64,000 nucleotides of DNA from Thermoanaerobaculia bacterium (lineage in GTDB: Bacteria; Acidobacteriota; Thermoanaerobaculia; Multivoradales; Multivoraceae), in assembly GCA_022826745.1 (NCBI GenBank), contig JAJDUI010000008.1:62001-126000 (forward strand), in the 5' to 3' direction. The notes under the pieces were generated by a model, which did no database searches, was not told the origin of the DNA, and worked only from the letters and a program-made list of their open reading frames with translations. Positions 1-64,000 of the stretch are shown here, one piece after another; positions within the stretch are counted from its first letter, which is position 1, and each line of letters starts with the position of its first letter. Both the position numbers and the translations under genes were made by a program.

Positions 1-211
1 CCGACCTCATCCGGACGCCGGCCGGCGACGGCGAGCCGCGACGCCTGTTCATCGCCGGCGGCGTGCGCCCCGGCAACGTCGCCGAAGTGGCGTCGGCGGT
101 GCCTGGCGCCTACGCCGTCGACACCTGTTCGGGCGTCGAGTCCGCGCCCGGCCGGAAGGATCGCGGCAAGCTGGAGCGACTGTTCGCCAACCTCAGAGCG
201 GGAGCAGCACG

Positions 212-215
<4 letters not shown>
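1..215 (+). CDS. trpF: Phosphoribosylanthranilate isomerase, C-terminal part
   Basis: This is the last 70 codons of a gene that begins outside the window. The reading frame gives [12 protein letters not shown] and then [15 protein letters not shown], which match the C-terminal phosphate-binding end of TrpF (GG-x-NV, then D-x-SSGVE-xx-PG-x-KD). TrpF isomerises phosphoribosylanthranilate in tryptophan synthesis, in the cytoplasm. The stop codon overlaps the trpB start (ATGA), and trpA follows with the same kind of overlap, so this is a translationally coupled trpFBA operon. The N-terminal barrel cannot be judged. Confidence 0.9.
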
Positions 216-1527
<1,312 letters not shown>

Positions 1528-1531
<4 letters not shown>

Positions 1532-2367
1532 GCCGTCGACGCAAACGCTCGTCCCGCGACGGCGCCATCGCCGCCGCGTTCAAGACCTGCGCGAAGGAAC
1601 GCCGCTCCGCCTTCGTCCCGTTCCTCGTCGCCGGCGACCCATCCCTCGAGGCCACGCCGGACCTGCTGCGCGCCCTCGTCTCCGGCGGCGCCGACGTGAT
1701 CGAACTCGGCGTCGCCTTCAGCGACCCGATCGCCGACGGCCCGACGATCCAGCGCGCCTCGCATCGGGCGCTGGCGGCCGGCTCCTCGCTCAGCGCCGTG
1801 CTCGGCATCGTCGAGCGCCACCGGGAGGAACTCGGCGTCCCGATCGTCCTCTTCACCTACTACAACCCGGTCCACGCCCGAGGCGTCGAGAACTTCGCCG
1901 CCCAGGCAGCCGACAGCGGCGTCGACGGCGTCCTCTGCGTCGACCTGCCGCCCGATGAGGGCCTGCGCGAGCTGCAGCCGGCGCTCGAGGAGCGGGGCGT
2001 CGACTCGATCTACCTGATCGCAGCCACCAGCACCCGCGAGCGGATCGATCGCGCCGCCGCGGCGTCGAACGGCTTCGTCTACTACACCGCCCGCTCGGAC
2101 GTGACCGGCGAGCGGGAGGATCTGATTCCCACTCTGGCCCGCGAAGTGAAGCGCGTGCGCCGCCGGGTACGCCTGCCGGTCGCCGTCGGCTTCGGCATCT
2201 CGACTCCCGAGCAGGTCGAGGAAGTGGCCCAGGTCGCTCACGGCGTCGTCGTCGGCAGTTCCCTGGTGCGCCTGGTCGAGGAGAATTCCGCCGAAGCGGA
2301 CCTGGCCGCGCGCCTTGAACGGCGTGTTCGGGATTTGACCGCTCCGCTGGGTGCGCGGGTCCTCTGA
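1528..2367 (+). CDS. trpA: Tryptophan synthase alpha chain
   Basis: The 279-aa alpha subunit cleaves indole-3-glycerol phosphate and passes indole to TrpB. The catalytic glutamate is E59 and the catalytic aspartate D70, in [17 protein letters not shown]. The phosphate-binding GFGIS is near residue 225. The start ATG overlaps the trpB stop. The last residues (LGARVL) and the TGA stop are read from a palindromic repeat that begins at 2347, and TGA falls at the edge of the hairpin loop. The original C-terminus was therefore probably replaced or slightly extended by the repeat. Confidence 0.97.
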
Positions 2368-2485
2368 CCCGCCCCGGCCGGAGCCGCGAAGCGGCGCAGG
2401 CCGGAAAGTGCGGCCGCCGGCTTCGCCGGCGACGATGCCATCGGCCGCCTGCGGCGGCAGCGGGTCAGAAGACCCGCGCACCCAG
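2347..2485 (+). repeat. Composite palindromic element after trpA
   Basis: Two copies of the GGTGCGCGGGTC type hairpin face each other (2347-2372 and 2460-2485). Between them are smaller GC-rich palindromes such as GCCGCGAAGCGGC and CCGCCGGCTTCGCCGG. The left copy overlaps the trpA stop. The whole can fold as a large inverted repeat and might end trp transcription, although no U tract follows. Confidence 0.85.
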
Positions 2486-2512
2486 AGATACGGCGTTGCC
2501 GGCCCGCGTCAA

Positions 2513-2518
2513 TAGACT
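2513..2518 (+). promoter_or_regulatory. Putative -10 box, leaderless start
   Basis: TAGACT lies 7 bases before the ATG at 2526. There is no Shine-Dalgarno sequence and no clear -35 box. The spacing predicts transcription starting at or next to the ATG. Confidence 0.4.
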
Positions 2519-2525
2519 GTTGGGG

Positions 2526-4862
2526 ATGGAACTGCGGACCGTGAAGACGCGATCCAGGCGATCGCGTTTGCGCCTCCTGCAGTGGGTGCTGCCGGCCCTG
2601 ATCACGGCGGTCGCCGCGATGCCCACTCCGGCCGCCGGGGCCCAGCCCGCCGCCGACATCGAACTCGCCGTCCGTCTGTCCGCGGTCGCCACGCCTGACG
2701 AGGCCCCCGCCGGCGACGCGACGATCCACTTCGTCGACGCGGCCACCCGCGAGGCGGTGTCTTCCTACCTTGTCCAGGCCGCACCGCCGGAGCAGACGGT
2801 TCAGGTCACCGTGCCTGCGCTCGAGTCGCGGTCCGGCTGGCTTCTCTGGGCACGGTCGGAGGGCTGGTGGAGTCCTGCCGCCTTCATCCCGTGGGACGAG
2901 CGGGAGGCTTCGCTGACCCTCGTGCCGGAAGGCCTGGTGCGGTTTGCCGTCGACGGCACGGATACCGCCGTGGACTTCCTGGAGACGGGCAAGGTCTGGA
3001 TCGACGGGCGGGTCCACAGGCGTCGCTCCCGCCTCGACCGGGGCCTCTACGGCGGTCCCTGCCAGGTGGACCGCCAACCGGACCGCCGCGAGGTGCTGAT
3101 CGCCTGCCCGTTCGCCCGGGACGAGGAAGTGGAACTGCGGGTACGGCTGGGCCCGTTCCTGCCGTTGCAGCGGCCCGAAGTGACGGTCGAGGCGGACACG
3201 GACCTGGGACTGGTCGAGCCCGTCAGGGGCGCCCGCGTGACCGCCAGCCTGGCCTCGCCGGAGGGCGCCCGTCACCAGTTCCGTTTGCGGCAGCGGGATG
3301 GGTACATGGCTCTTGGCTGGGTGGCCTGGACGGATTCCGGAGGCGCCTTGACGTTCGAGGGCCTTACGCCGGCGGTGTACCAACTCCGCCTTGCCGGCTC
3401 GGACGGGGACAGTTGGCCGGTGCGCGTCGACGCGCTGTCCGACCAGATCGATCTGGGCCAGCTCGTGTCGTCCGCCGGGAACCTGCTGACCGTTTCCTTC
3501 CTGATGCCGAGCGTCCTGGAGATCGATCTGAAACCGACGGTTTCCTCGGTGACGCTGGGGCCTGATGGCGAGGTGGAACGGCGCGAGCGCAGGTTCGACT
3601 TCCACGATCGCGGAAGCGACGGCTCCTTCCTGTGGCGAGGCCTCTCGCCGGGCGACTACGAAGTCGCCATCGAGGACGACCGCGGCAACCGTTGGGGCCA
3701 CGAGGTGCTCCGTTTCTCCGGCCAGGACCACCACTACGTCGAACTGGACGCCGTACCGCTGGTCGGCCGGATCCGACGGGGCGGGGAACCACTCGAAGAC
3801 GTTCTGGTCTGGTTCGGCGGCATGTACGGTTTCGAGCGGGTCTCGTTTCGCAGCCGAGAGGAAGGCCGTTTCAGCGGCTTCTTGCCACGCGAGGGTGTCT
3901 GGCTAGCCGAGGTCACGCCGCCGCCCGACTGCGACCCCTGTGAAGGTTCCTGGGATCTGGACGGGTGGGGCGACTTCGACAGCAGCGATATCAGCGGCGC
4001 CGGTATCTTCGAGATCGAAGCCGACTCGGATGGAATCGCACGGGTGGAGATCGATCTCCCTGCCGGCACGGTCAGTGGTCGCGTCGTGAGGCGGAGCGCC
4101 GGGAGCGGCGATCTCGAGCCGATAGCCGGCGCTCGCGTCTGGGTGCACGCGGCCGGCGAAGTGGCGGGGAAACGCCATGATCAGTTGTTGCCGAGTAGCT
4201 GGCGCCGGAGAACCGACGCGACTGGAGCATTCGAGGTGACGGGTCTGCCGGAATGGGAGTACACGATCTACGCCGAGAGCTACATCGATGAGCGCGAAGT
4301 CCAGTCGCGCCCGCTGCACGTCCGGATGATCGGGGAGGATCGGATCGACGATCTGGAACTCGAGCTTGCGGAACAGAAGCTCATTACGGTCGTCGTTCGA
4401 TCCAGGGGGGTGCCGCTGGCGGGCGCTCAGACCTTCGTGCTCCATCCGGCAGGGTCGGGTCGGACCCGCGCGAACAGCCACACCGGCGGCGCGGGCACGG
4501 CCGACCACTATCTCCCGCCGGATGTCGAAGTCGTCGACGTCGTCGTTCGTGCAAGGGAGATCGGGATGAACGGCTGGAGCGTTGACGTTCGCGACGGGAC
4601 ACCGGTCGAGATCGATCTGTCCACGGACCGCGGCTCGCTACGCGTACCGGACTCGTGGGACGCTCTGCTCGTGACACCCGGCGGCGCAACGATCCGGATC
4701 GGCACCTTGCTCGCGGTCAACAACAAGGGGCACGTTCAAACGGATGGCGACGAGTACGTTGTGACGGATCTCGCCCCAGGGACCTACTCGTACTGTCCGG
4801 AGGACAGCGCTTGCACCAGGGTCGAGGTCGTTCCCTGGGGCGAGAGCCGGGTCCGGGAATAG
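2526..4862 (+). CDS. Secreted protein with repeated carboxypeptidase-regulatory-like domains
   Basis: Unrecognised protein of about 778 aa. A basic N-terminus and hydrophobic stretch (LQWVLPALITAVAAM) ending in AAGAQ look like a signal peptide. The rest is beta-rich and holds several segments of the pattern G-x-V...G-A-x-V...T-D-x-x-G-x-F-x-x-x-G-L-x-x-x-x-Y, typical of carboxypeptidase regulatory or Cna-B-like folds (for example TDATGAFEVTGLPEWEYTIYAES). I see no catalytic motif. I chose ATG 2526 over an upstream TTG because it follows the TAGACT box and starts a compact signal peptide. The gene converges on the VWFA gene with 7 bases between the stops. It is probably a surface or periplasmic protein of unknown role. 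Confidence 0.75.
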   Translation: MELRTVKTRSRRSRLRLLQWVLPALITAVAAMPTPAAGAQPAADIELAVRLSAVATPDEAPAGDATIHFVDAATREAVSSYLVQAAPPEQTVQVTVPALESRSGWLLWARSEGWWSPAAFIPWDEREASLTLVPEGLVRFAVDGTDTAVDFLETGKVWIDGRVHRRRSRLDRGLYGGPCQVDRQPDRREVLIACPFARDEEVELRVRLGPFLPLQRPEVTVEADTDLGLVEPVRGARVTASLASPEGARHQFRLRQRDGYMALGWVAWTDSGGALTFEGLTPAVYQLRLAGSDGDSWPVRVDALSDQIDLGQLVSSAGNLLTVSFLMPSVLEIDLKPTVSSVTLGPDGEVERRERRFDFHDRGSDGSFLWRGLSPGDYEVAIEDDRGNRWGHEVLRFSGQDHHYVELDAVPLVGRIRRGGEPLEDVLVWFGGMYGFERVSFRSREEGRFSGFLPREGVWLAEVTPPPDCDPCEGSWDLDGWGDFDSSDISGAGIFEIEADSDGIARVEIDLPAGTVSGRVVRRSAGSGDLEPIAGARVWVHAAGEVAGKRHDQLLPSSWRRRTDATGAFEVTGLPEWEYTIYAESYIDEREVQSRPLHVRMIGEDRIDDLELELAEQKLITVVVRSRGVPLAGAQTFVLHPAGSGRTRANSHTGGAGTADHYLPPDVEVVDVVVRAREIGMNGWSVDVRDGTPVEIDLSTDRGSLRVPDSWDALLVTPGGATIRIGTLLAVNNKGHVQTDGDEYVVTDLAPGTYSYCPEDSACTRVEVVPWGESRVRE

Positions 4863-4869
4863 CCGCTCG

Positions 4870-6591
4870 CTACCGCGACGGCACCCTCGCCCCGTCGCGG
4901 ACCAGAGACATCTCGCCCGTCGTCTCGTCCCGGACGCCAACGACGACCTGGTAGTCGCCCTCGGCCAGGCTGACCGACACCTCGAAGCGGAAGGCGCCCT
5001 CGGTGGCCTGGACGTCACCGGCGGGTCCAACCGGCACCGTCATCTGGCGCACGGACGTTCGGCCGCGTTTCTCCTCGTCGACCGCTAGCAGGAGAAGCCG
5101 GAGCCGGCCGCCTGGTCCGCCGGCGCCGGGCACCAGCAGGACGGCCTCTTCGGGCACGACGATGCTGACCGGTTGCCGGTGCACCTTCTTCTCCCGCGGG
5201 GTCGTCGCGCCCAGGTCGACTGCGACGCCGAGCGGATTCGGGGTGCTGCCGAGGTAGGCCGCGGAGATCAGCCGTTCCGCGAGTTGCTCATCCTGGGTCT
5301 TGTCGCGGTAGGACCGGCGGTACTCCACGCTGCGGCCCTGGGCGGCGTGGGGTGCGAGCTCGACCTTCAGGCGGCGCACTTCGCCCGACCGCCGCTCGTC
5401 CGGCGAGAAGCCCAGCGAGTAGGTGGAGACGAGCTGCTCCGTCACGTCCTCGAGCAGGTCGGCCAGGTCGTTCGAGTTGAGGAGAGCCTTGCCGCCGGTT
5501 TCGGACGCGAGCTGCTGCAGGCCGCCCTGAATGTTCGTCCAGTGCAGCCGGTCGTTCTGGTACGACGGCGCGACGCCATCGAACGACATCGACTGGCTGA
5601 GCCCGGTACGGATGCCGCCGGCATCCAGCGTGAAGAGAGTGACCCGGTTCGCGTTAGCGTGCGCCGTGAGTTGCTGGAAACGGCGGGTTTCGTCGTGCCG
5701 CTGAGCCGCCGCGTTCGTCTCGGGGACGATGCGCGGGTCGTTCGGGCAGAGAACCTGGGCGATGTAGTCGAAAGCCGAGAGCCCGGGCTGCTGCGGCAGT
5801 CCGTCGCTCATGTACACGATCGCTTTCCGCCCGGGAATTCCGGCCAGCGTGCTGGTCAGGTCGGCGAGCCCGTCGGCAGCGATCGCGGCGCGATTCGCCT
5901 GCTCGACCGCGTACGTGTCGGCCAGCGCCATGAGTTGGCCGGTGTTCTGGCATCCCCGGCTGTTCACGTTGATTTCCTCCAGAGTGAACTGGCGGGACCG
6001 CTGGTTCCGGACGGCGCGGACCAGTCCCTTGGGGCGCTTGGCCGCGGCCTTGAGGACCGCGTCGAGGTCCCGGGTCGGCGGCACGACGACTTCCAGCCGG
6101 TTGACGAAACGCGCGAACATGAAGCGCGCGTTCAGGGAGCGCCACGACTCGACCGCCTTCTCCAGGCGCCGGAGCAGCCGCGAGCGGTAGGGCGGGAAGA
6201 GGTTCGCGTCGTCCATGTAGAGGACGACGGTGAGCGAGGCGGGGTCGGCCGCGGCCTCGGCCTGGGCTGGCTCGGCCCCGGCAGCCGGCGGGGCAGTCCG
6301 GTCCGCTGGCTCGGCCGGCTGCCCGAGGATCTCCGACTCGAAGAAGTTCGTGATCTCCACCGGCTCGCCGTCCACGGAGAGTTCGAAGTCGTCGCGGGTC
6401 AGCCCCCGGACGGGACGGCCGTTCCGATCCGTGACCACGACGTCGACTTCGACGACCTGGACGTCGAGGGTGTCGATGAAGGTCTGGTCGGGCTGCGCCT
6501 GAACCGCGGCGGCACCGGAAAGCACGAGCAGCGTTGCCGCCGCCGCAGGTGGAAGATGGCTCGTCAAGCGCTCGAGTGCGTTCTGCTGCAA
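4870..6591 (-). CDS. VWFA-related secreted protein, downstream paralogue
   Basis: The 573-aa protein has a signal peptide ending AAAVQAQ, then VDVVVTDRNGRPVRGLTRDDFELSVDG, the hallmark opening of the acidobacterial VWFA-related family. A von Willebrand A-like fold follows from about residue 120 (VVLYMDDANLFP) through GIPGRKAIVYMSDGLPQQPG. The metal-site DxSxS is not conserved (DDANLF instead). The TTG start is supported by GGGAGG 7 bases upstream on the minus strand. It lies 24 bases after its paralogue and is surely co-transcribed with it. The substrate is unknown; adhesion or protein interaction outside the cell is the usual inference. Confidence 0.85.
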   Translation of the reverse strand: MQQNALERLTSHLPPAAAATLLVLSGAAAVQAQPDQTFIDTLDVQVVEVDVVVTDRNGRPVRGLTRDDFELSVDGEPVEITNFFESEILGQPAEPADRTAPPAAGAEPAQAEAAADPASLTVVLYMDDANLFPPYRSRLLRRLEKAVESWRSLNARFMFARFVNRLEVVVPPTRDLDAVLKAAAKRPKGLVRAVRNQRSRQFTLEEINVNSRGCQNTGQLMALADTYAVEQANRAAIAADGLADLTSTLAGIPGRKAIVYMSDGLPQQPGLSAFDYIAQVLCPNDPRIVPETNAAAQRHDETRRFQQLTAHANANRVTLFTLDAGGIRTGLSQSMSFDGVAPSYQNDRLHWTNIQGGLQQLASETGGKALLNSNDLADLLEDVTEQLVSTYSLGFSPDERRSGEVRRLKVELAPHAAQGRSVEYRRSYRDKTQDEQLAERLISAAYLGSTPNPLGVAVDLGATTPREKKVHRQPVSIVVPEEAVLLVPGAGGPGGRLRLLLLAVDEEKRGRTSVRQMTVPVGPAGDVQATEGAFRFEVSVSLAEGDYQVVVGVRDETTGEMSLVRDGARVPSR

Positions 6592-6615
6592 CGTCTGACC
6601 TCCCTCGGTGGCCGT

Positions 6616-8373
6616 CTACCCGGACGGCACGGATACTGGTTCGCGAATCAGGGAGGTCAACCCCGTTCTCTCGTCCCGGATTCCCGCCGCGACCAGATAG
6701 TCCCCTTCGGGCAGGTTCATCGCCACTTCGACGCGGTACTTGCCGTCATCGGCCGCTACGCCCGCCGCCCCGCCGACGTCGATCGTCTTCTGCCGGACGG
6801 TGGTCCGGGCGCCCTTCTCGTCCTCGACGGCGACCAGCCAGAGGCGGAGTCGGGCGCTCGCGCCGGGCGAGGCGCCGTTCCCGCCGGCCAGGCTCGGGAC
6901 GGAGTCCGCCGGCACACTGACGCCTACCGTCAACTCATGGATCTTCTTCTCCAGCAGCTTCGTGCCGCCGACCTCGATGCTCGCTTCGAGCGGGTTCTCC
7001 GTGTTGCCGAGGTAGGCGACGGAGAGGAGGCGCTCGGCGAGCCGCTCGTCCAGTGACTTGTCCCGGAAGGTGCGACGGTAGGTGATCCGCCGTCCCTTGT
7101 CGGTGCCGGGCGCGAGCATGACCGAGATCTGCCTCACCTCGCCCGTTTCCCCCTCCGCGGGAATGAACCCGAGCGAGTACGACGCCGCGAGCTGGCCGGT
7201 CATGTCGTCGAGGAGGATGGACAGGTCGTTGGCGTTGATCAGGGCCTTGCCGCCGGTCTCGTGGGCGAGCAGGTGCAGGCCGCTCTGGGCGTTCATCGCC
7301 TGCAGGCTGACGTTTCGGGTCGAGGGCGCCACCCGAGGATTGTCGAGGGAGATATCGGGGCTGGCGGCGCGCACGCCGGCGGCATCGACTCCGTAGAACG
7401 TGACGCGATTCGCGTTGGCGTGAGCCGAGATGCGGTTGAACCGGCGGCTTTCGTCGTACTGGACGATCTCCGCCATCGTCTCCGAGTTCGCTGTGGGGCG
7501 CAGGTCCCGGCAGAGTTCGTTGCCCAGGTAGTCGAGGATGGAGATGCCGGGCCGTTGGGGCAGGCCGTCCGTGACGTGGATCACGGCCTTTCTGCCCGGC
7601 ACGCCGGCGAGGGTGGTCACCAGATCGGCGAGACCGTCGGCCGCGATCGCCGTGTTGGTGGCCCGATTGTCGGCGTACTGCCGCGCCAGCGCCAGCAGTT
7701 CGCCCCAGTTGTCTATGCAGGTGCGGCAGTACGGGTTCATTCTGCAGAACTCGTAGCTGTCGATCAGGCTCTGGACTGCGAAACGACGGGCGCCTCTGCC
7801 ATTCTGGATCGCGCGCGGCGAGCCCTTTGGCACACTCGCCGCGCTCTCGAGGATCGCGTCCAGGTCGGGGGTCGGCGGGACCAGCACCTCGAGCCGGTTG
7901 ACGAACCGGGCGAGCATGAAGCTTGCGTCCATGGACCGCCATGGCTCGACCGCGGCTTCCAGGCGTCGCAACAGGCGGGTGCGGTGAGACGGGAAGATGT
8001 TCGGGTCGTCGAGGTAGAAGACGACGGTGAGCGGACCCGGGTCGGCGTTGCCGGACGCTGCCGCGGCGCGCACGACAGGGCGCTCCCGTTTGCGGCTGCC
8101 GTTCGGCCTGTCCACGAAGATCGCCGACTCGAAGAAGTTCGTGATCTCGACCGGCTGACCATCGACGTACAGCTCGAAGTCCTCGCGGGTCAGGCCCTTG
8201 ACCGGGCGGCCCTTCCTGTCGGTCACCGCGACGTCGACCTCGACCACCTGGACGTCGACCGAGTCGACGAAGGGCTGGCCGGGCTGGGCTTCCAGGGTCG
8301 CTGCCAGGGCGAGGCACAGAAACGACGCCACGGCCGGCGCCGTTCGCGGATTGCACTCACGTCGTATCGCCAT
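6616..8373 (-). CDS. VWFA-related secreted protein, upstream paralogue
   Basis: The 585-aa protein is clearly homologous over its whole length to the 573-aa neighbour: VDVAVTDRKGRPVKGLTREDFELYVDG, VVFYLDDPNIFPSHRTRLLRRLE, and GVPGRKAVIHVTDGLPQRPG. It has a signal peptide ending ATLEAQ. It differs by a cysteine-bearing insertion near residue 210 (CRMNPYCRTC), which could form disulfides. GGGAGG lies 4 bases before the ATG. It is first in a two-gene operon and is divergent from the EamA transporter. A recent tandem duplication is the simplest explanation of the pair. Confidence 0.85.
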   Translation of the reverse strand: MAIRRECNPRTAPAVASFLCLALAATLEAQPGQPFVDSVDVQVVEVDVAVTDRKGRPVKGLTREDFELYVDGQPVEITNFFESAIFVDRPNGSRKRERPVVRAAAASGNADPGPLTVVFYLDDPNIFPSHRTRLLRRLEAAVEPWRSMDASFMLARFVNRLEVLVPPTPDLDAILESAASVPKGSPRAIQNGRGARRFAVQSLIDSYEFCRMNPYCRTCIDNWGELLALARQYADNRATNTAIAADGLADLVTTLAGVPGRKAVIHVTDGLPQRPGISILDYLGNELCRDLRPTANSETMAEIVQYDESRRFNRISAHANANRVTFYGVDAAGVRAASPDISLDNPRVAPSTRNVSLQAMNAQSGLHLLAHETGGKALINANDLSILLDDMTGQLAASYSLGFIPAEGETGEVRQISVMLAPGTDKGRRITYRRTFRDKSLDERLAERLLSVAYLGNTENPLEASIEVGGTKLLEKKIHELTVGVSVPADSVPSLAGGNGASPGASARLRLWLVAVEDEKGARTTVRQKTIDVGGAAGVAADDGKYRVEVAMNLPEGDYLVAAGIRDERTGLTSLIREPVSVPSG

Positions 8374-8552
8374 GCTGCCTCCCTACGCCCCACTTGGGGT
8401 TGCTGGTCGATCCTGACGGACAGTGACGCAACTTCCGTGCCGGGACGGCCGCACGGCACGCGACAGGGCTACTTCGGAGTGGTTGCTTGCCGGCCTGGCG
8501 GCGCGCTTGTTCACGCCGATTACGATACAGACTTGCCAGCAAGTGGCTCCAG

Positions 8553-9539
8553 ATGACCTCCCGTTCAGCCGCAGCGATCCAGGCGGTCGTCGCCGGCATC
8601 CTGTTCTCGACGGGCGGCGCGGCGGTCAAGGCGACGGAACTCGATGCCTGGCAGGTGGCCGGGATGCGCTCCCTGATCGCGGCCACGGTGCTGCTGCTCG
8701 CGATTCCCGCGGCGCGGAGGTGGGCCGGCGGCGGTGGCGGGCAGACTCAGGTGGCCAGTTCGTCGCGCTGGCGGCGCAGGCCGGCGCGGCGGCGTGCTCT
8801 CCTCCTCACCCTGGGGACCGGTTGCTGCTACTGCCTCACCCTGGTCCTGTTCGTCCACGCGGCCAAGCGGACGACGGCGGCCGAGACGATCTTCCTGCAG
8901 TCGACGGCGCCTTTGTTCGTGCTGCTGCTTGCGCCCGTCCTGTTGCGGGAGCGGCCGAGTGGCCGCCAGCTCCTCTTCGTGCCGCTGTTCGGGGTGGGTC
9001 TGGCGATGGCGTTCTTCGGCGGCGCCGATGCCGCCGTCACCGCCCCGGAACCCCGGACGGGCAACGTGCTGGCCACCTTCTGCGGTCTGGCTTACGGCCT
9101 GACCCTGATCGGCCTGCGTGCCGCCGGCCGTCCGCCGACGCGAGCGGCTGGTGCGCCCGGCGAGACGTCCTCTCGTGGGGCCGCCGAGGCCGCTCGCGCA
9201 CCCGGGATCGCGGCCGCTGCCTGCGGCAACGTGATCGTCTGCCTCGCGTGCCTGCCGGTGATGGCGCCTCTCACCGCCGCGGCTCCCGGCGACTTCCTGG
9301 TCGTGGCGTATCTCGGGCTGTTCCAGGTGGCTCTCGCCTACGTCTTCGTAACCCGAGCCGCCAGCGTCCTGCAAGCCCCCGTCGTCGCGCTCCTGCTGCT
9401 GCTGGAACCCGCGCTCACCCCGGTCTGGGCGATGTGGTTCCACGGGGAGCAGCCGCACCTGCTGACCTGGCTGGGCGGTGCGGTCATAGCCGCGGCGACC
9501 GTGCTGCTCGCGACGTTCGTGCGGTCCGCGGACGAGTAG
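8553..9539 (+). CDS. EamA-family (DMT) membrane transporter
   Basis: This protein of about 328 aa has roughly ten hydrophobic segments in two halves, as in drug/metabolite transporters. The first EamA repeat starts AAIQAVVAGILFSTGGAAVKAT. The second includes LGLFQVALAYVFVTRAASVLQAPVVALLLLLEPALTPVWA, the typical signature just before the C-terminal helices. It probably exports small metabolites or amino acids through the inner membrane; the substrate cannot be told. I chose ATG 8553 because upstream in-frame codons are arginine-rich and unlike the family. A TACGAT box at 8521-8526 could be its promoter. Confidence 0.8.
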   Translation: MTSRSAAAIQAVVAGILFSTGGAAVKATELDAWQVAGMRSLIAATVLLLAIPAARRWAGGGGGQTQVASSSRWRRRPARRRALLLTLGTGCCYCLTLVLFVHAAKRTTAAETIFLQSTAPLFVLLLAPVLLRERPSGRQLLFVPLFGVGLAMAFFGGADAAVTAPEPRTGNVLATFCGLAYGLTLIGLRAAGRPPTRAAGAPGETSSRGAAEAARAPGIAAAACGNVIVCLACLPVMAPLTAAAPGDFLVVAYLGLFQVALAYVFVTRAASVLQAPVVALLLLLEPALTPVWAMWFHGEQPHLLTWLGGAVIAAATVLLATFVRSADE

Positions 9540-9600
9540 CGGGCGCTCCTCTCTGCTAAACAAACGTCCTTTGCGGCGTCTTCTCCACTGAACCCACCGG

Positions 9601-9626
9601 GGCGCCGGCGTGGAGCCGGCGCACTC
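9601..9626. repeat. Palindromic element core upstream of the sigma factor
   Basis: GCGCCGGCG-TGGAG-CCGGCGC forms a hairpin with the same CCGGCG stem as other copies. The fixed ACTGGGTGCGC head is degenerate here (CACTCGG at the far side). Confidence 0.5.
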
Positions 9627-9632
9627 GGAGCC

Positions 9633-9639
9633 AAGGAGG
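9633..9639 (+). promoter_or_regulatory. Shine-Dalgarno sequence deciding a TTG start
   Basis: AAGGAGG lies 6 bases before TTG 9646 and is the strongest ribosome binding site in the region. It favours TTG over the in-frame GTG 9610 and ATG 9667 for the sigma factor. Confidence 0.75.
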
Positions 9640-9645
9640 CGCCGT

Positions 9646-10293
9646 TTGACGATCGCAAACGTTTCGATGACCGAAGGGCCGCCCGCAGTTCCTCCCGCCG
9701 CGCCGGACTCTGCCGGGGACGCGCTGCAGGGGCTCTTCGAGGAGCACCACCGGCTGATGTTCCACACGGCCTACCGCGTCACGGGCAACGCATCCGACGC
9801 GGAGGACGTGCTGCAGACGATCTTCCTGCGGCTGCTGAACCGGCCGCCGCGGTCCCTCGACACGGCGAAGGCCGGCGGCTACCTGCGACGGGCGGCGATC
9901 AACGCCTCGCTCGACCTGATTCGCTCGCGCAAGCGCTCGCGCCTCGTGGCGCTCGATCAGCAGGTTCTCGAGGAAGTGGGACCGTCTTCCGCCGTGGAGA
10001 GCGATCCGGCGCGGCGTTTCGCCTCGCTGGAACTCCGCGACCGGCTGCGGCGTGAACTGGCCAAGGTCAACCCGCGGGCGGCCGAGATGTTCGTGCTGCG
10101 CTACTTCGAGGGCTACCGGAACTCGGAGATCGGGCCGATGATGGGCACTTCGCGAATGACCGTGGCGGTGACGCTGCACCGGCTGCGCAAACGCCTGGGT
10201 GCGGCGCTCGCCGAGGAGGACGCCGCGGGATTGGAACAGGACGGACGGGAAGACCAGAAGGACCGGGAAGAAGAGCGGAGGGAGCTGCGATGA
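9646..10293 (+). CDS. ECF-type RNA polymerase sigma factor
   Basis: The protein is about 215 aa. Region 2 is LFEEHHRLMFHTAYRVTGN then ASDAEDVLQTIFLRLL (core binding and -10 recognition). Region 4 is PRAAEMFVLRYFEGYRNSEIGPMMG followed by the SRMTVAVTLHRLRKRL recognition helix. Regions 1 and 3 are absent, as expected for an ECF factor. It overlaps the next gene by ATGA, and that gene encodes a zinc-finger/FecR protein, so this is a coupled sigma/anti-sigma pair. The four downstream ABC transporter genes in the same run are its likely targets or partners. Confidence 0.92.
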   Translation: MTIANVSMTEGPPAVPPAAPDSAGDALQGLFEEHHRLMFHTAYRVTGNASDAEDVLQTIFLRLLNRPPRSLDTAKAGGYLRRAAINASLDLIRSRKRSRLVALDQQVLEEVGPSSAVESDPARRFASLELRDRLRRELAKVNPRAAEMFVLRYFEGYRNSEIGPMMGTSRMTVAVTLHRLRKRLGAALAEEDAAGLEQDGREDQKDREEERRELR

Positions 10294-13160
10294 GCGACCG
10301 CAACCAGATGAACCAGACTCTGATCGAAACCGCGCAGGCGATCGCCGCGGAGCGGCCGCCGGCCGAAGTCGAGGCCGCCGCGGCCGCACGCGTGCGGCAG
10401 GCGCTGACCGCCGCCGCCGGCGATGCCGCCGGAGCCGATGCGCCCGACGCCGGCGTCGATGCGAACGCGACGCTGACCTCATGCGCCGACTACCAGGCGC
10501 GGATGCCGGCCCTGGTCGCCGGCACGCTGCCGGAGGCCCAGTGCCTCCTGGTGGAGGACCACACCCGCGAGTGCATCCCGTGCCGCAAGCACCTGCAGGC
10601 GGTGCGGGCCGGCCGCGCGGTGTCCGACGTTGCCGGGCCGGCGGCGCCGGCGCGGGTAGGCCGCTACTACGCGGCCGCCGCGGCAATGGTCGGTGTGGCC
10701 GTGGCGGGCGTGTGGATCAGCCAGCGCGTGCTCCTGCCGCCCCAGGACGGCATCGTGCAGGTTCAGAGTGTCGACGGCCGGATGTTCGCGGCCGGCGACG
10801 ACCGCGGCGCGGACCTCGTTCCGCTTGGCCCCGGCGACGCGGTCGATGGCGGTGTTGCGGTCCGCACCGGCGCCGGCAGCCGCGCGGTGCTCGAACTTGG
10901 CGATGGCTCCCGGGTCGAGGCCGCCGGACTGACCACGTTCCGCGTCGACGCCCGGCGCAGCGGCCATCGCGTGCGCGTCGACCGCGGCAGCGTGATCGTC
11001 CAGGCCGCCCAGCAGGAGAACGGTTCGCTGATCGTGTCGACCGAGGAGATGCTGGTGGCGGTCAAGGGCACCATCTTCGCCGTCACGCACGGCGTCAAGG
11101 GGTCGCGCGTGTCGGTGATCGAGGGGGAGGTCGAGGTCGAGAAGGGCCGCGAGCGCCACAGTCTGCTGGCCGGCGACCAGTTCCGCAGCCGCCCGACCCT
11201 GGTGGCGATGACCCTGCAGGAGGAAGTCGGCTGGAGCCAGGACGCCGACCACTACCTCGCGGTGCTCGAGGAGTTCAGGTCGCTGCGCAGCGAACTGAAC
11301 CAGTTGATGGAGGCGGCGCCGCCGCGCCACTCGACCCGCCTGCTCGACCTGATGCCGGCCGACACGAAGGTCTATATGGCGATGCCGAACGCGCCGGCCA
11401 CGTTGAGCGACCTGTTCGAGCTCGTGCGGTCGCGCGTCGGCACGAGCGACCTGTTCGCCGAGTGGTGGACGGAGTTCGAAGCCTCCGGCGCGGTCGGGAC
11501 GATCGACGAAGTGATCGTGTTGCTGGGCGAACTCGGGGACACGATGGGCGACGAGACGGTCATCGCGCTCTCCGGCGGCATCGCCGACAACACGGCCCGT
11601 CCGCTTCTCGTCACGGAAGTCTCTGACGCCGCCGCCCTGCGCGAGGCGCTCGAGGAACACCTGGAGGGACTCGGCGACGCGATGGGCGAGGAGGGCACGC
11701 CGGTCATCGTCGAGGATCTCGATGCGGCGGCCGAGTCGGACGGCGCGCTCCTGGTCTGGATCGCCGACGATCTCGCCGCGGCCTCGCCTTCGCTCGCCGC
11801 GCTTCGGACCGTGGCGGCGAACCGGGACGGCGCCGCCAACCCGTTCGTGGGCTCGCGGCTGCACGGCCGGCTTGCGGAGCGATACGCCGCCGGCGCGGAG
11901 CTGCTGGCCGCGGTCGAACTGGCGGCCGTGGTGGCCGAACTGGGGGACAGCGAGGACGCGGACTCCAACGGCTTCGCGTTCAGCGGGCTCGATCACGTCG
12001 AGGATCTGGTCGCTTCCCGGACCCAGGACGGCGACCGGGCGAACCTCACCGCGACCCTGAGCTTCGACGGCGAGCGGTCCGGGATGGTCTCCTGGCTGTC
12101 CGAGCCGGGAACCAACGGCGCCCTCGACTTCTTCTCTCCGGACGCGTCCTTCGTCGCCGCTGGCGTGATCGAGGATCCGCTGACGATCTACGACGAGTTC
12201 CTGGAGTTCCTCGCCGGGCTGGGCGGGGAGATGGACGGGCCGCCGGCCGAGATCGAGAGCGAACTCGGCATGTCGATTCGCGAGGACTTCCTGGCGCACC
12301 TGGGTGGCGAGTACGCCGCCGGCATCGACGGTCCGGTCCTGCCTTCGCCGGCGTGGAAGGCGGTTGCGTCCGTCTACGATGCGGAGGCGCTGCAGAGTTC
12401 GATCGAGACCCTCGCCCGGAAGGCGAACGACCGGCTGGCGGACGAGGGCGTGGGCGCGGCGATCGCGATCGGCGAGCAGGAGTCGGGCGGCCGCACGGTC
12501 TATCGTCTCTCGATCGAGATCGACGACGCGGACGGCGAAGAGTCGGGCGACGACGAGGACGGCGAGTCGCTCGAGGGAGTGCTCGAGAGCCTGGTGGAAA
12601 CTCCCGAGATCTTCTACACGTACTTTGATGGGTACATGGTGAGCGCGTCCAGCGTGGCAACGATCGACACGGCGATCCGCTATCGCGGCAGCGGCGCCTC
12701 GCTGACCTCGAGCCAGCAGTTTCTCGATCTGCTGCCCGAGAACGGCTACGCGGACTTCTCCGCGATGGTCTACAACCGCCTCGCCGAGACGGCCAGCGAA
12801 CTCTTCGACCTGCTGCCGACGGAGGTCGTGGGCGACGACCAGCAGGCCGTTGTCCAGGCGATCGAGGAGTCCATCACCAGCCAGGGGGCGTCCCTCTACA
12901 CGGTGTACGCGGGCCGCAGCGAGATCGTCGTGACCTCCAGCGGACCGAGTCTGCTGGCCTTCGCCGGATTGGGGCCGCTGCTCGGAATCCCCACTCTCCT
13001 GGAGGGTCTGGACGCGATGGATGAAGCGGAGGAGCCCGAGCCGGAGGGCGAGCCGGCGTCCGCGGTGGACGATCAGGTCGCCGAGATTCGGCCGCCTGCG
13101 GCGGAAGCCGGCGGGGACGCCGGCGCACCCAGTGCCCGGGTCCTGAGGCCGGCCGCCTGA
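10290..13160 (+). CDS. Large membrane anti-sigma/FecR-domain protein
   Basis: The protein has 956 aa. Order: helical N-terminus; a zinc-finger-like anti-sigma motif ([13 protein letters not shown], near residue 91); one transmembrane helix ([15 protein letters not shown], about 130-146); and a FecR domain (about 152-300: [34 protein letters not shown]). A region of about 600 residues beginning [16 protein letters not shown] resembles DUF3352-type extracytoplasmic domains. It should hold the sigma factor and sense something outside the membrane. The C-terminal [11 protein letters not shown] is translated from a palindromic repeat (13107-13133). Its length is far above a normal FecR (about 300 aa). 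Function is inferred from the first three domains only. Confidence 0.8.
13107..13133 (-). repeat. Palindromic element in the 3' end of the anti-sigma gene
   Basis: Read on the minus strand it is ACTGGGTGCGC followed by stem GCCGGCG, loop TCCC, stem CGCCGGC. It is the same as the copy at 17795 and is translated in frame as GGDAGAPS. Confidence 0.85.
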
Positions 13161-14110
13161 TGAGTGAGGCGCCGCCGGTCATCGACCTCGACGGTCTCGG
13201 GGTTCGGTTCGGCCGGCACCAGGTGCTCGACGACCTGCGCGGCGCCTTCTCGGGCCGCGCGATCGGCCTCCTGGGGCCAAACGGCGCCGGCAAGACGACG
13301 CTGCTGAACACCCTGCTCGGCTTCTACAGGCCGACCGCCGGCACGGCCCGCCTGTTCGGCATGGACATCACCGCCCAGGGCCGGGAACTGCGGCGCCAGG
13401 TCGGCTACATGCCGGAGCGGGACGCCTTCATCGCCGGCATCTCGGGCGTCCGCTTCGTGCGGCTGATGGCGGAGGTTTCCGGGCTGCCGCCAGAGGCCGC
13501 GCTGGAACGCGCTCACGAGGTCTTCTTCTACGTCGGCCTGGGCGAGGCGCGCTACCGCAACGTGGAGACCTACTCGCTCGGCATGAAGCAGTTGCTGAAG
13601 CTGGCGCAGGCGATCGCCCACGGTCCGAGCCTCCTCTTCCTCGACGAGCCGACGAACGGTCTCGACCCGCCGGCACGGCTGCGCATGCTGCGGCTGATCC
13701 GGGAGATCCGGGACTCGGGCAAGGCGCGGATCGTCGTCTCCTCGCACCTGCTCCGGGACGTCGAGGAGTGCTGCGAGGAGGTGCTCGTGCTGAACCGGGG
13801 CAGGATCGCCACCTACTGCAACCTGGCCGAGGAGCGCCGGGCCAACCGCCGGTTCCTCGAGCTGGACCTCGCGGCGGAGCGCGAAGGCGCCGGGAGCGGC
13901 TTCCGGGCCGCGATCGAGGGGCTCGGCTGCGAGGTCGCCGTGGTCAACCGCCGCCGGATCAAGGCCGTGCTGCCGCCGGGCGTCGAGGTGCGCCACATCT
14001 ACGCTTCGGCGATCCAGCAGGACGTGACGATTCGCCGCCTGGACTACAAGCGCACTTCGCTGGAGGACATCTTCCTCCAGGCGATGGAGGGCGACGATGG
14101 CCGTCTATGA
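13160..14110 (+). CDS. ABC transporter ATP-binding protein (first pair)
   Basis: The 316-aa protein has Walker [10 protein letters not shown] near residue 37, signature [13 protein letters not shown], and Walker [13 protein letters not shown]. It is typical of ABC-2 exporters, with a C-terminal extension of about 90 residues that may regulate the permease. The ATG shares a base with the anti-sigma stop (TGATG). It overlaps the permease gene by 14 bases, so the two make one transporter, energised in the cytoplasm. The cargo is unknown. Confidence 0.92.
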
Positions 14111-14969
14111 CCACGGCTACAAGGGCTACGACGGTCCCCTGATGCCGGCGCGGAGCCGTTTCCTCGTCATCAGCCGCTACGGCCTGCGCGACGTCTTCGC
14201 GTCGCGGCTGTTCCTGGCCTTCTTCGCGTTCTGCTTCGCTTGGCCGCTGGTGCTGCTCGGCGCGATGTACCTGCGCTACAACGCGGAGGCGCTGGCCCTG
14301 ATCAACCTCGATTCGGCCGACCTGCTCGAGTTCGTCCAGGTCAACACCTGGTTCTTCCAGAACCTCTTCCTGCGCGCCCAGTTGTACCTGGCGTTCATCG
14401 TCGTGCTCGTCGTCGGGCCGTCGCTGGTGTCGGCGGACCTGCGGAACCGGGCGATGCCGCTCTACCTCTCGCGGCCGCTGACGCGGACGGACTACGTGCT
14501 CGGAAAGCTCGTCGTCCTCGGGGTCCTGGTCTCGGCGATCACCTGGGCGCCAGGGCTGCTCCTGTTCGCAATCCAGGCGTCGCTCGGCGGCCGCGAGTGG
14601 CTGCTGGAGCACTGGCGGGTCGCGCCGTCGATGGTCGTCGTGTCGGTCGTCTGGCTTCTCTGCATGTCGCTGCCGATGCTGGCGATCGCGGCCTGGGTGA
14701 AGTGGAAGCCCTGGGCCCGGATCGTGTTCATGGGGGCGATCCTCACGGGCACGGCCTTCGGCTCGTTCTACAAGGAGTTCTACGACTCCTGGTTGGGCAG
14801 CCTGGTCGTCGCCTTCGACGTCACGGACGCGCTCTCCGCCTCCGTCTTCGGCACACAAGGGACGGTCCAGATGCCGGAAGCGGCCGCCTGGCTCGCTGCG
14901 GCCGCGCTGGCGTCGTTGTCGGCGGCCCTGCTCTACCGGCGCGTGCGCGCCTTCGAGGTCGTCAAGTGA
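14097..14969 (+). CDS. ABC-2 type permease (first pair)
   Basis: The 290-aa integral membrane protein has six or so hydrophobic segments, starting [22 protein letters not shown]. The segment [30 protein letters not shown] is the conserved ABC-2 pattern in which a transmembrane segment follows S-R-P-L-x-R-x-x-Y-x-x-x-K. It starts within the preceding ATPase gene and its stop overlaps the next ATPase gene (GTGA). It should form a dimer or a heterodimer with the second permease. Confidence 0.85.
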
Positions 14970-15922
14970 GCGACGACCGCAACATCGTGATCCGTGACGT
15001 CTCGAAGTTCTACGGCGACGTGCTGGGCGTCAACCGGGTCGACCTGGAGATCGAACCCGGCATCACCAGCCTGGTCGGCCCGAACGGCTCCGGCAAGAGC
15101 ACGCTGATGAACCTGCTCGCGGGCCTGCTGCGGCCGACGCGGGGCGAGATCAGCGTTCTCGGCCTTCCGGTGACCCGGCCGCAGGACCTCTTCCGGCAGT
15201 TCGGCTACTGCACCCAGTACGACTCCTTCCCGCGCGGCGCCACCGGCTGGCAGTTCGTCTTCTCCTACCTGCTGCTGCACGGCCTGGACCGCGGCGAGGC
15301 GGAACGCCTGACCGCCCGGGCCCTGGAGCGGGTCGGCCTCGTCGACTCCGCCCACCGCCGGATCGCGGGCTACAGCAAGGGCATGCGGCAACGGATCAAG
15401 CTGGCGCAGGCCATCGCGCACGGGCCGCAGGTCATGGTGCTCGACGAGCCGCTCAACGGCCTCGATCCGATGGTGCGGGCCGAGACGATCGAGCTCTTCC
15501 GTCAACTGGCCGGCGAAGGCCAGCACGTGCTCATCTCGAGCCACATTCTGCACGAGGTCGACCTGCTCTCGGACCGCGTCATCCTGATCTCGAACGGCTA
15601 CATCGTCGCGGAAGGCGAGGTGCCGGGCATGCGGGCGGAGGTCGAGGAGGTTCGCGAGCAGCCGCTCCAGGTCTTCGTGCGCTGCGATCGTCCGCAGTGG
15701 CTCGCCGGCCGCGCCTTCGAGCTGGACCACGTGACCGAGGTGCAGCTTCACGACGACGGCGGCGGGCTCCACCTGCGAACGCGCGACGCGGACCGCTTCC
15801 TGCGCCTCGTCGCCGAACTGGTCGCCGAGGGCGGCGTGGAGGTCGAGGCGGTCGGCCCGGCGGACAGCGACCTGCAGGCGGTCTACCGCTACCTGGTTGA
15901 CGAAGAGGAGGAGCCCTCGTGA
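14966..15922 (+). CDS. ABC transporter ATP-binding protein (second pair)
   Basis: This protein of about 318 aa has Walker [10 protein letters not shown], signature [13 protein letters not shown] and Walker [14 protein letters not shown]. An H-loop follows in [16 protein letters not shown]. The GTG start overlaps the stop of the preceding permease. An upstream extension in this frame is only an arginine- and glycine-rich artefact. The paired organisation with the next permease suggests a heteromeric exporter made with the first pair, or two related exporters. Confidence 0.9.
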
Positions 15923-16773
15923 CGGTGGCTCAGGAGTCGGCGGCGCGTCCGCGCCTCGACTGGGCGCGGCTGGCCCGGCAGGTCGGCGGACTCGTGCGGC
16001 TGGAACTGCGCCGGCTGCTCCTGACCCGCAGGGCGGTGATCCTGGGGCTGGCCTCGGCGATTCCCGTGGGGATCGTCCTCCTGGTCGGCTCGATACCGAT
16101 CGGCGGCCAGACGGTGCTGGAACGCTTCGGCAACCGGATCGTCTACGAGACGATCTTCGAGACGGTCTTCCTCGGCGCGATCCTGTTCTTCGGTTGCCTG
16201 TACGTCTTCTTCAACCTGTTCCGGGGCGAGATCCTGGAGCGCAGCCTGCACTACCTGCTGCTGACGCCGCTTCGCCGGGAAGTCGTCGTGGCGGCGAAGT
16301 ACGTGGCCGCGGTCGCCGCGGTGGCGGTGCTGTTCATGGCGAGCACCGTGTTCAGCTACGCGCTGATCTACCTGCCCGTGGGCGTCTCCGGAGCGATCGA
16401 GGACCTGACCGCCGGCCCGGGCGGCCGCCATCTGGTGGCCTACCTGGGCGTGACCCTGCTCGCCTGCATCGGTTACGGCTCGCTGTTCACGCTGGTCGGC
16501 ATGGTGTTCCGGAACCCCATCATCCCGGCCGGCGCCCTGTACGTATGGGAGATGCTGCACTTCCTGCTGCCGCCGGCGCTCAAGAAGCTCAGCGTGATCC
16601 ACTACCTGAAGGGCCTGCTGCCTGTGCCGCTTTCCGACGGTCCGTTCGCCGTGGTCGTCGAGCCGCCACCGGCTACTGTCTCCGTCCTCGGCCTGCTCGC
16701 CTTCGCCGCCGTCGTGCTCGCGGTGACCGCCCTGATCATCCGCCGCATGGAGATCCGCTACACCGAGGACTGA
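15919..16773 (+). CDS. ABC-2 type permease (second pair)
   Basis: The 284-aa membrane protein has a cytoplasmic N-terminus ([23 protein letters not shown]) followed by about six hydrophobic segments. [32 protein letters not shown] is the conserved ABC-2 loop. The GTG start overlaps the ATPase stop. It is last in the sigma/anti-sigma/ABC run, and a composite palindromic element follows the stop by two bases. Confidence 0.85.
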
Positions 16774-16775
16774 CC

Positions 16776-16870
16776 ACTGGGTGCGCGGGTCTTCTGACCC
16801 GCCGCCGCCGCAGGCGTGTGACCACGGGTCTTCTGACCCGTGGAAGACAACGCGCCGGCCGCAGGCTGGC
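16776..16870 (+). repeat. Composite palindromic element after the ABC operon
   Basis: ACTGGGTGCGC plus stem GCGGGTC, loop TTCT, stem GACCCGC is followed by a second GGGTC-TTCT-GACCC hairpin (16825-16840). A degenerate GCGCCGGCC unit comes near 16852. The order head, hairpin, spacer GAAGACAACGCGCCGGCC is shared with the copy inside hemCD. Confidence 0.85.
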
Positions 16871-16891
16871 TCGATCTGCCACCATTACGCA

Positions 16892-17314
16892 ATGTCCCCC
16901 ATCGACATCGGCGGCGTTGCCATACCGGAGCACGCCCTGACCTTCAAGTTCGTTCGCTCTTCCGGCCCCGGCGGTCAGAACGTGAACAAGGTGGCAACGG
17001 CCGCGCAGTGCCGGTTTGACCTCGACGCCGCCGGCATCGAAGGTCCGTTGCGCCAGCGCCTGGAACGCCTGGCGGGAAAGCGCCTCACCGTGGCCGGCGA
17101 GATCGTCGTCTTCTGCGACGTCCACCGCACCCAGGCCCGCAACCGGTCCGAGGCGCTCTCCCGGCTAGGAGCGATGATCGAAGAGGCTAGTGAGGAGCCG
17201 CGGCCGCGCCGCCCCACGCGGCCCTCTGCCGGCGCAAGGGAAAGGCGGCTTCAGGACAAGCGCCGGCGCGGCGAGACGAAGAGGCGCCGCGGTCCGGTTG
17301 GTCCGGAAGACTAG
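16892..17314 (+). CDS. arfB: ArfB-like peptidyl-tRNA hydrolase (class I release-factor domain)
   Basis: The 140-aa protein has the GGQ catalytic loop (SSGPGGQNVNKV, near residue 26) that hydrolyses peptidyl-tRNA. Its basic C-terminal tail (RRLQDKRRRGETKRRRG) inserts in the empty mRNA channel of stalled ribosomes. Size and architecture match ArfB/YaeJ rather than full release factors. The chosen ATG 16892 gives the family's usual N-terminus (I-x-x-x-A-L-x-F-x-F-x-R-S-S-G-P-G). It acts in rescue of non-stop ribosomes. Confidence 0.92.
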   Translation: MSPIDIGGVAIPEHALTFKFVRSSGPGGQNVNKVATAAQCRFDLDAAGIEGPLRQRLERLAGKRLTVAGEIVVFCDVHRTQARNRSEALSRLGAMIEEASEEPRPRRPTRPSAGARERRLQDKRRRGETKRRRGPVGPED

Positions 17315-17323
17315 GGGTGTCGG

Positions 17324-17719
17324 TTACCTGAGCCCGCCGCGGCACGACACCGTCGTGAACCAGCCGCGGTCCGCCGTTTCCAGGTCGATCTCGATGTCCT
17401 GGCCGCGGGTCAGTTCCTCCCAGACTTGATGGTCTGACGGCGGGCAGGCGATCTCCGCCACCATGCGCTCCCGTTGACGACCGGGCATGATCATCAGGTC
17501 GCCCGCGAACTCGGGAATGACGACGACGCGGTGGATGAGCGTGTCCACACGTTCCAGCTCCCTGCCGACCCAGACTCTGGTCCACCCCTGGCGCAGCCGC
17601 TGCGGCGACGGGAAGTCCACGCTGTGCCGGTAGACGAGGTCGGCGCTGACGTGAGGCGGAGAACCGCACGAGACGGGCGCCAGTGCGGCGACGATCAGCG
17701 GTAGAAGCACGCGGCGCAT
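17324..17719 (-). CDS. Small predicted lipoprotein of unknown function
   Basis: The 131-aa protein begins MRRVLLPLIVAALAPVSCG, a lipoprotein signal with the lipidated cysteine in the VSC box. The mature part has two or three possible beta hairpins and two further cysteines (IACPP, VSCRG) that could pair. I do not recognise the family. The start at 17719 is chosen because it places the signal peptide at the N-terminus. It converges with arfB (stops 9 bases apart). Confidence 0.55.
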   Translation of the reverse strand: MRRVLLPLIVAALAPVSCGSPPHVSADLVYRHSVDFPSPQRLRQGWTRVWVGRELERVDTLIHRVVVIPEFAGDLMIMPGRQRERMVAEIACPPSDHQVWEELTRGQDIEIDLETADRGWFTTVSCRGGLR

Positions 17720-17794
17720 GGCGGCGCACAAACTACCGCACTTGACCCTTGCCCGCGACAGCGCGACGCGACATCCCCTGGTACGGGACGACCA

Positions 17795-17841
17795 CACTGG
17801 GTGCGCCGGCGTCCCCGCCGGCATCCGGCGCGAAGCGCCGG
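17795..17841 (+). repeat. Palindromic element upstream of the PQQ-propeller gene
   Basis: ACTGGGTGCGC is followed by stem GCCGGCG, loop TCCC, stem CGCCGGC, then a second hairpin CCGGCGC-GAA-GCGCCGG. Confidence 0.9.
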
Positions 17842-17861
17842 TTCTCCGGACACTCCACGGC

Positions 17862-17867
17862 TATGCT
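17862..17867 (+). promoter_or_regulatory. Putative -10 box, leaderless start
   Basis: TATGCT lies 6 bases before ATG 17874, with no Shine-Dalgarno sequence between them. Confidence 0.35.
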
Positions 17868-17873
17868 CCACCC

Positions 17874-19205
17874 ATGCGAATCCAACCTCCGCTCGTTTGC
17901 TTCGCGCTGGGCCTCGTGGTGGCACCGATCGCGCTGGCCGACGACTGGCCACAGTGGCGGGGTGACGAGCGCCGCGGCGTCTGGCACGAAGACGGCATCC
18001 TCGAACGCTTCCCCGAAGGCGGCCTCCACTTCGTCTGGCGCGTGCCGATCGGCGCGGGCTACGGCGGCCCGGCTGTAGCCGCCGGCCGCGTGTTCGCGAC
18101 CGACTTCGAACGGCTGCCCGGGAACCGCGGCCGCGAGCGCCTGATCGTGCTCGACGAGGCGACCGGCGAGAAGCTCTGGGAGCACTCCTGGGAAACCGGG
18201 ATGGCCGGGCTCATGCCCGCCTACGCAAACGGCCCGCGGGCAACCCCGACGGTCGATGGCGACCGGGTCTACGTGCTTGGCTCGGCGGGCTACATGGCGG
18301 CGCTCTCGGTGGAAGACGGCCGCGTGCTCTGGCGGCACGACCTGGTGGCGGACTACGAAGCGCCGGTTCAGGCCTGGGGTTTCGTCGGCGCGCCGCTCGT
18401 CGACGGCCGGCAGATCATCACCCTGGTCGGCGGCGAACCCGACGCCATGGTCGTGGCGTTCGACCGGGGGAGCGGCGAGGAGCTGTGGCGCTCGATGGAG
18501 GTAGGCAACGAACCGGGCTACAACCCGCCGGTCATCTACGAGCTCGACGGCCGGAGGCACCTCGTCATCTGGCACCCGAAGGGCATCGCGGGGCTCGATC
18601 CGGACGGCGGCGAGGTGTTCTGGCAGTTCCCCTACGAGGTGGAGTACGGCCAGACGATCGCGACGCCGATCCAGGACGGCAACCAGCTCCTCGTATCGTC
18701 CGCGTCGCACGGTTCGACGCTGATCGAGGTCGCCGCTGCCGCGGGGGCCACGCCGGAAGCCCGGATCGTCTGGAAGGGCAAGAGCACCAGCAAGGAGGAC
18801 CTCGACGGTCTCCATGCCTTCAACTCGACACCCGCCTTCGACGGCGACATGATCTACGGCATCGGCGGCCAGGGGGCGCTGCGCGCCATCGACCGCGCCA
18901 CCGGCAGGGAGGTCTGGGCGACCTTCGAGCCGAGCGAGGACGCCCGCATCGCCACCGCCTTCCTGGTCCGGAACGGCGACCGTTACTTCATCAGCAACGA
19001 CCGCGGCGAGCTGATGATCGCCCGTCTGAGTCGCGACGGTTACCAGGAGATCGACCGGACGCGCCTGCTCGAACCGACCACCCGCAGCGTCCGCATCCGC
19101 CGGGAACTGGGCAAGCTCCTCTGGGTGCACCCCGCCTACGCGAACGGCCACATCGTGCACCGTAACGACCGGGAGATCGTCCGCGCATCGCTGTTGGCCG
19201 AGTAG
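17874..19205 (+). CDS. Secreted PQQ-like beta-propeller protein
   Basis: The protein has about 443 aa. The signal peptide ends ALADDWPQWRG. D-W-P-Q-W-R-G is the usual opening of this family. The body has repeated propeller blades with the pattern V-Y-x-L-G...A-L-x-x-x-D-G-x-x-L-W-R, for example VYVLGSAGYMAALSVEDGRV and AIDRATGREVWATF. No dehydrogenase residues or heme site are visible, so it is more likely a BamB-like or sugar-oxidase-related scaffold than a quinoprotein enzyme. It should act in the periplasm. ATG 17874 was chosen because it starts the signal peptide. Confidence 0.85.
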   Translation: MRIQPPLVCFALGLVVAPIALADDWPQWRGDERRGVWHEDGILERFPEGGLHFVWRVPIGAGYGGPAVAAGRVFATDFERLPGNRGRERLIVLDEATGEKLWEHSWETGMAGLMPAYANGPRATPTVDGDRVYVLGSAGYMAALSVEDGRVLWRHDLVADYEAPVQAWGFVGAPLVDGRQIITLVGGEPDAMVVAFDRGSGEELWRSMEVGNEPGYNPPVIYELDGRRHLVIWHPKGIAGLDPDGGEVFWQFPYEVEYGQTIATPIQDGNQLLVSSASHGSTLIEVAAAAGATPEARIVWKGKSTSKEDLDGLHAFNSTPAFDGDMIYGIGGQGALRAIDRATGREVWATFEPSEDARIATAFLVRNGDRYFISNDRGELMIARLSRDGYQEIDRTRLLEPTTRSVRIRRELGKLLWVHPAYANGHIVHRNDREIVRASLLAE

Positions 19206-19219
19206 CGCGGTCCTCTGCC

Positions 19220-19250
19220 ACTGGGTGCGCCGGCCTTCTGGCCGGCATCC
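19220..19250 (+). repeat. Palindromic element after the PQQ-propeller gene
   Basis: ACTGGGTGCGC with stem CCGGCC, loop TTCT, stem GGCCGG. Bases 19224-19248 are identical to the copy inside trpB. Confidence 0.9.
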
Positions 19251-19275
19251 GGCCGAACAGCCTCAGGGGCCGGTG

Positions 19276-19281
19276 TAGACT
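19276..19281 (+). promoter_or_regulatory. Putative -10 box, leaderless start
   Basis: TAGACT lies 11 bases before ATG 19293. No ribosome binding site is visible between them. Confidence 0.4.
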
Positions 19282-19292
19282 CCTAAACTCCA

Positions 19293-21002
19293 ATGCGCGG
19301 CACCCGCAGCCTCGTCGTCGTACTGGCGGTCATACTCGCTGGCTTCTTCCTGTACCGCTTGCTGTCGAACGATCCGGAAAGCGATCAGGCCGAAGCCGAC
19401 GCGACTCAGGCCGTCACAAGCACCGACTACGCAGATCTCGTCACTCTCTTCGGAGAGTTTCGTTCGTTCCAGCAGGGCGGCTCCGGCAACATCCAGTCCT
19501 ACTCGCAGAGCGGCTGGTTCCTGTCGAACCTGGACACTACGCCCGACTTTTCCGCCGCGGCAATGGCGGAGAAGTACGGCGAGCTTAGGACGTTTCAGGA
19601 GCGGTTGGAGGCGATCGATCCCACGGGCTGGCCGATCCCGCAACAGGTTGACTACCAGCTCGTCCGGGCGGAGACGAACGGCTACGAGTTCCAGCACCGG
19701 GTTCTCAGCCCGTGGTCCCGGGATCCCGGCTTCTACAACGACGTGATCATGACGCTTGCCGACGTAGCCGAGCTACCTCTTCAGGAGAACGAGGTCGCGA
19801 AGCTGCGATCCAGGCTCGGATCGGTACCTGATGTGGTGCAACAGGCGAAAGAGAATCTCCATGAGTTCTCGCTGATCGCCGCCGACTTGGCCACCCTGGC
19901 GATTCTCTCCATTGGAGACACGAGGTCAGCCTATGAATCGCTGGCGCAGGGCCTGAGGGCTCATCATCCGGAACTCGTGGCCGATGTCGAGTCGGCACTG
20001 ACCGCCATCGACGACTACGAGGACTGGATAGGGGCCAACGAACATCGGATGACGGGCACCACGGGTGTGGGCAGGGAAAACTACAACTGGCTGCTCAGGA
20101 ACGTCTATCTGTTTCCCTACACCTGGGAGGAGATCCGGACGATCGTTGAACTGGAAGACAACCGCGTGATCACCTTCCAACGACTGGAGGAGCACCGCAA
20201 TCGCGATGTTCCACCGCTCGTGCCGGTCGGTTCACAGATCGAGTACAGGGAAGGCATCGAAGAAGCCGTCGATCACATCATGAGCTTCCTGCGTGACGAG
20301 GAGATCTTCACCGTGCATGACTTCCTCGTGCCGGATGACTACTTCGACTCTCGGCTCTACGGTAAAGGCTATTCCCTGGAGGATCCCTGGCCCGAGACGC
20401 ACGACTATTTCTTCAATTTCTCCCACCGGGAAGCTGTGATGGAGAACACGCATGAGCTGGTCGGCCATCACTTCGACATGCTCAGGGCGGAGCGGGAGGA
20501 TCACCCGATCCGCGGTGGAGAGAGGCCGTACAAGATCTCGACGGCTCGCGACGAGGGGCTGGCGTTTGCCTTCGAGGAACTGCTGATGCATGCGGGCTAC
20601 CTGGACGGGCGCAATCCCCGCGGCAGGGAAGTCACTTATGAACAGGCGGCTTTCCGTACCGTGCGCGCACTCTCCGACATCTACATGCACAGCGGCGACT
20701 GGAGTCTGGAAGAGGCGACCCGGTTCTGCATCGACAACGCGCCGCATGGAGAGTTACTGGAGGGCAGCCATCATCTCTGGTTCGAGCTGGATACGACTCT
20801 GCGCGGCGTGGGGCATCACATGCTCATGGTCCTGGGGAAGGTCCAGTTCATGAAGCTGATGCGAGACCGCGCCAATCAACTTGGCGACGACTTCGTCCTG
20901 CGGGAGTTCCTGGACGAGGTCTACGCGGCGGGCCAGATCCCCTGGTCGCTCATCCGGTGGGAGATGACCGGCTACGACGACGAGGTTTCACGGCTCTGGT
21001 AG
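19293..21002 (+). CDS. Membrane-anchored DUF885-like putative metallopeptidase
   Basis: The 569-aa protein has an N-terminal hydrophobic anchor (LVVVLAVILAGFFLYRLL). Its alpha-helical body resembles DUF885 proteins: a His-Glu motif ENTHELVGHHFDML (near residue 388), then DEGLAFAFEELLMHAGYL, then a closing segment RGVGHHMLMVLGKVQFMKL...LREFLDEVYAAGQIPWSLIRWEM. DUF885 normally has H-E-x-x-P-G-H-H; here the proline is missing and H-E-L-V-G-H-H remains. Metal binding is plausible but not certain. Composition is less GC-rich than its neighbours. Its stop overlaps a convergent gene by 15 bases. Confidence 0.6.
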   Translation: MRGTRSLVVVLAVILAGFFLYRLLSNDPESDQAEADATQAVTSTDYADLVTLFGEFRSFQQGGSGNIQSYSQSGWFLSNLDTTPDFSAAAMAEKYGELRTFQERLEAIDPTGWPIPQQVDYQLVRAETNGYEFQHRVLSPWSRDPGFYNDVIMTLADVAELPLQENEVAKLRSRLGSVPDVVQQAKENLHEFSLIAADLATLAILSIGDTRSAYESLAQGLRAHHPELVADVESALTAIDDYEDWIGANEHRMTGTTGVGRENYNWLLRNVYLFPYTWEEIRTIVELEDNRVITFQRLEEHRNRDVPPLVPVGSQIEYREGIEEAVDHIMSFLRDEEIFTVHDFLVPDDYFDSRLYGKGYSLEDPWPETHDYFFNFSHREAVMENTHELVGHHFDMLRAEREDHPIRGGERPYKISTARDEGLAFAFEELLMHAGYLDGRNPRGREVTYEQAAFRTVRALSDIYMHSGDWSLEEATRFCIDNAPHGELLEGSHHLWFELDTTLRGVGHHMLMVLGKVQFMKLMRDRANQLGDDFVLREFLDEVYAAGQIPWSLIRWEMTGYDDEVSRLW

Positions 21003-21728
21003 CCCAGGCGGCTCCTGCTTCCGCCCCTGCCGGGCCCGGGAGACCGCGGTACTGACCAGACCCAGTATCAGGCCCGCCACGGGCATGAGCAGCCACACCG
21101 TGGCCCAGGGCGAGTCCGGATCCTCCTCGATCTTCTCCAGGCCGTCCCGTGCGAGGTGCAGAAAGGCGATCGAGCCGGCAGGCACACTGAACCAGGGATC
21201 GCGAAGCGCGGCCCCCACGGCCGATTCCTCTTCGCCCGAACTCGCCGCTTCGCCCAACGGACTCGCCTCCTCGTCTTTCGGCAGCTTCTTCGAGTCGGTG
21301 GCGCCAATCAGACCGGAGGCCATGGCGAGAATCGCGATCCCCAGCGCCGCCAGGAACCACACGGCCCGGTCGGTCATCGGCGGCTCGGCGACCAGGTCCA
21401 GGACGAACCGGGAGAACAGAATGAACACGCAGAAGACCGCGGGCACCTGGTACCACGGGTCGGTGAACAACGTCGACTCGTGCCAGACCGGGTCCGTTCG
21501 CGGCGTCTCTGCTTCCGGTGAAGTGTCGCTCGGGGCACCGCGCCGCAGCGCGACCAGCGTCGCGACCGCCGCCGTCGCCAGAGCGGCCGCATAGACCATC
21601 GACAGCGGCGAGGTGCGCAGCGCTTCGATGCTGAGGAGACCGGTGTCGTCGCCGGCGAAGAGGAGCCCCATCAGCACGAGGAATCTCGGCCCGGGCTTGG
21701 ACTCGTCGAGCCTCTTCTCCTTCGTCAT
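20988..21728 (-). CDS. Four-helix membrane protein of unknown function
   Basis: The 246-aa protein has four predicted membrane segments: LSMVYAAALATAAVATLVAL, VPAVFCVFILFSRFVLDLVA, AVWFLAALGIAILAMASGLI and a C-terminal VWLLMPVAGLILGLVSTAV. The two halves each contain a D-P-W-[YF]-x-V-P-A segment (TDPWYQVPAVF and RDPWFSVPAGS), which points to an internal duplication. I do not recognise the family. It converges on the DUF885-like gene with overlapping 3' ends. Confidence 0.6.
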   Translation of the reverse strand: MTKEKRLDESKPGPRFLVLMGLLFAGDDTGLLSIEALRTSPLSMVYAAALATAAVATLVALRRGAPSDTSPEAETPRTDPVWHESTLFTDPWYQVPAVFCVFILFSRFVLDLVAEPPMTDRAVWFLAALGIAILAMASGLIGATDSKKLPKDEEASPLGEAASSGEEESAVGAALRDPWFSVPAGSIAFLHLARDGLEKIEEDPDSPWATVWLLMPVAGLILGLVSTAVSRARQGRKQEPPGLPEP

Positions 21729-21886
21729 CGCGCTGAGGCCCCTGAGTCGTCGTACTTCCTGGCGGGGGAGGACACTGTCTCTCTGTTCTGTGCCTGGTTC
21801 TCCGAGCGGCCCTGGTGGAGGACCGTCGGATCCTAGCTGCGCCCGACGGTGTTCGGGCCGAGCCCGGCCTGAGCTAAGTTCGACCC

Positions 21887-22153
21887 ATGCGGTTGCACAT
21901 CACGCTGGACGACGCTCTGGTGGCCGAGATCGACCGGCGTGCCGGTCCCCGGAAGCGAAGCGCCTTTATCGCCCAACTGATTAGGTGTCGGCTCGACGAC
22001 GAGCGGCGATGGGACGATCTCGAAGCAGCGCTCGGCGGGATCTCCGACACCGGCCACGACTGGGATGACGACCCAGCCGAATGGGTGCGGCGTCAGCGGC
22101 GAGGCGATGGGCCGTCTCCCGGCCAGGGTCTGCGGTTTCCTGGGCTGGCCTAG
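21887..22153 (+). CDS. Ribbon-helix-helix (CopG-like) protein, possible orphan antitoxin
   Basis: The 88-aa protein begins MRLHITLDDALVAEIDRRAG then RKRSAFIAQLIRCRLDDE, a beta strand and two helices typical of RHH DNA-binding antitoxins and repressors. The C-terminus is acidic and tryptophan-rich (DTGHDWDDDPAEWVRRQR), which usually binds a toxin. No toxin gene follows; the next gene is on the other strand. TAAGTT at 21875-21880 lies 6 bases before the ATG and could be a leaderless promoter. Confidence 0.65.
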   Translation: MRLHITLDDALVAEIDRRAGPRKRSAFIAQLIRCRLDDERRWDDLEAALGGISDTGHDWDDDPAEWVRRQRRGDGPSPGQGLRFPGLA

Positions 22154-22178
22154 CTCGTGCGTCGTCATGTTCCTGGCT

Positions 22179-23126
22179 TCAGAACCGGTACCGCAACCCC
22201 GCCGATACCCCCACATACCCGATCCCGTCGAACCCCAGGTCGCTCGTGAAGGGCGTCGTTCCGTCCGCCTTGACGGGTTCATGGCTGCGGAGCACCTTCC
22301 ACAGGTCGCTTCCGCTGAACTCGTCGAACTGGGCCCAGCGCGCCTTGATCGTGAACGATGCGCTGTCGCCGAGGGCGTGCTCCACGCCGGCGAGGACCTG
22401 GTAGCCGGAGAGCGTGTCGCTGAACTCGCTGTCGAAGAGGCTGAGACTGCCGGCTGCCGCGGCTGGACGGTCGGCGAGGGTGAGGGGCGGGTCGACGTCC
22501 TGGTAGCCCTGCGCGAGCGTCTTGCGCAGAAGGCGGGTGCTGTAGCGGAGGCTGACGCGGGCCTGGCCCACGCCCACGCCGACGAAGGGGGTCCAGGAGG
22601 TGGCGTTCTCGAAGTCCCAGTACGCGTTGACGAAGAGTTCGCGGGAGTCTAAGTCCGAGACGGTCACGCTGGGAGGATCGACGGGACTCCACTCGCTCAT
22701 CTTGTCGTCGAAGGTCGGGTCGCCGGTCGGCGACAGAAAGTAGATCGTGCCGCCGTCGTGCTGCCGGGCCGTGTGCTCCGCCTCGACGCGCAGCCTGCCG
22801 AGGTCGTAGCCGATGCCGAGGCTGCCGGTGAACCGGGAACCCAGGTCGAAAGGAGTGGTGACTTCGGGCGACGAACCGGGTCCGCTGCACGCGGGGTCGC
22901 CGGTCGGCGCCAACGCCGGATCGGCGTAGAGCAGGACATCGCACCTCGTCGGGTGGTCGGCGCCCGAGACAGTGGCCTCCAGGGTGGAGGCGTCGACCAG
23001 GCCGGCCTCGAAGGCGAGGTAGAAGCCGCGGTCGCCGTCCTCGGCGTTGGCCGGTACGCCGAAGGCGAAGAAACCGGCTGCCGCGAGGAGAGGCGCCAGA
23101 ACTGGAAGGTCGTGTGATTTGTGCAT
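22179..23126 (-). CDS. Outer-membrane beta-barrel protein, paralogue 1
   Basis: The 315-aa protein has signal peptide LLAAAGFFAFGVPANA then EDGDRGFYLAFEAGLVDAS. Amphipathic strands alternate through the body, and the C-terminus is VSAGLRYRF, the terminal-phenylalanine signal for BAM-mediated insertion. Strands such as WTPFVGVGVGQARVSLRY are porin/OmpA-barrel-like. It shares the layout and many segments (HPTRCD, LYADPALAPTGD, AAAGSLSLFDSEF) with the next gene upstream. Function is unknown; passive pore or surface exposure is inferred. Confidence 0.8.
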   Translation of the reverse strand: MHKSHDLPVLAPLLAAAGFFAFGVPANAEDGDRGFYLAFEAGLVDASTLEATVSGADHPTRCDVLLYADPALAPTGDPACSGPGSSPEVTTPFDLGSRFTGSLGIGYDLGRLRVEAEHTARQHDGGTIYFLSPTGDPTFDDKMSEWSPVDPPSVTVSDLDSRELFVNAYWDFENATSWTPFVGVGVGQARVSLRYSTRLLRKTLAQGYQDVDPPLTLADRPAAAAGSLSLFDSEFSDTLSGYQVLAGVEHALGDSASFTIKARWAQFDEFSGSDLWKVLRSHEPVKADGTTPFTSDLGFDGIGYVGVSAGLRYRF

Positions 23127-23233
23127 CGGCGTGGCTTCGACTCCGGCAGGTTGGGGTTGGACAGCGAGCGACCGGCATGCCGCCCGCGGCGGCAGCGGAG
23201 GCTAGCAGGACCGGGCGGCCCTTCCACCGCTTC

Positions 23234-24175
23234 TCAGAAGCGGTAGCGCAAACCTGCCGACACGCTCACGTACCCGATCCCGTCGAACTCCACGTCGCTC
23301 GTGAACGGCGTCGTTCCGTCCGCCTGGACGGGTGCGTGGCTGCGGATCATCTTCCAGACGGCGCTTCCGGTGAGGTCGGCGAACCGGGTCCACCGGGCCT
23401 TGATCGTGAAGGAGGTCCTGTCTCCCAGGGCATGGTCGACGCCGGCGAGGACCTGGTAGCCAAAGACCTCGTCACGGAACTCGCTGTCGAACAGGCTGAG
23501 ACTGCCGGCCGCGGCGGCGGGCCGGTCCGCCACGGTCAGCGGCGGGGCCACGTCCTGGAAGCCCTGGGCGAGGGTCTTGCGGACCAGGCTCGCCCGGTAG
23601 CGGATGTGGGTGCGGGCCAGGCCGGCGCCGACGCCCACCCAGGGCGTCCACGACGAGGCGTTCTCGAAGTCCCAGTAGGCGTTGAAGAAGAACTCCCGGC
23701 TGCTGAAGTCGGAGACGCTCTCGGTCGGCGGGTCGACGGGGCTCCACTCGTTGCCCTTGCCGGCTATGGCCACGTTGCCAGCGGCGGTGCGAAGCGGCAC
23801 GGTCCGTCCGCCCTGGTGGCGGTGCAGGTGCTCGAGTTCGAGGCGGAGCCTGCCCAGGTCGTAGCCGATGCTGACGCCGCCGGTGACCTTCGCGCCCAGA
23901 TCGAAGCTGTTGTCGAAGAGGGGTCTGCTCGTGTTGTCCCGGCACGCGGCGTCGGTGGGCGCCATGCCGGGGTCGGAATAGAGAAGCGAGTCGCAGCGCG
24001 TCGGGTGGTTGACGGCCGTCAGGACGGTTCCGAGCGTTGCGGCGTCCGCCTGCCCGGCTTCGAAGCCGAGGTAGAGGCCGCGGTCCTCCTGGGCGCCTGC
24101 GATACCGGCGGTGCCGAGGATACTGACGGCGATCGTCAGGAGGAGCAGGTAGCGAGCGGATCGAAACATGAGCAT
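23234..24175 (-). CDS. Outer-membrane beta-barrel protein, paralogue 2
   Basis: This protein of about 313 aa has signal LLLLTIAVSILGTAGIAGAQ and then EDRGLYLGFEAGQADAAT. It shares HPTRCDSLLYSDPGMAPTD, AAAGSLSLFDSEFRDEV and the C-terminal VSVSAGLRYRF with its downstream paralogue. ATG 24175 was chosen over a much longer open frame because it begins the signal peptide and follows GGGAGG (minus strand). A TACAAT box (minus strand, 24225-24230) is a credible -10 element. The pair looks like a tandem duplication with a 107-base gap. Confidence 0.8.
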   Translation of the reverse strand: MLMFRSARYLLLLTIAVSILGTAGIAGAQEDRGLYLGFEAGQADAATLGTVLTAVNHPTRCDSLLYSDPGMAPTDAACRDNTSRPLFDNSFDLGAKVTGGVSIGYDLGRLRLELEHLHRHQGGRTVPLRTAAGNVAIAGKGNEWSPVDPPTESVSDFSSREFFFNAYWDFENASSWTPWVGVGAGLARTHIRYRASLVRKTLAQGFQDVAPPLTVADRPAAAAGSLSLFDSEFRDEVFGYQVLAGVDHALGDRTSFTIKARWTRFADLTGSAVWKMIRSHAPVQADGTTPFTSDVEFDGIGYVSVSAGLRYRF

Positions 24176-24224
24176 CTTGACGGTTGCCTCCCGAGGGTCT
24201 GAGATTCGTCGTGGCACATCGGGA

Positions 24225-24230
24225 ATTGTA
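24225..24230 (-). promoter_or_regulatory. Putative -10 box of the beta-barrel gene pair
   Basis: TACAAT on the minus strand lies about 50 bases before the ATG at 24175, with a GGGAGG ribosome site in between. This is a leadered promoter, unlike the TAGACT-type starts elsewhere. Confidence 0.4.
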
Positions 24231-24252
24231 AAGGCTGGATGATGCCCGGCGA

Positions 24253-25167
24253 TCAAGCTTCGATCTGACGCTCGACGAACGGCAGCATCGCTGCGACGCA
24301 CTCCGCGGGCTGCTCGAGCTGAAGGAGGTGCGTCGTGTCCGGAACGAAGTCGTAGTCGAGGGCCAGGATCTCCCTGAGATCCACCGTGGGCAGAAACGAG
24401 AAAGGCACCGTGGGATCGGAGCCGATGATCTTCACGGGACAGGAAACGCGGCTCAGGTCCGCTGCCCTTGCCCATCGGGGGCCTTCCAGCGAGATCGCCG
24501 CTTCGTACTCCCTCGGGCAGCGCAGCTCGTAGCCGTCGCCGTTCGAGGCCTGCCGTAGCGTGGTGCGTGCGACGAGTTCGGGCGCGCCGGGGCAGAGAAG
24601 CTGGAAGCCGGGAGCGCGCAGTACGCGGTCCATGAACTCCTCGCGGCTCGCAAAGCGTTCGCGCCGCCTCAGGGCGGCTTCACCCAGATGCCGGAGCATC
24701 GTCTCGACCTTCTCGACGTCCTCCGGCCGGCAGCCGGGCGGGCAGACGACCGGGTCGAAGAGGACCAGGGCGGAGTACGCAGAACTTCGCGTGGCGCCAA
24801 TGAGCGCCGATTGCGCCGACACCGAGTGGAACACGCCGATCTTCGGCTTGGCATCGAAGTGCCGGTCGATCGCCTCCGCGATGTGGCCGTGGTCGTCGAC
24901 GAGTGTCTCTATGCCGTGGTTCTCGCGGTTGCCGACCAGGTTCCAGCCGTGGTTGCGGAGGTCGAAGAGGACGACGTCGAACCGATCGGTGAGCAACGAC
25001 CAGAACGGGTAGTAGGCGTCGGCCGCGAAGCCGTTGCAGTGGCTGACCACGAGCCGCGGGCCGCCGGGGCTGCCGTGCCGCCTGAGAACGATGACCTCGC
25101 CGTCGGCCATGCGAGCCTCGGCCGTCGCCAGGGGCTCCGGCACTTGCCACCGGGTCGGTTGCGTCAT
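24253..25167 (-). CDS. Alpha/beta-hydrolase fold protein
   Basis: The 304-aa protein has the hydrolase core: LVVSHCNGFAADAYYPFW (oxyanion-loop region), FDVVLFDLRNHGWN, a nucleophile elbow VFHSVSAQSAL, the acid region KIIGSDPTVPFSFLP and a late histidine in VPDTTHLLQLEQP. The elbow is H-S-V-S-A rather than the usual G-x-S-x-G, so the nucleophile is probably the central serine, but activity is not assured. ATG 25167 gives a normal family length. It follows the methyltransferase by 11 bases on the same strand and is probably co-transcribed. The substrate is unknown. Confidence 0.75.
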   Translation of the reverse strand: MTQPTRWQVPEPLATAEARMADGEVIVLRRHGSPGGPRLVVSHCNGFAADAYYPFWSLLTDRFDVVLFDLRNHGWNLVGNRENHGIETLVDDHGHIAEAIDRHFDAKPKIGVFHSVSAQSALIGATRSSAYSALVLFDPVVCPPGCRPEDVEKVETMLRHLGEAALRRRERFASREEFMDRVLRAPGFQLLCPGAPELVARTTLRQASNGDGYELRCPREYEAAISLEGPRWARAADLSRVSCPVKIIGSDPTVPFSFLPTVDLREILALDYDFVPDTTHLLQLEQPAECVAAMLPFVERQIEA

Positions 25168-25178
25168 TCGGCGGGATC

Positions 25179-25910
25179 CTACGGTCGCCGGCAGACGAAC
25201 AGCTCGTACTCCCCCGGTTCGATCTCCGAGTGGTCGCAGTCCACGGCCTTCCCCTCGAATCCGACCTCTTCCAGCAGCCCGAGCCAGTCGGCGCGGCGGA
25301 AGAGGCCCGTGACGTGCCGGTCGTGCACGACCTCGACGCTGCCGTCGGCCTCGCGCAGCACGAAGGCGTAGTCCGTCGTGATCGTCGTGTCCGTGGGGTC
25401 CGGGTCCCAGGTGTTCTCGAGGTAGTGGGCGCTTCTCTCCTCGCCGTCGCAACCGCCGCAGTCCGTACTGGGCTGGAAGTTCTCCCGCAGGTGGTCGGGC
25501 GCGAAGAGGGCGGCGCCGCCGGGCCGGCAGTGGACCCAGGCGGTTTCGATGGCGGCTCGCAGGTCCTCGAGCGTCGTCATGTAGTCGATCGCGTCGTGGA
25601 TGAAGACGCAGTCGAACGTCCGGTCGAGCCGGACCGTCCGCATGTCGCCCTCGACGTGCCGGCACTCGGGGTTGAGTTCCCGGCTCATCGCCAGCATCCC
25701 GGGCGACAGGTCGACGAGGGTCATCTCGAAGTGCGCCTTGAGGTGGGAGGCGTTGTGGCCGCCGCCGCTGCCGAGTTCGAGGGCGGTTCCGGGCGTGCCG
25801 TCAGAGGCTTCGAGCAGGTGGCGGAGGTAGATGCCGGCTTCTTCCTCGTACTCGTGGGGCGGTGAGATCAGCGGCCACCAGGGCGCGATCTCGGCGTAGA
25901 GCTTGGGCAT
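25179..25910 (-). CDS. Class I SAM-dependent methyltransferase
   Basis: The 243-aa protein has motif I ALELGSGGGHNASHL, motif II MTLVDLSPGMLAMSRELNP, and later CRHVEGDMRTVRLDRTFDCVFIHDAIDYM (motifs III and IV). The N-terminus YAEIAPWWPLISPPHEYEEEA is usual for small-molecule methyltransferases. The acceptor is unknown. It begins the two-gene operon with the hydrolase. Confidence 0.85.
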   Translation of the reverse strand: MPKLYAEIAPWWPLISPPHEYEEEAGIYLRHLLEASDGTPGTALELGSGGGHNASHLKAHFEMTLVDLSPGMLAMSRELNPECRHVEGDMRTVRLDRTFDCVFIHDAIDYMTTLEDLRAAIETAWVHCRPGGAALFAPDHLRENFQPSTDCGGCDGEERSAHYLENTWDPDPTDTTITTDYAFVLREADGSVEVVHDRHVTGLFRRADWLGLLEEVGFEGKAVDCDHSEIEPGEYELFVCRRP

Positions 25911-25953
25911 GAGTCGTGGAGGATACGGGCTCGCCGCTTCGCGTCGTCGCGCG

Positions 25954-25983
25954 GATGCCGGCGAGGGCGCCGGCGCACCCAGT
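25954..25983 (-). repeat. Palindromic element between methyltransferase and GPP34 genes
   Basis: On the minus strand it is ACTGGGTGCGC followed by stem GCCGGCG, loop CCCT, stem CGCCGGC. A partner palindrome (CGCCGCTTCGCG) lies at about 25932. Confidence 0.85.
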
Positions 25984-25991
25984 GCGGAGAT

Positions 25992-26693
25992 TCAGCCCGA
26001 GTTCGAAGAGGTCGAGGCGGCGATGATGGCGGGCATGACGGCGGCCGCGGCGACGGCGGCTTGCGCGGCTTCGACGGCGTTGGACGTGGCCTTGCCGATG
26101 ACGTCTCCCTTGACGAGGCTCTTGATGCGCTGCTTGCGGGGCCTCAGTTCCCGGCGGCCGAAGGTCGGGTTGAGCAGCCCCACCGCGTGCGCGAGCGCGG
26201 CCAGGACGACCGTCCGGGGCTCGACTTCCCGGTCGTCGCTGAAGATCGCTGTCCGCAGGCGCTCGATGATCTCTCGTTCGGGGCCGGGGTCGATTTCCGG
26301 GAAGACGCGTCGCTTGAAGATGAGGAGGATCTCCTGCTCGTCGGCCCGCAGGATGCGGCGGGCGCAGAGTTGTTCGGCGACCCGGTGGTGGAGCTTCCTC
26401 ATGGAGGAGAAGCGTGTGATCCAGGTCTGGATCGAGGCGCGCCGTTTGGCGTCCCGGATTCTCTTCAGGCACTCGTTGAGGATGGAGTCGTCGGTGCGGC
26501 GGACTTCGCGGACCTCGACCAGCTTGCGCCAGCGGCGCGACTCGTCGATGCGGATGCGCTCCCGAAGCAGGAGCTCGGCGGCGATCGCGCCGCCGAGTCC
26601 GATGCTCGTGTGGGCGCCGCCCAGGGTGCCCTTCGTGTCGTGCAGGGCGAGAAGCAGCAGTTCTTCGTGGAGGTGGAGTTGGTCGGCGTTCAT
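25992..26693 (-). CDS. GPP34 (GOLPH3-like) domain protein
   Basis: The 233-aa protein opens LHEELLLLALHDTKGTL and continues SIGLGGAIAAELLLRERI, the conserved start of the GPP34/GOLPH3 fold that in eukaryotes binds phosphoinositide at the Golgi. Bacterial members are of unclear role, perhaps membrane lipid binding. The C-terminus is alanine-rich (AAQAAVAAAAVMPAIIAAS) and could be a membrane hairpin. It is third in the otsB-GH15 operon, 9 bases after the GH15 stop, so a link to trehalose or envelope glycan metabolism is suggested by context only. Confidence 0.8.
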   Translation of the reverse strand: MNADQLHLHEELLLLALHDTKGTLGGAHTSIGLGGAIAAELLLRERIRIDESRRWRKLVEVREVRRTDDSILNECLKRIRDAKRRASIQTWITRFSSMRKLHHRVAEQLCARRILRADEQEILLIFKRRVFPEIDPGPEREIIERLRTAIFSDDREVEPRTVVLAALAHAVGLLNPTFGRRELRPRKQRIKSLVKGDVIGKATSNAVEAAQAAVAAAAVMPAIIAASTSSNSG

Positions 26694-26702
26694 GGTGTGA
26701 CT

Positions 26703-28508
26703 CTAGAACGCCTCGCTCCAGGGGCGGCTGAGGCGCAGGGCGGAGTTGATCAGGCCGACCATCGAGTAGGTCTGTGGGAAGTTGCCCCAGAGTTCGCCGG
26801 TCTCCGGGTCGAGGTCCTCGGAGAGAAGTCCCACCGGGTTGCGGCGGTCGAGCATCTGCTGGAACAGTTCGCGGGCCTCCTCGCGGCGGCCGAGGTCGTT
26901 GATCGCGTCGATGTACCAGAAGCTGCAGACGGCGAAGGAGGTGGCGGGGGAACCGAAGTCGTCCTCCCGGTAGCGGAAGAAGTGGCTGCCGGAACGCAGC
27001 GGCTCGAGGGACTCGACGGTGGCCGCGAAGCAGGGATCGTCGGCGTCGAGGAAGCCCAGGTCGTGGAGCAGGAGCAGGCTGGCGTCGATGCCCTCGCCGG
27101 CCAGCGTGGCGGCGAGGCCGCCGCCTTCGGTCTCGGCGTGCCGGAGGACGTGCGAACGGATCGCCTCGGCCTGGTTCGTCCAGTGCCGCTGACGATCGGC
27201 CAGGCCGAGCGCCCTCGCGATGCGTGCCAGGCGATCGCAGGCGGCCCAGCACATGACGCTCGAGAAGGTGTGGACGGCGCTTCGTTGCCGGAACTCCCAG
27301 AGGCCGGCGTCGGGCTGGTCGAACAGGGCCACGGCCTGGTCGCCGAGCTGCTCCAGCCAGCCGAACACGCGCCGGTTGCCGGGCTTGACCAGCCGGCGGT
27401 CGAAAAAGCTCTGGGTGACGGAGAGGATCGCGCTGCCGTAGCTGTCGTTCTGGAGTTGGCGCCAGGCGTCGTTGCCGACCCGGACCGGCGGCATGCCGCG
27501 GTAGCCCGGCAGGCCGTCGACCGTGCGCTCGGTGAGTTCCCGCTCGAACTTGATGCCGTAGACCGGCTGCAGCACGCCGCCCTCGGCGGCCGCGGCGAGG
27601 TTCGTGATGTAGCCGAGGTAGCCCTCCATCGTCCGCGTTGCGCCCAGGCGGTTGAGCGCCTGGACGACGAAGTGGGAGTCCCGCAACCAGCAGAAACGGT
27701 AGTCCCAGTTGCGACCGCTGTCCGGCGCTTCGGGGATCGACGTGGTCATCGCCGCGAGCACGGCCCCGGTCTCCTCGAAACTGCAGAGCTGGAGCGTGAT
27801 GGCGGCGCGGATCACCGCCTCCTGCCACTCGAAGGGCACCGCAAGGTGGCGCACGAACTCGCGCCACCAGGTCTCCGTGCGGCTCCGGAACTCGCGCGCC
27901 ACCGAGTCGACGGGGTCGGTCAGGCTCTCGTCCGGCCCGAGCAGCAGGGTGAGCGGCTGCTCCAGGACGAAGGAGATCTCGTCGCTGATCAGGGAGACCG
28001 GCGCATCGGTGGTCAAGCGAAGCGTCAGGGCCGGTCCGACGTAGCGGATGTGGTTGCTGCCGCGGGTTACTTCGGGGCGGCGCGAACCGTAGTCGAACCG
28101 CGGCCGCAGTCGAATGCGGATGCGCGGCTCGCCGGAGATCCGTTCGATCGTGCGGACGATCATCGTCGGCCGGAAAGAGCGGCCGAACTGCTCGAACCTG
28201 GGCGCGAAGTCGGTGATCTGGACCGCTGCGCCGTTGCCGTCGCGGAGCGTCGTCACCAGGATCGCGGTGTTCTCGAGGTACTGCTGCTCGCTCTCGCGGA
28301 ACCCCTCGAGCAGCACGTCGAAGAAGCCGCCGGCCTCGGGGTCGCCGTCCTCGTCGTCCTTGCCGCCGAGGAGGGAATGGAAGACGGGGTCGCCGTCGAA
28401 GTGGGGCAGACAGGCCCAGCAGATGCGGCCGCGCGGATCGATCAGCGCCCCGAACCCGCAGTTGCCGATCACGCCGCCGTCGAGCGGCCGCGTGTCACCG
28501 CCCGTCAT
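26703..28508 (-). CDS. Glycoside hydrolase family 15 (glucoamylase or trehalase type)
   Basis: The 601-aa protein has the N-terminal beta-sandwich opening GVIGNCGFGALIDPRGRICWACLPHFD. The catalytic (alpha/alpha)6 domain contains NWDYRFCWLRDSHF, the GH15 signature, and GLLSEDLDPETGELWGNFPQ with a conserved catalytic glutamate. Bacterial proteins of this layout include trehalases and glucan 1,4-alpha-glucosidases. The neighbouring otsB makes trehalase activity a good guess. No signal peptide is seen, so it is cytoplasmic. Its start overlaps the otsB stop (ATGA). Confidence 0.9.
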   Translation of the reverse strand: MTGGDTRPLDGGVIGNCGFGALIDPRGRICWACLPHFDGDPVFHSLLGGKDDEDGDPEAGGFFDVLLEGFRESEQQYLENTAILVTTLRDGNGAAVQITDFAPRFEQFGRSFRPTMIVRTIERISGEPRIRIRLRPRFDYGSRRPEVTRGSNHIRYVGPALTLRLTTDAPVSLISDEISFVLEQPLTLLLGPDESLTDPVDSVAREFRSRTETWWREFVRHLAVPFEWQEAVIRAAITLQLCSFEETGAVLAAMTTSIPEAPDSGRNWDYRFCWLRDSHFVVQALNRLGATRTMEGYLGYITNLAAAAEGGVLQPVYGIKFERELTERTVDGLPGYRGMPPVRVGNDAWRQLQNDSYGSAILSVTQSFFDRRLVKPGNRRVFGWLEQLGDQAVALFDQPDAGLWEFRQRSAVHTFSSVMCWAACDRLARIARALGLADRQRHWTNQAEAIRSHVLRHAETEGGGLAATLAGEGIDASLLLLHDLGFLDADDPCFAATVESLEPLRSGSHFFRYREDDFGSPATSFAVCSFWYIDAINDLGRREEARELFQQMLDRRNPVGLLSEDLDPETGELWGNFPQTYSMVGLINSALRLSRPWSEAF

Positions 28509-29320
28509 GGGCCCGCCAGCCGCTCGCGCAGCGCCTCCAGCCAGCGGTGCAGCTCCCGCACGCCGCCCAGACCGTGCCTGGCGACGCTTTCGCGGTTGCC
28601 GTCCGGCTCCAGGCCGACCACGATGGCGGCGCCGCCGCCGCTCTGGGCGGCGTCGAACCCCTCCTCGTCGGTGATGTCGTCGCCGATGAACACCGGCACG
28701 CGGCCGCGGAACGGCGCTTCGGCCATGAAGTCCTCGACCACCGTGCGCTTGTTCGGGCGGTGCGGCTTGAGTTCGAGCACCATCTTGCCCTCCTGCACCC
28801 GGTAGCCCGAACCGAGTGCGGCGCGCACCCGCTCCATCGCCTCGCGGGCCGGGGCTTCGGCGGCGGCGGCCCGGCGGTAGTGGAGCGCCAGGGTCGCCGC
28901 CTTGTCTTCCAGCAGCGTGCCGGGATGCGCCTCGACGAAGCGCTCGAGGTCGCGGCGCGCCGGCTCGAGCGCGGCCGAGCCGTCGCTCCGGCTGACCGCG
29001 CCGGCCGCCGACCGCCGCTCCAGGCCGTGCAGGCCCGCTGCCGGAAGGGCCAGCGGCGCGAAGAAGCGGTCGAGGACGTCGAGCGACCGGCCGCTCGCCA
29101 GCGCCAAGGCACCATCGAGGCTGTCGCTGAGGCGAGCCAGCAGGCTGGCGACGCCGTCGTCGACATGAACCGCGTCGGGTGCCTCGGCGATCTCGATCAG
29201 GGTGCCGTCGACGTCCAGGAACAGGGCCCAGGAGTGTGGCGGCGGCGCGGCGGAGCCCGTTTCCAGGAGGGTCCAGGCGGTGCGTGGTGGATGCGCTCTC
29301 TGGTTCACACGGGCCCCCAC
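28505..29320 (-). CDS. otsB: Trehalose-6-phosphate phosphatase
   Basis: The 271-aa HAD-family enzyme removes phosphate from trehalose 6-phosphate. Motif I is LFLDVDGTL, motif II ALASGRS, and motifs III/IV lie in KPHRPNKRTVVEDF and FIGDDITDEEGF. It is first of three overlapping or adjacent genes (otsB-GH15-GPP34) and faces otsA, with only 26 bases between the annotated start codons. The true start could lie a few codons inside, since the first 25 residues are not conserved. Confidence 0.93.
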   Translation of the reverse strand: MGARVNQRAHPPRTAWTLLETGSAAPPPHSWALFLDVDGTLIEIAEAPDAVHVDDGVASLLARLSDSLDGALALASGRSLDVLDRFFAPLALPAAGLHGLERRSAAGAVSRSDGSAALEPARRDLERFVEAHPGTLLEDKAATLALHYRRAAAAEAPAREAMERVRAALGSGYRVQEGKMVLELKPHRPNKRTVVEDFMAEAPFRGRVPVFIGDDITDEEGFDAAQSGGGAAIVVGLEPDGNRESVARHGLGGVRELHRWLEALRERLAGP

Positions 29321-29330
29321 CGAGATCCCT

Positions 29331-29336
29331 TACGAT
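29331..29336 (+). promoter_or_regulatory. Putative -10 box of otsA
   Basis: TACGAT lies 10 bases before ATG 29347 in the 26-base space between the otsA and otsB starts. No Shine-Dalgarno sequence is seen. The otsB promoter must lie inside the otsA coding region or overlap this site. Confidence 0.4.
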
Positions 29337-29346
29337 ACTGAAACCG

Positions 29347-30744
29347 ATGGCCCCTCAGGATCTACCGGCTGCTCAGCAGTCGGAATTGGTGATCGTCGCC
29401 AACACCTTGCCCGTGCGTCGCGAGGAGGTGGATGGGGAACTGGGCTGGGCGCAAAGCCCGGGCGGCCTCGTCAGCGCCCTGTCGCCGATCGTCCGCGACG
29501 CGGGCGGCTGCTGGGTCGGCTGGACCGGCGGCGCCGACGATGCGCCCGAGCCGTTCCGGCACGAAGGCATCCTGAACGTCGCGGTACCGGTGTCGGAGGC
29601 GGAAGTCGCCGGTTCCTACCAGGGGATGTGCAACTCGACTCTGTGGCCGCTCTACCACGACGCGGTCCGGCCGCCCGAGTACCACCGGCACTGGTGGAAC
29701 CCCTACGTCGCGGTCAACCGCCGCTTCGCCGAGGAGGCGGCTCGCCGCACCGCGCCCGGCGGCCGGGTGTGGATCCAGGACTACCACCTGCAGCTCGTGC
29801 CGCGGATGCTGCGCGAGCTGCGGCCGGACATCAGCTCGGGCTTCTTCCTGCACATCCCCTTCCCGCCGATCGAACTCTTCCTTCGCCTGCCCTGGCGGCG
29901 GCGGGTGCTCGAGGGGCTGCTCGGCGCGGACGTGATCGGCTTCCAGACTCCGGCGGGCGCCTACAACTTCACGCGGCTCGCCGACCGGCTGATCGAGGCG
30001 GAGCCCCAGGGCGAGACGATCCGCTACCAGGGCCGCGACATCCGCGTCGGCGCCTTTCCGATCTCCATCGACACGGACCGCTACGCGAACGCGGCGCTGG
30101 CGCCCGAGATCCGGGAACGCGCCGAACAGCTCCAGCAACTTCGTCGCGGCCGCAAGATCATCCTCTCCGTTGACCGCCTCGACTACACGAAGGGCATCGA
30201 CCTGCGGCTCAAGGCGTTCCTCGAATGGCTGGGTCGCGAGGACCGGTCGATCCGCGACGCGGTGATGGTCCAGGTCGCCGTCCCGAGCCGGGAGCGCATC
30301 TCGGAGTACCAGATCCTGCGGCGCGACGTGGAGGAACTCGTCGGTCAGATCAACGGCGAGTACGGCGAACTCGGGGTCGTGCCGGTGCAGTACTTCCGGC
30401 GCAACCTGCCGTTCGAGGAACTGATCGCGTTCTATCTCGTGGCCGACGTGATGCTGGTGACGCCGCTCTGCGACGGCATGAACCTCGTCGCCAAGGAGTA
30501 CGTCGCCACCCGGCTCGAGGACGACGGCGTGCTCGTGCTTTCCGAGTTCGCGGGCGCGGCCGCCGAACTGCCCGACGCCCTGTTGGTCAATCCCCACGAC
30601 GTGAACGCGATGGCGGCGACGATCGAGCGTGCGATCACTCTCGACCCGGACGATGGGGTGCGACGGATGAAGGCGATGCGCGAGGTCGTGCGACGGCACT
30701 CCGTGCACGAATGGGCGGCCCAGTTCATCGAGGCTCTGGCCTGA
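29347..30744 (+). CDS. otsA: Trehalose-6-phosphate synthase
   Basis: The 465-aa GT20 enzyme transfers glucose from a nucleotide sugar to glucose 6-phosphate. Key segments are VIVANTLPVRRE, SPGGLVSAL, VWIQDYHLQLVPRMLRELRP, HIPFPPIELF, the phosphate-binding LSVDRLDYTKGID and TPLCDGMNLVAKEYVA. ATG 29347 matches the family N-terminus. It is followed after 5 bases by a reductive-dehalogenase-like gene, which is an unusual partner. Confidence 0.95.
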   Translation: MAPQDLPAAQQSELVIVANTLPVRREEVDGELGWAQSPGGLVSALSPIVRDAGGCWVGWTGGADDAPEPFRHEGILNVAVPVSEAEVAGSYQGMCNSTLWPLYHDAVRPPEYHRHWWNPYVAVNRRFAEEAARRTAPGGRVWIQDYHLQLVPRMLRELRPDISSGFFLHIPFPPIELFLRLPWRRRVLEGLLGADVIGFQTPAGAYNFTRLADRLIEAEPQGETIRYQGRDIRVGAFPISIDTDRYANAALAPEIRERAEQLQQLRRGRKIILSVDRLDYTKGIDLRLKAFLEWLGREDRSIRDAVMVQVAVPSRERISEYQILRRDVEELVGQINGEYGELGVVPVQYFRRNLPFEELIAFYLVADVMLVTPLCDGMNLVAKEYVATRLEDDGVLVLSEFAGAAAELPDALLVNPHDVNAMAATIERAITLDPDDGVRRMKAMREVVRRHSVHEWAAQFIEALA

Positions 30745-30749
30745 CGCGC

Positions 30750-31937
30750 ATGGCACGCCCCGTCAGCGACGCCGAAGCGGGCTTCGAGGTAGGCGAGGGC
30801 TTCGAACGCTTCTCGCAGAAGGACGACGTCTTCTGCCGTTCGTTCTGGGACCCCGAGGTGAGGACCTCGCGTTCGGACATGTTCTACGAGACGTACCGCA
30901 CGCCGGAGCTGCGCTGGCGGCCGGTCGACGGGTTCACGCGCCGCGACTACGCGCTTCGCAACGCTTCCTGGCACGTCACCGATCTGTTCGCGGAACTCCG
31001 GGGAGACGCCGACCGTCGCGAGGGCTTCCTCGACCCCTACACGGTGCTCCGGGACGGTCCGGGTCCGCCGGACGAGAGCGATGAACCGGAGGAGGTCCTC
31101 GCCGCTCGACTCGCGGCGGATCTCAAGACGGCCGCCCGCGCGTTGGGCGCCGACCTGATCGGCATCACCGGATACGACGAGCGCTGGGTGTACACCCACG
31201 CGTACTCGCGGGAGACCGAGACGGAGAAACCGCAGGAGCTTCCGGGCGAACTCGGGAACGTCGTCGTCGTTGCGCAGGCGATGGACCGGGGTCTGGTGGA
31301 GACCGTGCCGTCGGCCCTGAGCGGGACGGCGACGGGGGTCGGTTACAGCAGCGACACGGTGGTGCTGCTTGCGATCGCCCAGTACATCCTGAACATGGGC
31401 TACGCCGCGGTGCCGACGATGAACGACACGGCCCTGGCGATTCCGCTCGCGATCAAGGCGGGGCTGGGCGAGTACGGCCGTCACGGTCTGCTGATCACCA
31501 GGGAGTTCGGCCCCAGGGTGCGGCTCGGGAAGATCTTCACCGACATGCCGCTGGCGCACGACCGTCCGCTGCGCTTCGGTGTGCGCGAGACCTGCGAGGT
31601 GTGCCGCGCGTGTTCGGATGCCTGCCCGCCGAAGGCCATCGCGATGGACGCGCCGACGGACCGGATCTACAACATCTCCAACATCCGCGGCGTCAGGAAG
31701 TGGACGACGGACGCCGAGAAGTGCTTCCGGTTCTGGTCGAACCAGAACACCGACTGCTCGATCTGCGTCAGGGTCTGCCCCTACAACCGGGACTACTCCA
31801 AACGTCTCAGCCGAATCTGGCGGTGGATGGCGGGGACCCGTCTGCGCCGGCTCGCCCTCTGGCTCGACCGCCGGAGCGGCCGCGGACGGAGGGTTGAGCC
31901 CCAGACGTGGTGGGGGCGCGCCCTGTCCGGCTGGTAG
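30750..31937 (+). CDS. Reductive dehalogenase-like iron-sulfur protein (RdhA family)
   Basis: The 395-aa protein has an N-terminal corrinoid-enzyme-like domain (ALGADLIGITGYDERWVYTHAY; NMGYAAVPTMNDTALAIPLAIKAGLGEYGRHGLLIT) and two ferredoxin-type clusters: C282-x2-C285-x2-C288-x3-C292-P and C325-x10-C336-x2-C339-x3-C343-P. This spacing matches reductive dehalogenases and their cytoplasmic relatives, which resemble epoxyqueuosine reductase. No twin-arginine signal and no partner membrane anchor (RdhB) is seen, so it is probably cytoplasmic and not a respiratory dehalogenase. Co-transcription with otsA is likely. The substrate is unknown. Confidence 0.8.
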   Translation: MARPVSDAEAGFEVGEGFERFSQKDDVFCRSFWDPEVRTSRSDMFYETYRTPELRWRPVDGFTRRDYALRNASWHVTDLFAELRGDADRREGFLDPYTVLRDGPGPPDESDEPEEVLAARLAADLKTAARALGADLIGITGYDERWVYTHAYSRETETEKPQELPGELGNVVVVAQAMDRGLVETVPSALSGTATGVGYSSDTVVLLAIAQYILNMGYAAVPTMNDTALAIPLAIKAGLGEYGRHGLLITREFGPRVRLGKIFTDMPLAHDRPLRFGVRETCEVCRACSDACPPKAIAMDAPTDRIYNISNIRGVRKWTTDAEKCFRFWSNQNTDCSICVRVCPYNRDYSKRLSRIWRWMAGTRLRRLALWLDRRSGRGRRVEPQTWWGRALSGW

Positions 31938-32031
31938 GCTTGAACGTAGCGTCCGGCCGCCGAGCGCAGGAGAACAGGAGGAAAGGCCGAACGGAATAGC
32001 GACCCTGCCCGTCCCGTTCGGATCCAATGCC

Positions 32032-33129
32032 ATGTGGATCAGAAAGTACGACCCCGCCCGTTACCTTCCCTCAGACTCCGGGATCGCGCTGCCGAGCCGC
32101 GAGCCGACGCCGCGGGACGTCTACATGGACCGGCGCAAGTTCGTGGCCGCGGCCGGCCTCGGCATCGCCGCCGCGTCGCCCCTGGCCGCCCAGTTCCGCC
32201 TTCGCCAGCAGGTGCCGGCGCCTCCTCCGGCGCCGCCGATCGAGGACAAGCTGAAGCCGGCGCTCGAGAGGCCCGATGTCTACGGCGCCGAGCTCAGCGC
32301 GCGGCCCAAGCGCAACGTGAAGTTCGCCGGCCCGCCGGCCAGCATCGGCGGCGAACTGACGCCGCGCGACGCAGCGGGCAGCCACAACAACTTCTACGAG
32401 TTCTATCCCGGTCGTGGCGGCCCGGTGTGGAAGTTCGCCGGCAAGTTCACCGTCGAGCCCTGGAAGGTCGAGGTCACGGGCCTGTGCGACAACCCGATGA
32501 CGCTCGATCTCGACGACATCTTCGGCTTCGAGCACGAGGAGCGGCTCTACCACTTCCGCTGCGTCGAGCGCTGGGCCATGAACGTGCCCTGGAGCGGCTT
32601 CCCTCTCAGCAAGCTGATCGAGAAGGCGCAGCCGAAGTCGTCAGCCAGGCATGTCCGTTTCTTCACCGCTCTCAAGCGGGACGAGATGCCGGGCGTCAGG
32701 GAGGCTCACTGGTACCAGTGGCCGTACTTCGAAGCCCTCCGCATGGATGAGGCGATGAACGAACTGGCCTTCGTCGCCACCGGTAGCTACGGCGAGCCTC
32801 TGGTCAAGCAGCACGGTGCGCCGCTGCGGCTCGCGATCCCGTGGAAGTACGGTTACAAGAGCGCGAAGTCGATCGTCAAGATCGAGTTCGTGGCCGAGGA
32901 GCCGAAGATCTTCTGGCAGATCCAGCCGCACGAGTACGGGTACCTCTCGAACGTGAACCCGAACATCCCGCACCCGCGCTGGAGCCAGGCGACCTCGCAC
33001 TGGCTGCACAACAGCCAGCCGTTCGAGACACCGATCTTCAACGGCTACGGCGAGTACGTCTCGAAGCTCTATCCCGACGAGCCGACCACGATGCAGCGGG
33101 CGCTGCGGATGGGGCAGGTCGCACGGTAG
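32032..33129 (+). CDS. msrP: Methionine-sulfoxide reductase catalytic subunit (molybdopterin, MsrP/YedY)
   Basis: The 365-aa protein has a twin-arginine signal MDRRKFVAAAGLGIAAASPL near residue 32, so it is exported folded to the periplasm. The molybdenum ligand is C177 in FRCVERWAMNVPWSGFPL. The C-terminal MsrP signature AIPWKYGYKSAKSIVKIEF is present. It repairs oxidised methionine in envelope proteins with electrons from a heme membrane subunit (MsrQ). I do not see an msrQ here. A TAGGCT box at 31935-31940 lies about 90 bases upstream. Confidence 0.93.
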   Translation: MWIRKYDPARYLPSDSGIALPSREPTPRDVYMDRRKFVAAAGLGIAAASPLAAQFRLRQQVPAPPPAPPIEDKLKPALERPDVYGAELSARPKRNVKFAGPPASIGGELTPRDAAGSHNNFYEFYPGRGGPVWKFAGKFTVEPWKVEVTGLCDNPMTLDLDDIFGFEHEERLYHFRCVERWAMNVPWSGFPLSKLIEKAQPKSSARHVRFFTALKRDEMPGVREAHWYQWPYFEALRMDEAMNELAFVATGSYGEPLVKQHGAPLRLAIPWKYGYKSAKSIVKIEFVAEEPKIFWQIQPHEYGYLSNVNPNIPHPRWSQATSHWLHNSQPFETPIFNGYGEYVSKLYPDEPTTMQRALRMGQVAR

Positions 33130-33169
33130 GGACCTAGACGGAGAACGCTGCCGGTTCGTATCTGTAGTC

Positions 33170-33430
33170 ATGGGCGCCGCCACGGACACGCTGGGCACGG
33201 CCGACGCACTTGAAGGCGCCGGTCTTGATGCCGACACCGCCAAGGCAACAGCGCGCGCGATCGAAACGGGCTGCGCCTCCGCCGTCGAGGGGCTGGTGAC
33301 GCGAGACGGCCTCAGGGCCGAGTTGAAGGCGCTGGAGACGAGGCTGGTCCTGTGGGGCGCGGGAATCGTGCTCGGTGGTACCGCTCTGGTGTTGAGCGGA
33401 GTCGGCGTGCTGTTGAGGTTCCTCCCATAG
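33170..33430 (+). CDS. Small membrane protein, DUF1640-like
   Basis: The 86-aa protein has an N-terminal helical half (LEGAGLDADTAKATARAIE, then LVTRDGLRAELKALETRL), which resembles the coiled-coil DUF1640 family. One C-terminal membrane helix follows (LVLWGAGIVLGGTALVLSGVGVLL). The role is unknown. Confidence 0.5.
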   Translation: MGAATDTLGTADALEGAGLDADTAKATARAIETGCASAVEGLVTRDGLRAELKALETRLVLWGAGIVLGGTALVLSGVGVLLRFLP

Positions 33431-33447
33431 AGGCCGACCAGCGTCCC

Positions 33448-35049
33448 TTAGGGTTCGTCGATCGCCTCTGACGCCAACGCGGCGCCCGCACCGTGGCGCG
33501 CTGCCTGCACCGCGGCCGCGAAGAGCCCCATGGCGGCGCCGAAGGTCAAGACACCGACGAGTCCTACCCAGCCCTCGGCGTTCGTCGGCGCCGCCAGTGC
33601 CAGCAGTTCCGCCGTGAAGCCGAAAGGCTCGCCAGCGCGCAGCGCCTTGAGCGCCGCCAGACCGTTGAGCAGCAAGGCGGCGCCGATGGCGCTCAGTGTC
33701 CCGAAGGCCACGCCATCCGCGGCCAGCCGAGTCCTGGAACGGGGTGGTAGCGGCTCCCGCCGCCGCACGTCGAAGACCGGTTCGCGTTCGGTGGGCTTGA
33801 CGAAGCGCGAGAGCATGTAGAGGCCGGGGATTCCTAGCGGCATCGTGGCCAGGAAGAAGCTCGACCAGCCGATGGCGTCGACGGTGATCCCGGCAACCGG
33901 CCCGGAGAAGATGCGCCCGAAGCCGAACAAGGTCGAGAACATCGCGTACTGCGTGGCCGAGAAGCGCTTCTGGGTCATGCGAAGTAGCAGGACCGAGAAG
34001 GCTCCGGTACCGAGACCCTGGCAGAGCGTCTCGAACCCCATCGCTCCGTAGAGGAGGAAGGAGTTCTTCGGCACGTTGGCGAGGACAACGTACCCGATGT
34101 TGGAGAAGATCTGGAGCGAGCCGAAGATCCAGAGAGCTCTGCCGAGGCCGAGCACGTTCGTTCCGAGGCCGCCGATGATCGCGCCGCCGATCGTCGCGAT
34201 CAGGCCGATCGTCCCCAGCGCGAAGCCACGGTCGTCGCTCGAGTAGCCCATGTCGACGAGGAACGGACGAAGCAGGGCGCTGGCCATGTTGTCGGCGAGT
34301 TTGAACAGGATGACGAAGGCCAGAATCTCTACCGCGCGGTGGCGGGAGAGGAAGCCGAGGAAGGGGAGCCAGACGGCTTCACGGACGGTCTTCGGCTCAG
34401 GCGGCAGATTGCGAGGCTCGGGCGCGAAGAACGTCACGAGAAGCATCGGCAGGTAGAGCGCGGCCAGGCCCGCACAGACGAGCGCCCACGAGGAGCGTCC
34501 GGCAAGGGAGATGGCCGCCGCTCCCGCCGCGAACATCCCTACGCGGTAGAGCGCGATGCGCGCGCCGACGGCCGCGCCCTGCTCTTCCTTCTTCAGAACG
34601 TCCACGGCGTAGGCATCGACCGCGATGTCCTGGGACGCCGCCGCCAGTGCCACCGCGAAGGTCAGGGCGAGCACCACGAACGGCGCGTCCGGGTGGCCGC
34701 CGACGCCGGCCAGGCCGAGCGTTCCAACAAGCAGACCGACCTGGGCGATCGCCGCCCAGCCCCGGCGTCGCCCCAGGAACGGCGGTGGGAAGCGGTCCAT
34801 CAGCGGCGCCCAGACCACGTTGAAGGTCCACGGAACCTGCGCCAGCGTGAACAGGCCGACGATGCGAATGTCGACGCCGGAATCCCGCATCCAGTCGGGA
34901 ATCGCGATCCAGACCAGCCCGAGCGGCATGCCGGAGGAGAACGAGAGGAGGACGACGGACAGCGTTCGCCAGGAGCGGACGGCCTGCACCAGGCTTTCGA
35001 AGGTGCCGACCCGCTTGGGCGCCTGCTCCTGCTCGGCCATCGGACTCAT
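33448..35049 (-). CDS. AmpG-like major facilitator transporter
   Basis: The 533-aa protein has about 12-14 membrane segments. AmpG-type markers are FSSGMPLGLVWIAIPDWM, ASQDIAVDAYAVDVL and FVILFKLADNMASALLRPF. AmpG imports anhydromuropeptides for cell-wall recycling. The C-terminus is extended by two further hydrophobic segments (VAFGTLSAIGAALLLNGLAAL; EGWVGLVGVLTFGAAMGLF), as in some AmpG proteins. An alternative start is the ATG at 35040. The substrate assignment is inferred from family only. Confidence 0.85.
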   Translation of the reverse strand: MSPMAEQEQAPKRVGTFESLVQAVRSWRTLSVVLLSFSSGMPLGLVWIAIPDWMRDSGVDIRIVGLFTLAQVPWTFNVVWAPLMDRFPPPFLGRRRGWAAIAQVGLLVGTLGLAGVGGHPDAPFVVLALTFAVALAAASQDIAVDAYAVDVLKKEEQGAAVGARIALYRVGMFAAGAAAISLAGRSSWALVCAGLAALYLPMLLVTFFAPEPRNLPPEPKTVREAVWLPFLGFLSRHRAVEILAFVILFKLADNMASALLRPFLVDMGYSSDDRGFALGTIGLIATIGGAIIGGLGTNVLGLGRALWIFGSLQIFSNIGYVVLANVPKNSFLLYGAMGFETLCQGLGTGAFSVLLLRMTQKRFSATQYAMFSTLFGFGRIFSGPVAGITVDAIGWSSFFLATMPLGIPGLYMLSRFVKPTEREPVFDVRRREPLPPRSRTRLAADGVAFGTLSAIGAALLLNGLAALKALRAGEPFGFTAELLALAAPTNAEGWVGLVGVLTFGAAMGLFAAAVQAARHGAGAALASEAIDEP

Positions 35050-35153
35050 CCTATGCGTAGTCGTCTATGAATCGGACGAGGACGTCGAACTGGAACCCAG
35101 GTCGTGCAGAATCCGTAGTTGAACGTGAGCAGTCTCTTGAGGAGGAACCGACC

Positions 35154-35363
35154 GTGACCGCGACAGCCACCCAGTCCCGCCCCCTTCATCGTTCCGGGTC
35201 CGACCGCCTGATCGGCGGCGTCTGCGGCGGCATCGCCGCCTGGCTGGGCTGGAACCCGACGGGCGTCCGTTTGCTCTACATCCTGGTCTCGATCCTCTCG
35301 GTCGCGTTTCCCGGGATCATCGTGTACATCCTCCTCTGGATCGTCATGCCACTCGGCGACTGA
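35154..35363 (+). CDS. PspC-domain membrane protein
   Basis: The 69-aa protein has LHRSGSDRLIGGVCGGIAAWLGWNPTGVRLLYIL and then IIVYILLWIVMPLGD, the complete PspC domain (phage-shock-protein C type). One to two membrane helices are expected. The GTG start is set by AGGAGG at 35140-35145, 8 bases upstream; the longer in-frame reading is less likely. It may respond to envelope stress. It diverges from the AmpG-like gene. Confidence 0.85.
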   Translation: MTATATQSRPLHRSGSDRLIGGVCGGIAAWLGWNPTGVRLLYILVSILSVAFPGIIVYILLWIVMPLGD

Positions 35364-35374
35364 GCCGCCAGCTA

Positions 35375-35506
35375 CCGGGTGCGCCGCGGTCCACTGGGTG
35401 CGCCGGCGCCCCCGCCGGCTGGGTGCGCGGGTCTTCTGACCCGCTGCCGCCGGAGGCGGCCCGGAGACGCGCCGCGAAGCGGCGACCGCACCTCCGTGCG
35501 CCACCT
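35375..35506 (+). repeat. Cluster of three palindromic elements upstream of glcD
   Basis: A degenerate head GGGTGCGCCGCGG (about 35377) is followed by ACTGGGTGCGC with stem GCCGGCG, loop CCCC, stem CGCCGGC (35393-35419). CTGGGTGCGC then continues with stem GCGGGTC, loop TTCT, stem GACCCGC (35419-35445), overlapping the previous unit by one base. Smaller palindromes (GCCGCCGGAGGCGGC; CGCCGCGAAGCGGCG) follow. Two different stem types lie side by side here. Confidence 0.9.
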
Positions 35507-35513
35507 GGGTTGG

Positions 35514-35519
35514 TAGGCT
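35514..35519 (+). promoter_or_regulatory. Putative -10 box of glcD, leaderless start
   Basis: TAGGCT lies 8 bases before the ATG at 35528, right after the palindromic cluster, with no ribosome site between. Confidence 0.4.
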
Positions 35520-35527
35520 GACCGCCC

Positions 35528-36985
35528 ATGGCCCCAGCCGACGCAGCCGACTTCCTCGACGCGCTCACGAACCGCCTCGGCGCCGACCGCGTCCTCACCG
35601 GCGCGGCCCCGATGGCGGCCTACGAGTCGGACGCGCTGACCGCGTTCCGGGCCCGGCCCCGCGCCGTTGTCCTCGTCGATTCCGCCGAAGAAGTCGTCGA
35701 CATCGTGCGCCTCTGCGCGGCGGCTGAAGTGCCCTTCCTCGCCCGCGGCAGCGGCACGAGCCTGTCCGGCGGCTCGCTGCCGGTCGACGACGGCGTCGTC
35801 ATCGCGATGAACCGGCTCAACCGAATCCTCGAAGTCGACCCGGTGCGGCGGACCGCGGTGGTCGAGCCGGGAGTCGTCAACCTCGCGGTGTCCGACGCAG
35901 CGGAGCCCTACGGCCTCTACTACTCGCCGGATCCGTCGAGCCAGTCCGTGTGCACGATCGGCGGCAACCTGGCCTTCAACTCGGGCGGCGCGCACTGCCT
36001 GAAGTACGGAATGACGAGCAACCACGTGCTCGGTCTGGAGGTCGTACTCCCGGACGGGGAGGTGATCGAGATCGGCGGTGACAGCCTGGAGGGCGTCGGG
36101 CCCGACCTGGTCGGGCTGTTCGTCGGCTCCGAGGGGCTGTTCGGCATCGCCACGAAGATCACGCTGCGCCTGTTGCCGAAGCCCGAGACGTTCTTCACCC
36201 TGCTGGCGGCCTACGATTCGCTCGCGGCCGCGGGCGAGGCGGTGGCCGCCGTCGTCGCTTCGGGCCTGCTGCCTGGGGCGATGGAGATCATGGACAACCT
36301 GGCGATCGAGGCGGCCGAAGCGGCGGTCGGCGCCGGCTATCCGCTCGATGCCGAGGGCCTTCTGATCGTCGAACTCGAAGGCGAGGAGCAGCAGGTGGCG
36401 GCCGAGAGTGAACTGCTGCTGGAAGTCGTCAGGCAATCGAAGCCCTACTTCGAGCACATCGCCAGCGACCCGGATGACCGGATGCGCATCTGGAAGGGCC
36501 GCAAGAGCGCGTTTTCCGCGGTCGGACGGCTGAGCCCCGACTACATCGTCCAGGACGGAGTCGTGCCGCGGTCGCGGCTTGGCGAGGCGCTGACTGAGAT
36601 CCAGCGGTTGGGCGCGAAGCACGGGATCCGCGTGGCGAACGTCTTCCATGCCGGCGACGGCAACCTGCACCCGCTGATCCTCTTCGACGGCCGGGTCGAA
36701 GGCGAACTGGAGCGTGCCGAGGAACTGGCCGGCGAGATCCTCCGTCTCTGCATCGACCTGGGCGGCTCGATCACCGGCGAGCACGGCGTCGGCATGGAGA
36801 AGCGGCAGTACCTGGGCGAGATGTTCGACGACGCCGACCTGGACGCGATGCGCCGGATCCGCATGGCGATCGACCCCGGCGAGCTGGCGAACCGGGGCAA
36901 GATGTTCCCGGACGCGGAAGCGCCGGCGCTGCTCAGCCACGGTCCGCACCCTCTGGAGGCGGCCGGGGTCATCTCGCGCGAATGA
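35528..36985 (+). CDS. glcD: Glycolate oxidase FAD subunit GlcD
   Basis: The 485-aa FAD-linked oxidase has the PCMH-type FAD domain: [77 protein letters not shown]. The C-terminal cap contains [16 protein letters not shown] and [14 protein letters not shown]. It oxidises glycolate or D-lactate to the keto acid. glcE follows 40 bases later. GlcF (the iron-sulfur subunit) is not in the window, so the complex is incomplete here. Confidence 0.93.
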
Positions 36986-37025
36986 GGCGCAGCGGCGCGG
37001 CCTACAACGGAAGGCCAGGAGACCT

Positions 37026-38147
37026 GTGACCGGCGTTGTCCATCAGCCGGGTTCGGCGGCTGAGGTTGCCGAGGCCGTACGCGGTGCGGAACGGGTCGTG
37101 CCGCGGGGCGGCGGCACGAAGCCGGCGCTGGCCGTCGTGGACGGCGCTGAAGTGATCGACGTGTCGGCGCTCAGCGGCATCACCGAGTACCTGCCCAGCG
37201 AGTACACGGTGACGGCCCTGGCCGGCACGCCGCTCGCCGACGTCGAGACGCGGCTCCAGGCCGAAGGGCAGTACCTGCCATTCGACCCGCTGCTCGTCGA
37301 CGCCGGCAGCACGGTCGGCGGCGCGGTTGCCGCGGGCGCGAACGGCCCCGGCCGGCTGCGCTACGGCGGGCTGCGCGACTTCCTGCTCGCCGTGGCCTTC
37401 GTCGACGGCCGGGGCGAGATCGTCCGCGGCGGCGCCAAGGTCGTCAAGAACGCCGCCGGCTTCGACCTGCCGAAGCTCATGGTCGGCAGCCTGGGTCGCC
37501 TGGGTGTCCTCACCGAGTGCACGTTCAAGGTCTTTCCGCACCCGGAGAGCTGCGCCACCGTGCGCGTCGCCGGCATGGCGCTGGACGAGGCCCTCGAGGC
37601 CGCCGGCCGCGTAGGGTCCGGCGCGGTCGAACTGGAGTGCCTCGACCTGATGCACGGCCTGGCCGGCTGGGACCTGGAGATCCGCATCGGAGGCCGCAGC
37701 TTTGCCCTGGACGCTCGTCTCAAGCGCGCCGCCGATCTTCTCGACACGGACGTCACCACTCTCTCGGGCGACGCCGACGCGACGCACTGGCGCAGCCGCC
37801 GCGAGTTCGGCTGGGCTCCGCCGGACGCCGCCGTCCTCAAGCTCCCCGTGACGCCGGCCACGGCGGCAGTCCTGGAGCAGGTTCTGGCCGACCTCGACGC
37901 TTCCCACGTAGCCAGGGTCTACAGCGCCGGCATCCAGCAGGCGTTCATCGCCTGGCCTGCGACGCGCGTAGCCGACCTTCCATCCCTTGACCGGGCCCTC
38001 GCACACTCGAAGCTGACGGCGCTCGCGCTGCGCGCACCGGTCGACGCTTTGAACCAGCCGATCCTCGGCTACCGCACCGGCGGCGAGTTGCTACGTCGGG
38101 TCGAGCAGGCCCTCGACCCGGCCGGCCGCTTCGGCCGCCTGGGCTGA
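37026..38147 (+). CDS. glcE: Glycolate oxidase FAD-binding subunit GlcE
   Basis: The 373-aa protein has FAD-domain segments RVVPRGGGTKPAL, VTALAGTPLADVETRL, DPLLVDAGSTVGGAVAAGANGPGRLRYGGLRDFLLAV and AKVVKNAAGFDLPKLMVGSLGRLGVL. These are the GlcE pattern and are distinct from GlcD. The GTG start is chosen because AGGAG (37017-37021) precedes it and it gives the family's N-terminus. Normally GlcE pairs with GlcD and GlcF to oxidise glycolate at the membrane. Confidence 0.92.
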   Translation: MTGVVHQPGSAAEVAEAVRGAERVVPRGGGTKPALAVVDGAEVIDVSALSGITEYLPSEYTVTALAGTPLADVETRLQAEGQYLPFDPLLVDAGSTVGGAVAAGANGPGRLRYGGLRDFLLAVAFVDGRGEIVRGGAKVVKNAAGFDLPKLMVGSLGRLGVLTECTFKVFPHPESCATVRVAGMALDEALEAAGRVGSGAVELECLDLMHGLAGWDLEIRIGGRSFALDARLKRAADLLDTDVTTLSGDADATHWRSRREFGWAPPDAAVLKLPVTPATAAVLEQVLADLDASHVARVYSAGIQQAFIAWPATRVADLPSLDRALAHSKLTALALRAPVDALNQPILGYRTGGELLRRVEQALDPAGRFGRLG

Positions 38148-38198
38148 ACACCGGTTGCGCCGACCTCTGGCCGGCCTGGGACGCCACGGACGCCCGGG

Positions 38199-38204
38199 TA
38201 GAAT
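38199..38204 (+). promoter_or_regulatory. Putative -10 box upstream of the nucleotidyltransferase
   Basis: TAGAAT in a GC-rich context lies 39 bases before ATG 38244. Confidence 0.35.
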
Positions 38205-38243
38205 CGACAGCGCCAGGGATCGCTTGCGACCTAGGCGCTAGGT

Positions 38244-38588
38244 ATGCGGACCATGCTCACCCTCGACTCGAAAGAACAGACGTGGCTTGACGGGTACAGG
38301 CAGGCCCTGAAGCGCGAACACGCCGACGCCGTGCTGTGCCTGGTCGTGTACGGCTCCAAGGCGCGCGGCGACTCGCATGACGAGAGCGACCTCGATCTCC
38401 TCCTCATCGTCCAAGACTCCGCCTCCGACATGAAGAAGGCCCTCCGCCGCATCGGCCACGAACTGGCTGCCCCCCTAGTCGTTCTGCCGTCCATCATGGC
38501 CTACACCGAAGGGGAGTGGAACCAGCTCGAGCTCTACCGTTCGGCCTACCATGCCGCTGTTGAGCGCGAAGGCGTCGCGGTACTTTGA
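38244..38588 (+). CDS. MNT-type nucleotidyltransferase domain protein
   Basis: The 114-aa protein has the minimal nucleotidyltransferase motif VYGSKARGDSHDESDLDLLLIV, that is G-S-x-A-R-G-D with the D-x-D metal pair. Such proteins usually act as the antitoxin or AMPylating partner of a HEPN toxin. No HEPN gene is next to it; the following genes encode a small membrane protein, a 97-aa protein and a PIN protein. It opens the accessory island. Confidence 0.8.
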   Translation: MRTMLTLDSKEQTWLDGYRQALKREHADAVLCLVVYGSKARGDSHDESDLDLLLIVQDSASDMKKALRRIGHELAAPLVVLPSIMAYTEGEWNQLELYRSAYHAAVEREGVAVL

Positions 38589-38634
38589 ACAGGGCAAGGG
38601 GCTGCCTCGGCCAGCCGCTGTGACGGGCGCGTAG

Positions 38635-38662
38635 CGTCAAGGGAAGTTGACGTTTGAACGTC
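38635..38662. promoter_or_regulatory. Overlapping inverted repeats, putative operator
   Basis: CGTCAA-6 bases-TTGACG (38635-38652) overlaps GACGTT-TG-AACGTC (38649-38662). Both are perfect dyads, upstream of the small gene at 38692. They fit a dimeric repressor site or overlapping sites; binding is not shown. Confidence 0.35.
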
Positions 38663-38691
38663 GCCGTTTCGCTGGCTGCTAGTGTTCCCAC

Positions 38692-38835
38692 ATGAGTCAG
38701 GAGCCTGGGAACGATCCGGCTGCGGCTACGGACTTCGAGCGTCTGCCGACGCGAGCGGATCTCTGGAAGGTAGGGATCGGTGTCGTAGCGGTCAACGCAA
38801 CGCTCACGACCGTAGTGATCCGGCTGTTGGTCTGA
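38692..38835 (+). CDS. Small single-pass membrane protein (47 aa)
   Basis: The frame reads MSQEPGNDPAAATDFERLP, then TRADLWKVGIGVVAVNATLTT, then VVIRLLV and stop. An acidic soluble part is followed by one hydrophobic helix. It has no recognisable family. It sits 39 bases before the 97-aa gene and 5 bases after a TAGTGT box (38681-38686) that could give a leaderless start. The same-strand spacing suggests it belongs to a three-gene module with the 97-aa and PIN genes. Confidence 0.5.
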   Translation: MSQEPGNDPAAATDFERLPTRADLWKVGIGVVAVNATLTTVVIRLLV

Positions 38836-38874
38836 TCGGCGGTCGCCGGCGATTCTCTGGAACGGACACTGAAG

Positions 38875-39168
38875 ATGGACGTCAAAGAGGCGGTAGGAAG
38901 CGCCAAGCAGTACCTCGGGGAGATCTTCTCCGGTGAGAAGATCACCCACGTCGGTCTCGAAGAGGTCGTCTTCGACGACGCAGAGAACTGCTGGAAGATC
39001 ACTCTGGGGTTCTTTCGCCCATGGGATCTGGGCATGGAGCAGAGTCTTCTGAATCCGCTGTCCCGGATCGACAGACAGTCGCGGCGGACGTACAAGATCG
39101 TGCAGATCGACGACGCCAGCGGCGAAGCCGTGTCGATCACCAACCGTCACCCTTCTACGGCTGCCTGA
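38875..39168 (+). CDS. 97-aa protein of unknown function, PIN partner
   Basis: The sequence is mixed alpha/beta. An N-terminal helix (VKEAVGSAKQYLGEIF) is followed by strands THVGLEEVVFDDAENCWKITL, GFFRPWD, and a final YKIVQIDDASGEAVSITNR. The last segments look like a small single-domain beta-sheet protein and not a DNA-binding antitoxin. The stop is 3 bases before the PIN gene, so the two are coupled. It is a possible antitoxin or cofactor for the PIN nuclease. Confidence 0.55.
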   Translation: MDVKEAVGSAKQYLGEIFSGEKITHVGLEEVVFDDAENCWKITLGFFRPWDLGMEQSLLNPLSRIDRQSRRTYKIVQIDDASGEAVSITNRHPSTAA

Positions 39169-39171
39169 GTC

Positions 39172-39633
39172 GTGCCGGCCACAGCGTTCTTCGTTGACGC
39201 CAATCTGCTCGTGCTCTTCGTGGCCGGCATCGTCGATCAAGCACTGATCGGGAAACACCGGCGACTGCGCGAGTTTTCCGTGGCCGACTACGAGAGGCTA
39301 CGAAGCCTGATCGCAGCTGTAGAGCGGGTTCTGGTAACGCCGAACACACTCACCGAGGCGTCCAATCTGCTCGGGCAGCACGGGGAACCTGAGCGCTCGG
39401 GGCTTCTCGACGGCCTCCGCTACGTCATCGAGGAGAGTCGGGAGATTGTCGTTGCGAGCGCTGAAGCAGCGCGAAGCCCCGTCTTTCGGCGCCTGGGATT
39501 AACCGACGCGGCGTTGTTTGAATCGGCGACGGCCGAGCGGCCGCTACTGACCGTTGACCTCGACCTGTACCTGGCGGTTTGCTCAAGAGATGCGGGAGCG
39601 GTCGAGAACTTCAACTACTCCCGTGATCTGTGA
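39172..39633 (+). CDS. PIN-domain protein, putative ribonuclease
   Basis: The 153-aa protein has the acidic set expected of a PIN nuclease: D in FFVDANLLVLFV, E in TPNTLTEASNLL, D in GLTDAALFE and D in LLTVDLDLYLA. It is larger than most VapC toxins. It starts at GTG, 3 bases after the 97-aa gene. No VapB- or PhD-type antitoxin precedes it; the 97-aa protein would take that place if this is a toxin module. Confidence 0.75.
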   Translation: MPATAFFVDANLLVLFVAGIVDQALIGKHRRLREFSVADYERLRSLIAAVERVLVTPNTLTEASNLLGQHGEPERSGLLDGLRYVIEESREIVVASAEAARSPVFRRLGLTDAALFESATAERPLLTVDLDLYLAVCSRDAGAVENFNYSRDL

Positions 39634-39635
39634 TC

Positions 39636-40137
39636 CAGAGGCCGAATCGTCTCGTTAGGCGCCCGAAGCTCCATCTCGCGGATACGGGCGTTGGCACCGG
39701 CTTATGGGAGAGGTCCGGCCGGCCTGATGGCGGACGAACCTCTGCTCGGGCAGCTACTCGAGACTCATCGTCCCCCTGGAACCCCGGCCTCGGGCCGGCC
39801 GGCACGACACCGCTTTGGGCTTCTTCCACTACTGCGACCGGGACGGTTTCGAGGTCGACATCGTGATCGAGCAGGGGCTGGCCGCCGTGGCGCGCGTCGA
39901 AATCAAGGCCGCCGCCACGGTCAGATCGTCCGACTTACGGGGTCTCCTCAAGCTGCCGAAACGGTAGGCGACCGCATCGCCGGCGGAGTGATCCTCTACG
40001 ACGGTGAACTGACCGCACGCTTCGGAGACCGGCTCCACGCCGTGCCTGTGCGCCGGCTGTGGGAGACGGTGTGGCCCGGGCTTCGCCTGTCGGATCGCCC
40101 CTCGGTCTGGCTGATCCGAACAATGATCTCTAGCTAG
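39636..40137 (+). pseudogene. Remnant of an AAA-type ATPase/DUF4143 protein C-terminus
   Basis: DUF4143 segments occur in order but in different frames: RRPKLHLADTGVGTGL (about 39657), LGQLLETH (about 39745), FFHYCDRDGFEVDIVIEQG then VEIKAAATVRSSDLRGLLKL (39821-39961), and, after a one-base frame change at about 39964, GDRIAGGVILYDGELTARFGDRLHAVPVRRLWE to 40137. The N-terminal ATPase domain is absent. At least three frame breaks make this a decayed gene. Such proteins are usual in islands and act as DNA-linked or toxin-like elements. Confidence 0.7.
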
Positions 40138-40362
40138 CCTCGTCGGATCGGCCGTGGCCCAGGACGTTTCTCCGGCTGCCTTGCGACCGGCACCTTCCTG
40201 GTCATGGGGTGGTCTTGCTCGCCCTAGCCTCGTGGGATTCCCGAAGAACCCGATCTGCGAGCTCGGTACTTCTCTAGCGAGCCCAGAGAGCCGCAGTTGG
40301 AGAGCTACGAAGAGGTACACAGTAGGGCGGACATGCCGAAGGGTTGCGCCTCGGGCCGCTAT

Positions 40363-40403
40363 CCTGTATCGTCTGTCCTACACGGTAGGCGTCGTATCGG
40401 AGG
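40363..40403 (+). promoter_or_regulatory. Putative promoter/operator of the GHKL operon
   Basis: TATCCT and TATCGT boxes are followed by a perfect dyad CCTAC-ACG-GTAGG (40377-40389), then GGAGG (40399-40403) 5 bases before ATG 40409. The dyad just after the -10-like boxes would suit repression of the two-gene operon. Confidence 0.35.
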
Positions 40404-40408
40404 CTGAT

Positions 40409-41065
40409 ATGGAGATACAGGAATACATCGAGCATGTGCTCAGGCGGGCTGAGGATCGGCTCGCCGAACGGCTGAAGGAGGCAGTGGAGGGCCGCCAGTA
40501 CGCCGCTGCGGCTGAACTCGCCTCCGTCACGGAAAAGGTCCGGGACTTGGTTCAGTCCGTGGGCAGCGGGGAGCGAAGCCGCGAACAAGGGACGGCGCTC
40601 TCAGGTAGTGCGGAGCCTCGTGCCCGCCGTACAGCGAAAGCTAGAGCCTCAGCCAGTCCGTCCTTGAGCGCTCCTGAGCGGAGGGCAAACCGGCGATACC
40701 CGAGGTTCGTTCGCTCAGAGGGTCGTTTGGTCAAGGTTGGATGGTCCAAGAAGGACGGAGCGGAGTACGAGCACCGCGCCTCTGAGGTCTCTGTCTGGGC
40801 CGTAGTAGCGGCGCTTCGGGATCTGGAGTCAAGGGAGTTCTCCATGGACCAGTTGATGCCCGTTGATGATGGAGGTGGGACGGAAGTCCCCTCCTATCAG
40901 GTGTACCTGATCGTGGCTTGGCTGCGGTCCCTTGGTGCGGTGCGAAGAGCAGGCCGGGGCGGCTATGTGGCCGTCCCCGACTGCCTGTCTGTTGCCATGA
41001 TGGAAGAACACTGGCGCGCGTTGGAGGGGGATTCAAGCGCGAAGGGAGGAACGAACAGTGAGTGA
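40409..41065 (+). CDS. Unknown protein with helical N-terminus and winged-helix-like C-terminus
   Basis: The protein has 218 aa. Residues 1-50 are a charged amphipathic helix region (YIEHVLRRAEDRLAERLKEA). A variable Arg/Ala/Ser linker follows. A C-terminal globular domain begins RRYPRFVRSEGRLVKVGWSK and continues VWAVVAALRDLESREFSMDQLMPV and YQVYLIVAWLRSLGAVRRAGRGGYVA. The last part has the helix-helix-helix-wing pattern of a winged helix. I do not recognise the family. It overlaps the GHKL ATPase gene by 8 bases and should be its partner. Arginine codons AGA and AGG are frequent, unlike the host genes. Confidence 0.6.
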   Translation: MEIQEYIEHVLRRAEDRLAERLKEAVEGRQYAAAAELASVTEKVRDLVQSVGSGERSREQGTALSGSAEPRARRTAKARASASPSLSAPERRANRRYPRFVRSEGRLVKVGWSKKDGAEYEHRASEVSVWAVVAALRDLESREFSMDQLMPVDDGGGTEVPSYQVYLIVAWLRSLGAVRRAGRGGYVAVPDCLSVAMMEEHWRALEGDSSAKGGTNSE

Positions 41066-43271
41066 CGCGAGAAACCGGGAGTTGGCGCTGAGGCTTCTCC
41101 GGGCTGATTCGGAGGCCGAGGTGGTGGGGATCCTCGAGCAGGAAGGCCTGTGGCGCGACGCCAAGTGCTGGCGGCTCTATGGGGATCGTGACGGGAACTT
41201 CTCGGTGATCGGGAATCAGCAAAGCCGTCCAGAGGCAGCTCTCGTAGAGAAGATCGTCAACTCGGTTGACGCCCGGCTAATGAAGGAGTGCCTCGAACGT
41301 GGCATCGATCCGACTTCTGCGGACGCTCCCCAGTCGGTGCGCGAAGCAGTGGCGAGGTTTGTTGATGGCGTCGAACCGGGTAGCGAAACGGCGGGCGAGG
41401 TTCGATTCTGGCCTCGCCAGACGCAACGGGAGCAAGCTCGGCAGATTACCCTCGCCGTGACTGGCTCGAAGCCACGGCAGGCGGGAGGATCGTCGATAAC
41501 GGTCGTCGACCTGGGAGAGGGCCAGCATCCGGAGAAGATGCCGGAGACCTTCCTGTCGATCGACCGCGAGAACAAGCTGCGCATTCCGTTTGTGCAAGGC
41601 AAGTTCAACATGGGCGGCACCGGTGCACTTAAGTTCTGTGGGCGCAGCGGGCTGCAGTTGGTCATCACTCGGCGATGTCCGGGGATAGTCGAGGCCGATT
41701 GCGAAGCGGAATCACGTTGGGGATTCACCGTCGCTCGGAGAGAACGGCCGGTCGAAGGCGCAGGGGAGATCCGTAACTCGGTCTATCGCTACCTCGCTCC
41801 GGTTGGAGCTGAGGAGAAGCCTGGGCTTGGTGGTGTCCTGCAGTTCTCCGCTGCGGACATCGAAGCCCTTCCAGAGAAGAACGAGGCGTACGCCCGGAGT
41901 CTGTCCTGGGGATCAGTCTTGAAGCTCTACGAGTACGACATGAAAGGGTTTGGCAGCCATGCACTGATGAAGGGCGGGCTCTTGGGCCGCCTCGAGCTGA
42001 TGCTGCCAGGGATAGCGCTTCCGGTGAGAGTCCATGAGTGTCGCTCATTCGGGGGAGATCCGAGAAGGAGCTTCGAGACGACATTGCTCGGCCTCTCGGC
42101 GCGTCTCGAAGCCAATCGGGCTAACAATCTTGAGGAGGGCTTCCCTACGTCAGGTCTGATACAGCTTGCCGACCAGGACCTCCCTGTCGAGATCTACGCG
42201 TTCAAGCCGAAGAGGGCGGACGCGTACCGCTCGACCGAAGGAATCGTGTTCACGATCAACGGCCAGACACACGGGGCGATTTCCAAGGCCTTTTTCTCCC
42301 GGAGGAGAGTGAAGATGGGACGCCTTGCGGACTCCCTGTTGCTAATGGTCGACTGCTCCAGGCTGTCCGTGGATGCTCGAGAAGACCTGTTCATGAACAG
42401 CCGCGATCGGCTTAGCAACGGGGAGCTTCGAAAGGCGATCGAGAGTGAGATGGAGGAGCTCGTCGGTCGCCATCACGGTCTTAGAGAGCTACGCGACCGC
42501 CGTAGGGCGGAGGAGATCGCGCAAAGACTCGAGGACTCGAAGCCGTTGGAGGACGTACTCGATACGCTCCTGCGGTCATCTCCTAGCTTCGTCCTGCACG
42601 ATGGGGTGGCCAACTGGAGTATCCTCCTTCCGGAGGGCCTAGAAGTTGGTGATGAAGTGACGCTGCAGTGCACAGTTGCAGATGACTCGCTGATAGACCC
42701 CTTCGTGAACTTGGTCGAGATCTCTATCGTGCCGAAGGGACAGAGAAAGTCCGGGAAGAGGACTAGGCGCGAGCGTCGACTGGACTTTGGCGATGCGACC
42801 GATGGAAGCGGTCAGGGTGGCAAGGGACATGACAGTGAGGCAGGGATCCGACTTCCCCACATTGAGACCCTTAGAGAGAGGGACCCGAGATGGAGCGAGA
42901 GGGGATTCGACCACTACACCGGGTGCGAAGTGGTCGACGATTCGGACGTCGAAAAGGCGGCCAACGGGAGAGACCTGACCTTCTACGTGAACATGTCGAA
43001 TCGGGCTTTGGAGACGGATCTGAAAGACAGTCGCGAGGACGCGAGGGTCGTTGAGGCGAAGTTCGTGTATGCAAACGTGCTCGTAGGTCTCGGACTTCTG
43101 AATGACCCTCGGCAGGATGGAGACGACGCGGCGGAATCCATGGACACGGCCGAGACGCGTGTGGCTTCTACGACAAGGGCTCTGGCGCCCCTTCTGCTTC
43201 CCATGATCGACTTCCTCGGATCACTGGGTCCTGAAGACGTTTCGGCAGGGGGCGTCGGCGACGAGGACTAA
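41058..43271 (+). CDS. GHKL-fold ATPase, MORC/MutL/HSP90-like
   Basis: The 737-aa protein has all GHKL motifs: N-box E64-K-I-V-N68-S-V-D71-A, G1 D151-L-G-E-G155 and G2 G181-KFNMGGTGALKF. A transducer-like region follows (FTINGQTHGAISKAFFSRRRVKMGRLADSLLL; LFMNSRDRLSNGE). The C-terminus (VNMSNRALETDL; EAKFVYANVLVGLGLL) is unrecognised. No kinase histidine or response-regulator gene is nearby, so it is not a sensor kinase. GTG is set by GGGAGGA 7 bases upstream. Proteins of this type occur with methyltransferases in restriction-like systems. It converges on a DNA methyltransferase with a 4-base stop overlap. Composition is less GC-rich and AGA/AGG codons are common, so it was probably acquired. 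Confidence 0.8.
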   Translation: MSDARNRELALRLLRADSEAEVVGILEQEGLWRDAKCWRLYGDRDGNFSVIGNQQSRPEAALVEKIVNSVDARLMKECLERGIDPTSADAPQSVREAVARFVDGVEPGSETAGEVRFWPRQTQREQARQITLAVTGSKPRQAGGSSITVVDLGEGQHPEKMPETFLSIDRENKLRIPFVQGKFNMGGTGALKFCGRSGLQLVITRRCPGIVEADCEAESRWGFTVARRERPVEGAGEIRNSVYRYLAPVGAEEKPGLGGVLQFSAADIEALPEKNEAYARSLSWGSVLKLYEYDMKGFGSHALMKGGLLGRLELMLPGIALPVRVHECRSFGGDPRRSFETTLLGLSARLEANRANNLEEGFPTSGLIQLADQDLPVEIYAFKPKRADAYRSTEGIVFTINGQTHGAISKAFFSRRRVKMGRLADSLLLMVDCSRLSVDAREDLFMNSRDRLSNGELRKAIESEMEELVGRHHGLRELRDRRRAEEIAQRLEDSKPLEDVLDTLLRSSPSFVLHDGVANWSILLPEGLEVGDEVTLQCTVADDSLIDPFVNLVEISIVPKGQRKSGKRTRRERRLDFGDATDGSGQGGKGHDSEAGIRLPHIETLRERDPRWSERGFDHYTGCEVVDDSDVEKAANGRDLTFYVNMSNRALETDLKDSREDARVVEAKFVYANVLVGLGLLNDPRQDGDDAAESMDTAETRVASTTRALAPLLLPMIDFLGSLGPEDVSAGGVGDED

Positions 43272-44417
43272 CGCGCCAAGTGGACCAGAACGACCTCGCG
43301 TGCTGCTGGTGCCGTAGAGCGCTGCGAGGCGTGCCATCGGCGCCTGGGCACCTCGCGCCAGATTCGCCCGGCTTCGGGCAGCGGTGCTTCGATGAAGCCG
43401 GCGGTTCGGAGGGTCTCTAGGTAGAGTCCCAATTGCACGTCGGGATCGGAGAAGCCCACGACTTGGACCAGTGTGGCGCCGCCGCGCATGACTCGACGTA
43501 CGGCCGACATTCTCTCGCCGAGCAACTTGAAGTAGTTGCGGCTTTGTCGGCCTCCCATCGTGTAGTAAGACTCGCCACGCCCGTCGTTGGCCGCTGCGAT
43601 CCAGAAAGGAGCGGGAGTCTCTTTACCGCCGCCCGTTTGCCAGCGATGATAGAGAACGTGGACTCCAGGGTATGGGGGGCTCGTCACGACAAGATCGGCA
43701 CGGCTTCCATTCGCGAATGGTCGGACCGAACCGATGTTGACCGCGTCCGAGGTGACGAGGTGAGACTCGTGAGCGCCAGGGGTCTCCGCTTTCTCCCAGA
43801 GTGACGCCAGGTCCTCCAACATCGTGTGGATGACTGTGTGCAGCCGTTCGCGGAAAGCAACCGCTCGAGCAACTTGTCGGCGTCCATCTATGGCCCACTG
43901 CGCTGCGTTCAAGATAGCCCCGCGGGCGACTCGCTCCACCGTCGGGTCGTCGTCGTTCGGGATGCTGGAGAGAGCGACGCCTATGAGCTTGCGAATGGCT
44001 CGGCGAGCTGGTCCGGTGAGGTTCCGGGCGGTCTCCGGCGACGGCTGATTCGCGTCGCTAATGGCGTCGTGGTAGCGGATGTTCCTGACGGTGTCCTCAG
44101 CCCATGTGTTCAACACCCGTGCCGCGCGCGGCGAGACTCGCGACGTCTTTAGCTTGGCGAGAAGTGGCAAGTTCGCTGATGTCCAGACAAGCCGTACTTC
44201 GACCCATCGCGATCGCTTCGACCGCGGTCGTACCGCCCCCGGAGAACGGATCCAACACCAGCTGTCCCGGTCGGGAGAAGTGGCGGATGGCCGCGTTGGC
44301 AAGCTGAGGCGAGAATCGACCGGGGTAGCGATAGAATTCGTGGGTCAGGCCGGCTACGGGACTTGGATCCAGAGCTGCTCTACGAAGAGCCTCGAACTCA
44401 GTGAAACGAGAAGACAT
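43268..44417 (-). pseudogene. DNA methyltransferase (adenine-N6 or cytosine-N4 type), frameshifted
   Basis: The first 84 codons (ATG 44417 down to 44166) read HEFYRYPGRFSPQLANAAI and LDPFSGGGTTAVEAIAMGR then LDISELA, which are motifs X and I and the SAM acid loop. The next segment, LLAKLKTSRVSP, is in another frame, entered by skipping one base at about 44165. It runs to 43268 with motif IV TSPPYPGVHVLYHRW. Joined, they make a normal protein of about 382 aa (order X-I-IV). The break is not in a homopolymer, so phase variation is unlikely; it is either a real mutation or a sequence error. No target-recognition domain or restriction nuclease is seen nearby. Confidence 0.8.
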
Positions 44418-44482
44418 GACCACTACCGCTCACGAGCGGTCGAGGATGGTGAGTAGCTCGGCGGGTCCAAGGCGGCATGCTT

Positions 44483-45919
44483 TCAACTCGCCTTCGGCAA
44501 CGCCCCCATCACGGCCTTGACCTCGAGAAACTCCTCGAAGCCGAAGTCGCCCCATTCGCGGCCGTTGCCGGACTGCTTGTAGCCGCCGAAGGGCGCACCG
44601 AAGTCGGCGGGGGCGCCGTTGATGTGGACGTTGCCGGCGCGGATGCGGGAGGCGACGCTACGGGCGTGGTCGAGGTCGCCGGACTGGACGTAGCTGGAGA
44701 GGCCGTACGGGGTGTCGTTGGCGATCCGGATCGCTTCTTCTTCGGTCTCGTAAGGGAGGATGGAGAGCACAGGGCCGAAGATCTCCTCCTGGGCGATCGT
44801 CATGTCGTTGCTGACGCCGCCGAAAACGGTGGGGCGGACGTAGTAGCCGCTGTCCATGCCTTCGGGGCGGTCGGTGCCGCCGGTGACGAGCTCGGCGCCC
44901 TCTTCGACGCCCTTGGCGATCAACGCCTGGATCTTGTCGTACTGGACCTTGCTGACGACCGGGCCGATGGCGACGCCTTCCTGTCCCGGAGGGCCGACGG
45001 CGGTCGCTTCGGCGGCCGCCTTGGCGACCTCGAGCGCACGGGCGTGCGACGCCGCCGGCACGAGCATCCGCGTCGGCGCGTTGCAGGACTGGCCGCTGTT
45101 CAGGAAACACTGCCGGGTGCCCGCCTTGACCGCCTTGTCGATGTCCGCGTCCTCGAGGACGATGTTGGGCGACTTGCCGCCGAGCTCCTGGGCGACCCGC
45201 TTGATCGAGTCGGCGGCGGCCTTGGCAACCGCGCGGCCGGCGCGCGTCGAGCCGGTGAAGGACATCATGTCGATGCCCGGGTGACCCGACAGCGCGGCGC
45301 CGACTTCGGGGCCTTCGCCGTTGATCAGGTTGAAGACGCCCGGCGGAACGCCCGCGTCGTGAAGGATCTCGGCGAGGAGGATCGCGTTGAGCGGCGCCAC
45401 CTCGCTCGGCTTGAGCACCATCGTGCAGCCCGCGGCGAGCGCAGGCGCGACCTTGCAGGCGATCTGGTTGATCGGCCAGTTCCACGGCGTGATCAGGCCG
45501 CAGACGCCGACGGGTTCCTTGACGATGTTCGTCGTGCCTCGGGTCTCGACGAAGTCGTAGTCCTTGAGCACGCCGAGGGCGCCCGCGAAGTGGCCGAGGC
45601 CGGAGGGCGCCTGGGCGGCCTTGGCGAGCCAGGCCGGGGCGCCCATCTCCATGGAGATCGTCTCCGCCATCTCGCCGATCCGGGCCTTGTAGCCGGCGAC
45701 GATGCGGCCGAGGAGTTCCACGCGTTCTTCCTGGCTGGTCTGTGAGAAGGACTCGAAGGCGGCCTGCGCCGCCGCGACGGCCTTGTCGACGTCCTCCGCG
45801 CTGCCGAGACTGATCCTGCCGATCGCTTCTTCCGTCGACGGATCGATCACGTCCATCGTCTTCGGGGTCACCGGGTCGACCCACTCACCGTTGATGTAGA
45901 ACTGCAGCGCTTCCTTCAT
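44483..45919 (-). CDS. NAD(P)-dependent aldehyde dehydrogenase
   Basis: The 478-aa ALDH superfamily enzyme has the Rossmann/catalytic set: TPWNWPINQIACKVAPALAAGCTMVLKPSE, SFTGSTRAGRAV, QELGGKSPNIV (general-base glutamate) and NSGQSCNAPTRML with the catalytic cysteine. The C-terminal GGYKQSGNGREWGDFG motif is present. The closest known type oxidises small aliphatic or aromatic aldehydes. The substrate is unknown. It is transcribed toward the methyltransferase and lies 59 bases downstream of hemG on the same strand. Confidence 0.93.
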   Translation of the reverse strand: MKEALQFYINGEWVDPVTPKTMDVIDPSTEEAIGRISLGSAEDVDKAVAAAQAAFESFSQTSQEERVELLGRIVAGYKARIGEMAETISMEMGAPAWLAKAAQAPSGLGHFAGALGVLKDYDFVETRGTTNIVKEPVGVCGLITPWNWPINQIACKVAPALAAGCTMVLKPSEVAPLNAILLAEILHDAGVPPGVFNLINGEGPEVGAALSGHPGIDMMSFTGSTRAGRAVAKAAADSIKRVAQELGGKSPNIVLEDADIDKAVKAGTRQCFLNSGQSCNAPTRMLVPAASHARALEVAKAAAEATAVGPPGQEGVAIGPVVSKVQYDKIQALIAKGVEEGAELVTGGTDRPEGMDSGYYVRPTVFGGVSNDMTIAQEEIFGPVLSILPYETEEEAIRIANDTPYGLSSYVQSGDLDHARSVASRIRAGNVHINGAPADFGAPFGGYKQSGNGREWGDFGFEEFLEVKAVMGALPKAS

Positions 45920-45978
45920 GGGACTCTCTCCGCGTGTGTTGGTTCCTTGGGCCGGTGAGTGTAGCCCGGATGAGGCAG

Positions 45979-47376
45979 CTACGGGAGCAGCAGGCGGGCG
46001 GCCTTTTCCCCGCACTCGGCGCCGACGGCGATCGCCCGGCTCAGGCCGACGCTGTGAAGCGCGTTGCCGGCCAGGTAGAAGCCGTCGATCGTGTCCAGGG
46101 CGGCCTCGATTCGGGCCACTCGCCGCGGGTGGCCAGGGGCGTACTGCGGGATGGCGTGCGGCCAGCGGGCGACGCTCGTGTAGGTGGGATCGGCGTCCAG
46201 GCCCGCGGTCCGGCGAAGTTCCCGGAGAGTCAGGTCGACGAGCTGCGCGTCGCCGAGGTCGGCGGCCTCGGGATCCACGCTGCCGCCGAACATCGAGCGC
46301 GTCAGGAACGTGCCATTCGGGCCGCGGCCCCGGAAGGTAGCGGTCTCGTACTGGCAGCCGAGCATGCGGATGCCTTCGCCGCGGGCGACGAGGAAGCCGT
46401 AGGCCGGCTCGATGTGGGCGGCGGCCGCGGCGTCGAAGGCCGTGTGGACGACGGCCATCGGCGGCGACTCGACCTGCCGGAGCTCGGCCGCGGCCTCTGC
46501 CGAGACGCCGTCGACGAGATCGGCGGCCGAAGGCAGGTCGGCCGCGACGACGACTGCATCTCCAGTGACTTCGCCGCCGGACGAAGCGACCCTGAAGCCG
46601 CTGCCGCGCCGCTCGATCGCGGTGACCCGCCGGTTGCAGCGGACTTCGATTCCCGGCAGGCCTGCGACGGCCTGCGGCAGGGCCTGGATGCCGCGGCGAA
46701 GAGTCCGGTGCCCCGGCGGCGGAACGCCTCGCTTGCGGCCGGCGCGCATCGCCTTGAACAGGGAACCGTAGGCCCGTTCCATCGCGACCAGGCGCGGAAA
46801 CGCGGCCGCCGCCGAGAGCTTCCGCGGGTCGCCGGCGAAGATGCCGAGGACGACGGGCGAGATGAGGCGTGCCGCGGCTTGCCGGCCCATGCGCCTGGCG
46901 GCGAAGTGGTACAGCGACTCGTCTTCGCCGGCGCTGCCATCCGCGTCGCCGTCGTGCCGACTCCGCACCAGGGGTTCCATCGCCAGCCTCGCCAGGCCGA
47001 GCGGTCCCAGCAGGCCGCTCTTCGCGAAAGCCAGTGGGCTGCGTTGCAACTCTCGCAGCCTGCCGCCCCGGTAGATGTAGCGGCGGTTCGCGGCCGGTTC
47101 CGGCGCCAACACCTCGTCCTCGAGGCCGCACGCCTCGACGATCTCCCGCACGACCGGCTGATCGTCGAGGAAGCCCTGCGGGCCGGTCTCGATCAGGAAG
47201 CCGCCGGCCTGCCCGGTCCGCGCCTTGCCGCCGACTTCGCCGTCCGCCTCGAGCACGAGGATCTCGATCTCGCCGCCGGCGCGCTCCGCTTCGACGGACG
47301 CCTTCCAGGCGGCGGCCAGTCCGGAAGGCCCGCCGCCGACGACAACCAGGCGGCGGGCCTCCGGCTGTTCGCTCAA
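45979..47376 (-). CDS. hemG: Oxygen-dependent protoporphyrinogen oxidase (HemY type)
   Basis: The 465-aa FAD enzyme oxidises protoporphyrinogen IX to protoporphyrin IX. The dinucleotide fold is RLVVVGGGPSGLAAAW, followed by VLEADGEVGGKARTGQAGGFLIETGPQGF. The C-terminal FAD segment is TIDGFYLAGNALHSVGLSRAIAVGAECGEKAA. The TTG start overlaps the hemE stop (TTGA), showing coupling. A membrane-associated monotopic enzyme is expected. It is the last heme gene of the cluster. Confidence 0.93.
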   Translation of the reverse strand: MSEQPEARRLVVVGGGPSGLAAAWKASVEAERAGGEIEILVLEADGEVGGKARTGQAGGFLIETGPQGFLDDQPVVREIVEACGLEDEVLAPEPAANRRYIYRGGRLRELQRSPLAFAKSGLLGPLGLARLAMEPLVRSRHDGDADGSAGEDESLYHFAARRMGRQAAARLISPVVLGIFAGDPRKLSAAAAFPRLVAMERAYGSLFKAMRAGRKRGVPPPGHRTLRRGIQALPQAVAGLPGIEVRCNRRVTAIERRGSGFRVASSGGEVTGDAVVVAADLPSAADLVDGVSAEAAAELRQVESPPMAVVHTAFDAAAAAHIEPAYGFLVARGEGIRMLGCQYETATFRGRGPNGTFLTRSMFGGSVDPEAADLGDAQLVDLTLRELRRTAGLDADPTYTSVARWPHAIPQYAPGHPRRVARIEAALDTIDGFYLAGNALHSVGLSRAIAVGAECGEKAARLLLP

Positions 47377-48467
47377 GGGTCCTCCGCCTCGGCGTGGACG
47401 GCCTCGACCAGGGCCTGCACCGCCTGAAGCGGAGTTTCCGGCAGCACGCCGTGTCCCAGGTTCACGATGTGGCCAGGCCGCGGCAAGCTGGCGAGCAGGA
47501 GTCCGGTCTCGCGCCGGACCGCCCGTTCGCCGGCCAAGAGCGCGGCGGGGTCCAGGTTGCCCTGCAGGCAAAGGTCCGGTCGCCGCCGGCGCAGCGCTCC
47601 GAGGTCGGTGCGCCAGTCGACGCCGAGCGCTTCGCAGGGCAGACCTGCGTAGTCGTCCACCAACTGGGGCGCGGCGTGGAGGAAGAGGATGCGGGGGACG
47701 CCGGCGTCGCCGAGCCGCCGCAGCAGCCGATACAGGTGCGGCCGAATCCTCTGCCGCCATTCGGCGCGCGGGAAGAGACCGGCCCAGGAATCGAAGACCT
47801 GTACCGCGTCGGCGCCGGCCCGGTGCTGGCTGAGGAGATAGCGGGCGCAGAGCCGTCCCAGACGGTCGAGCAGGGCGTCGAAAGCCGCCGGCTCCTGGTA
47901 GGCGAACGCCCTCAGCCGTGGGAAGTCGCGCACGCCGCGGCCCTCGACCAGGTAGGCCGCGAGGGTCAACGGAGCGCCCGCGAAGCCGAGGAGCGCGGTC
48001 TCCGGGACGAGATCGGACCGGACGATCCGCTGGGCGGCCGCGACCTCCGGGGCGATCGCGGCCTCGTCGAGGTCGTCGGGATCGGGCAGGGCGGCGACGT
48101 CCCGCGCGCTGCGGATCGGCTCGGCGATCACCGGCCCCGGATCGAAACGGAAGTCGACGCCGAGGGCCGGCATGGGCGACATGATGTCCGCGAACGTGAT
48201 CGCGGCGTCGAAGGGGAAGCGCCGGAGCGGCATCAGGGTGACTTCGGCCGCCAGTTCCGGGTCGCCCGCGAGGCCGGCGAAGCCGTGGCGCTCCTTGAGT
48301 GCCCGGTACTCGGGCAGGATGCGTCCGGCCTGACGCATCATCCACAGCGGCCGCCGCGGGGTGTCCTCGAATCGAAGGGCGCGCAGCAGCAGGGGTTCGG
48401 CCGGCGGGGCGGTGGCGGCGGCCGGGGCGGCAGCAGGCCCGGCCGCGGTCGTCGGCAGGGTGTTCAC
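47373..48467 (-). CDS. hemE: Uroporphyrinogen decarboxylase
   Basis: The 364-aa enzyme turns uroporphyrinogen III into coproporphyrinogen III. Signature: PLWMMRQAGRILPEYR (arginines holding acetate groups), FPFDAAITFADIMSPMPALG, GFAGAPLTLAAYLVEG and GHIVNLGHGVLPETP. The GTG start overlaps the hemA stop (GTGA). A Pro/Ala-rich stretch of about 25 residues precedes the conserved start and is a lineage-specific addition or an over-long start. Confidence 0.94.
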   Translation of the reverse strand: MNTLPTTAAGPAAAPAAATAPPAEPLLLRALRFEDTPRRPLWMMRQAGRILPEYRALKERHGFAGLAGDPELAAEVTLMPLRRFPFDAAITFADIMSPMPALGVDFRFDPGPVIAEPIRSARDVAALPDPDDLDEAAIAPEVAAAQRIVRSDLVPETALLGFAGAPLTLAAYLVEGRGVRDFPRLRAFAYQEPAAFDALLDRLGRLCARYLLSQHRAGADAVQVFDSWAGLFPRAEWRQRIRPHLYRLLRRLGDAGVPRILFLHAAPQLVDDYAGLPCEALGVDWRTDLGALRRRRPDLCLQGNLDPAALLAGERAVRRETGLLLASLPRPGHIVNLGHGVLPETPLQAVQALVEAVHAEAEDP

Positions 48468-49822
48468 TCGCCGGCCGTCCAGCGGGTCGATGGCTCGGAG
48501 CGCCTGTCGGCACGCCGCTGTTCGAGCAGCTCCGGTGCCGCGGCGGCAAGGAAGGCGTCGACGCCGTCCTGACCGATCTCGATCGCCACCGCACGCAGCC
48601 CCACGACCGGCAGGTGGCTCAGACGCTTCGCCATCACGGCCGTCCACTCCCGGAGCGCTTCCCGTTCCGCCTCCGAGAGGCCCGCGAGATCGCTCTGCAG
48701 CAGGCGGTCCAGGTTGGCGCCCAGGGAATCCTGGTACTTGGCGCCGATCGCCCGGATGGCGCCGGCGACGGACCTGGTGGCCATCGCTTCGCGGTAGGCG
48801 TCGAGTTCCTCGTCGATCAGCACGCGGGCCTCGGCGGTGCGCCCGCGCCGGTCGCGGAGGGTCTTCTGGGCTAGTTCATTGATCTGGTCCATGCCGATCC
48901 GTTCCAGACCCGCGACGCGGGCGTCGCCTGGAACGACGTCGGCCGGGATCGCCATGTCGATCACCAGCGGTGAGGCGCCGAGGCTGCTGCGGCCGCCCTC
49001 GGCCAGGAGGGTCAGGCAGCGCCGGTCGACCACCGGCCCTGGGGCGCCGGTCGAGAACAGTGCCGCGGTCACCGGCGGCGGCTCGGACCGGAACCGGTCG
49101 AGGCTCATCGTTTCGACCGTCTTTGCGGATCCGTTCGCCGCGGTCGCGCCGCCCGTTCTTTCGGCAAGGTCGTCGGCCTTCGAGCGGGTGCGGTTGACCA
49201 GGACCAGGGGGATTCCGCGGGAGTGCAGCCGCTCTGTACACGTCTCGGTCATCGCCGCGACGCCGACCAGCGCCACCGGCCCCGGATGCTCCGCGGCGCG
49301 CTCGGTCAGCAGGTCGGCCGCGATCTCCGACAGCGACGTGCGCCCGGCGCCGACCCCGGTCTCCCGGTGTACCCGCTTGCCGGCCCGAAGCGCCGATTCG
49401 ACCACGCGCCGCAACTCCGGATCGACCGTGCCGCTGGCCGTCGCCTCCTCCAGCGCCTCGCGCAACTGGCCGCGGATCTCCCGCTCTCCAGGCTGGGCCG
49501 AGTCGAGGCCGGCCGCTACCAGGTACAGGTGCTCGACCGCGCCTTCCCCTTCCCAGCTCCGGAAGACTCGCCGTGCCGCCCCCGCGCCGGCCACCAGCCG
49601 CAACAGCTCTCGCCGGCACGAGGCCAACGTAGCTCCGGGCTCGGCCGAGAACACGAACGCCACCCGGTTGCAAGTGGCGAGGTAGATCAGCCCCTGAGCG
49701 CCGATCCGCTGCTTCAGCCGCCGCATCTCGGCGGCCCGCCGCTCATCCGGCAACGTGTACTGCGCAATCTCCTCCGCGCTCGCATACCGCCAGGTCACCG
49801 CGACGACGCAACAGTTGTCCAT
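48464..49822 (-). CDS. hemA: Glutamyl-tRNA reductase
   Basis: The 452-aa enzyme starts the C5 route by reducing glutamyl-tRNA to glutamate-1-semialdehyde. The catalytic cysteine is C51 in LATCNRVAFVF. The NADP domain contains GPVALVGVAAMTETC and LVLVNRTRSKADDLAERTGG. The C-terminal dimerisation helix is ALREWTAVMAKRLSHLP. ATG 49822 is preferred to GTG 49840. It is separated from hemH by 296 bases that hold a 177-base inverted-repeat element. Confidence 0.94.
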   Translation of the reverse strand: MDNCCVVAVTWRYASAEEIAQYTLPDERRAAEMRRLKQRIGAQGLIYLATCNRVAFVFSAEPGATLASCRRELLRLVAGAGAARRVFRSWEGEGAVEHLYLVAAGLDSAQPGEREIRGQLREALEEATASGTVDPELRRVVESALRAGKRVHRETGVGAGRTSLSEIAADLLTERAAEHPGPVALVGVAAMTETCTERLHSRGIPLVLVNRTRSKADDLAERTGGATAANGSAKTVETMSLDRFRSEPPPVTAALFSTGAPGPVVDRRCLTLLAEGGRSSLGASPLVIDMAIPADVVPGDARVAGLERIGMDQINELAQKTLRDRRGRTAEARVLIDEELDAYREAMATRSVAGAIRAIGAKYQDSLGANLDRLLQSDLAGLSEAEREALREWTAVMAKRLSHLPVVGLRAVAIEIGQDGVDAFLAAAAPELLEQRRADRRSEPSTRWTAGE

Positions 49823-49854
49823 CGGGCGATTCTGCCTCACGCACCGTTGTGCAG

Positions 49855-49871
49855 TGTCACGGCCCTGTCAC
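49855..49871. promoter_or_regulatory. TGTCAC direct repeats upstream of hemA
   Basis: TGTCAC occurs twice, 11 bases apart (one helical turn), 33 bases upstream of the hemA ATG. It could be a regulator site in the hemA promoter, but there is no supporting evidence beyond position. Confidence 0.25.
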
Positions 49872-49930
49872 ACACTTATCGTCAGGCCCTTCTGGATCCC
49901 CCAAACCGCGGACCTTCGCAGGAAGCCCCA

Positions 49931-50107
49931 GTCCGGGTCGGCGTGCAGGGGGAGGGTCCCAGCGGGCTGGAGGCAAGCGACGGGCGACGCCCTTTCATAG
50001 GCCGATGCCCGACCGGAGCGCCGCCGACCGAAGCGAGCGCAGACCTCCCCTTTAGTCAGAGAGCGCGAGCGGCCGATGGGACCCTCCCCCTGCACGCCGA
50101 CCCGGAC
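49931..50107. mobile_element. 177-base element with 31-base perfect terminal inverted repeats
   Basis: The arms 49931-49961 and 50077-50107 are perfect reverse complements (left arm begins GTCCGGGTCGGCGTGCAGGG). The 115 bases between are GC-rich and contain no gene. Size and form match a non-autonomous MITE. No obvious target duplication is seen. It splits the hem cluster between hemH and hemA. A structured RNA or transcription attenuator is the alternative. Confidence 0.6.
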
Positions 50108-50118
50108 GGCCTACGCGG

Positions 50119-51171
50119 CTAGGCGCCGCGCCACTCGCGGGTGTTGCGGAGGATCAGGTCGGCCAGCGCGTCGAGGTGGTCGGGGCGGTCGTTGAGGCAG
50201 GGGATGTAGCGGAGGCGTTCGCCGCCGGACTCTTCGAAGTAGCCGCGGTTCTCGACGTCGATCTCTTCGAGGGTCTCGATGCAGTCGGCGGAGAAGCCGG
50301 GGCAGGCGACGTCGACGTTCCCGAGGCCGGCCTGCGGCAGCTCGCGCATCGTGGCATCCGTCTTCGGGCCGATCCAGAGTTCGCGGCCGAACTGGGACTG
50401 GAAGGTGCTGGTCACCCGCTCCGCGTCGATGCCTAGTTCCTCCACCAGCAGGCGGGTCGTCTCCAGGCACTGGCACTGGTAGGGATCGCCGTTGTCGATG
50501 TAGCGCTTGGGGACGCCGTGGTAGGAGAGGACGAGCCGGTCGGGCTCGCCGTCGGCCCAGGTCTCGCGGATGCTGGCGGCGAGGGCGCGCAGGAAGCCGG
50601 GGTCGTCGTAGTAGCTGTTGATCGTGCGCAGTTCCGGCACCCAGCGCCAGCGGCGGAGTTGCCGGGCGAGCATGTCGATCGTGGACGCCGTGGTGGCGGC
50701 CGAGTACTGCGGGAAGAGCGGGAAGAACAGGAGGCGCGTGCATCCCCTGTTGCGGAGTTCGGCGAGCGCGCTTCGGATGGAGGGGGTGCCGTATCGCATC
50801 CCGATGGCGACGTGAAAGGTCGGTTCGCCGGGTCCCTGGGTCTCCCGCAACCGTCGTTCGATGCCCTCGACCTGGCGTTTGCCGATCGCGAGGAGCGGTG
50901 AGCCTTCGTCCGTCCAGATCTTCTCGTAGAGCTTCGCGACCCGCTGCGGCCGCGTCGTCAGGACGAACAGGTAGAGGATCGGCAGCCACTTCCAGCGCGG
51001 CACCTCGGCGATGCGCGTGTCGCTCAGGAACTGCCGGAGGTAGCGGCGCAGGGCCTTTGGCGTCGGCGCCGCCGGCGTGCCGACGTTGGCGAGCAGGACG
51101 CCGATCGCGCGGCGGTCGACAGCGGCGTCGACGCTCGGCTCCGGTTCGTAGAGAGATGTGCCGCTGGTCAT
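50119..51171 (-). CDS. hemH: Ferrochelatase
   Basis: The 350-aa enzyme inserts iron in protoporphyrin IX. The catalytic histidine is H218 in LVLSYHGVPKRY, and the second conserved residue is E299 in CPGFSADCIETLEEI. Other family segments are GVLLANVGTPAAP and FPLFPQYSAATTAS. No membrane anchor is visible. It follows hemF by 10 bases. Confidence 0.94.
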   Translation of the reverse strand: MTSGTSLYEPEPSVDAAVDRRAIGVLLANVGTPAAPTPKALRRYLRQFLSDTRIAEVPRWKWLPILYLFVLTTRPQRVAKLYEKIWTDEGSPLLAIGKRQVEGIERRLRETQGPGEPTFHVAIGMRYGTPSIRSALAELRNRGCTRLLFFPLFPQYSAATTASTIDMLARQLRRWRWVPELRTINSYYDDPGFLRALAASIRETWADGEPDRLVLSYHGVPKRYIDNGDPYQCQCLETTRLLVEELGIDAERVTSTFQSQFGRELWIGPKTDATMRELPQAGLGNVDVACPGFSADCIETLEEIDVENRGYFEESGGERLRYIPCLNDRPDHLDALADLILRNTREWRGA

Positions 51172-51181
51172 GCGTTGCCGG

Positions 51182-52141
51182 TCAGATCCAGTCGCGACGG
51201 ACCAGGAAGTCGGAGGCGAGGCGGGCTTCGGGAGTTCCGGGTTCGGGCGTGTAGTCGTAGCGCCAGGCCGCCAGCGGCGGCAGGGAGGCGAGGATCGACT
51301 CGGTGCGCGCTCGTGCCTGGAGTCCGTAGCGCGTGCCGCGGTCGTACACCAGGTTGAACTCCACGTAGCGCCCTCTGCGGTAGAGCTGGAAACTGCGCTC
51401 GCGCTCGCCGTAGGGAAGGTCCCTGCGGCGCTCCAGGATCGGCAGGTAGGCGGGCAGGAAGTGATCGCCGACGCTGCGGGCGAAGGAGAAGCAGCGTTCG
51501 AAGCGGCTGAGTTCGGCCGGTCGTTCGAGCCGGTTCAGATCGTCGAAGAAAAGACCGCCGACGCCGCGCATCTCCTGGCGATGGGGGAGGAAGAAGTAGT
51601 CGTCGCAGGCTGCCTTGTAGCGGCTGTAGAGATCGTCGCCGAACGGCGCGCAGGCCTCGGCCGCCGTCCGGTGCCAGTGGACCGCGTCCTCCTCGAAGCC
51701 GTAGTACGGGGTCAGGTCGAAGCCGCCGCCGAACCACCAGCCTTCTTCCTCCTCGTCGCCGGTTCCTTCCGGTGGATGGGCGATGAAGAAGCGGATGTTC
51801 GCGTGGCTGGTCGGGGCGTAGGGGTTGCGCGGATGGACGATCAGGGAGATCGAGGTCGCCTCGAAGCTCCGGCCCGCGAGTTCCGGCCGGCGCTCCGTTG
51901 CCGCCAGGGGCAGCGAGTCGCCCCGGGAGTGGCTGAAGTTGACCGCCGCCTTTTCGATCACTTTGCCGCCGGTGAGCACCCGCGGCCGGGCGACGCCACG
52001 GCGCTCGCCGCGCAGCTCGCGGGCGTCGAAGGCGCCGCCGTCGACCTCGACCAGGGCGTCGCAGATGCGGTCCTGGAGCTCCCGGAAGTAGGTGGCGACG
52101 GTTTCGGCGCTCGGCTGTCCGGCCGGCGGCTGGGACGTCAC
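51182..52141 (-). CDS. hemF: Oxygen-dependent coproporphyrinogen III oxidase
   Basis: The 319-aa HemF converts coproporphyrinogen III to protoporphyrinogen IX using oxygen. Signature segments are [37 protein letters not shown] and [16 protein letters not shown]. The GTG start overlaps the hemL stop (GTGA). With HemG of the HemY type, both late oxidations depend on oxygen, which fits an aerobic lifestyle. Confidence 0.95.
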
Positions 52142-53436
52142 GGCGCCGGGATCTCCGCCAGGGCTTCGCCAACGGCCGTTGCGAAACCGGCGAGCGCGTC
52201 CTCGTCGTGTGCGAGGGACAGGAAGCCGACCTCGAACGCGGAAGGAGCGAGCATGTAGCCGCGATCGAGCAGCCCGCGGTGGAGGAGGCCGAAGACCTCG
52301 GCCGTGTTCGGGTGGAAGCGGTCGGCCCGGCGCGGCGGTTCGCCGTCGCCGTAGGCGAGCCAGAAGATCGAGCCGCAGCGGACGAGCCGGTAGGGGTGGG
52401 CGCTCGCTTCCAGGACGGGGCCGAGCTCGCGGTCGAGGAGCGCGCCCTGGTCCTTCATCCGCTTCCATCCATCGCCGGCCACGAGTTCACGCAGGGTGGC
52501 GAGTCCGCCGGCGACGGCGAGCGGATTTCCGGACAGAGTGCCGGCCTGGTAGACGGGGCCGAGCGGCGAAAGCCGGTCCATGAGCCGGGCCGCCCCCCCG
52601 TAGGCGCCGACCGGCAGCCCGCCACCGATCACCTTGCCGAGGGTGACGAGATCGGGCTCGATGCCGAGCTGAGCGCCGACGGTGACGCCGGGGACCCGGA
52701 AGCCGCTCAACACCTCGTCGAAGATCAGGAGAGCGCCGTGCTCGGTGCAAAGGCGGCGCAGGAGTTGCAGGTAGTCCGGCCGCTGCACGAGCAGGCCGTT
52801 GTTCGCCGGCAGCGGCTCGATGATCGTGGCCGCCAGGTTGTCCCCGTGGCGCCGGAAGCCCTCCTTCAGCGCCTCCTCGTCGTCGAGCGGCAGGACGATC
52901 GTGTCGCGCGCGGTGGCCGCCGGGATGCCGGCGCTCGAGGCGATCCCGAAGGTGGCGAGACCGCTTCCGGCTTCGACCAGCAGCGCGTCGACGTGGCCGT
53001 GGTAGCAGCCCTCGAACTTGAGCACCAGGTCGCGGCCCGTACAGCCGCGGGCGAGCCGGACCGCCGACTGGGTCGCCTCGGTGCCGGAGTTGACGAACCG
53101 GATCTTCTCGATGACCGGCACGAGTTCCTTGACCATCCGCGCCAGTTCGACCTCGTCCTCGTGGGGCGCGGCGAAGGAAGTGCCGCGGGCTGCCGCCTCG
53201 CGCACGGCCTCGACCACGGCCGGGTGGCTGTGTCCCAGGACCAGGGGCCCGAAGGAGCCGACGAAGTCGACGTAGCTCCTGCCGTCGACCGAGCGCATGA
53301 CCGCCCCTGCGGCCTCGGCGATGAAGGGCGGCGTGCCGCCGACGGCGCGGTATGCCCGCACCGGGCTGTTCACGCCCCCGACCAGGTGGCGCTGCGCCTC
53401 CGTCCAGAGCTCTTCACTGCTTCGTCCGGCGCTCAT
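52138..53436 (-). CDS. hemL: Glutamate-1-semialdehyde 2,1-aminomutase
   Basis: The 432-aa PLP enzyme forms 5-aminolevulinate. The PLP lysine is K268 in [18 protein letters not shown]. Further conserved segments are [30 protein letters not shown] and [13 protein letters not shown]. It starts immediately next to the hemCD stop and overlaps hemF at its own stop, so translation is coupled. Confidence 0.95.
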
Positions 53437-55293
53437 TCAGTCCCCCTTGGGGTCGGCGCCCACTTCCTCGAGCCACAGGCGTTCGATGCCGGCGGCGGTC
53501 GGTTCCTGTGCGCACTTCACGTTGCCGGCTCCGGCGCTTCGGAGCGCCGCGGCTGTGGCGGCTCCGATCGCCCAGCAGCTTCCCGGCCAGTCCAGGCCGG
53601 ACGCTGCGAAGGCGGAAACCGCCGATGGAGCGGTGAAGAGTACGCGGGCGCGGGCCGCTTGCCAACCTTGCGGCCAGTCGAGCTCGTCGTTCGGATGCAC
53701 GGTGTAGGCCGGCCAGGCCGTGACCTGGCGGCCCGCCGCCTGGAGCGCCTCGACGAGTGGCGCTCCGCCGCGGGCGGAATGCGGCACGAACAATGGGCAA
53801 CGCGGGTCGAGCACCCGAGCCGCGTAGCGGGCGAACTCCTCGCCGCCGGAGGCCCGCGCGGCCAGGTTCGGCGGCACGCCGGCCGCGAGCAGCGCGCGCG
53901 CCGTGCCTTCGCCCAGCGCGCACCATGGCAGCCGGCCCCAGACCGGCTCGCGCGCGGCGCGCTCCGCCACCACCCGGGCGGCGTTCGGCGACGAGACGAG
54001 CAGCCAGGGCCACTGGCGTCGCGGCCCGTCCAGGTCGATGCGGTCGGCCGGCCAGGGGGTATCGAAGACCTCGACGGTGGTCGCCGGCAGAGCCGCGACC
54101 CGGATGGCCGGGTCGAGCCTCCTGGTCAGCCGACGGACAGTCTCTGGACCGGAAGTCACGATCAGGTCCGGCGTCTCCGGACTGGGTGCGCGGGTCTTCT
54201 GACCCGCAGAGAACAGCGCGCCGGCCGTCAGGCCGGCACCGAACTCCGCCAGACCCCGCTCAATCCGCTCCGCCAACGCGTCAAGGTCGATGCTCCCGGC
54301 ACGGTCAGCGATCGAGACCGCAGAGTGGACGGTACGCGGCGTCTCACCGACCGAGGCAGGTTCCCGCCAGTCGTCGGCCGCGATCAGGGCGTGGACCTCG
54401 TGCAGTACCGGCCCTTCGAGGCCGGCGGCGCCCGCGTCCGCCCAGGCTCCGAACGGTCGGAGACAGCCACCGCCGAGCCGGCCAAGCAGGGAGCGCTCCG
54501 CGAAGGCCGCGGCGCGGCTCGGAGGGTGGTCGAGCGCCGCCATCGCCGCGTGTCCGTCGAGCCGGCCGCCAAGCAGGATCTGGACCGCCAGGGCACCCTG
54601 TCCGGGCGCGCAGGGCCAGGAGCGAAGGTCCAGCCGGAAACCCCGGATAGCGGCGGCCGGAGCTTCGAGCTCGCCGCTTCGTGCCAGGCGCAGGACGCCC
54701 GCCTCCGCCGCCAGCAGGGCCTCGATCGCACCGCTCTGAAGCCACTCCAGCCGTCGCCCCACCGAGCCGCGGACGGCGCAGCAGACGAGGTCCGGCCGCA
54801 GAGCCAGCGCGCCGGCCTGCCGGCGGGGAGACGATGTGCCCAGGCGGGTGCCCGCGGGCAGCGACGCGAACGCTTCGCCAGCGGGTCTGGCGCGTGCCTC
54901 CAGGGCGTCGTCGCGGTGATCGAGCAGCTCCTCGAGCGTCGGCGCTCCTTCGCTCGCCTCGTTCGCTTCAGAATCCGGCGCGAACAGCAACAGATCGAAC
55001 GGCCGCTCCCGCTCCGGCACCGCCGCGATCACCAGGTCGGGCTCGTCCTCGACCGGCAGGTCCTTCAGCGAGTGGACGACCAGGTCCACGGAGCCGTCGC
55101 GCAGGGCCGCGGTCAGTTCGCCCGTGAACACGCCCTTGGCCTGGGCGAAGCTGCCGCCGAGGCTGCGGTCTCCCTGGGAGGACATGGCTCGCACCACCGT
55201 GTCCACGCCGAGTTCGCCGAGCCGCCGGGCGACCAGGTCGGCCTGGATCCGCGCCAGTGGCGTCGCCCTGGTGCCGATGACGATCGGGGCCAT
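53437..55293 (-). CDS. hemCD: Fused hydroxymethylbilane synthase and uroporphyrinogen III synthase
   Basis: The protein has 618 aa. Residues 1-350 are HemC: VHSLKDLP near 74, LGTSSPRRQ at 151-159, and the dipyrromethane-cofactor cysteine C277 in GGGCLRPFGAW. Residues about 376-618 are HemD, with a divergent sequence (LIVTSGPETV, WPWLLVSSPNAARVV, ARVLFTAPSAVSAF), which is normal for that family. Residues 352-371, which join the domains, are encoded exactly by a 60-base dispersed palindromic element (54181-54240). HemC also has an insertion near 105-145 compared with the usual length. It is first in the hem cluster. Confidence 0.9.
   Translation of the reverse strand: MAPIVIGTRATPLARIQADLVARRLGELGVDTVVRAMSSQGDRSLGGSFAQAKGVFTGELTAALRDGSVDLVVHSLKDLPVEDEPDLVIAAVPERERPFDLLLFAPDSEANEASEGAPTLEELLDHRDDALEARARPAGEAFASLPAGTRLGTSSPRRQAGALALRPDLVCCAVRGSVGRRLEWLQSGAIEALLAAEAGVLRLARSGELEAPAAAIRGFRLDLRSWPCAPGQGALAVQILLGGRLDGHAAMAALDHPPSRAAAFAERSLLGRLGGGCLRPFGAWADAGAAGLEGPVLHEVHALIAADDWREPASVGETPRTVHSAVSIADRAGSIDLDALAERIERGLAEFGAGLTAGALFSAGQKTRAPSPETPDLIVTSGPETVRRLTRRLDPAIRVAALPATTVEVFDTPWPADRIDLDGPRRQWPWLLVSSPNAARVVAERAAREPVWGRLPWCALGEGTARALLAAGVPPNLAARASGGEEFARYAARVLDPRCPLFVPHSARGGAPLVEALQAAGRQVTAWPAYTVHPNDELDWPQGWQAARARVLFTAPSAVSAFAASGLDWPGSCWAIGAATAAALRSAGAGNVKCAQEPTAAGIERLWLEEVGADPKGD
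54181..54240 (-). repeat. Palindromic element forming the HemC-HemD linker
   Basis: On the plus strand: ACTGGGTGCGC, stem GCGGGTC, loop TTCT, stem GACCCGC, spacer AGAGAACAGC, then GCGCCGGCC-GTCA-GGCCGGC. It is 60 bases, exactly 20 codons, read in frame as GAGLTAGALFSAGQKTRAPS on the minus strand. Confidence 0.9.
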
Positions 55294-55403
55294 GGGACGG
55301 GGATTCTACGGAGCTTCCCTGCGGCGTGCTGGCCTGGAACGCTGGCATAGAGTCGACGCCGGTCTCGCTGTCAGCCGCCTGGAACCGACTGGGAGGACTC
55401 GCC

Positions 55404-57224
55404 GTGTCGCTGATTCCGCTTCGAACCCGACTTCGCCCCTTCTGCCTGCTCCTGGCCGCTGCTGCGGCCGTCCTGCTTGCCGGCTGCGCCGGCGAAGCGC
55501 GTCCGACGGCGGCCGAGTTCACGGCGGCGGCCGAGGAGACCCTCATGGAGCACTACTACGACGGCAGCCGCGCGGCCTGGGTGCAGTCGACGTACATCAA
55601 CGAGGACACGACCGCCCTGGCGGCCCGTGCCGGAGCGGAGGCGCTGACCCGCGCGATCGACTTCGCGCAGGAGGCGGCGACCTACGACGCGGCGTCGGAG
55701 GCGGACGAGGTGGCGCGCAAGCTCGGCCTGCTGCGGGGCGGACTGACCGTGGCCGCGCCAGCCGACGAGGCGAAGATCGAGGAACTGAGCCAGATCACGA
55801 GCAGGATGGAAGCGGCCTACGGCACGGGCAGCCACTGTCCGAACGGGCCGGAATCCTGCCGTTCGCTCGACGATCTGGAGGACGTGATCGACAACAGCCG
55901 GGACGCCGGTGCGCTGCTCGACGCCTGGGAGGGTTGGCGGACGATCTCGCCGCCGATGCGGGCGGACTACCAGCGCTTCGTCGAGCTTTCGAACGAAGGC
56001 GCCCGGGGCCTCGGCTACGACGACACCGGCGCGATGTGGCGGTCGGGCTACGACATGCCGGCGAACGACTTCGCCGCGGAGACGGACCGTCTCTGGGAGC
56101 AGGTGAAGCCGCTCTACGACGACCTGCACTGCCACGTCCGCGCCGAGCTCGCGGAGCAGTACGGTCCGGACGTCGTGGATCCCGCCGGCGCCATCCCGGC
56201 GCACGTCCTGGGCAACATGTGGGCCCAGACGTGGTCCAACGTGTTCGATCTGGTCGCGCCCGAGGCCGCTGATCCCGGCTACGACCTGACGGAGATTCTC
56301 CGCGAGCGCCGGACGTCGGAGCGGGAGATGGTCGAGATCGCCGAGGGCTTCTTCACCTCGCTCGGGATGGAGGAACTCCCCGACACATTCTGGCGGCGCT
56401 CCCAGTTCCTCCGGCCGCGAGACCGGGACGTCGTCTGTCACGCGAGCGCCTGGCAGCTCGACCTGGACGAGGACGTCCGGATCAAGATGTGCATCCAGAT
56501 CAACGCCGAGGACTTCTCGACGATCCACCACGAACTCGGCCACACCTACTACCAGCTCGGCTACCGGGAGCTGCCGCCCCTGTTCCGGGACAGCGCGAAC
56601 GACGGCTTCCACGAGGCGCTGGGCGACACGATCTCCCTGTCCGTCACGCCGGGCTACCTCGTCGACATCGGTCTGCTCGACGAGGAGCCGCCGGCCGAGG
56701 CCGACCTCTCGCTCCTCATGCGGATGGCGCTGGACAAGGTCGCCTTCCTGCCCTTCGGCCTGCTCGTCGACCGCTGGCGCTGGGGCGTGTTCTCCGGCGA
56801 GACGCCGCCCGAGGAATACAACGCGGCCTGGTGGCGCCTGCGCGAGCAGTACCAGGGAGTGACCGCTCCATCGACGCGAACGGAGGAGGACTTCGACCCC
56901 GGCGCGAAGTACCACGTGCCGGGCAACACGCCGTACACGCGATACTTCCTGGCGCACATCCTCCAGTTCCAGTTCCACCGCGACCTGTGCGCGGCGATCG
57001 GCTACGAAGGCCCGCTCCACCGCTGCTCGATCTACGGCGAGGAAGAGGCGGGCCGCCGCCTGCGCGAGATGATGGCGATGGGTCTGAGCCGGCCGTGGCC
57101 CGAGGCGCTCGAGGCCATGGGCGGCAGCCGGGAGATGGACGCCACGGCGATCCTCGACTACTTCGCCCCGCTCGCGGACTGGCTCAAGGAGCGGAACGCC
57201 GGCCGGTCCTGCGGCTGGAGCTAG
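55404..57224 (+). CDS. M2-family peptidyl-dipeptidase (angiotensin-converting-enzyme type) lipoprotein
   Basis: The 606-aa protein has a lipoprotein signal LLAAAAAVLLAGCAGEA (lipidated cysteine in LAGC). The zinc site is H376-E377-L-G-H380 in TIHHELGHTYYQLGY, and the third ligand is in NDGFHEALGD. ACE-type segments KYHVPGNTPYTRYFLAHILQFQ and RDSANDGFHEA follow. It removes dipeptides from peptide C-termini outside the cytoplasm. The GTG start is supported by GGAGGA 6 bases upstream; the longer in-frame start is unlikely. xth follows after 4 bases. Confidence 0.92.
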   Translation: MSLIPLRTRLRPFCLLLAAAAAVLLAGCAGEARPTAAEFTAAAEETLMEHYYDGSRAAWVQSTYINEDTTALAARAGAEALTRAIDFAQEAATYDAASEADEVARKLGLLRGGLTVAAPADEAKIEELSQITSRMEAAYGTGSHCPNGPESCRSLDDLEDVIDNSRDAGALLDAWEGWRTISPPMRADYQRFVELSNEGARGLGYDDTGAMWRSGYDMPANDFAAETDRLWEQVKPLYDDLHCHVRAELAEQYGPDVVDPAGAIPAHVLGNMWAQTWSNVFDLVAPEAADPGYDLTEILRERRTSEREMVEIAEGFFTSLGMEELPDTFWRRSQFLRPRDRDVVCHASAWQLDLDEDVRIKMCIQINAEDFSTIHHELGHTYYQLGYRELPPLFRDSANDGFHEALGDTISLSVTPGYLVDIGLLDEEPPAEADLSLLMRMALDKVAFLPFGLLVDRWRWGVFSGETPPEEYNAAWWRLREQYQGVTAPSTRTEEDFDPGAKYHVPGNTPYTRYFLAHILQFQFHRDLCAAIGYEGPLHRCSIYGEEEAGRRLREMMAMGLSRPWPEALEAMGGSREMDATAILDYFAPLADWLKERNAGRSCGWS

Positions 57225-57228
57225 CGGC

Positions 57229-58005
57229 TTGCTGATCGCCACCTGGAACATCAACGGCCTGGGAGCGCGGTTCGACTTCCTGGTCCATTGGCTCAAGGCT
57301 CGGCGGCCCGATGTCGTCGGCCTGCAGGAACTCAAGGCGACCGCCGATAACGTCCCGATCCCGGCGCTCGAGGAACTCGGTTACCACGCCGCAGTGTGCG
57401 GCCAGAAGGCCTGGAACGGCGTCGCCGTCCTCTCGCGCCATCCGATCGAGGAGGTCCAGTCGGGACTTCCCGGCGAGGAGGAAGCCGGCGCACGGCTTCT
57501 GCGCGTACGGACCGCCGGGCTCGACTTCACGACGGTCTACTGCCCGAATGGCAAGGACATCGATCACCTGGACTATCCGCGCAAGCTGGCGTGGTTCGAC
57601 TCGCTCCGGGACTACCTGGGCGGTTCACTCGGCGCGGACGAGTCCGCGGTTCTCTGCGGCGACTTCAACATCGCGCCGACGCGCCTCGACACTCACGACG
57701 AGGACCGTCTGGCGGGCGGCATCCACCACACCGAGGCGGAGCGCGAGCGGTTTCGCGCGCTGCTGGACCTCGGGTTCGTCGACCTGTTCCGGGAACTCCA
57801 TCCGGAGACGGTCAAGTTCTCCTGGTGGGATTACCGGTTCGGCGCCTTCCATCGCAACCTGGGCCTGCGGATCGACTTTCTGCTGGCGACAGAAGCCGTC
57901 CGGGAGCGGGTCCAGGAGGTCGAGACCGACCGCGACTACAGGAAGAAGAAGAACGGCATGATCGCGTCCGACCATGCGCCGATAATCTCGCGGTTGCGGT
58001 CGTAG
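57229..58005 (+). CDS. xth: Exodeoxyribonuclease III
   Basis: The 258-aa DNA-repair nuclease of the endonuclease/exonuclease/phosphatase fold opens LIATWNINGLGARFDFL. It has LQELKA (metal glutamate), VYCPNGKDIDHLDYPRKLAWFDSL, LCGDFNIAPT and the terminal IASDHAPI. It acts on abasic DNA and 3' ends. The TTG start is required because the conserved fold begins immediately. Co-transcription with the M2 peptidase gene is likely because the gap is 4 bases. Confidence 0.94.
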   Translation: MLIATWNINGLGARFDFLVHWLKARRPDVVGLQELKATADNVPIPALEELGYHAAVCGQKAWNGVAVLSRHPIEEVQSGLPGEEEAGARLLRVRTAGLDFTTVYCPNGKDIDHLDYPRKLAWFDSLRDYLGGSLGADESAVLCGDFNIAPTRLDTHDEDRLAGGIHHTEAERERFRALLDLGFVDLFRELHPETVKFSWWDYRFGAFHRNLGLRIDFLLATEAVRERVQEVETDRDYRKKKNGMIASDHAPIISRLRS

Positions 58006-58071
58006 GGCGAGTTCTGGCGGCCACGTGATCGCTGGCGCGGCGCGGCGACGACGCTCCGGCCGTCTTGCCGG

Positions 58072-58077
58072 TAGAAT
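58072..58077 (+). promoter_or_regulatory. Putative -10 box, leaderless start
   Basis: TAGAAT lies 8 bases before ATG 58086, with no ribosome binding site between. Confidence 0.4.
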
Positions 58078-58085
58078 CCACCTCG

Positions 58086-58808
58086 ATGATCATCCCGAGT
58101 ATCGCCCTTTTGCCGCGCAGTGGGCGGGCGGCGCCGGTGTTGCCTGCCGTTCTCGCTCTGGCCATGGCCGCCCTCCTTCAGCCGGACTCCGAGGCGGCGG
58201 CCCAGGCCGTCGAGATCAAGAATCGGGACGACGTTCTTGAAGTCAGAATCGACGCCGTGGGAGAACCCCGGGTGATCGAGGCTCCGTCTCGGGACGAGGA
58301 CGGCGCCCTGGAGCTCGAGGCGCAACCCGCCGGCAGGAAGGCCGGCATCGACCTGCCCGGGCCGCCGCGGGGCGAGCTCTACACCTGGGACGACGGCGGT
58401 AGGACCCGACGGGTCTACCTGCAGGAGGATCTGGTCGTGGACCCGAAGGGCGGCATCGCCGCCGGTGCGGTCGCCGAGACCGCGGGCGGACCGATCGTCC
58501 GGGTCGGCGCGGCAAGCAGCGTCAAGGGGTTGCCAGTGTTCCGGTCCGTGTCCGGATCTCTCATGACCCTGCCCGGCGGCGTCCTTCTCGTCTTCGTGCC
58601 GGAGTGGGGCGAGGCAGAGACTGCGGCCTTCTTTGAGGCGAACGGCATCGCCATGGAACGGACAGGACCTTTGGGCGAGATTCCGAACGGCTTCGTCGTG
58701 GACACGGAGCCCGGCTTCCCGTCGCTTGAACTGGCGAAGGCGCTGGCGGGTCTGGACGGCGTTCGGCTGGCGAGCCCGAACTGGTGGGAGGAGCGGACCA
58801 CCAGATGA
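58086..58808 (+). CDS. Free-standing subtilase prodomain-like protein
   Basis: The 240-aa protein has a signal peptide (LPAVLALAMAALLQP...AAAQA). Residues about 165-240 (GGVLLVFVPEWGEAETAAFFEANG, then GEIPNGFVVDTEPG, then LAGLDGVRLASPNWW) match the propeptide that precedes S8 peptidases: a ferredoxin-like fold ending S-P-N-W. Normally the peptidase follows with Q-W-H-L-R-N. Here the frame stops at RTTR and the peptidase is a separate gene starting about 80 bases later. It may be an inhibitor/chaperone acting in trans, or a truncated remnant. Confidence 0.65.
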   Translation: MIIPSIALLPRSGRAAPVLPAVLALAMAALLQPDSEAAAQAVEIKNRDDVLEVRIDAVGEPRVIEAPSRDEDGALELEAQPAGRKAGIDLPGPPRGELYTWDDGGRTRRVYLQEDLVVDPKGGIAAGAVAETAGGPIVRVGAASSVKGLPVFRSVSGSLMTLPGGVLLVFVPEWGEAETAAFFEANGIAMERTGPLGEIPNGFVVDTEPGFPSLELAKALAGLDGVRLASPNWWEERTTR

Positions 58809-58890
58809 GCCAGGCCTGTCCAAGGACGGTCTCCGGATCCCGGCGCGGCAGCCTTTCCTGCCGGCTTCCGGCAACCGAGGACCTGAGCTT

Positions 58891-61800
58891 GTGCCGGCAG
58901 CCGATGCGGCCCGCCTGCTGACAGCACGGGTTCTGGCCGGCCGCGTGTACCTGCACGTTCGCTTGGCCGCGTTGGCACTGGGGTTTGCTCTGCCCGGAGG
59001 CGCTCTCGCGCAGAACTCGGAGCTCACGCCGTCGCCCGCGGATCCGAACGTTTCCGTCCGCTCGGAAGCAACCTACGACATCACGTTTCAGGGTGCCTGG
59101 ACGACCGCGGCGACACCAGGCGGACTGCCCGGGGGAGCACATTTCTCACGCTTGATCGGCGGCGTGCACAACGATCAGGTGGTCTTCCTGCAGAGCGGCC
59201 AGATGGCGTCCGCGGGCGTCGAGAACATGGCCGAGGTTGGCGGCTACTCGGCGCTCGGGAGCGAGATCGACAATGCGGGCGCCAACCGGCGAAGCGTCCT
59301 TCAGGGCACGACCGACTCCCTGGGGCCGACGGCAACGGCGACTTTCTCCAACGTCACCCTGACGACCGATCATCCCCGGGTGACGCTTGCGACGATGATC
59401 GCGCCCAGTCCGGACTGGTTCGTCGGCGTATCGGGCCAGTCCCTGCTGACGAGCGCGGGCGAGTGGAGGGACTCCCTCGCCGTGGACCTCTATCCGTGGG
59501 ACGCCGGCACCGAGGAAGGCACGGAGTTCTCGCTCAGTAACTCCGCCACGTCTCCGCGGCAGAACATCACGAGCATCCGGAACACGGGCAAGTTCAGCAA
59601 CCAGAAGATCGCCACGCTGACCTTCACCCGCAGGTCACAGGCCCCAGGGGCCCCGACGCCGGCCGTTCACGCGGGCGACGGGGGCGTGTCCCTGAAATGG
59701 AACGCCCCCGCGAACGCTGCCGGGATCACGAACTACGATCTGAGAGTCATCGAGACGGCGGCCGACGAGACGGTCGACGCCAACTGGAGGGTCCACCAGG
59801 ACGTCCTGACGACGGACTTCCTCGGCGTCCGCGTGACGAGTCTCACGAACGGGACGAGCTACGACTTCCAGGTGCGAGCGGTGGCGGGTTCCACGGACGG
59901 CGCCTGGTCCGCGACTGTTGCGGCAACGCCCGCGGATCCTGGCGACGACATCTCCACGGCCGCCGACGTGCCTCTCGATCTCGGGTTGCCCGGAGAGCTC
60001 ACCCAGAACACGGACCTGGTCGACTTCTACAAGTTCACCCTGGCGCAGCGAACCGGCGTCCTCATCTTCACCACCAGCGATCTCGAGACCGCCGGGGGGC
60101 TTTACGACAGCAACGGCGACTGGATCGATGACGTCCATCACATCCTGCTCGGCGGTGACTTCGCGCTTGCCGCGACGCTCGCGGCGGGGACGTACTACGT
60201 CAGGGTTTCGGCTCACTCGTTTGACGGCAACAGCGGCCCCTACGTCATGCGGGTCAACACGATTCCCGAGACGACAGGCAGAGCCAACGCCACGCCGGTT
60301 GCGGTCGACGACTTCGAGAACGGTCTGATCGACCCGGGCGGAGACGTGGACTGGTACACGTTCACCCTCACCGCCGAGACGGACGTGATGCTTCGGACGG
60401 GCGCCCCCATGTACAACACGGTGGGCGAACTCCTGAACAGCAACGGTGCGTCCATCGAGTCGAACGACGACGGATACCTGCTCGGCCGGCCGGGTCACTT
60501 TCTGATTCGCAGGAAGCTCCCCGCCGGCACGTACTACGTCAAGGTCCGGGCCTTCAGTAGCAAGGCCACCGGTCTTTACTCCTTCCATGTGGAAACGGTG
60601 ACGGAGCCGGGCAGCAGCACAGTCAGCGCCCAACCCCTGGAGTTCGGCGACATCGGCGCCGGGCGGATCGATCCGGCCTCTGACACGGACTACTTCAGGA
60701 TCGACATGGCGGAGGCCGGACATGTTCTGCTCTACGCCGTCAGCAACTCGGTGGACATTGACGGCGCGATGGTCCGGGCGAACGGCACGGCGATTCCGGC
60801 GAACATCTTCGAACTGAGTTTCTCGGCGTCGGGCCCCAGGGGCTTTGTCGTTTCGGCCCGGCTTCCCACAGGCGCCAGCTACCTGAAGATCACTCGCTCA
60901 GGGGGCGCCAGTACGGGAGGCTACGCGCTCCGCGCGGTGCTGGACACGTCCCTGGACAATGTCTTCAACTTCTGTCAGGTGACGCCAAGTCGGTGGAGCG
61001 ACCCCTTCGGGGACTGCCTTTGGCACCTGCGCAACCGGAACCAGCTCGGCGGCACGTCCGGCGAGGATCTGAGGGTCGAGCCAGTGTGGAACGACGGCAA
61101 CCTGGGCGCCGGCATCGGCGTGGCGGTTGTCGACGGCGGCGTCCACGGCGGACACCCGGACCTCGTGGACAACTTCAACGAGGCCAGAAGCCACGACTAC
61201 CACGGAGCTGGACTGTTCGAGCCGCTCACGGGTTCGGTCTCCTCGCATGGCACGGCCGTAGCGGGCGTCGTTGCGGCGCGCGACAACGCCATCGGCGTGC
61301 GCGGGGTCGCTCCGAGGGCCACGATCTTCAGCTACAACCTCCTGGCCGTCTCGATTCTCTCCAACGAGGCGGACGCCATGACGCGGAATCTGGCGACCAC
61401 AGCCGTTTCCAACAACAGTTGGGGATTCGGGGACAGCCCGGCGCCGAACGCGGCCGCGGCGGCCTGGGAGGTGGCCATCGACACTGGTGTCACGAGCGGC
61501 TACGGGGGCAAGGGAATCTCCTACGTCTGGGCGGGGGGCAACGGGCACGACCTCGACGACGACTACTCGACCCTGGACGGGCGCGCGAACTACTACGGCG
61601 TCATGGCCGTTTGCGCCACGACGGACGAGGGAAGGCGGGCCTTCTACTCGGAGTTGGGCGCCAACCTCTGGGTCTGTGGCCCCTCGAACGGAGGGCAGGC
61701 CCAGATCACGACGCTGCAGAACCTGGGCCGCTACACGAGGAGCTTCGGCGGCACGTCGTCGTCGTCGGCGGCGGTTTCTGGCGTCGTTGCCCTGATGAGG

Positions 61801-64000
61801 GCTGCGAACCCGAACCTGACTTGGCGGGACGTGAAGCTCATCCTGGCTGCGTCCGCCCGCAAGAACGACCCGTCGGACAGCGGCTGGCGCACCGGCGCTC
61901 GGAAGTACGGCGCCTCCGGCAACTACAACTTCAACCACAAGTACGGTCATGGCGTGGTCGACGCGAACTCCGCCGTGACGCTCGCCAAGGGCTGGACGAA
62001 TCTTCCGGCGTTTACTTCGACCACTCCCGCCACGACGACGGCGAACGTCAGCGTGCCCGACGGACCCTCCGGCGCCACCGTGACGAGCACGGTCGCCGTG
62101 GGATCGGACGTCGACTTCATCGAGCACGTCGAGGTCATGGCCGACTTCGTGGCGCCGGCGTTCCGGGATCTCCATGTGGAACTCGTGTCGCCGTCGGGCA
62201 CGGTGTCCGTGCTCACCGTGCCGTCCACCTTTGTCCATCTGGGCGGGGGTCGAATCGGCATCGACCGGAACTTCCGTTTCGGTTCGGCGGCGCACCTGGG
62301 AGAGAACCCCGCGGGCACCTGGACGCTGCGGATCAAGGACGAGGTGAGCGGCGGTACCGCGGCGCGGCTCGTTTCGTGGAGCGTCAAGATCTACGGCCAC
62401 CACGCGACTGTCGCGAACCGCGCCCCGGTACCCGTCGGCACCTTGTCCGCGCGCGACCTGCAGGTGGGGGACGGGAACGAGACGGTCGAAGTGGCCGCCG
62501 CGTTCTCCGACCCCGAGAACGATCCGTTGACCCATGCCGTGTCGTCGTCGGCGCCGGCGGTGGCGCGGGCGGCGATTTCGGGTTCACGGGTGACGTTGAC
62601 GCCGGTGGCGCGCGGGACGGCACGGATTCGCGTCACGGCGACCGACGTGTCGGGTTCCAACACGTCGGCGACCCAGCAGTTCGATGCGCGAGTCAAGGGG
62701 AGGCGCGGCGTGACCGTGTCGACCGCGGCGCTGTCGGTCGACGAAGGTTCGACGAACACCTGGACGGTAATGCTCGACTCCGAACCCACCGGCGACGTGA
62801 CGGTGACACCGTCGGTGCCGGCAAACAGCAACTTGTCCGTGCGTCCCGTGGCGTTGACGTTTACGATGGGGAACTGGCAAACGCCGCAGACCGTGACGGT
62901 GGAGGCGCTGACCGACGCGAACACGACCTCCGAACCGGCGGTGACGGTCAGCCACCAGGTGACGGGCGCGGACTACGGCTCCGTGACGGCGCCCTCCGTG
63001 GACGTGACGATCGTGGAGCAGGACGCGTCCGTGCTCTCGGTGGACCCGGTGAGCGGCCCGGAGGGAGCAGGCGCCCTGATCTTCCGGGTCACTCTGAGCA
63101 GGCCGAGCACCTCCCGGGTTCTCGTGGACTACGCCACATCGGACGGCACCGCGAGCGCCGGGTCGGACTACACGGCGTCGAGCGGCACGCTGACGTTCCC
63201 GGCCAACCAGGCGGCCTCGCGGCAGATCTCCGTGTTCATCACGGACGACGGCGCCGACGAGGAGGAAGAGGAGACCTTCCGGCTGACGCTCAGCAACCCG
63301 CGGCACGCGACGCTGGTCGGAGGCGGCGCGACGTTACAGGTGCTGGGGACGATCCAGGACGACGATGTGCCCGTTATTGTCGTCTCGTTCGGTGCGGCGT
63401 CCTACCCCGTTACCGAGGGCGGGACAACGAACGTTGCGGTCCGGCTCGACCGGGACGCGGAGCGGAACCTGGCGATCCCCCTGCGGCGGGCCCACCAGGG
63501 CGGGGCGACGCCCGCGGATTACTCGGGCGTTCCCGCAAGCGTCACCTTCGGCCCGGGGGTCTCGAGCCGGCAGTTCCTGGTGTCGGCCACGGACGATACG
63601 GCGAACGACGACGGGGAATCGGTCGTGCTGAGCTTCGGGTCGTTGCCGGCCCGGGTGACTGGCGGAGGCTCGACTACGATTGCGATCAACGACAACGATG
63701 ACGGCGGCGGAGGCGGCGGCACGAATCCGCCGCCCCCGCCTCCACCTAATCCTGGCGGCGGCGGTGGAGGTTCGCCGCCTCAGCCACCGCCACCGCCTCC
63801 ACCTAATCCTGGCGGCGGCGGAGGTTCGCCGCCTCAGCCCCCGCCTGCTCCCAGCGGTCCTCCGCTCGCGGCGATCGACACGGGGGCGGAGTGCGCGGAA
63901 GGGCTCTGTCGAGTCGCGACCGGTGCGCCCGTCTCGTTCCAGGACATGAGTACGGGCGTCGTCCGCACGCGGTTGTGGGAATTCGGCGACGGCCGCCGTT
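58891..64000 (+). CDS. Giant secreted subtilisin-like serine protease, multidomain (partial)
   Basis: An open frame of at least 1,703 codons runs past the window end. Order: signal peptide; Spondin_N domain (about 60-240: YDITFQGAW...FSRLIGGVHN); fibronectin III (251-348); three pre-peptidase C-terminal-like domains (352-678, each ending GTYYV or SYLK); S8 catalytic domain with D748 (VAVVDGG), H786 (SSHGTAVAG) and S956 (GGTSSSSAA); P-domain (1057-1169); Ig/cadherin-like regions; two Calx-beta domains (1375-1600); a Pro/Gly linker; and the start of a PKD domain. The GTG 58891 start is provisional; GTG 58945 is an alternative. It is secreted, with its propeptide encoded next door. Confidence 0.85.
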   Translation, partial: MPAADAARLLTARVLAGRVYLHVRLAALALGFALPGGALAQNSELTPSPADPNVSVRSEATYDITFQGAWTTAATPGGLPGGAHFSRLIGGVHNDQVVFLQSGQMASAGVENMAEVGGYSALGSEIDNAGANRRSVLQGTTDSLGPTATATFSNVTLTTDHPRVTLATMIAPSPDWFVGVSGQSLLTSAGEWRDSLAVDLYPWDAGTEEGTEFSLSNSATSPRQNITSIRNTGKFSNQKIATLTFTRRSQAPGAPTPAVHAGDGGVSLKWNAPANAAGITNYDLRVIETAADETVDANWRVHQDVLTTDFLGVRVTSLTNGTSYDFQVRAVAGSTDGAWSATVAATPADPGDDISTAADVPLDLGLPGELTQNTDLVDFYKFTLAQRTGVLIFTTSDLETAGGLYDSNGDWIDDVHHILLGGDFALAATLAAGTYYVRVSAHSFDGNSGPYVMRVNTIPETTGRANATPVAVDDFENGLIDPGGDVDWYTFTLTAETDVMLRTGAPMYNTVGELLNSNGASIESNDDGYLLGRPGHFLIRRKLPAGTYYVKVRAFSSKATGLYSFHVETVTEPGSSTVSAQPLEFGDIGAGRIDPASDTDYFRIDMAEAGHVLLYAVSNSVDIDGAMVRANGTAIPANIFELSFSASGPRGFVVSARLPTGASYLKITRSGGASTGGYALRAVLDTSLDNVFNFCQVTPSRWSDPFGDCLWHLRNRNQLGGTSGEDLRVEPVWNDGNLGAGIGVAVVDGGVHGGHPDLVDNFNEARSHDYHGAGLFEPLTGSVSSHGTAVAGVVAARDNAIGVRGVAPRATIFSYNLLAVSILSNEADAMTRNLATTAVSNNSWGFGDSPAPNAAAAAWEVAIDTGVTSGYGGKGISYVWAGGNGHDLDDDYSTLDGRANYYGVMAVCATTDEGRRAFYSELGANLWVCGPSNGGQAQITTLQNLGRYTRSFGGTSSSSAAVSGVVALMRAANPNLTWRDVKLILAASARKNDPSDSGWRTGARKYGASGNYNFNHKYGHGVVDANSAVTLAKGWTNLPAFTSTTPATTTANVSVPDGPSGATVTSTVAVGSDVDFIEHVEVMADFVAPAFRDLHVELVSPSGTVSVLTVPSTFVHLGGGRIGIDRNFRFGSAAHLGENPAGTWTLRIKDEVSGGTAARLVSWSVKIYGHHATVANRAPVPVGTLSARDLQVGDGNETVEVAAAFSDPENDPLTHAVSSSAPAVARAAISGSRVTLTPVARGTARIRVTATDVSGSNTSATQQFDARVKGRRGVTVSTAALSVDEGSTNTWTVMLDSEPTGDVTVTPSVPANSNLSVRPVALTFTMGNWQTPQTVTVEALTDANTTSEPAVTVSHQVTGADYGSVTAPSVDVTIVEQDASVLSVDPVSGPEGAGALIFRVTLSRPSTSRVLVDYATSDGTASAGSDYTASSGTLTFPANQAASRQISVFITDDGADEEEEETFRLTLSNPRHATLVGGGATLQVLGTIQDDDVPVIVVSFGAASYPVTEGGTTNVAVRLDRDAERNLAIPLRRAHQGGATPADYSGVPASVTFGPGVSSRQFLVSATDDTANDDGESVVLSFGSLPARVTGGGSTTIAINDNDDGGGGGGTNPPPPPPPNPGGGGGGSPPQPPPPPPPNPGGGGGSPPQPPPAPSGPPLAAIDTGAECAEGLCRVATGAPVSFQDMSTGVVRTRLWEFGDGRR
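63733..63839 (+). repeat. Proline/glycine-coding tandem repeat
   Basis: Two near-identical units of about 54-57 bases (each CCTCCACCTAATCCTGGCGG then GGTTCGCCGCCTCAGCC) code for PPPPNPGGGG-SPPQP linkers between Calx-beta and PKD domains. The length differs by one three-base step, as expected from slippage. Confidence 0.8.

Follow-up and report, generated by a model that had tools for sequence, protein, structure and literature searches.

Gene content and setting of the locus

Do two overlapping genes and the DNA methyltransferase (MTase) gene on which they converge form a defence system, and, if so, how would they act on foreign DNA without a helicase or a nuclease? These questions are raised by a locus in the window, i.e. 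the whole 64,000-nucleotide stretch of DNA that was analysed, for which the original prediction had proposed a candidate defence system. The overlapping genes for a 218-aa and a 737-aa protein are real and share 8 bp (Table 1), and the shift in composition is as first described, with a GC content of 60-64% in the locus versus 71% in the flanking genes and an AGA/AGG share of 22-33% versus 4% of arginine codons. The MTase claim stands in part: the enzyme is of the amino type and both genes converge on it, but its gene is frameshifted and is not a single open frame. In agreement with the original prediction, neither a helicase nor a nuclease was seen among the genes that lie between the housekeeping genes on either side. 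The neighbours, previously described as mobile or toxin-type, are more precisely an MNT-like nucleotidyltransferase gene with a match to PADLOC PDC-S09, a gene that is PIN-like by eye (a Pfam search gave no match), and an apparent broken DUF4143 remnant, also judged by eye.

Table 1. Features of the locus (window coordinates)
Feature	Coordinates	Strand	Remarks
Partner gene, 218 aa	40409..41065	+	Two helices, disordered linker, winged-helix domain
GHKL ATPase gene, 737 aa, GTG start	41058..43271	+	GHKL and S5-type transducer, truncated Ig-like domain, C-terminal alpha/beta-helical domain
ATPase gap junction, approximate (106 residues, in-frame vs L020/L023)	42582..42587	+	
MTase N-terminal fragment, motif I DPFSGGGTT, ATG at 44417	44097..44423	-	N6_N4_Mtase E 4.7e-12
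MTase C-terminal fragment, other frame, motif IV (SPPYPGVHVLYHRW)	43268..44175	-	Convergent with ATPase gene, 4-bp overlap
Inserted segment, flanked by glcE-like gene and aldehyde dehydrogenase gene	38148..44482	.	Congener sites empty or with other defence systems

The window copy carries two lesions. Motifs I and IV (SPPY) of the MTase lie in different frames separated by a small indel near 44160-44175, a position read off the translated frames, and the gene is intact in relatives. The original prediction overlooked that the ATPase is incomplete: 106 residues, corresponding to L020 residues 511-616, are present in L020 and L023, the closest two of the relatives compared, as well as in the other complete relatives of a first alignment, and their absence takes away approximately half of the Ig-like domain. 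The partner and ATPase frames are open, and the ATP-binding motifs are intact. Because of the MTase frameshift and the ATPase gap, the window copy is, as judged from its sequence, probably decaying or misassembled in the MTase gene, whose frameshift could be an assembly error; the copy itself is probably non-functional.

Recurrence of the gene set

The set of a small DNA-binding protein, an Hsp90/MORC-like ATPase and a DNA methylase is a widespread recurrent unit. In a single scan of 85,000 species the ATPase family occurred at no fewer than 426 loci, and it is common for sister cassettes to be intact; cultured examples of intact three-gene cassettes are those of Aeoliella straminimaris ICT_H6.2 (L025), whose partner is of the window type, and Sphingopyxis flava R11H (L055). 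The same MTase family is present at 43 ATPase loci from at least 11 phyla, in 38 of which it lies immediately 3' of the ATPase gene and convergent with it. Within 297 genomes of the phylum, all strong MTase matches (two copies in G077, G123, G000) directly adjoin the ATPase, and the next-best match beyond this set reaches 56 bits, over motif I. The two proteins also co-diverge (Mantel r 0.54, p 0.0005). An MTase of the window type is not nearby in 39 of 82 sampled ATPase-family loci (approximately half), which suggests that the ATPase can act without the MTase or with unlinked genes. No cluster stood out as a helicase or nuclease common to the MTase loci, in a comparison that used our own ORF caller and few annotated clusters and may miss diverse nucleases.

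Fold of the ATPase and its upstream partner

The N, G1 and G2 boxes first noted in the ATPase are present and invariant across relatives (L020 numbering): E64/N68/D71 in the N box, D150-x-G-x-G with glycines G152 and G154 in G1, and G180/G185 in G2. Together with a Bergerat fold and a transducer domain, these place the protein in the GHKL superfamily. Separate structure predictions had been proposed for both proteins. For the ATPase, the relative L020 was modelled with AlphaFold2, plasmid rows being left out (pLDDT 86.5); the model has GHKL and transducer domains and matches Hsp90 (Z 16.6), GyrB and Morc3 (Z 15.3 over 298 residues), with Z about 15-16.6 across the three. Searching solved structures by the ATPase sequence gave nothing useful. 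BFVD fold matches were generic GHKL proteins, e.g. phage rIIA and topoisomerases; a viral origin was rejected, as tblastn against 50,697 phage records was negative and viral contigs gave no match either.

For the partner, the AlphaFold2 model (pLDDT 83; 17 relatives in the comparison) and structure searches agree on the winged helix originally predicted, with matches to the wing helix of DpnI (Z 8.1) and to the HTH of Fur and CAP. The partner is likely to be the DNA-recognition subunit. A small gene lies just 5' of the ATPase gene in 40 of the 43 MTase-linked loci, and these genes fall into no fewer than seven families that are unrelated to one another, Mrr_N and other HTH types among them. 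Such exchangeability is as expected for a specificity subunit.

Distribution and genomic context

If the ATPase family served a housekeeping function, it should be confined to fixed contexts. Instead, it is patchy, occurring in 9 of 297 genomes of the phylum (E <= 0.001; two are marginal) and in 2 of 21 genomes of the genus, and many congeners carry no insert at the chromosomal site that is occupied in the window. A housekeeping or mismatch-repair role was rejected on account of this distribution and the empty sites. In other congeners the same site is occupied by Druantia DruE1/DruA1, Bunzi BnzA/B or PDC-S01, and it is a defence hotspot. Another copy of the cassette adjoins Shango genes. Since the site houses known anti-phage systems in related bacteria, the cassette probably serves to mark the DNA of its host cell and to attack unmarked foreign DNA. 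More widely, distant ATPase homologues stand beside Ssp phosphorothioation genes at four loci, a related ATPase (L067) has a convergent D12 MTase, and DndB adjoins two further related ATPases (L073 and L088).

Proposed mechanism and alternatives

These findings support the candidate-defence interpretation, with the qualifications that we infer defence from context and that the window copy is damaged. We consider it reasonably probable that the window holds a decaying version of a mobile defence cassette that depends on DNA modification and whose ATPase is probably an ATP-gated DNA clamp restrained by methylation. In intact copies, the MTase would mark a sequence in the host genome, while the upstream partner (winged-helix, other HTH, RHH or Mrr_N) would read DNA and load the ATPase, which may dimerise on ATP as MORC, GyrB and Hsp90 do. 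The dimer would close as a clamp around unmarked DNA and, having no nuclease of its own, would stop replication or transcription or bring in a host nuclease. The analysis turned up no effector nuclease, so how foreign DNA would come to harm is a guess; self-marking, clamping and the outcome for phages are likewise conditional, whereas the gene set, its recurrence, the ATPase-MTase linkage, the fold and the hotspot location are observed. DNA entrapment and condensation have been reported for C. elegans MORC-1 (PMC8277788). A bolder and doubtful extension is nuclease-free restriction as such, in which a prokaryotic clamp resembling MORC and Hsp90, with an interchangeable subunit for reading DNA, would trap unmarked DNA, and the self-mark paired with the ATPase family (amino methylation, Dam-like methylation or phosphorothioation) would differ between lineages.

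A role in regulation or plasmid exclusion would also be consistent with the linkage and the hotspot location. Both the location and the MTase pairing are as expected under classical restriction-modification, in which unmethylated DNA is cut either by a host nuclease encoded elsewhere or by the ATPase itself, through an unrecognised nuclease in its C-terminal domain or its Ig-like region. VcSduA, a Shedu protein, couples a GHKL domain with a nuclease (PMC12137116), and next to the Ssp-linked homologue L010 lies another GHKL protein, which is similar to PADLOC REase_II profiles. However, Pfam, PADLOC and PDB searches gave no nuclease match for the ATPase, the partner or relatives, and the conserved C-terminal residues of the ATPase (P712, W724, N757, D759, N760 and others) form no PD-(D/E)xK, HNH or HxH pattern and include no histidine; we regard this explanation as unlikely. 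An epigenetic unit, in which the MTase, the DNA-binding protein and a chromatin-like ATPase govern expression or compaction of the carrying element, would account for the MORC- and Hsp90-like fold, the tyrosine recombinases near 11 loci and the resemblance of partner proteins to transcription regulators, but it is quite improbable given the patchy distribution, the site shared with named anti-phage systems and the Ssp, Shango and DndB neighbours. That the locus is only a dead remnant, uninformative about a working system here, is very improbable despite the two lesions and the apparent DUF4143 remnant next to it, given the open ATPase and partner frames, intact ATP-binding motifs, common intact sister cassettes and an MTase frameshift that assembly error could explain.

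If the modification-dependent cassette is as proposed, it is a common, unnamed system without helicase and nuclease, and a compact one for asking how GHKL clamps act on foreign DNA, with a direct bearing on DNA silencing by eukaryotic MORC proteins. Many ssp loci lack a known restriction partner, and for some of these the cassette would offer a candidate.

Comparison with known systems

The cassette is apparently undescribed so far: searches of PADLOC, NCBIfam, Pfam and open-access papers returned no named system identical to it, and PADLOC (Mza, Hma, BREX, DISARM, Druantia and others) gave no match for the ATPase and partner (P0001 and P0002) or two relatives. Among its closest known counterparts are the prokaryotic MORC and paraMORC1-5 proteins, GHKL ATPases encoded in restriction-modification operons (Iyer et al. 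2008, PMC2292703), which share the GHKL and S5 modules, patchiness, mobility and DNA-methylase linkage; helicases are absent from a minority of their neighbourhoods (PMC2292703). In contrast, the MTase of the cassette is convergent and its upstream DNA-binding partner exchangeable, and no helicase, nuclease or TIR tail was recognised. The GhXhhpXXRhl motif in the S5 domain that defines prokaryotic MORC (PMC2292703) occurs in none of 75 ATPase-family sequences. ParaMORC1 is defined by a distinct conserved C-terminal extension and occurs with MORC or HNH genes (PMC2292703). The paraMORC2 ExxxH is not conserved, any ExxxH in the relevant region being found in only 9 of the 75; for the C-terminal PD-(D/E)xK nuclease (DUF4263) of paraMORC3 and GHKL-Shedu (VcSduA) there is neither a Pfam match nor a conserved motif, for the paraMORC4 TIR domain no Pfam TIR match, and for the conserved C-terminal HxH of paraMORC5 no conserved histidine in the C-terminal part.

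Other systems share single elements. HEF_HK/Response_reg_2 systems likewise combine a GHKL protein, a DNA methylase and a small partner, but their methylase is of the C5 rather than the N6/N4 type (PMC8011034), and P0001 and P0002 gave no Pfam match to HATPase_c, HEF_HK or Response_reg_2 (up to E 0.1 or 1). VcSduA, the GHKL-Shedu (PMC12137116), also uses a GHKL ATPase in phage defence, whereas the cassette has an Ig-like and helical tail and an MTase partner in place of DUF4263/PD-(D/E)xK. With type II restriction-modification it shares an amino-type MTase (N6_N4_Mtase and MTase_II matches; frameshifted in the window), and no cognate restriction endonuclease was recognised in P0001, P0002 or relatives by Pfam, PADLOC or PDB searches. 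BREX, which seemingly contains no nuclease (PMC9122589), also marks self with a methylase, but has six genes where the cassette has three small ones and no PglZ, PglX or BrxC. Finally, SspABCD-SspFGH uses phosphorothioation, whereas the window has the base methylation type and no ssp genes, and the ssp-linked ATPase homologues are not SspFGH, as in SspFGH, which pairs with sspBCD, SspF has a Walker A motif, SspH is FtsK-like and neither is GHKL (PMC8092258). The likeness lies in the proposed model, in which, as in the Ssp system, a modification would mark self and a separate module would harm unmarked DNA.

State of the window copy

The two overlapping forward-strand genes of the original prediction, a winged-helix protein (the partner) and a GHKL ATPase, were found as open frames sharing 8 bp. 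The lower GC content and more frequent AGA/AGG codons attributed to the locus were borne out, with 60-64% GC against 71% in flanking genes, and AGA plus AGG accounting for 22-33% of arginine codons against 4%. The DNA methyltransferase (MTase) gene on which they were said to converge is present, but it is broken over two frames rather than intact, although it is one open frame in relatives. Motifs I and IV lie in different frames, and thus the gene has a small indel (see table). Additionally, the ATPase lacks 106 residues relative to its closest relatives (residues 511-616 of L020, a complete close relative), which in the L020 structure model make up roughly half of an Ig-like beta-sandwich. 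Taken alone, the MTase frameshift could be an assembly error. However, because the MTase is frameshifted and the ATPase is also shortened, the window copy is probably decaying.

Positions of features in the window and at loci of relatives (L-numbers)
Feature	Locus	Position	Strand	Remark
Integration site	window	38148-44482		Between glcE-like and aldehyde dehydrogenase genes; also L132, L133, L135
MNT-like nucleotidyltransferase (PADLOC PDC-S09) and two-gene unit	window	38244-38588 and 38875-39633		
DUF4143-type ATPase gene	window	~39691-40137		Apparent frameshifted remnant, judged by eye
Partner, 218 aa	window	40409-41065	+	
GHKL ATPase, 737 aa	window	41058-43271	+	GTG start after a good ribosome-binding site
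MTase frame with motif I	window	44423-44097		
MTase frame with motif IV	window	ending at 43268		
MTase indel	window	near 44160-44175		
GHKL family beside ssp genes	L010	7282-14370		Also L011, L012, L101
D12 methylase	L067	12376-13203		Convergent with ATPase
DndB-family gene	L073	4054-5196		Adjoins ATPase
DndB-family gene	L088	8570-9658		Adjoins ATPase

Predicted structures

Across residues 43-484, the L020 ATPase model (pLDDT 86.5) resembles Hsp90/TRAP1 (Z up to 16.6), Morc3 (Z 15.3 over 298 residues, 3.7 A) and GyrB, and the search bore almost entirely on this part. Beyond residue 484, the model shows an Ig-like domain followed by a C-terminal domain containing long helices. Among the ATPase family sequences, no nuclease motif stands out as conserved. 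The partner model consists of two paired helices joined by a linker to a winged helix like those of DpnI and Fur. The MTase is of the amino class (N4-cytosine or N6-adenine), and we take its SPPY motif to favour N4-cytosine slightly. In a comparison with viral structures, the GHKL-type fold of the L020 model recurred in several phage rIIA proteins, a likeness that may have a meaning for counter-defence.

Recurrence and spread of the gene set

Neither the window partner nor the ATPase matched Pfam, NCBIfam, PADLOC or PHROGs, and relatives gave only marginal or sub-threshold database matches. Relatives are known across bacteria and archaea: a scan of 84,980 species genomes confirmed 426 for the ATPase, the best 80 of which were retained. 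Neighbouring genes were clustered using a simple ORF caller. The ATPase and MTase families occur together in 43 loci from at least 11 named phyla, of which individual assignments can be wrong because many loci are metagenome bins. The MTase is directly downstream and convergent in 38 of these, mostly within 25 bp of the ATPase; otherwise it lies just upstream (two loci), overlaps on the same strand (one) or is a few genes away (two). In 40 of the 43, the ATPase is preceded on the same strand, at a distance of no more than 300 bp, by a gene from one of at least seven unrelated families. The winged-helix type of the window accounts for 14 loci, a longer type whose start is RHH-like for 7, an 87-aa type for 6 and an Mrr_N type for 4; PIN, HTH_17 and other types make up the remainder. 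PIN-domain toxin-like genes take this place in L034, L082 and L092.

Among 297 genomes of the phylum, strong MTase-family matches were confined to the window, G123 and G077 (two copies), all directly adjoining the ATPase; the next-best match (56 bits) covered motif I only. ATPase and MTase distances are correlated over 40 loci (Mantel r 0.54, p 0.0005). As judged from these comparisons, the link is more than chance neighbourhood, and functional coupling or joint transfer would both fit.

ATPase relatives are patchily distributed, in 9 of the 297 genomes at E <= 0.001 (two marginal) and, among 21 genomes of the genus, in the window and one congener (G006). In a tree of 82 ATPases, the MTase-linked members fall mostly in one clade (5 changes versus 27.6 in shuffles, 0 of 500). 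The window ATPase groups there in a seven-member set that also includes Verrucomicrobia, Planctomycetota, Gemmatimonadota and another Acidobacteriota sequence, far from the G006 copy, which points to independent acquisition of the two.

Chromosomal site

The insert is flanked by an FAD oxidase pair and an aldehyde dehydrogenase, conserved in 18 congeners, mostly as whole genes. The first oxidase and the dehydrogenase are 7.5 kb apart in the window but 1.1-1.2 kb apart in seven congeners, where the site is empty and the second oxidase stands alone. With such empty sites and a patchy spread, homologues are not restricted to fixed housekeeping contexts. The same site holds Druantia type I genes in G007 (DruE1, 1898 bits, and DruA1), Bunzi in G009 (BnzA and BnzB) and PDC-S01 in G019. 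Therefore, it is a genus hotspot for anti-phage systems, an argument by association that is strong for a single locus. A second cassette example, in G077, adjoins the Shango genes SngA and SngB.

Within the window insert, the two-gene unit by the nucleotidyltransferase resembles a PIN toxin and partner by eye, with no Pfam match. An intact relative of the DUF4143-type remnant occurs at the same site in L135.

Other modification partners and proposed mechanism

In four loci, more distant ATPases that lack the cassette MTase have ssp genes as direct neighbours. Two ssp-linked loci also encode a further GHKL protein with a histidine kinase annotation and a resemblance to REase_II profiles; GHKL proteins at ssp loci are possibly an unrecognised restriction partner of Ssp. 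D12 methylases (L067, and two genes downstream in L072), DndB-family genes (L073, L088) and a nearby C5 methylase (L015) also accompany such distant ATPases. These few cases suggest that the family may have been coupled to several kinds of self-mark.

Gene content, recurrence, linkage, fold and hotspot location are observed. In the proposed mechanism, the MTase would mark self DNA, the partner would read DNA, and ATP binding would close the ATPase on unmarked DNA, thereby blocking its use or recruiting a host nuclease. MORC and GyrB-type proteins are the source of the clamp idea, and entrapment of DNA has been reported for C. elegans MORC-1 (PMC8277788). Damage to both the window MTase and ATPase would fit an addiction-like relation, in which the effector must fail before or together with the marker, although this reading was made in hindsight.

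Comparison with known systems

HEF_HK, VcSduA, SspFGH and all PADLOC systems were considered as identities and did not match. The reviews searched on phosphorothioate, BREX and YprA systems contain no mention of GHKL proteins. For MORC and paraMORC GHKL ATPases, Iyer et al. 2008 (PMC2292703) predicted a role in restriction-modification operons, in most cases alongside helicases and nucleases. The MORC motif was found in 0 of 75 sequences of the present family, from which the tested features of paraMORC2-5 are also absent. As originally suspected, no described system matching the gene set was found in PADLOC or the open-access literature. Therefore, a GHKL ATPase in a modification-based system is of a kind already foreseen, but no description of this particular gene set turned up in the open-access papers searched.

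Follow-up and report, generated by a model that had tools for sequence, protein, structure and literature searches.

A genus-specific REP element in frame in the linker of the fused HemCD protein of a Thermoanaerobaculia bacterium

REPs have been reported inside coding regions in several species, some of them twice in one gene, and most of them, though not all, fall in the GTAG or CGTC super-families (PMC3733652). In Rickettsia, palindromic elements (RPEs) are carried in frame by functional proteins (noted in PMC3733652). REPs and RPEs within genes are therefore already published and the phenomenon is known. The present case adds a new lineage, a repeat head that belongs to neither the GTAG nor the CGTC super-family, and orthologous sites for which filled and empty alleles are resolved.

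The DNA analysed here (the window, 64,000 nucleotides) corresponds to positions 62001-126000 of contig C31 of a draft genome of 4.39 Mb, designated G000; the genomes compared with it are numbered in the same manner. The nearest named relatives of G000 are MAGs labelled Thermoanaerobaculia, Acidobacteria, Holophagales and Candidatus Multivorans thiocomprendens, and such MAGs would largely be sponge associates. In a limited literature search, no paper carrying the name Candidatus Multivorans thiocomprendens was found. On the minus strand of the window, at 53437..55293, Pfam models identified hemCD, which encodes a porphobilinogen deaminase (HemC) fused to a uroporphyrinogen-III synthase (HemD) in a protein of 618 residues, with PF01379 (HemC) covering residues 4-239 and PF02602 (HemD) residues 425-602. 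When the window was searched against Rfam at gathering thresholds, no known RNA family was detected.

The initial annotation had placed a palindromic repeat of exactly 60 bases, in frame, between HemC and HemD, and this was confirmed by the sequence and by repeat searches. The element (54181..54240, plus strand) is a REP which is read on the minus strand as codons 352-371 of HemCD (GAGLTAGALFSAGQKTRAPS), that is, 20 codons. It consists of the head CTGGGTGC (54182..54189), hairpin A, GCGGGTC-TTCT-GACCCGC (54190..54207), a 12-base spacer AGAGAACAGCGC (54208..54219) and hairpin C, GCCGGCC-GTCA-GGCCGGC (GCCGGCCGTCAGGCCGGC, 54220..54237), all on the plus strand; the hairpin B of longer copies is missing here. 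The 26-mer formed by the head and hairpin A (CTGGGTGCGCGGGTCTTCTGACCCGC, 54182-54207) has 110 exact copies in the G000 genome and none in the reversed control, and a looser 13-base head pattern gave 238 matches against 0 in the control. Hairpin C was counted four times in 464 kb when both strands were read, and GGGTCTTCTGACCC, with at most 2 mismatches, was found 6 times in the window for 0.75 expected by shuffling.

The same 26-mer is present, without any difference, in an intergenic copy on the plus strand (16777..16865, the outer end being approximate), in which there are further hairpin sequences and, at 16826, a second GGGTCTTCTGACCC. An identical head, TTCT loop and spacer had been proposed for these two copies. 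The head and hairpin A bear this out, but the spacer and hairpin C agree less exactly and the intergenic copy is longer. The match is modular and not full-length, and the hinge copy is the shorter form. Taken together with the comparisons given below, these data very probably mean that a genus-specific REP was inserted into the linker of an already fused hemCD, where it was tolerated and presumably translated, its hairpin content having been changed later in frame.

The repeats share a common plan. The copies have in common the head CTGGGTGC and a first hairpin with a GCGGGTC or GCCGGCG stem or, in rare cases, a GCCGGCC stem. A second hairpin, of the TGCCGCCGCAGGCGGC type, is often present; there are also a spacer close to CAGGAAACGC and a third hairpin built as GCCGGCC...GGCCGGC. 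Units contain one to three hairpins, with a 7-bp stem and a loop of usually 4 nt, and single-hairpin units do occur. Among 20 neighbouring pairs separated by less than 250 nt in the G000 sample, 13 were inverted with their heads outward, 7 were in tandem and none had its heads inward; the close inverted pairs lie 125-196 nt apart. Head, hairpins and inverted pairs are the anatomy of REPs and REPINs. Exact heads number 16-340 per genome in the 21 genomes of the genus and 0-9 in 39 other genomes of the order, where the counts are near the level of the reversed control. The repeat family is confined to one genus of Thermoanaerobaculia.

Several copies were located in the window itself. An inverted pair with heads outward, of REPIN or BIME type, occupies 2347..2485, and its left REP supplies the last codons and the TGA stop (2347-2367) of a trpA-like ORF (1528-2367). 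REP units at 1444..1520 (plus strand) are in frame and form part of the C-terminal tail of the adjacent trpB-like ORF (212-1531). Intergenic REPs in tandem, representing both the GCCGGCG and the GCGGGTC stem, are found at 35392..35461 (plus strand), and a REP with a GCCGGCG stem lies outside any assigned gene at 17795..17846 (plus strand). Further copies have GCCGGCG stems (13083..13134 and 25947..25987, both minus strand) or a GCCGGCC stem (19219..19256, plus strand). The window also contains a 35-nt inverted repeat (49931-49965 and 50073-50107) whose arms are 97% complementary and separated by 107 nt, and which is unrelated to the REP head.

Besides the window, the census of G000 took in 20 stretches, each of 20 kb, and 30 short loci, which together make up part of the genome. 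Of the 129 copies with a hairpin that were sampled, approximately 6 are located inside coding ORFs, a fraction that is approximate because coding was called by a simple home-made codon score. The copies are thus mostly extragenic, and since a bacterial genome is mostly coding, this points to a strong removal of in-gene copies. Several in-ORF matches were dropped from the census, being chance partial matches without a hairpin or lying upstream of the likely true start, as in a PQQ-dehydrogenase-like ORF (L069). On contigs C5, C12, C13 and C17 of G000 the copies are clustered, often as inverted pairs every ~1-1.5 kb. The 525-kb contig C31 has few copies.

A candidate driver is present in sister species. 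A protein matching PF01797 well and carrying the PNHVH motif, as in RAYTs, was found in 12 of the 21 genus genomes. With the NCBIfam model NF047646 (REP_Tyr_transpos, cut-off 80 bits), the G006 protein scored 82.3 bits and three others 78-79. At 11 of 13 loci of congeners, REPs headed by CTGGGTGC adjoin the RAYT gene. Furthermore, the stem type of the adjacent REPs agrees with the RAYT tree, with GCGGGTC in one clade, GCCGGCG in another and GCGGACC in a third; only 4 changes of stem type are needed on this tree, which is the minimum, and none of 200 shuffles gave so low a number. The GCGGGTC stem of the hinge copy is the type which accompanies the RAYTs of G003, G017, G001, G002 and G007. In a further RAYT clade (L133 of G009 and L129 of G013), unlike the others, no REP headed by CTGGGTGC was detected beside the gene; a lone GCGGGTC hairpin occurs near the RAYT of G009.

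RAYTs, which are single-strand tyrosine transposases, are generally credited with copying REPs of this sort, and sister species have RAYT genes next to the repeat described here. From this association, we infer that RAYTs mobilise the present family. In G000, the Pfam model and a protein search of the genome detected no RAYT, and none was detected in eight further genomes of the genus. The weak matches returned by the search in G000 were translated REPs and were discarded. The driver of the G000 repeats may have been lost, may be missing from the draft or may not be required.

In-frame insertion is not limited to HemCD. It was observed in conserved protein genes encoding HemCD, GlmM (two sites), AroDE, a DSBA-like protein and a LamG-domain protein, the DSBA-domain and LamG-domain cases being found in G000. 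AroDE (3-dehydroquinate dehydratase-shikimate dehydrogenase) provides the cleanest case of REP insertion. Between fixed motifs, the region measures exactly 71 residues in G000, G003, G001, G013 and G011 and exactly 46 residues in 15 genomes, G020 not being resolved in this comparison, and the additional 75 nt of the five genomes are a REP, in frame. In GlmM, each of the two sites has REP-filled and REP-free alleles. At the first, a whole REP is present in G000, G003, G017 and G004, tandem REPs in G013 and G011, and a short REP remnant in G007, the site being empty in G005, G009, G018 and G002. Similar variation is seen at the second site, further on, where REPs occur in both orientations and in different frames.

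The hinge of HemCD was then compared across the genus. Between fixed anchors, its length ranges from 36 to 90 residues and is always in frame in the readable genomes, a condition that selection on HemD, the domain downstream, would impose. A REP head is recognisable in 19 of the 20 readable hinges. The 36-residue hinges (G009, G002, G004, G007 and G006) contain one REP-like hairpin and a head, and those of 46 residues (G000, G003, G017 and G001) contain hairpin C, the spacer, hairpin A and the head. GCCGGCG stems are found in hinges of 51 (G016) and 64 (G010) residues. Among the hinges of 75-76 residues, that of G013 has two GGGTCAGAAGACCC hairpins, that of G011 close variants of the GCCGGCG stem, and those of G005 and G018 both kinds. 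The hinges of G012 and G020, of 49 and 45 residues, have kept diverged heads, and that of G014 measures 37 residues, with no recognisable REP. The longest hinges, of 90 residues, belong to G015 and G019. Upstream of the REP hinge, the HemCD proteins of these two genomes (L049 and L050) show several in-frame tandem copies of ~20 residues, similar to VRVAASAPDGDGGVDLDALA, which differ in detail between the two. The hinge of G008 is unreadable because of a run of N at that place. The apparent break of hemCD in this genome was discarded for that reason, as was an apparent additional segment in the HemC of G006, also a run of N.

A REP would have entered the hemCD linker probably near the base of the genus, after which later insertions, internal deletions or REP-REP recombination would have altered its hairpin content by species, in frame wherever the hinge is readable. 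Only G014 offers a clean REP-free hemCD allele among the close relatives, nearly all congeners carrying some head in the hinge. The tree has several weak nodes and does not order the REP gains and losses. The later changes may be explained about equally well by recombination among REPs, one replacing another, and by fresh insertion. A stronger form of this explanation, in which turnover in the hinge was mainly recombination or gene conversion among dispersed REPs, also between species, together with internal deletion, and not repeated insertion by a RAYT, is a real but tentative possibility. The sister genomes G001 and G016 have different stem types at the same place, and the 57-nt hinge REP shows no difference among G000, G003 and G001, against a divergence of 5.6-12.9% in the remainder of the gene. 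This identity may be explained by recent transfer or homogenisation as well as by insertion; for the pair G000-G001, the conservation of the hinge element is equalled in 25 of 560 windows of the gene. The failure to detect a RAYT in G000 and the GlmM remnant of G007, facing a whole REP in its sister G004, point in the same direction. However, the AroDE and GlmM alleles without any REP show that the first arrival at a site is an insertion, and the match of stem types with RAYT clades also speaks against recombination as the main process. Another view of the same alleles, in which the HemCD hinge, once it contains a REP, serves as a standing dock where REPs differing in RAYT specificity repeatedly take the place of the first or are added to it, in frame, appears rather unlikely. 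If it were true, selfish DNA would continually rewrite the linker of a core metabolic enzyme across the genus.

The way in which an insertion into hemCD could be tolerated is suggested by the repeats and by a structural model. Over 78 nt, 4-5 of the 6 reading frames are free of stops in most REP copies. An AlphaFold model of HemCD, built from a 35-row alignment, had a mean pLDDT of 89.6 and a pTM of 0.89, and its main stretch below 50 pLDDT (residues 357-371) lies inside the REP-coded residues 352-371, between two confidently folded domains. The REP-coded segment thus apparently forms a flexible linker. A model of GlmM was discarded because of its mean pLDDT of 47.6. Three properties would account for the toleration of the REP, namely a length that preserved the frame, several open frames in most copies and a flexible linker. 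The element was initially taken as direct evidence that such a repeat can become protein. The frame is indeed open across species, which implies translation, but "direct" is a little strong, and on the basis of this reading-frame conservation the hinge REP is presumably translated. The predicted tryptic HemCD peptides GLAEFGAGLTAGALFSAGQK and APSPETPDLIVTSGPETVR span the REP/host junctions.

The hinge REP could also have been domesticated, its peptide or RNA hairpins having acquired a function such as slowing translation between the two domains. The persistence of heads in nearly all congeners and the identity of the element in several species would agree with this proposal, which we nevertheless consider improbable: length and peptide vary widely in the hinge, frames and orientations differ among the host proteins, one congener has no recognisable REP there, and the segment is of low confidence in the AlphaFold model. 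These features look like tolerance, and the insertion would be functionally neutral.

Two origins had been considered at first for the hinge element, namely insertion into an existing fusion or creation of the fusion. In the second case, the REP would have joined adjacent hemC and hemD genes by removing the stop and start between them. The REP does lie at the HemC/HemD junction, and G036 (L060), which belongs to a different family of the order, has hemC and hemD as two separate neighbouring ORFs that overlap, so that a fusion event did happen. HemCD is fused in every genome of the genus where it is readable. It is also fused in G021 and G023, which represent two other genera of the same family, with unrelated linkers of 46 and 42 residues located between the same anchors and containing no REP; these genomes have only 2 and 4 background head matches, and their linkers are too diverged for base-by-base alignment. 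Within the genus, G014 has a fused HemCD with no recognisable REP in the hinge, whereas G003 and G001 have the same hinge REP as G000. The relatives thus offered separate genes, fusions without the repeat and fusions with it. Since the fusion occurs without the repeat in G021 and G023, it is independent of it, and the comparison favours insertion; that the REP made the fusion is very improbable. On the terms set in the initial annotation, the unrelated linkers count against the creation of the fusion alone, and not against insertion into it. The simplest reading, which assumes a single origin of the fusion within the family, is that the fusion would be older than the repeat. Fused HemC-HemD proteins, with 32-48% identity, were also noted in Poseidoniales/Euryarchaeota MAGs (L110-L116). 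Finally, a chance resemblance of a GC-rich linker to the repeat, conceivable in a window of 69% GC with linkers of low complexity, has a negligible probability and was rejected in view of the exact 26-mers and heads, which the controls lack, and of the second hairpin, which is found in the expected order.

Insertion of a REP into an already fused hemCD has a more general bearing. The statement that selfish repeats can become protein passes from isolated cases to a comparative series, in which the same orthologous sites are seen with and without a REP in ~20 related species and in core enzymes of haem, cell-wall precursor and aromatic amino-acid synthesis. Such a series lets one measure the survival of in-gene REPs, the frames and loops that tolerate them, and whether RAYT specificity predicts arrivals. 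In addition, a fusion linker later rewritten by repeats is a caution against concluding that a repeat found at a junction made the fusion.

The family described here resembles the REP/REPIN and RAYT systems (REPtrons) by its short hairpin repeats, present in hundreds of copies, mostly intergenic, often in inverted pairs and beside RAYT genes. It differs from them by its head, CTGGGTGC, which is not of the GTAG or CGTC type, so that membership in these super-families is not claimed, by units that can have two or three ordered hairpins, by its host, Thermoanaerobaculia, and by orthologous alleles with and without a REP in several genes across ~20 species. Like MITEs, the repeats are non-coding, dispersed and, in paired form, of inverted-repeat structure, but their candidate driver is a RAYT (Y1_Tnp) and not a DDE transposase, and single-hairpin units exist. 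With the Rickettsia palindromic elements, to which they are likened by description and not by sequence, no membership being claimed, they share a palindromic structure and an in-frame position in conserved proteins that apparently tolerate them; in contrast to RPEs, they have a RAYT partner in congeners, and only ~5% of the sampled copies are in genes.
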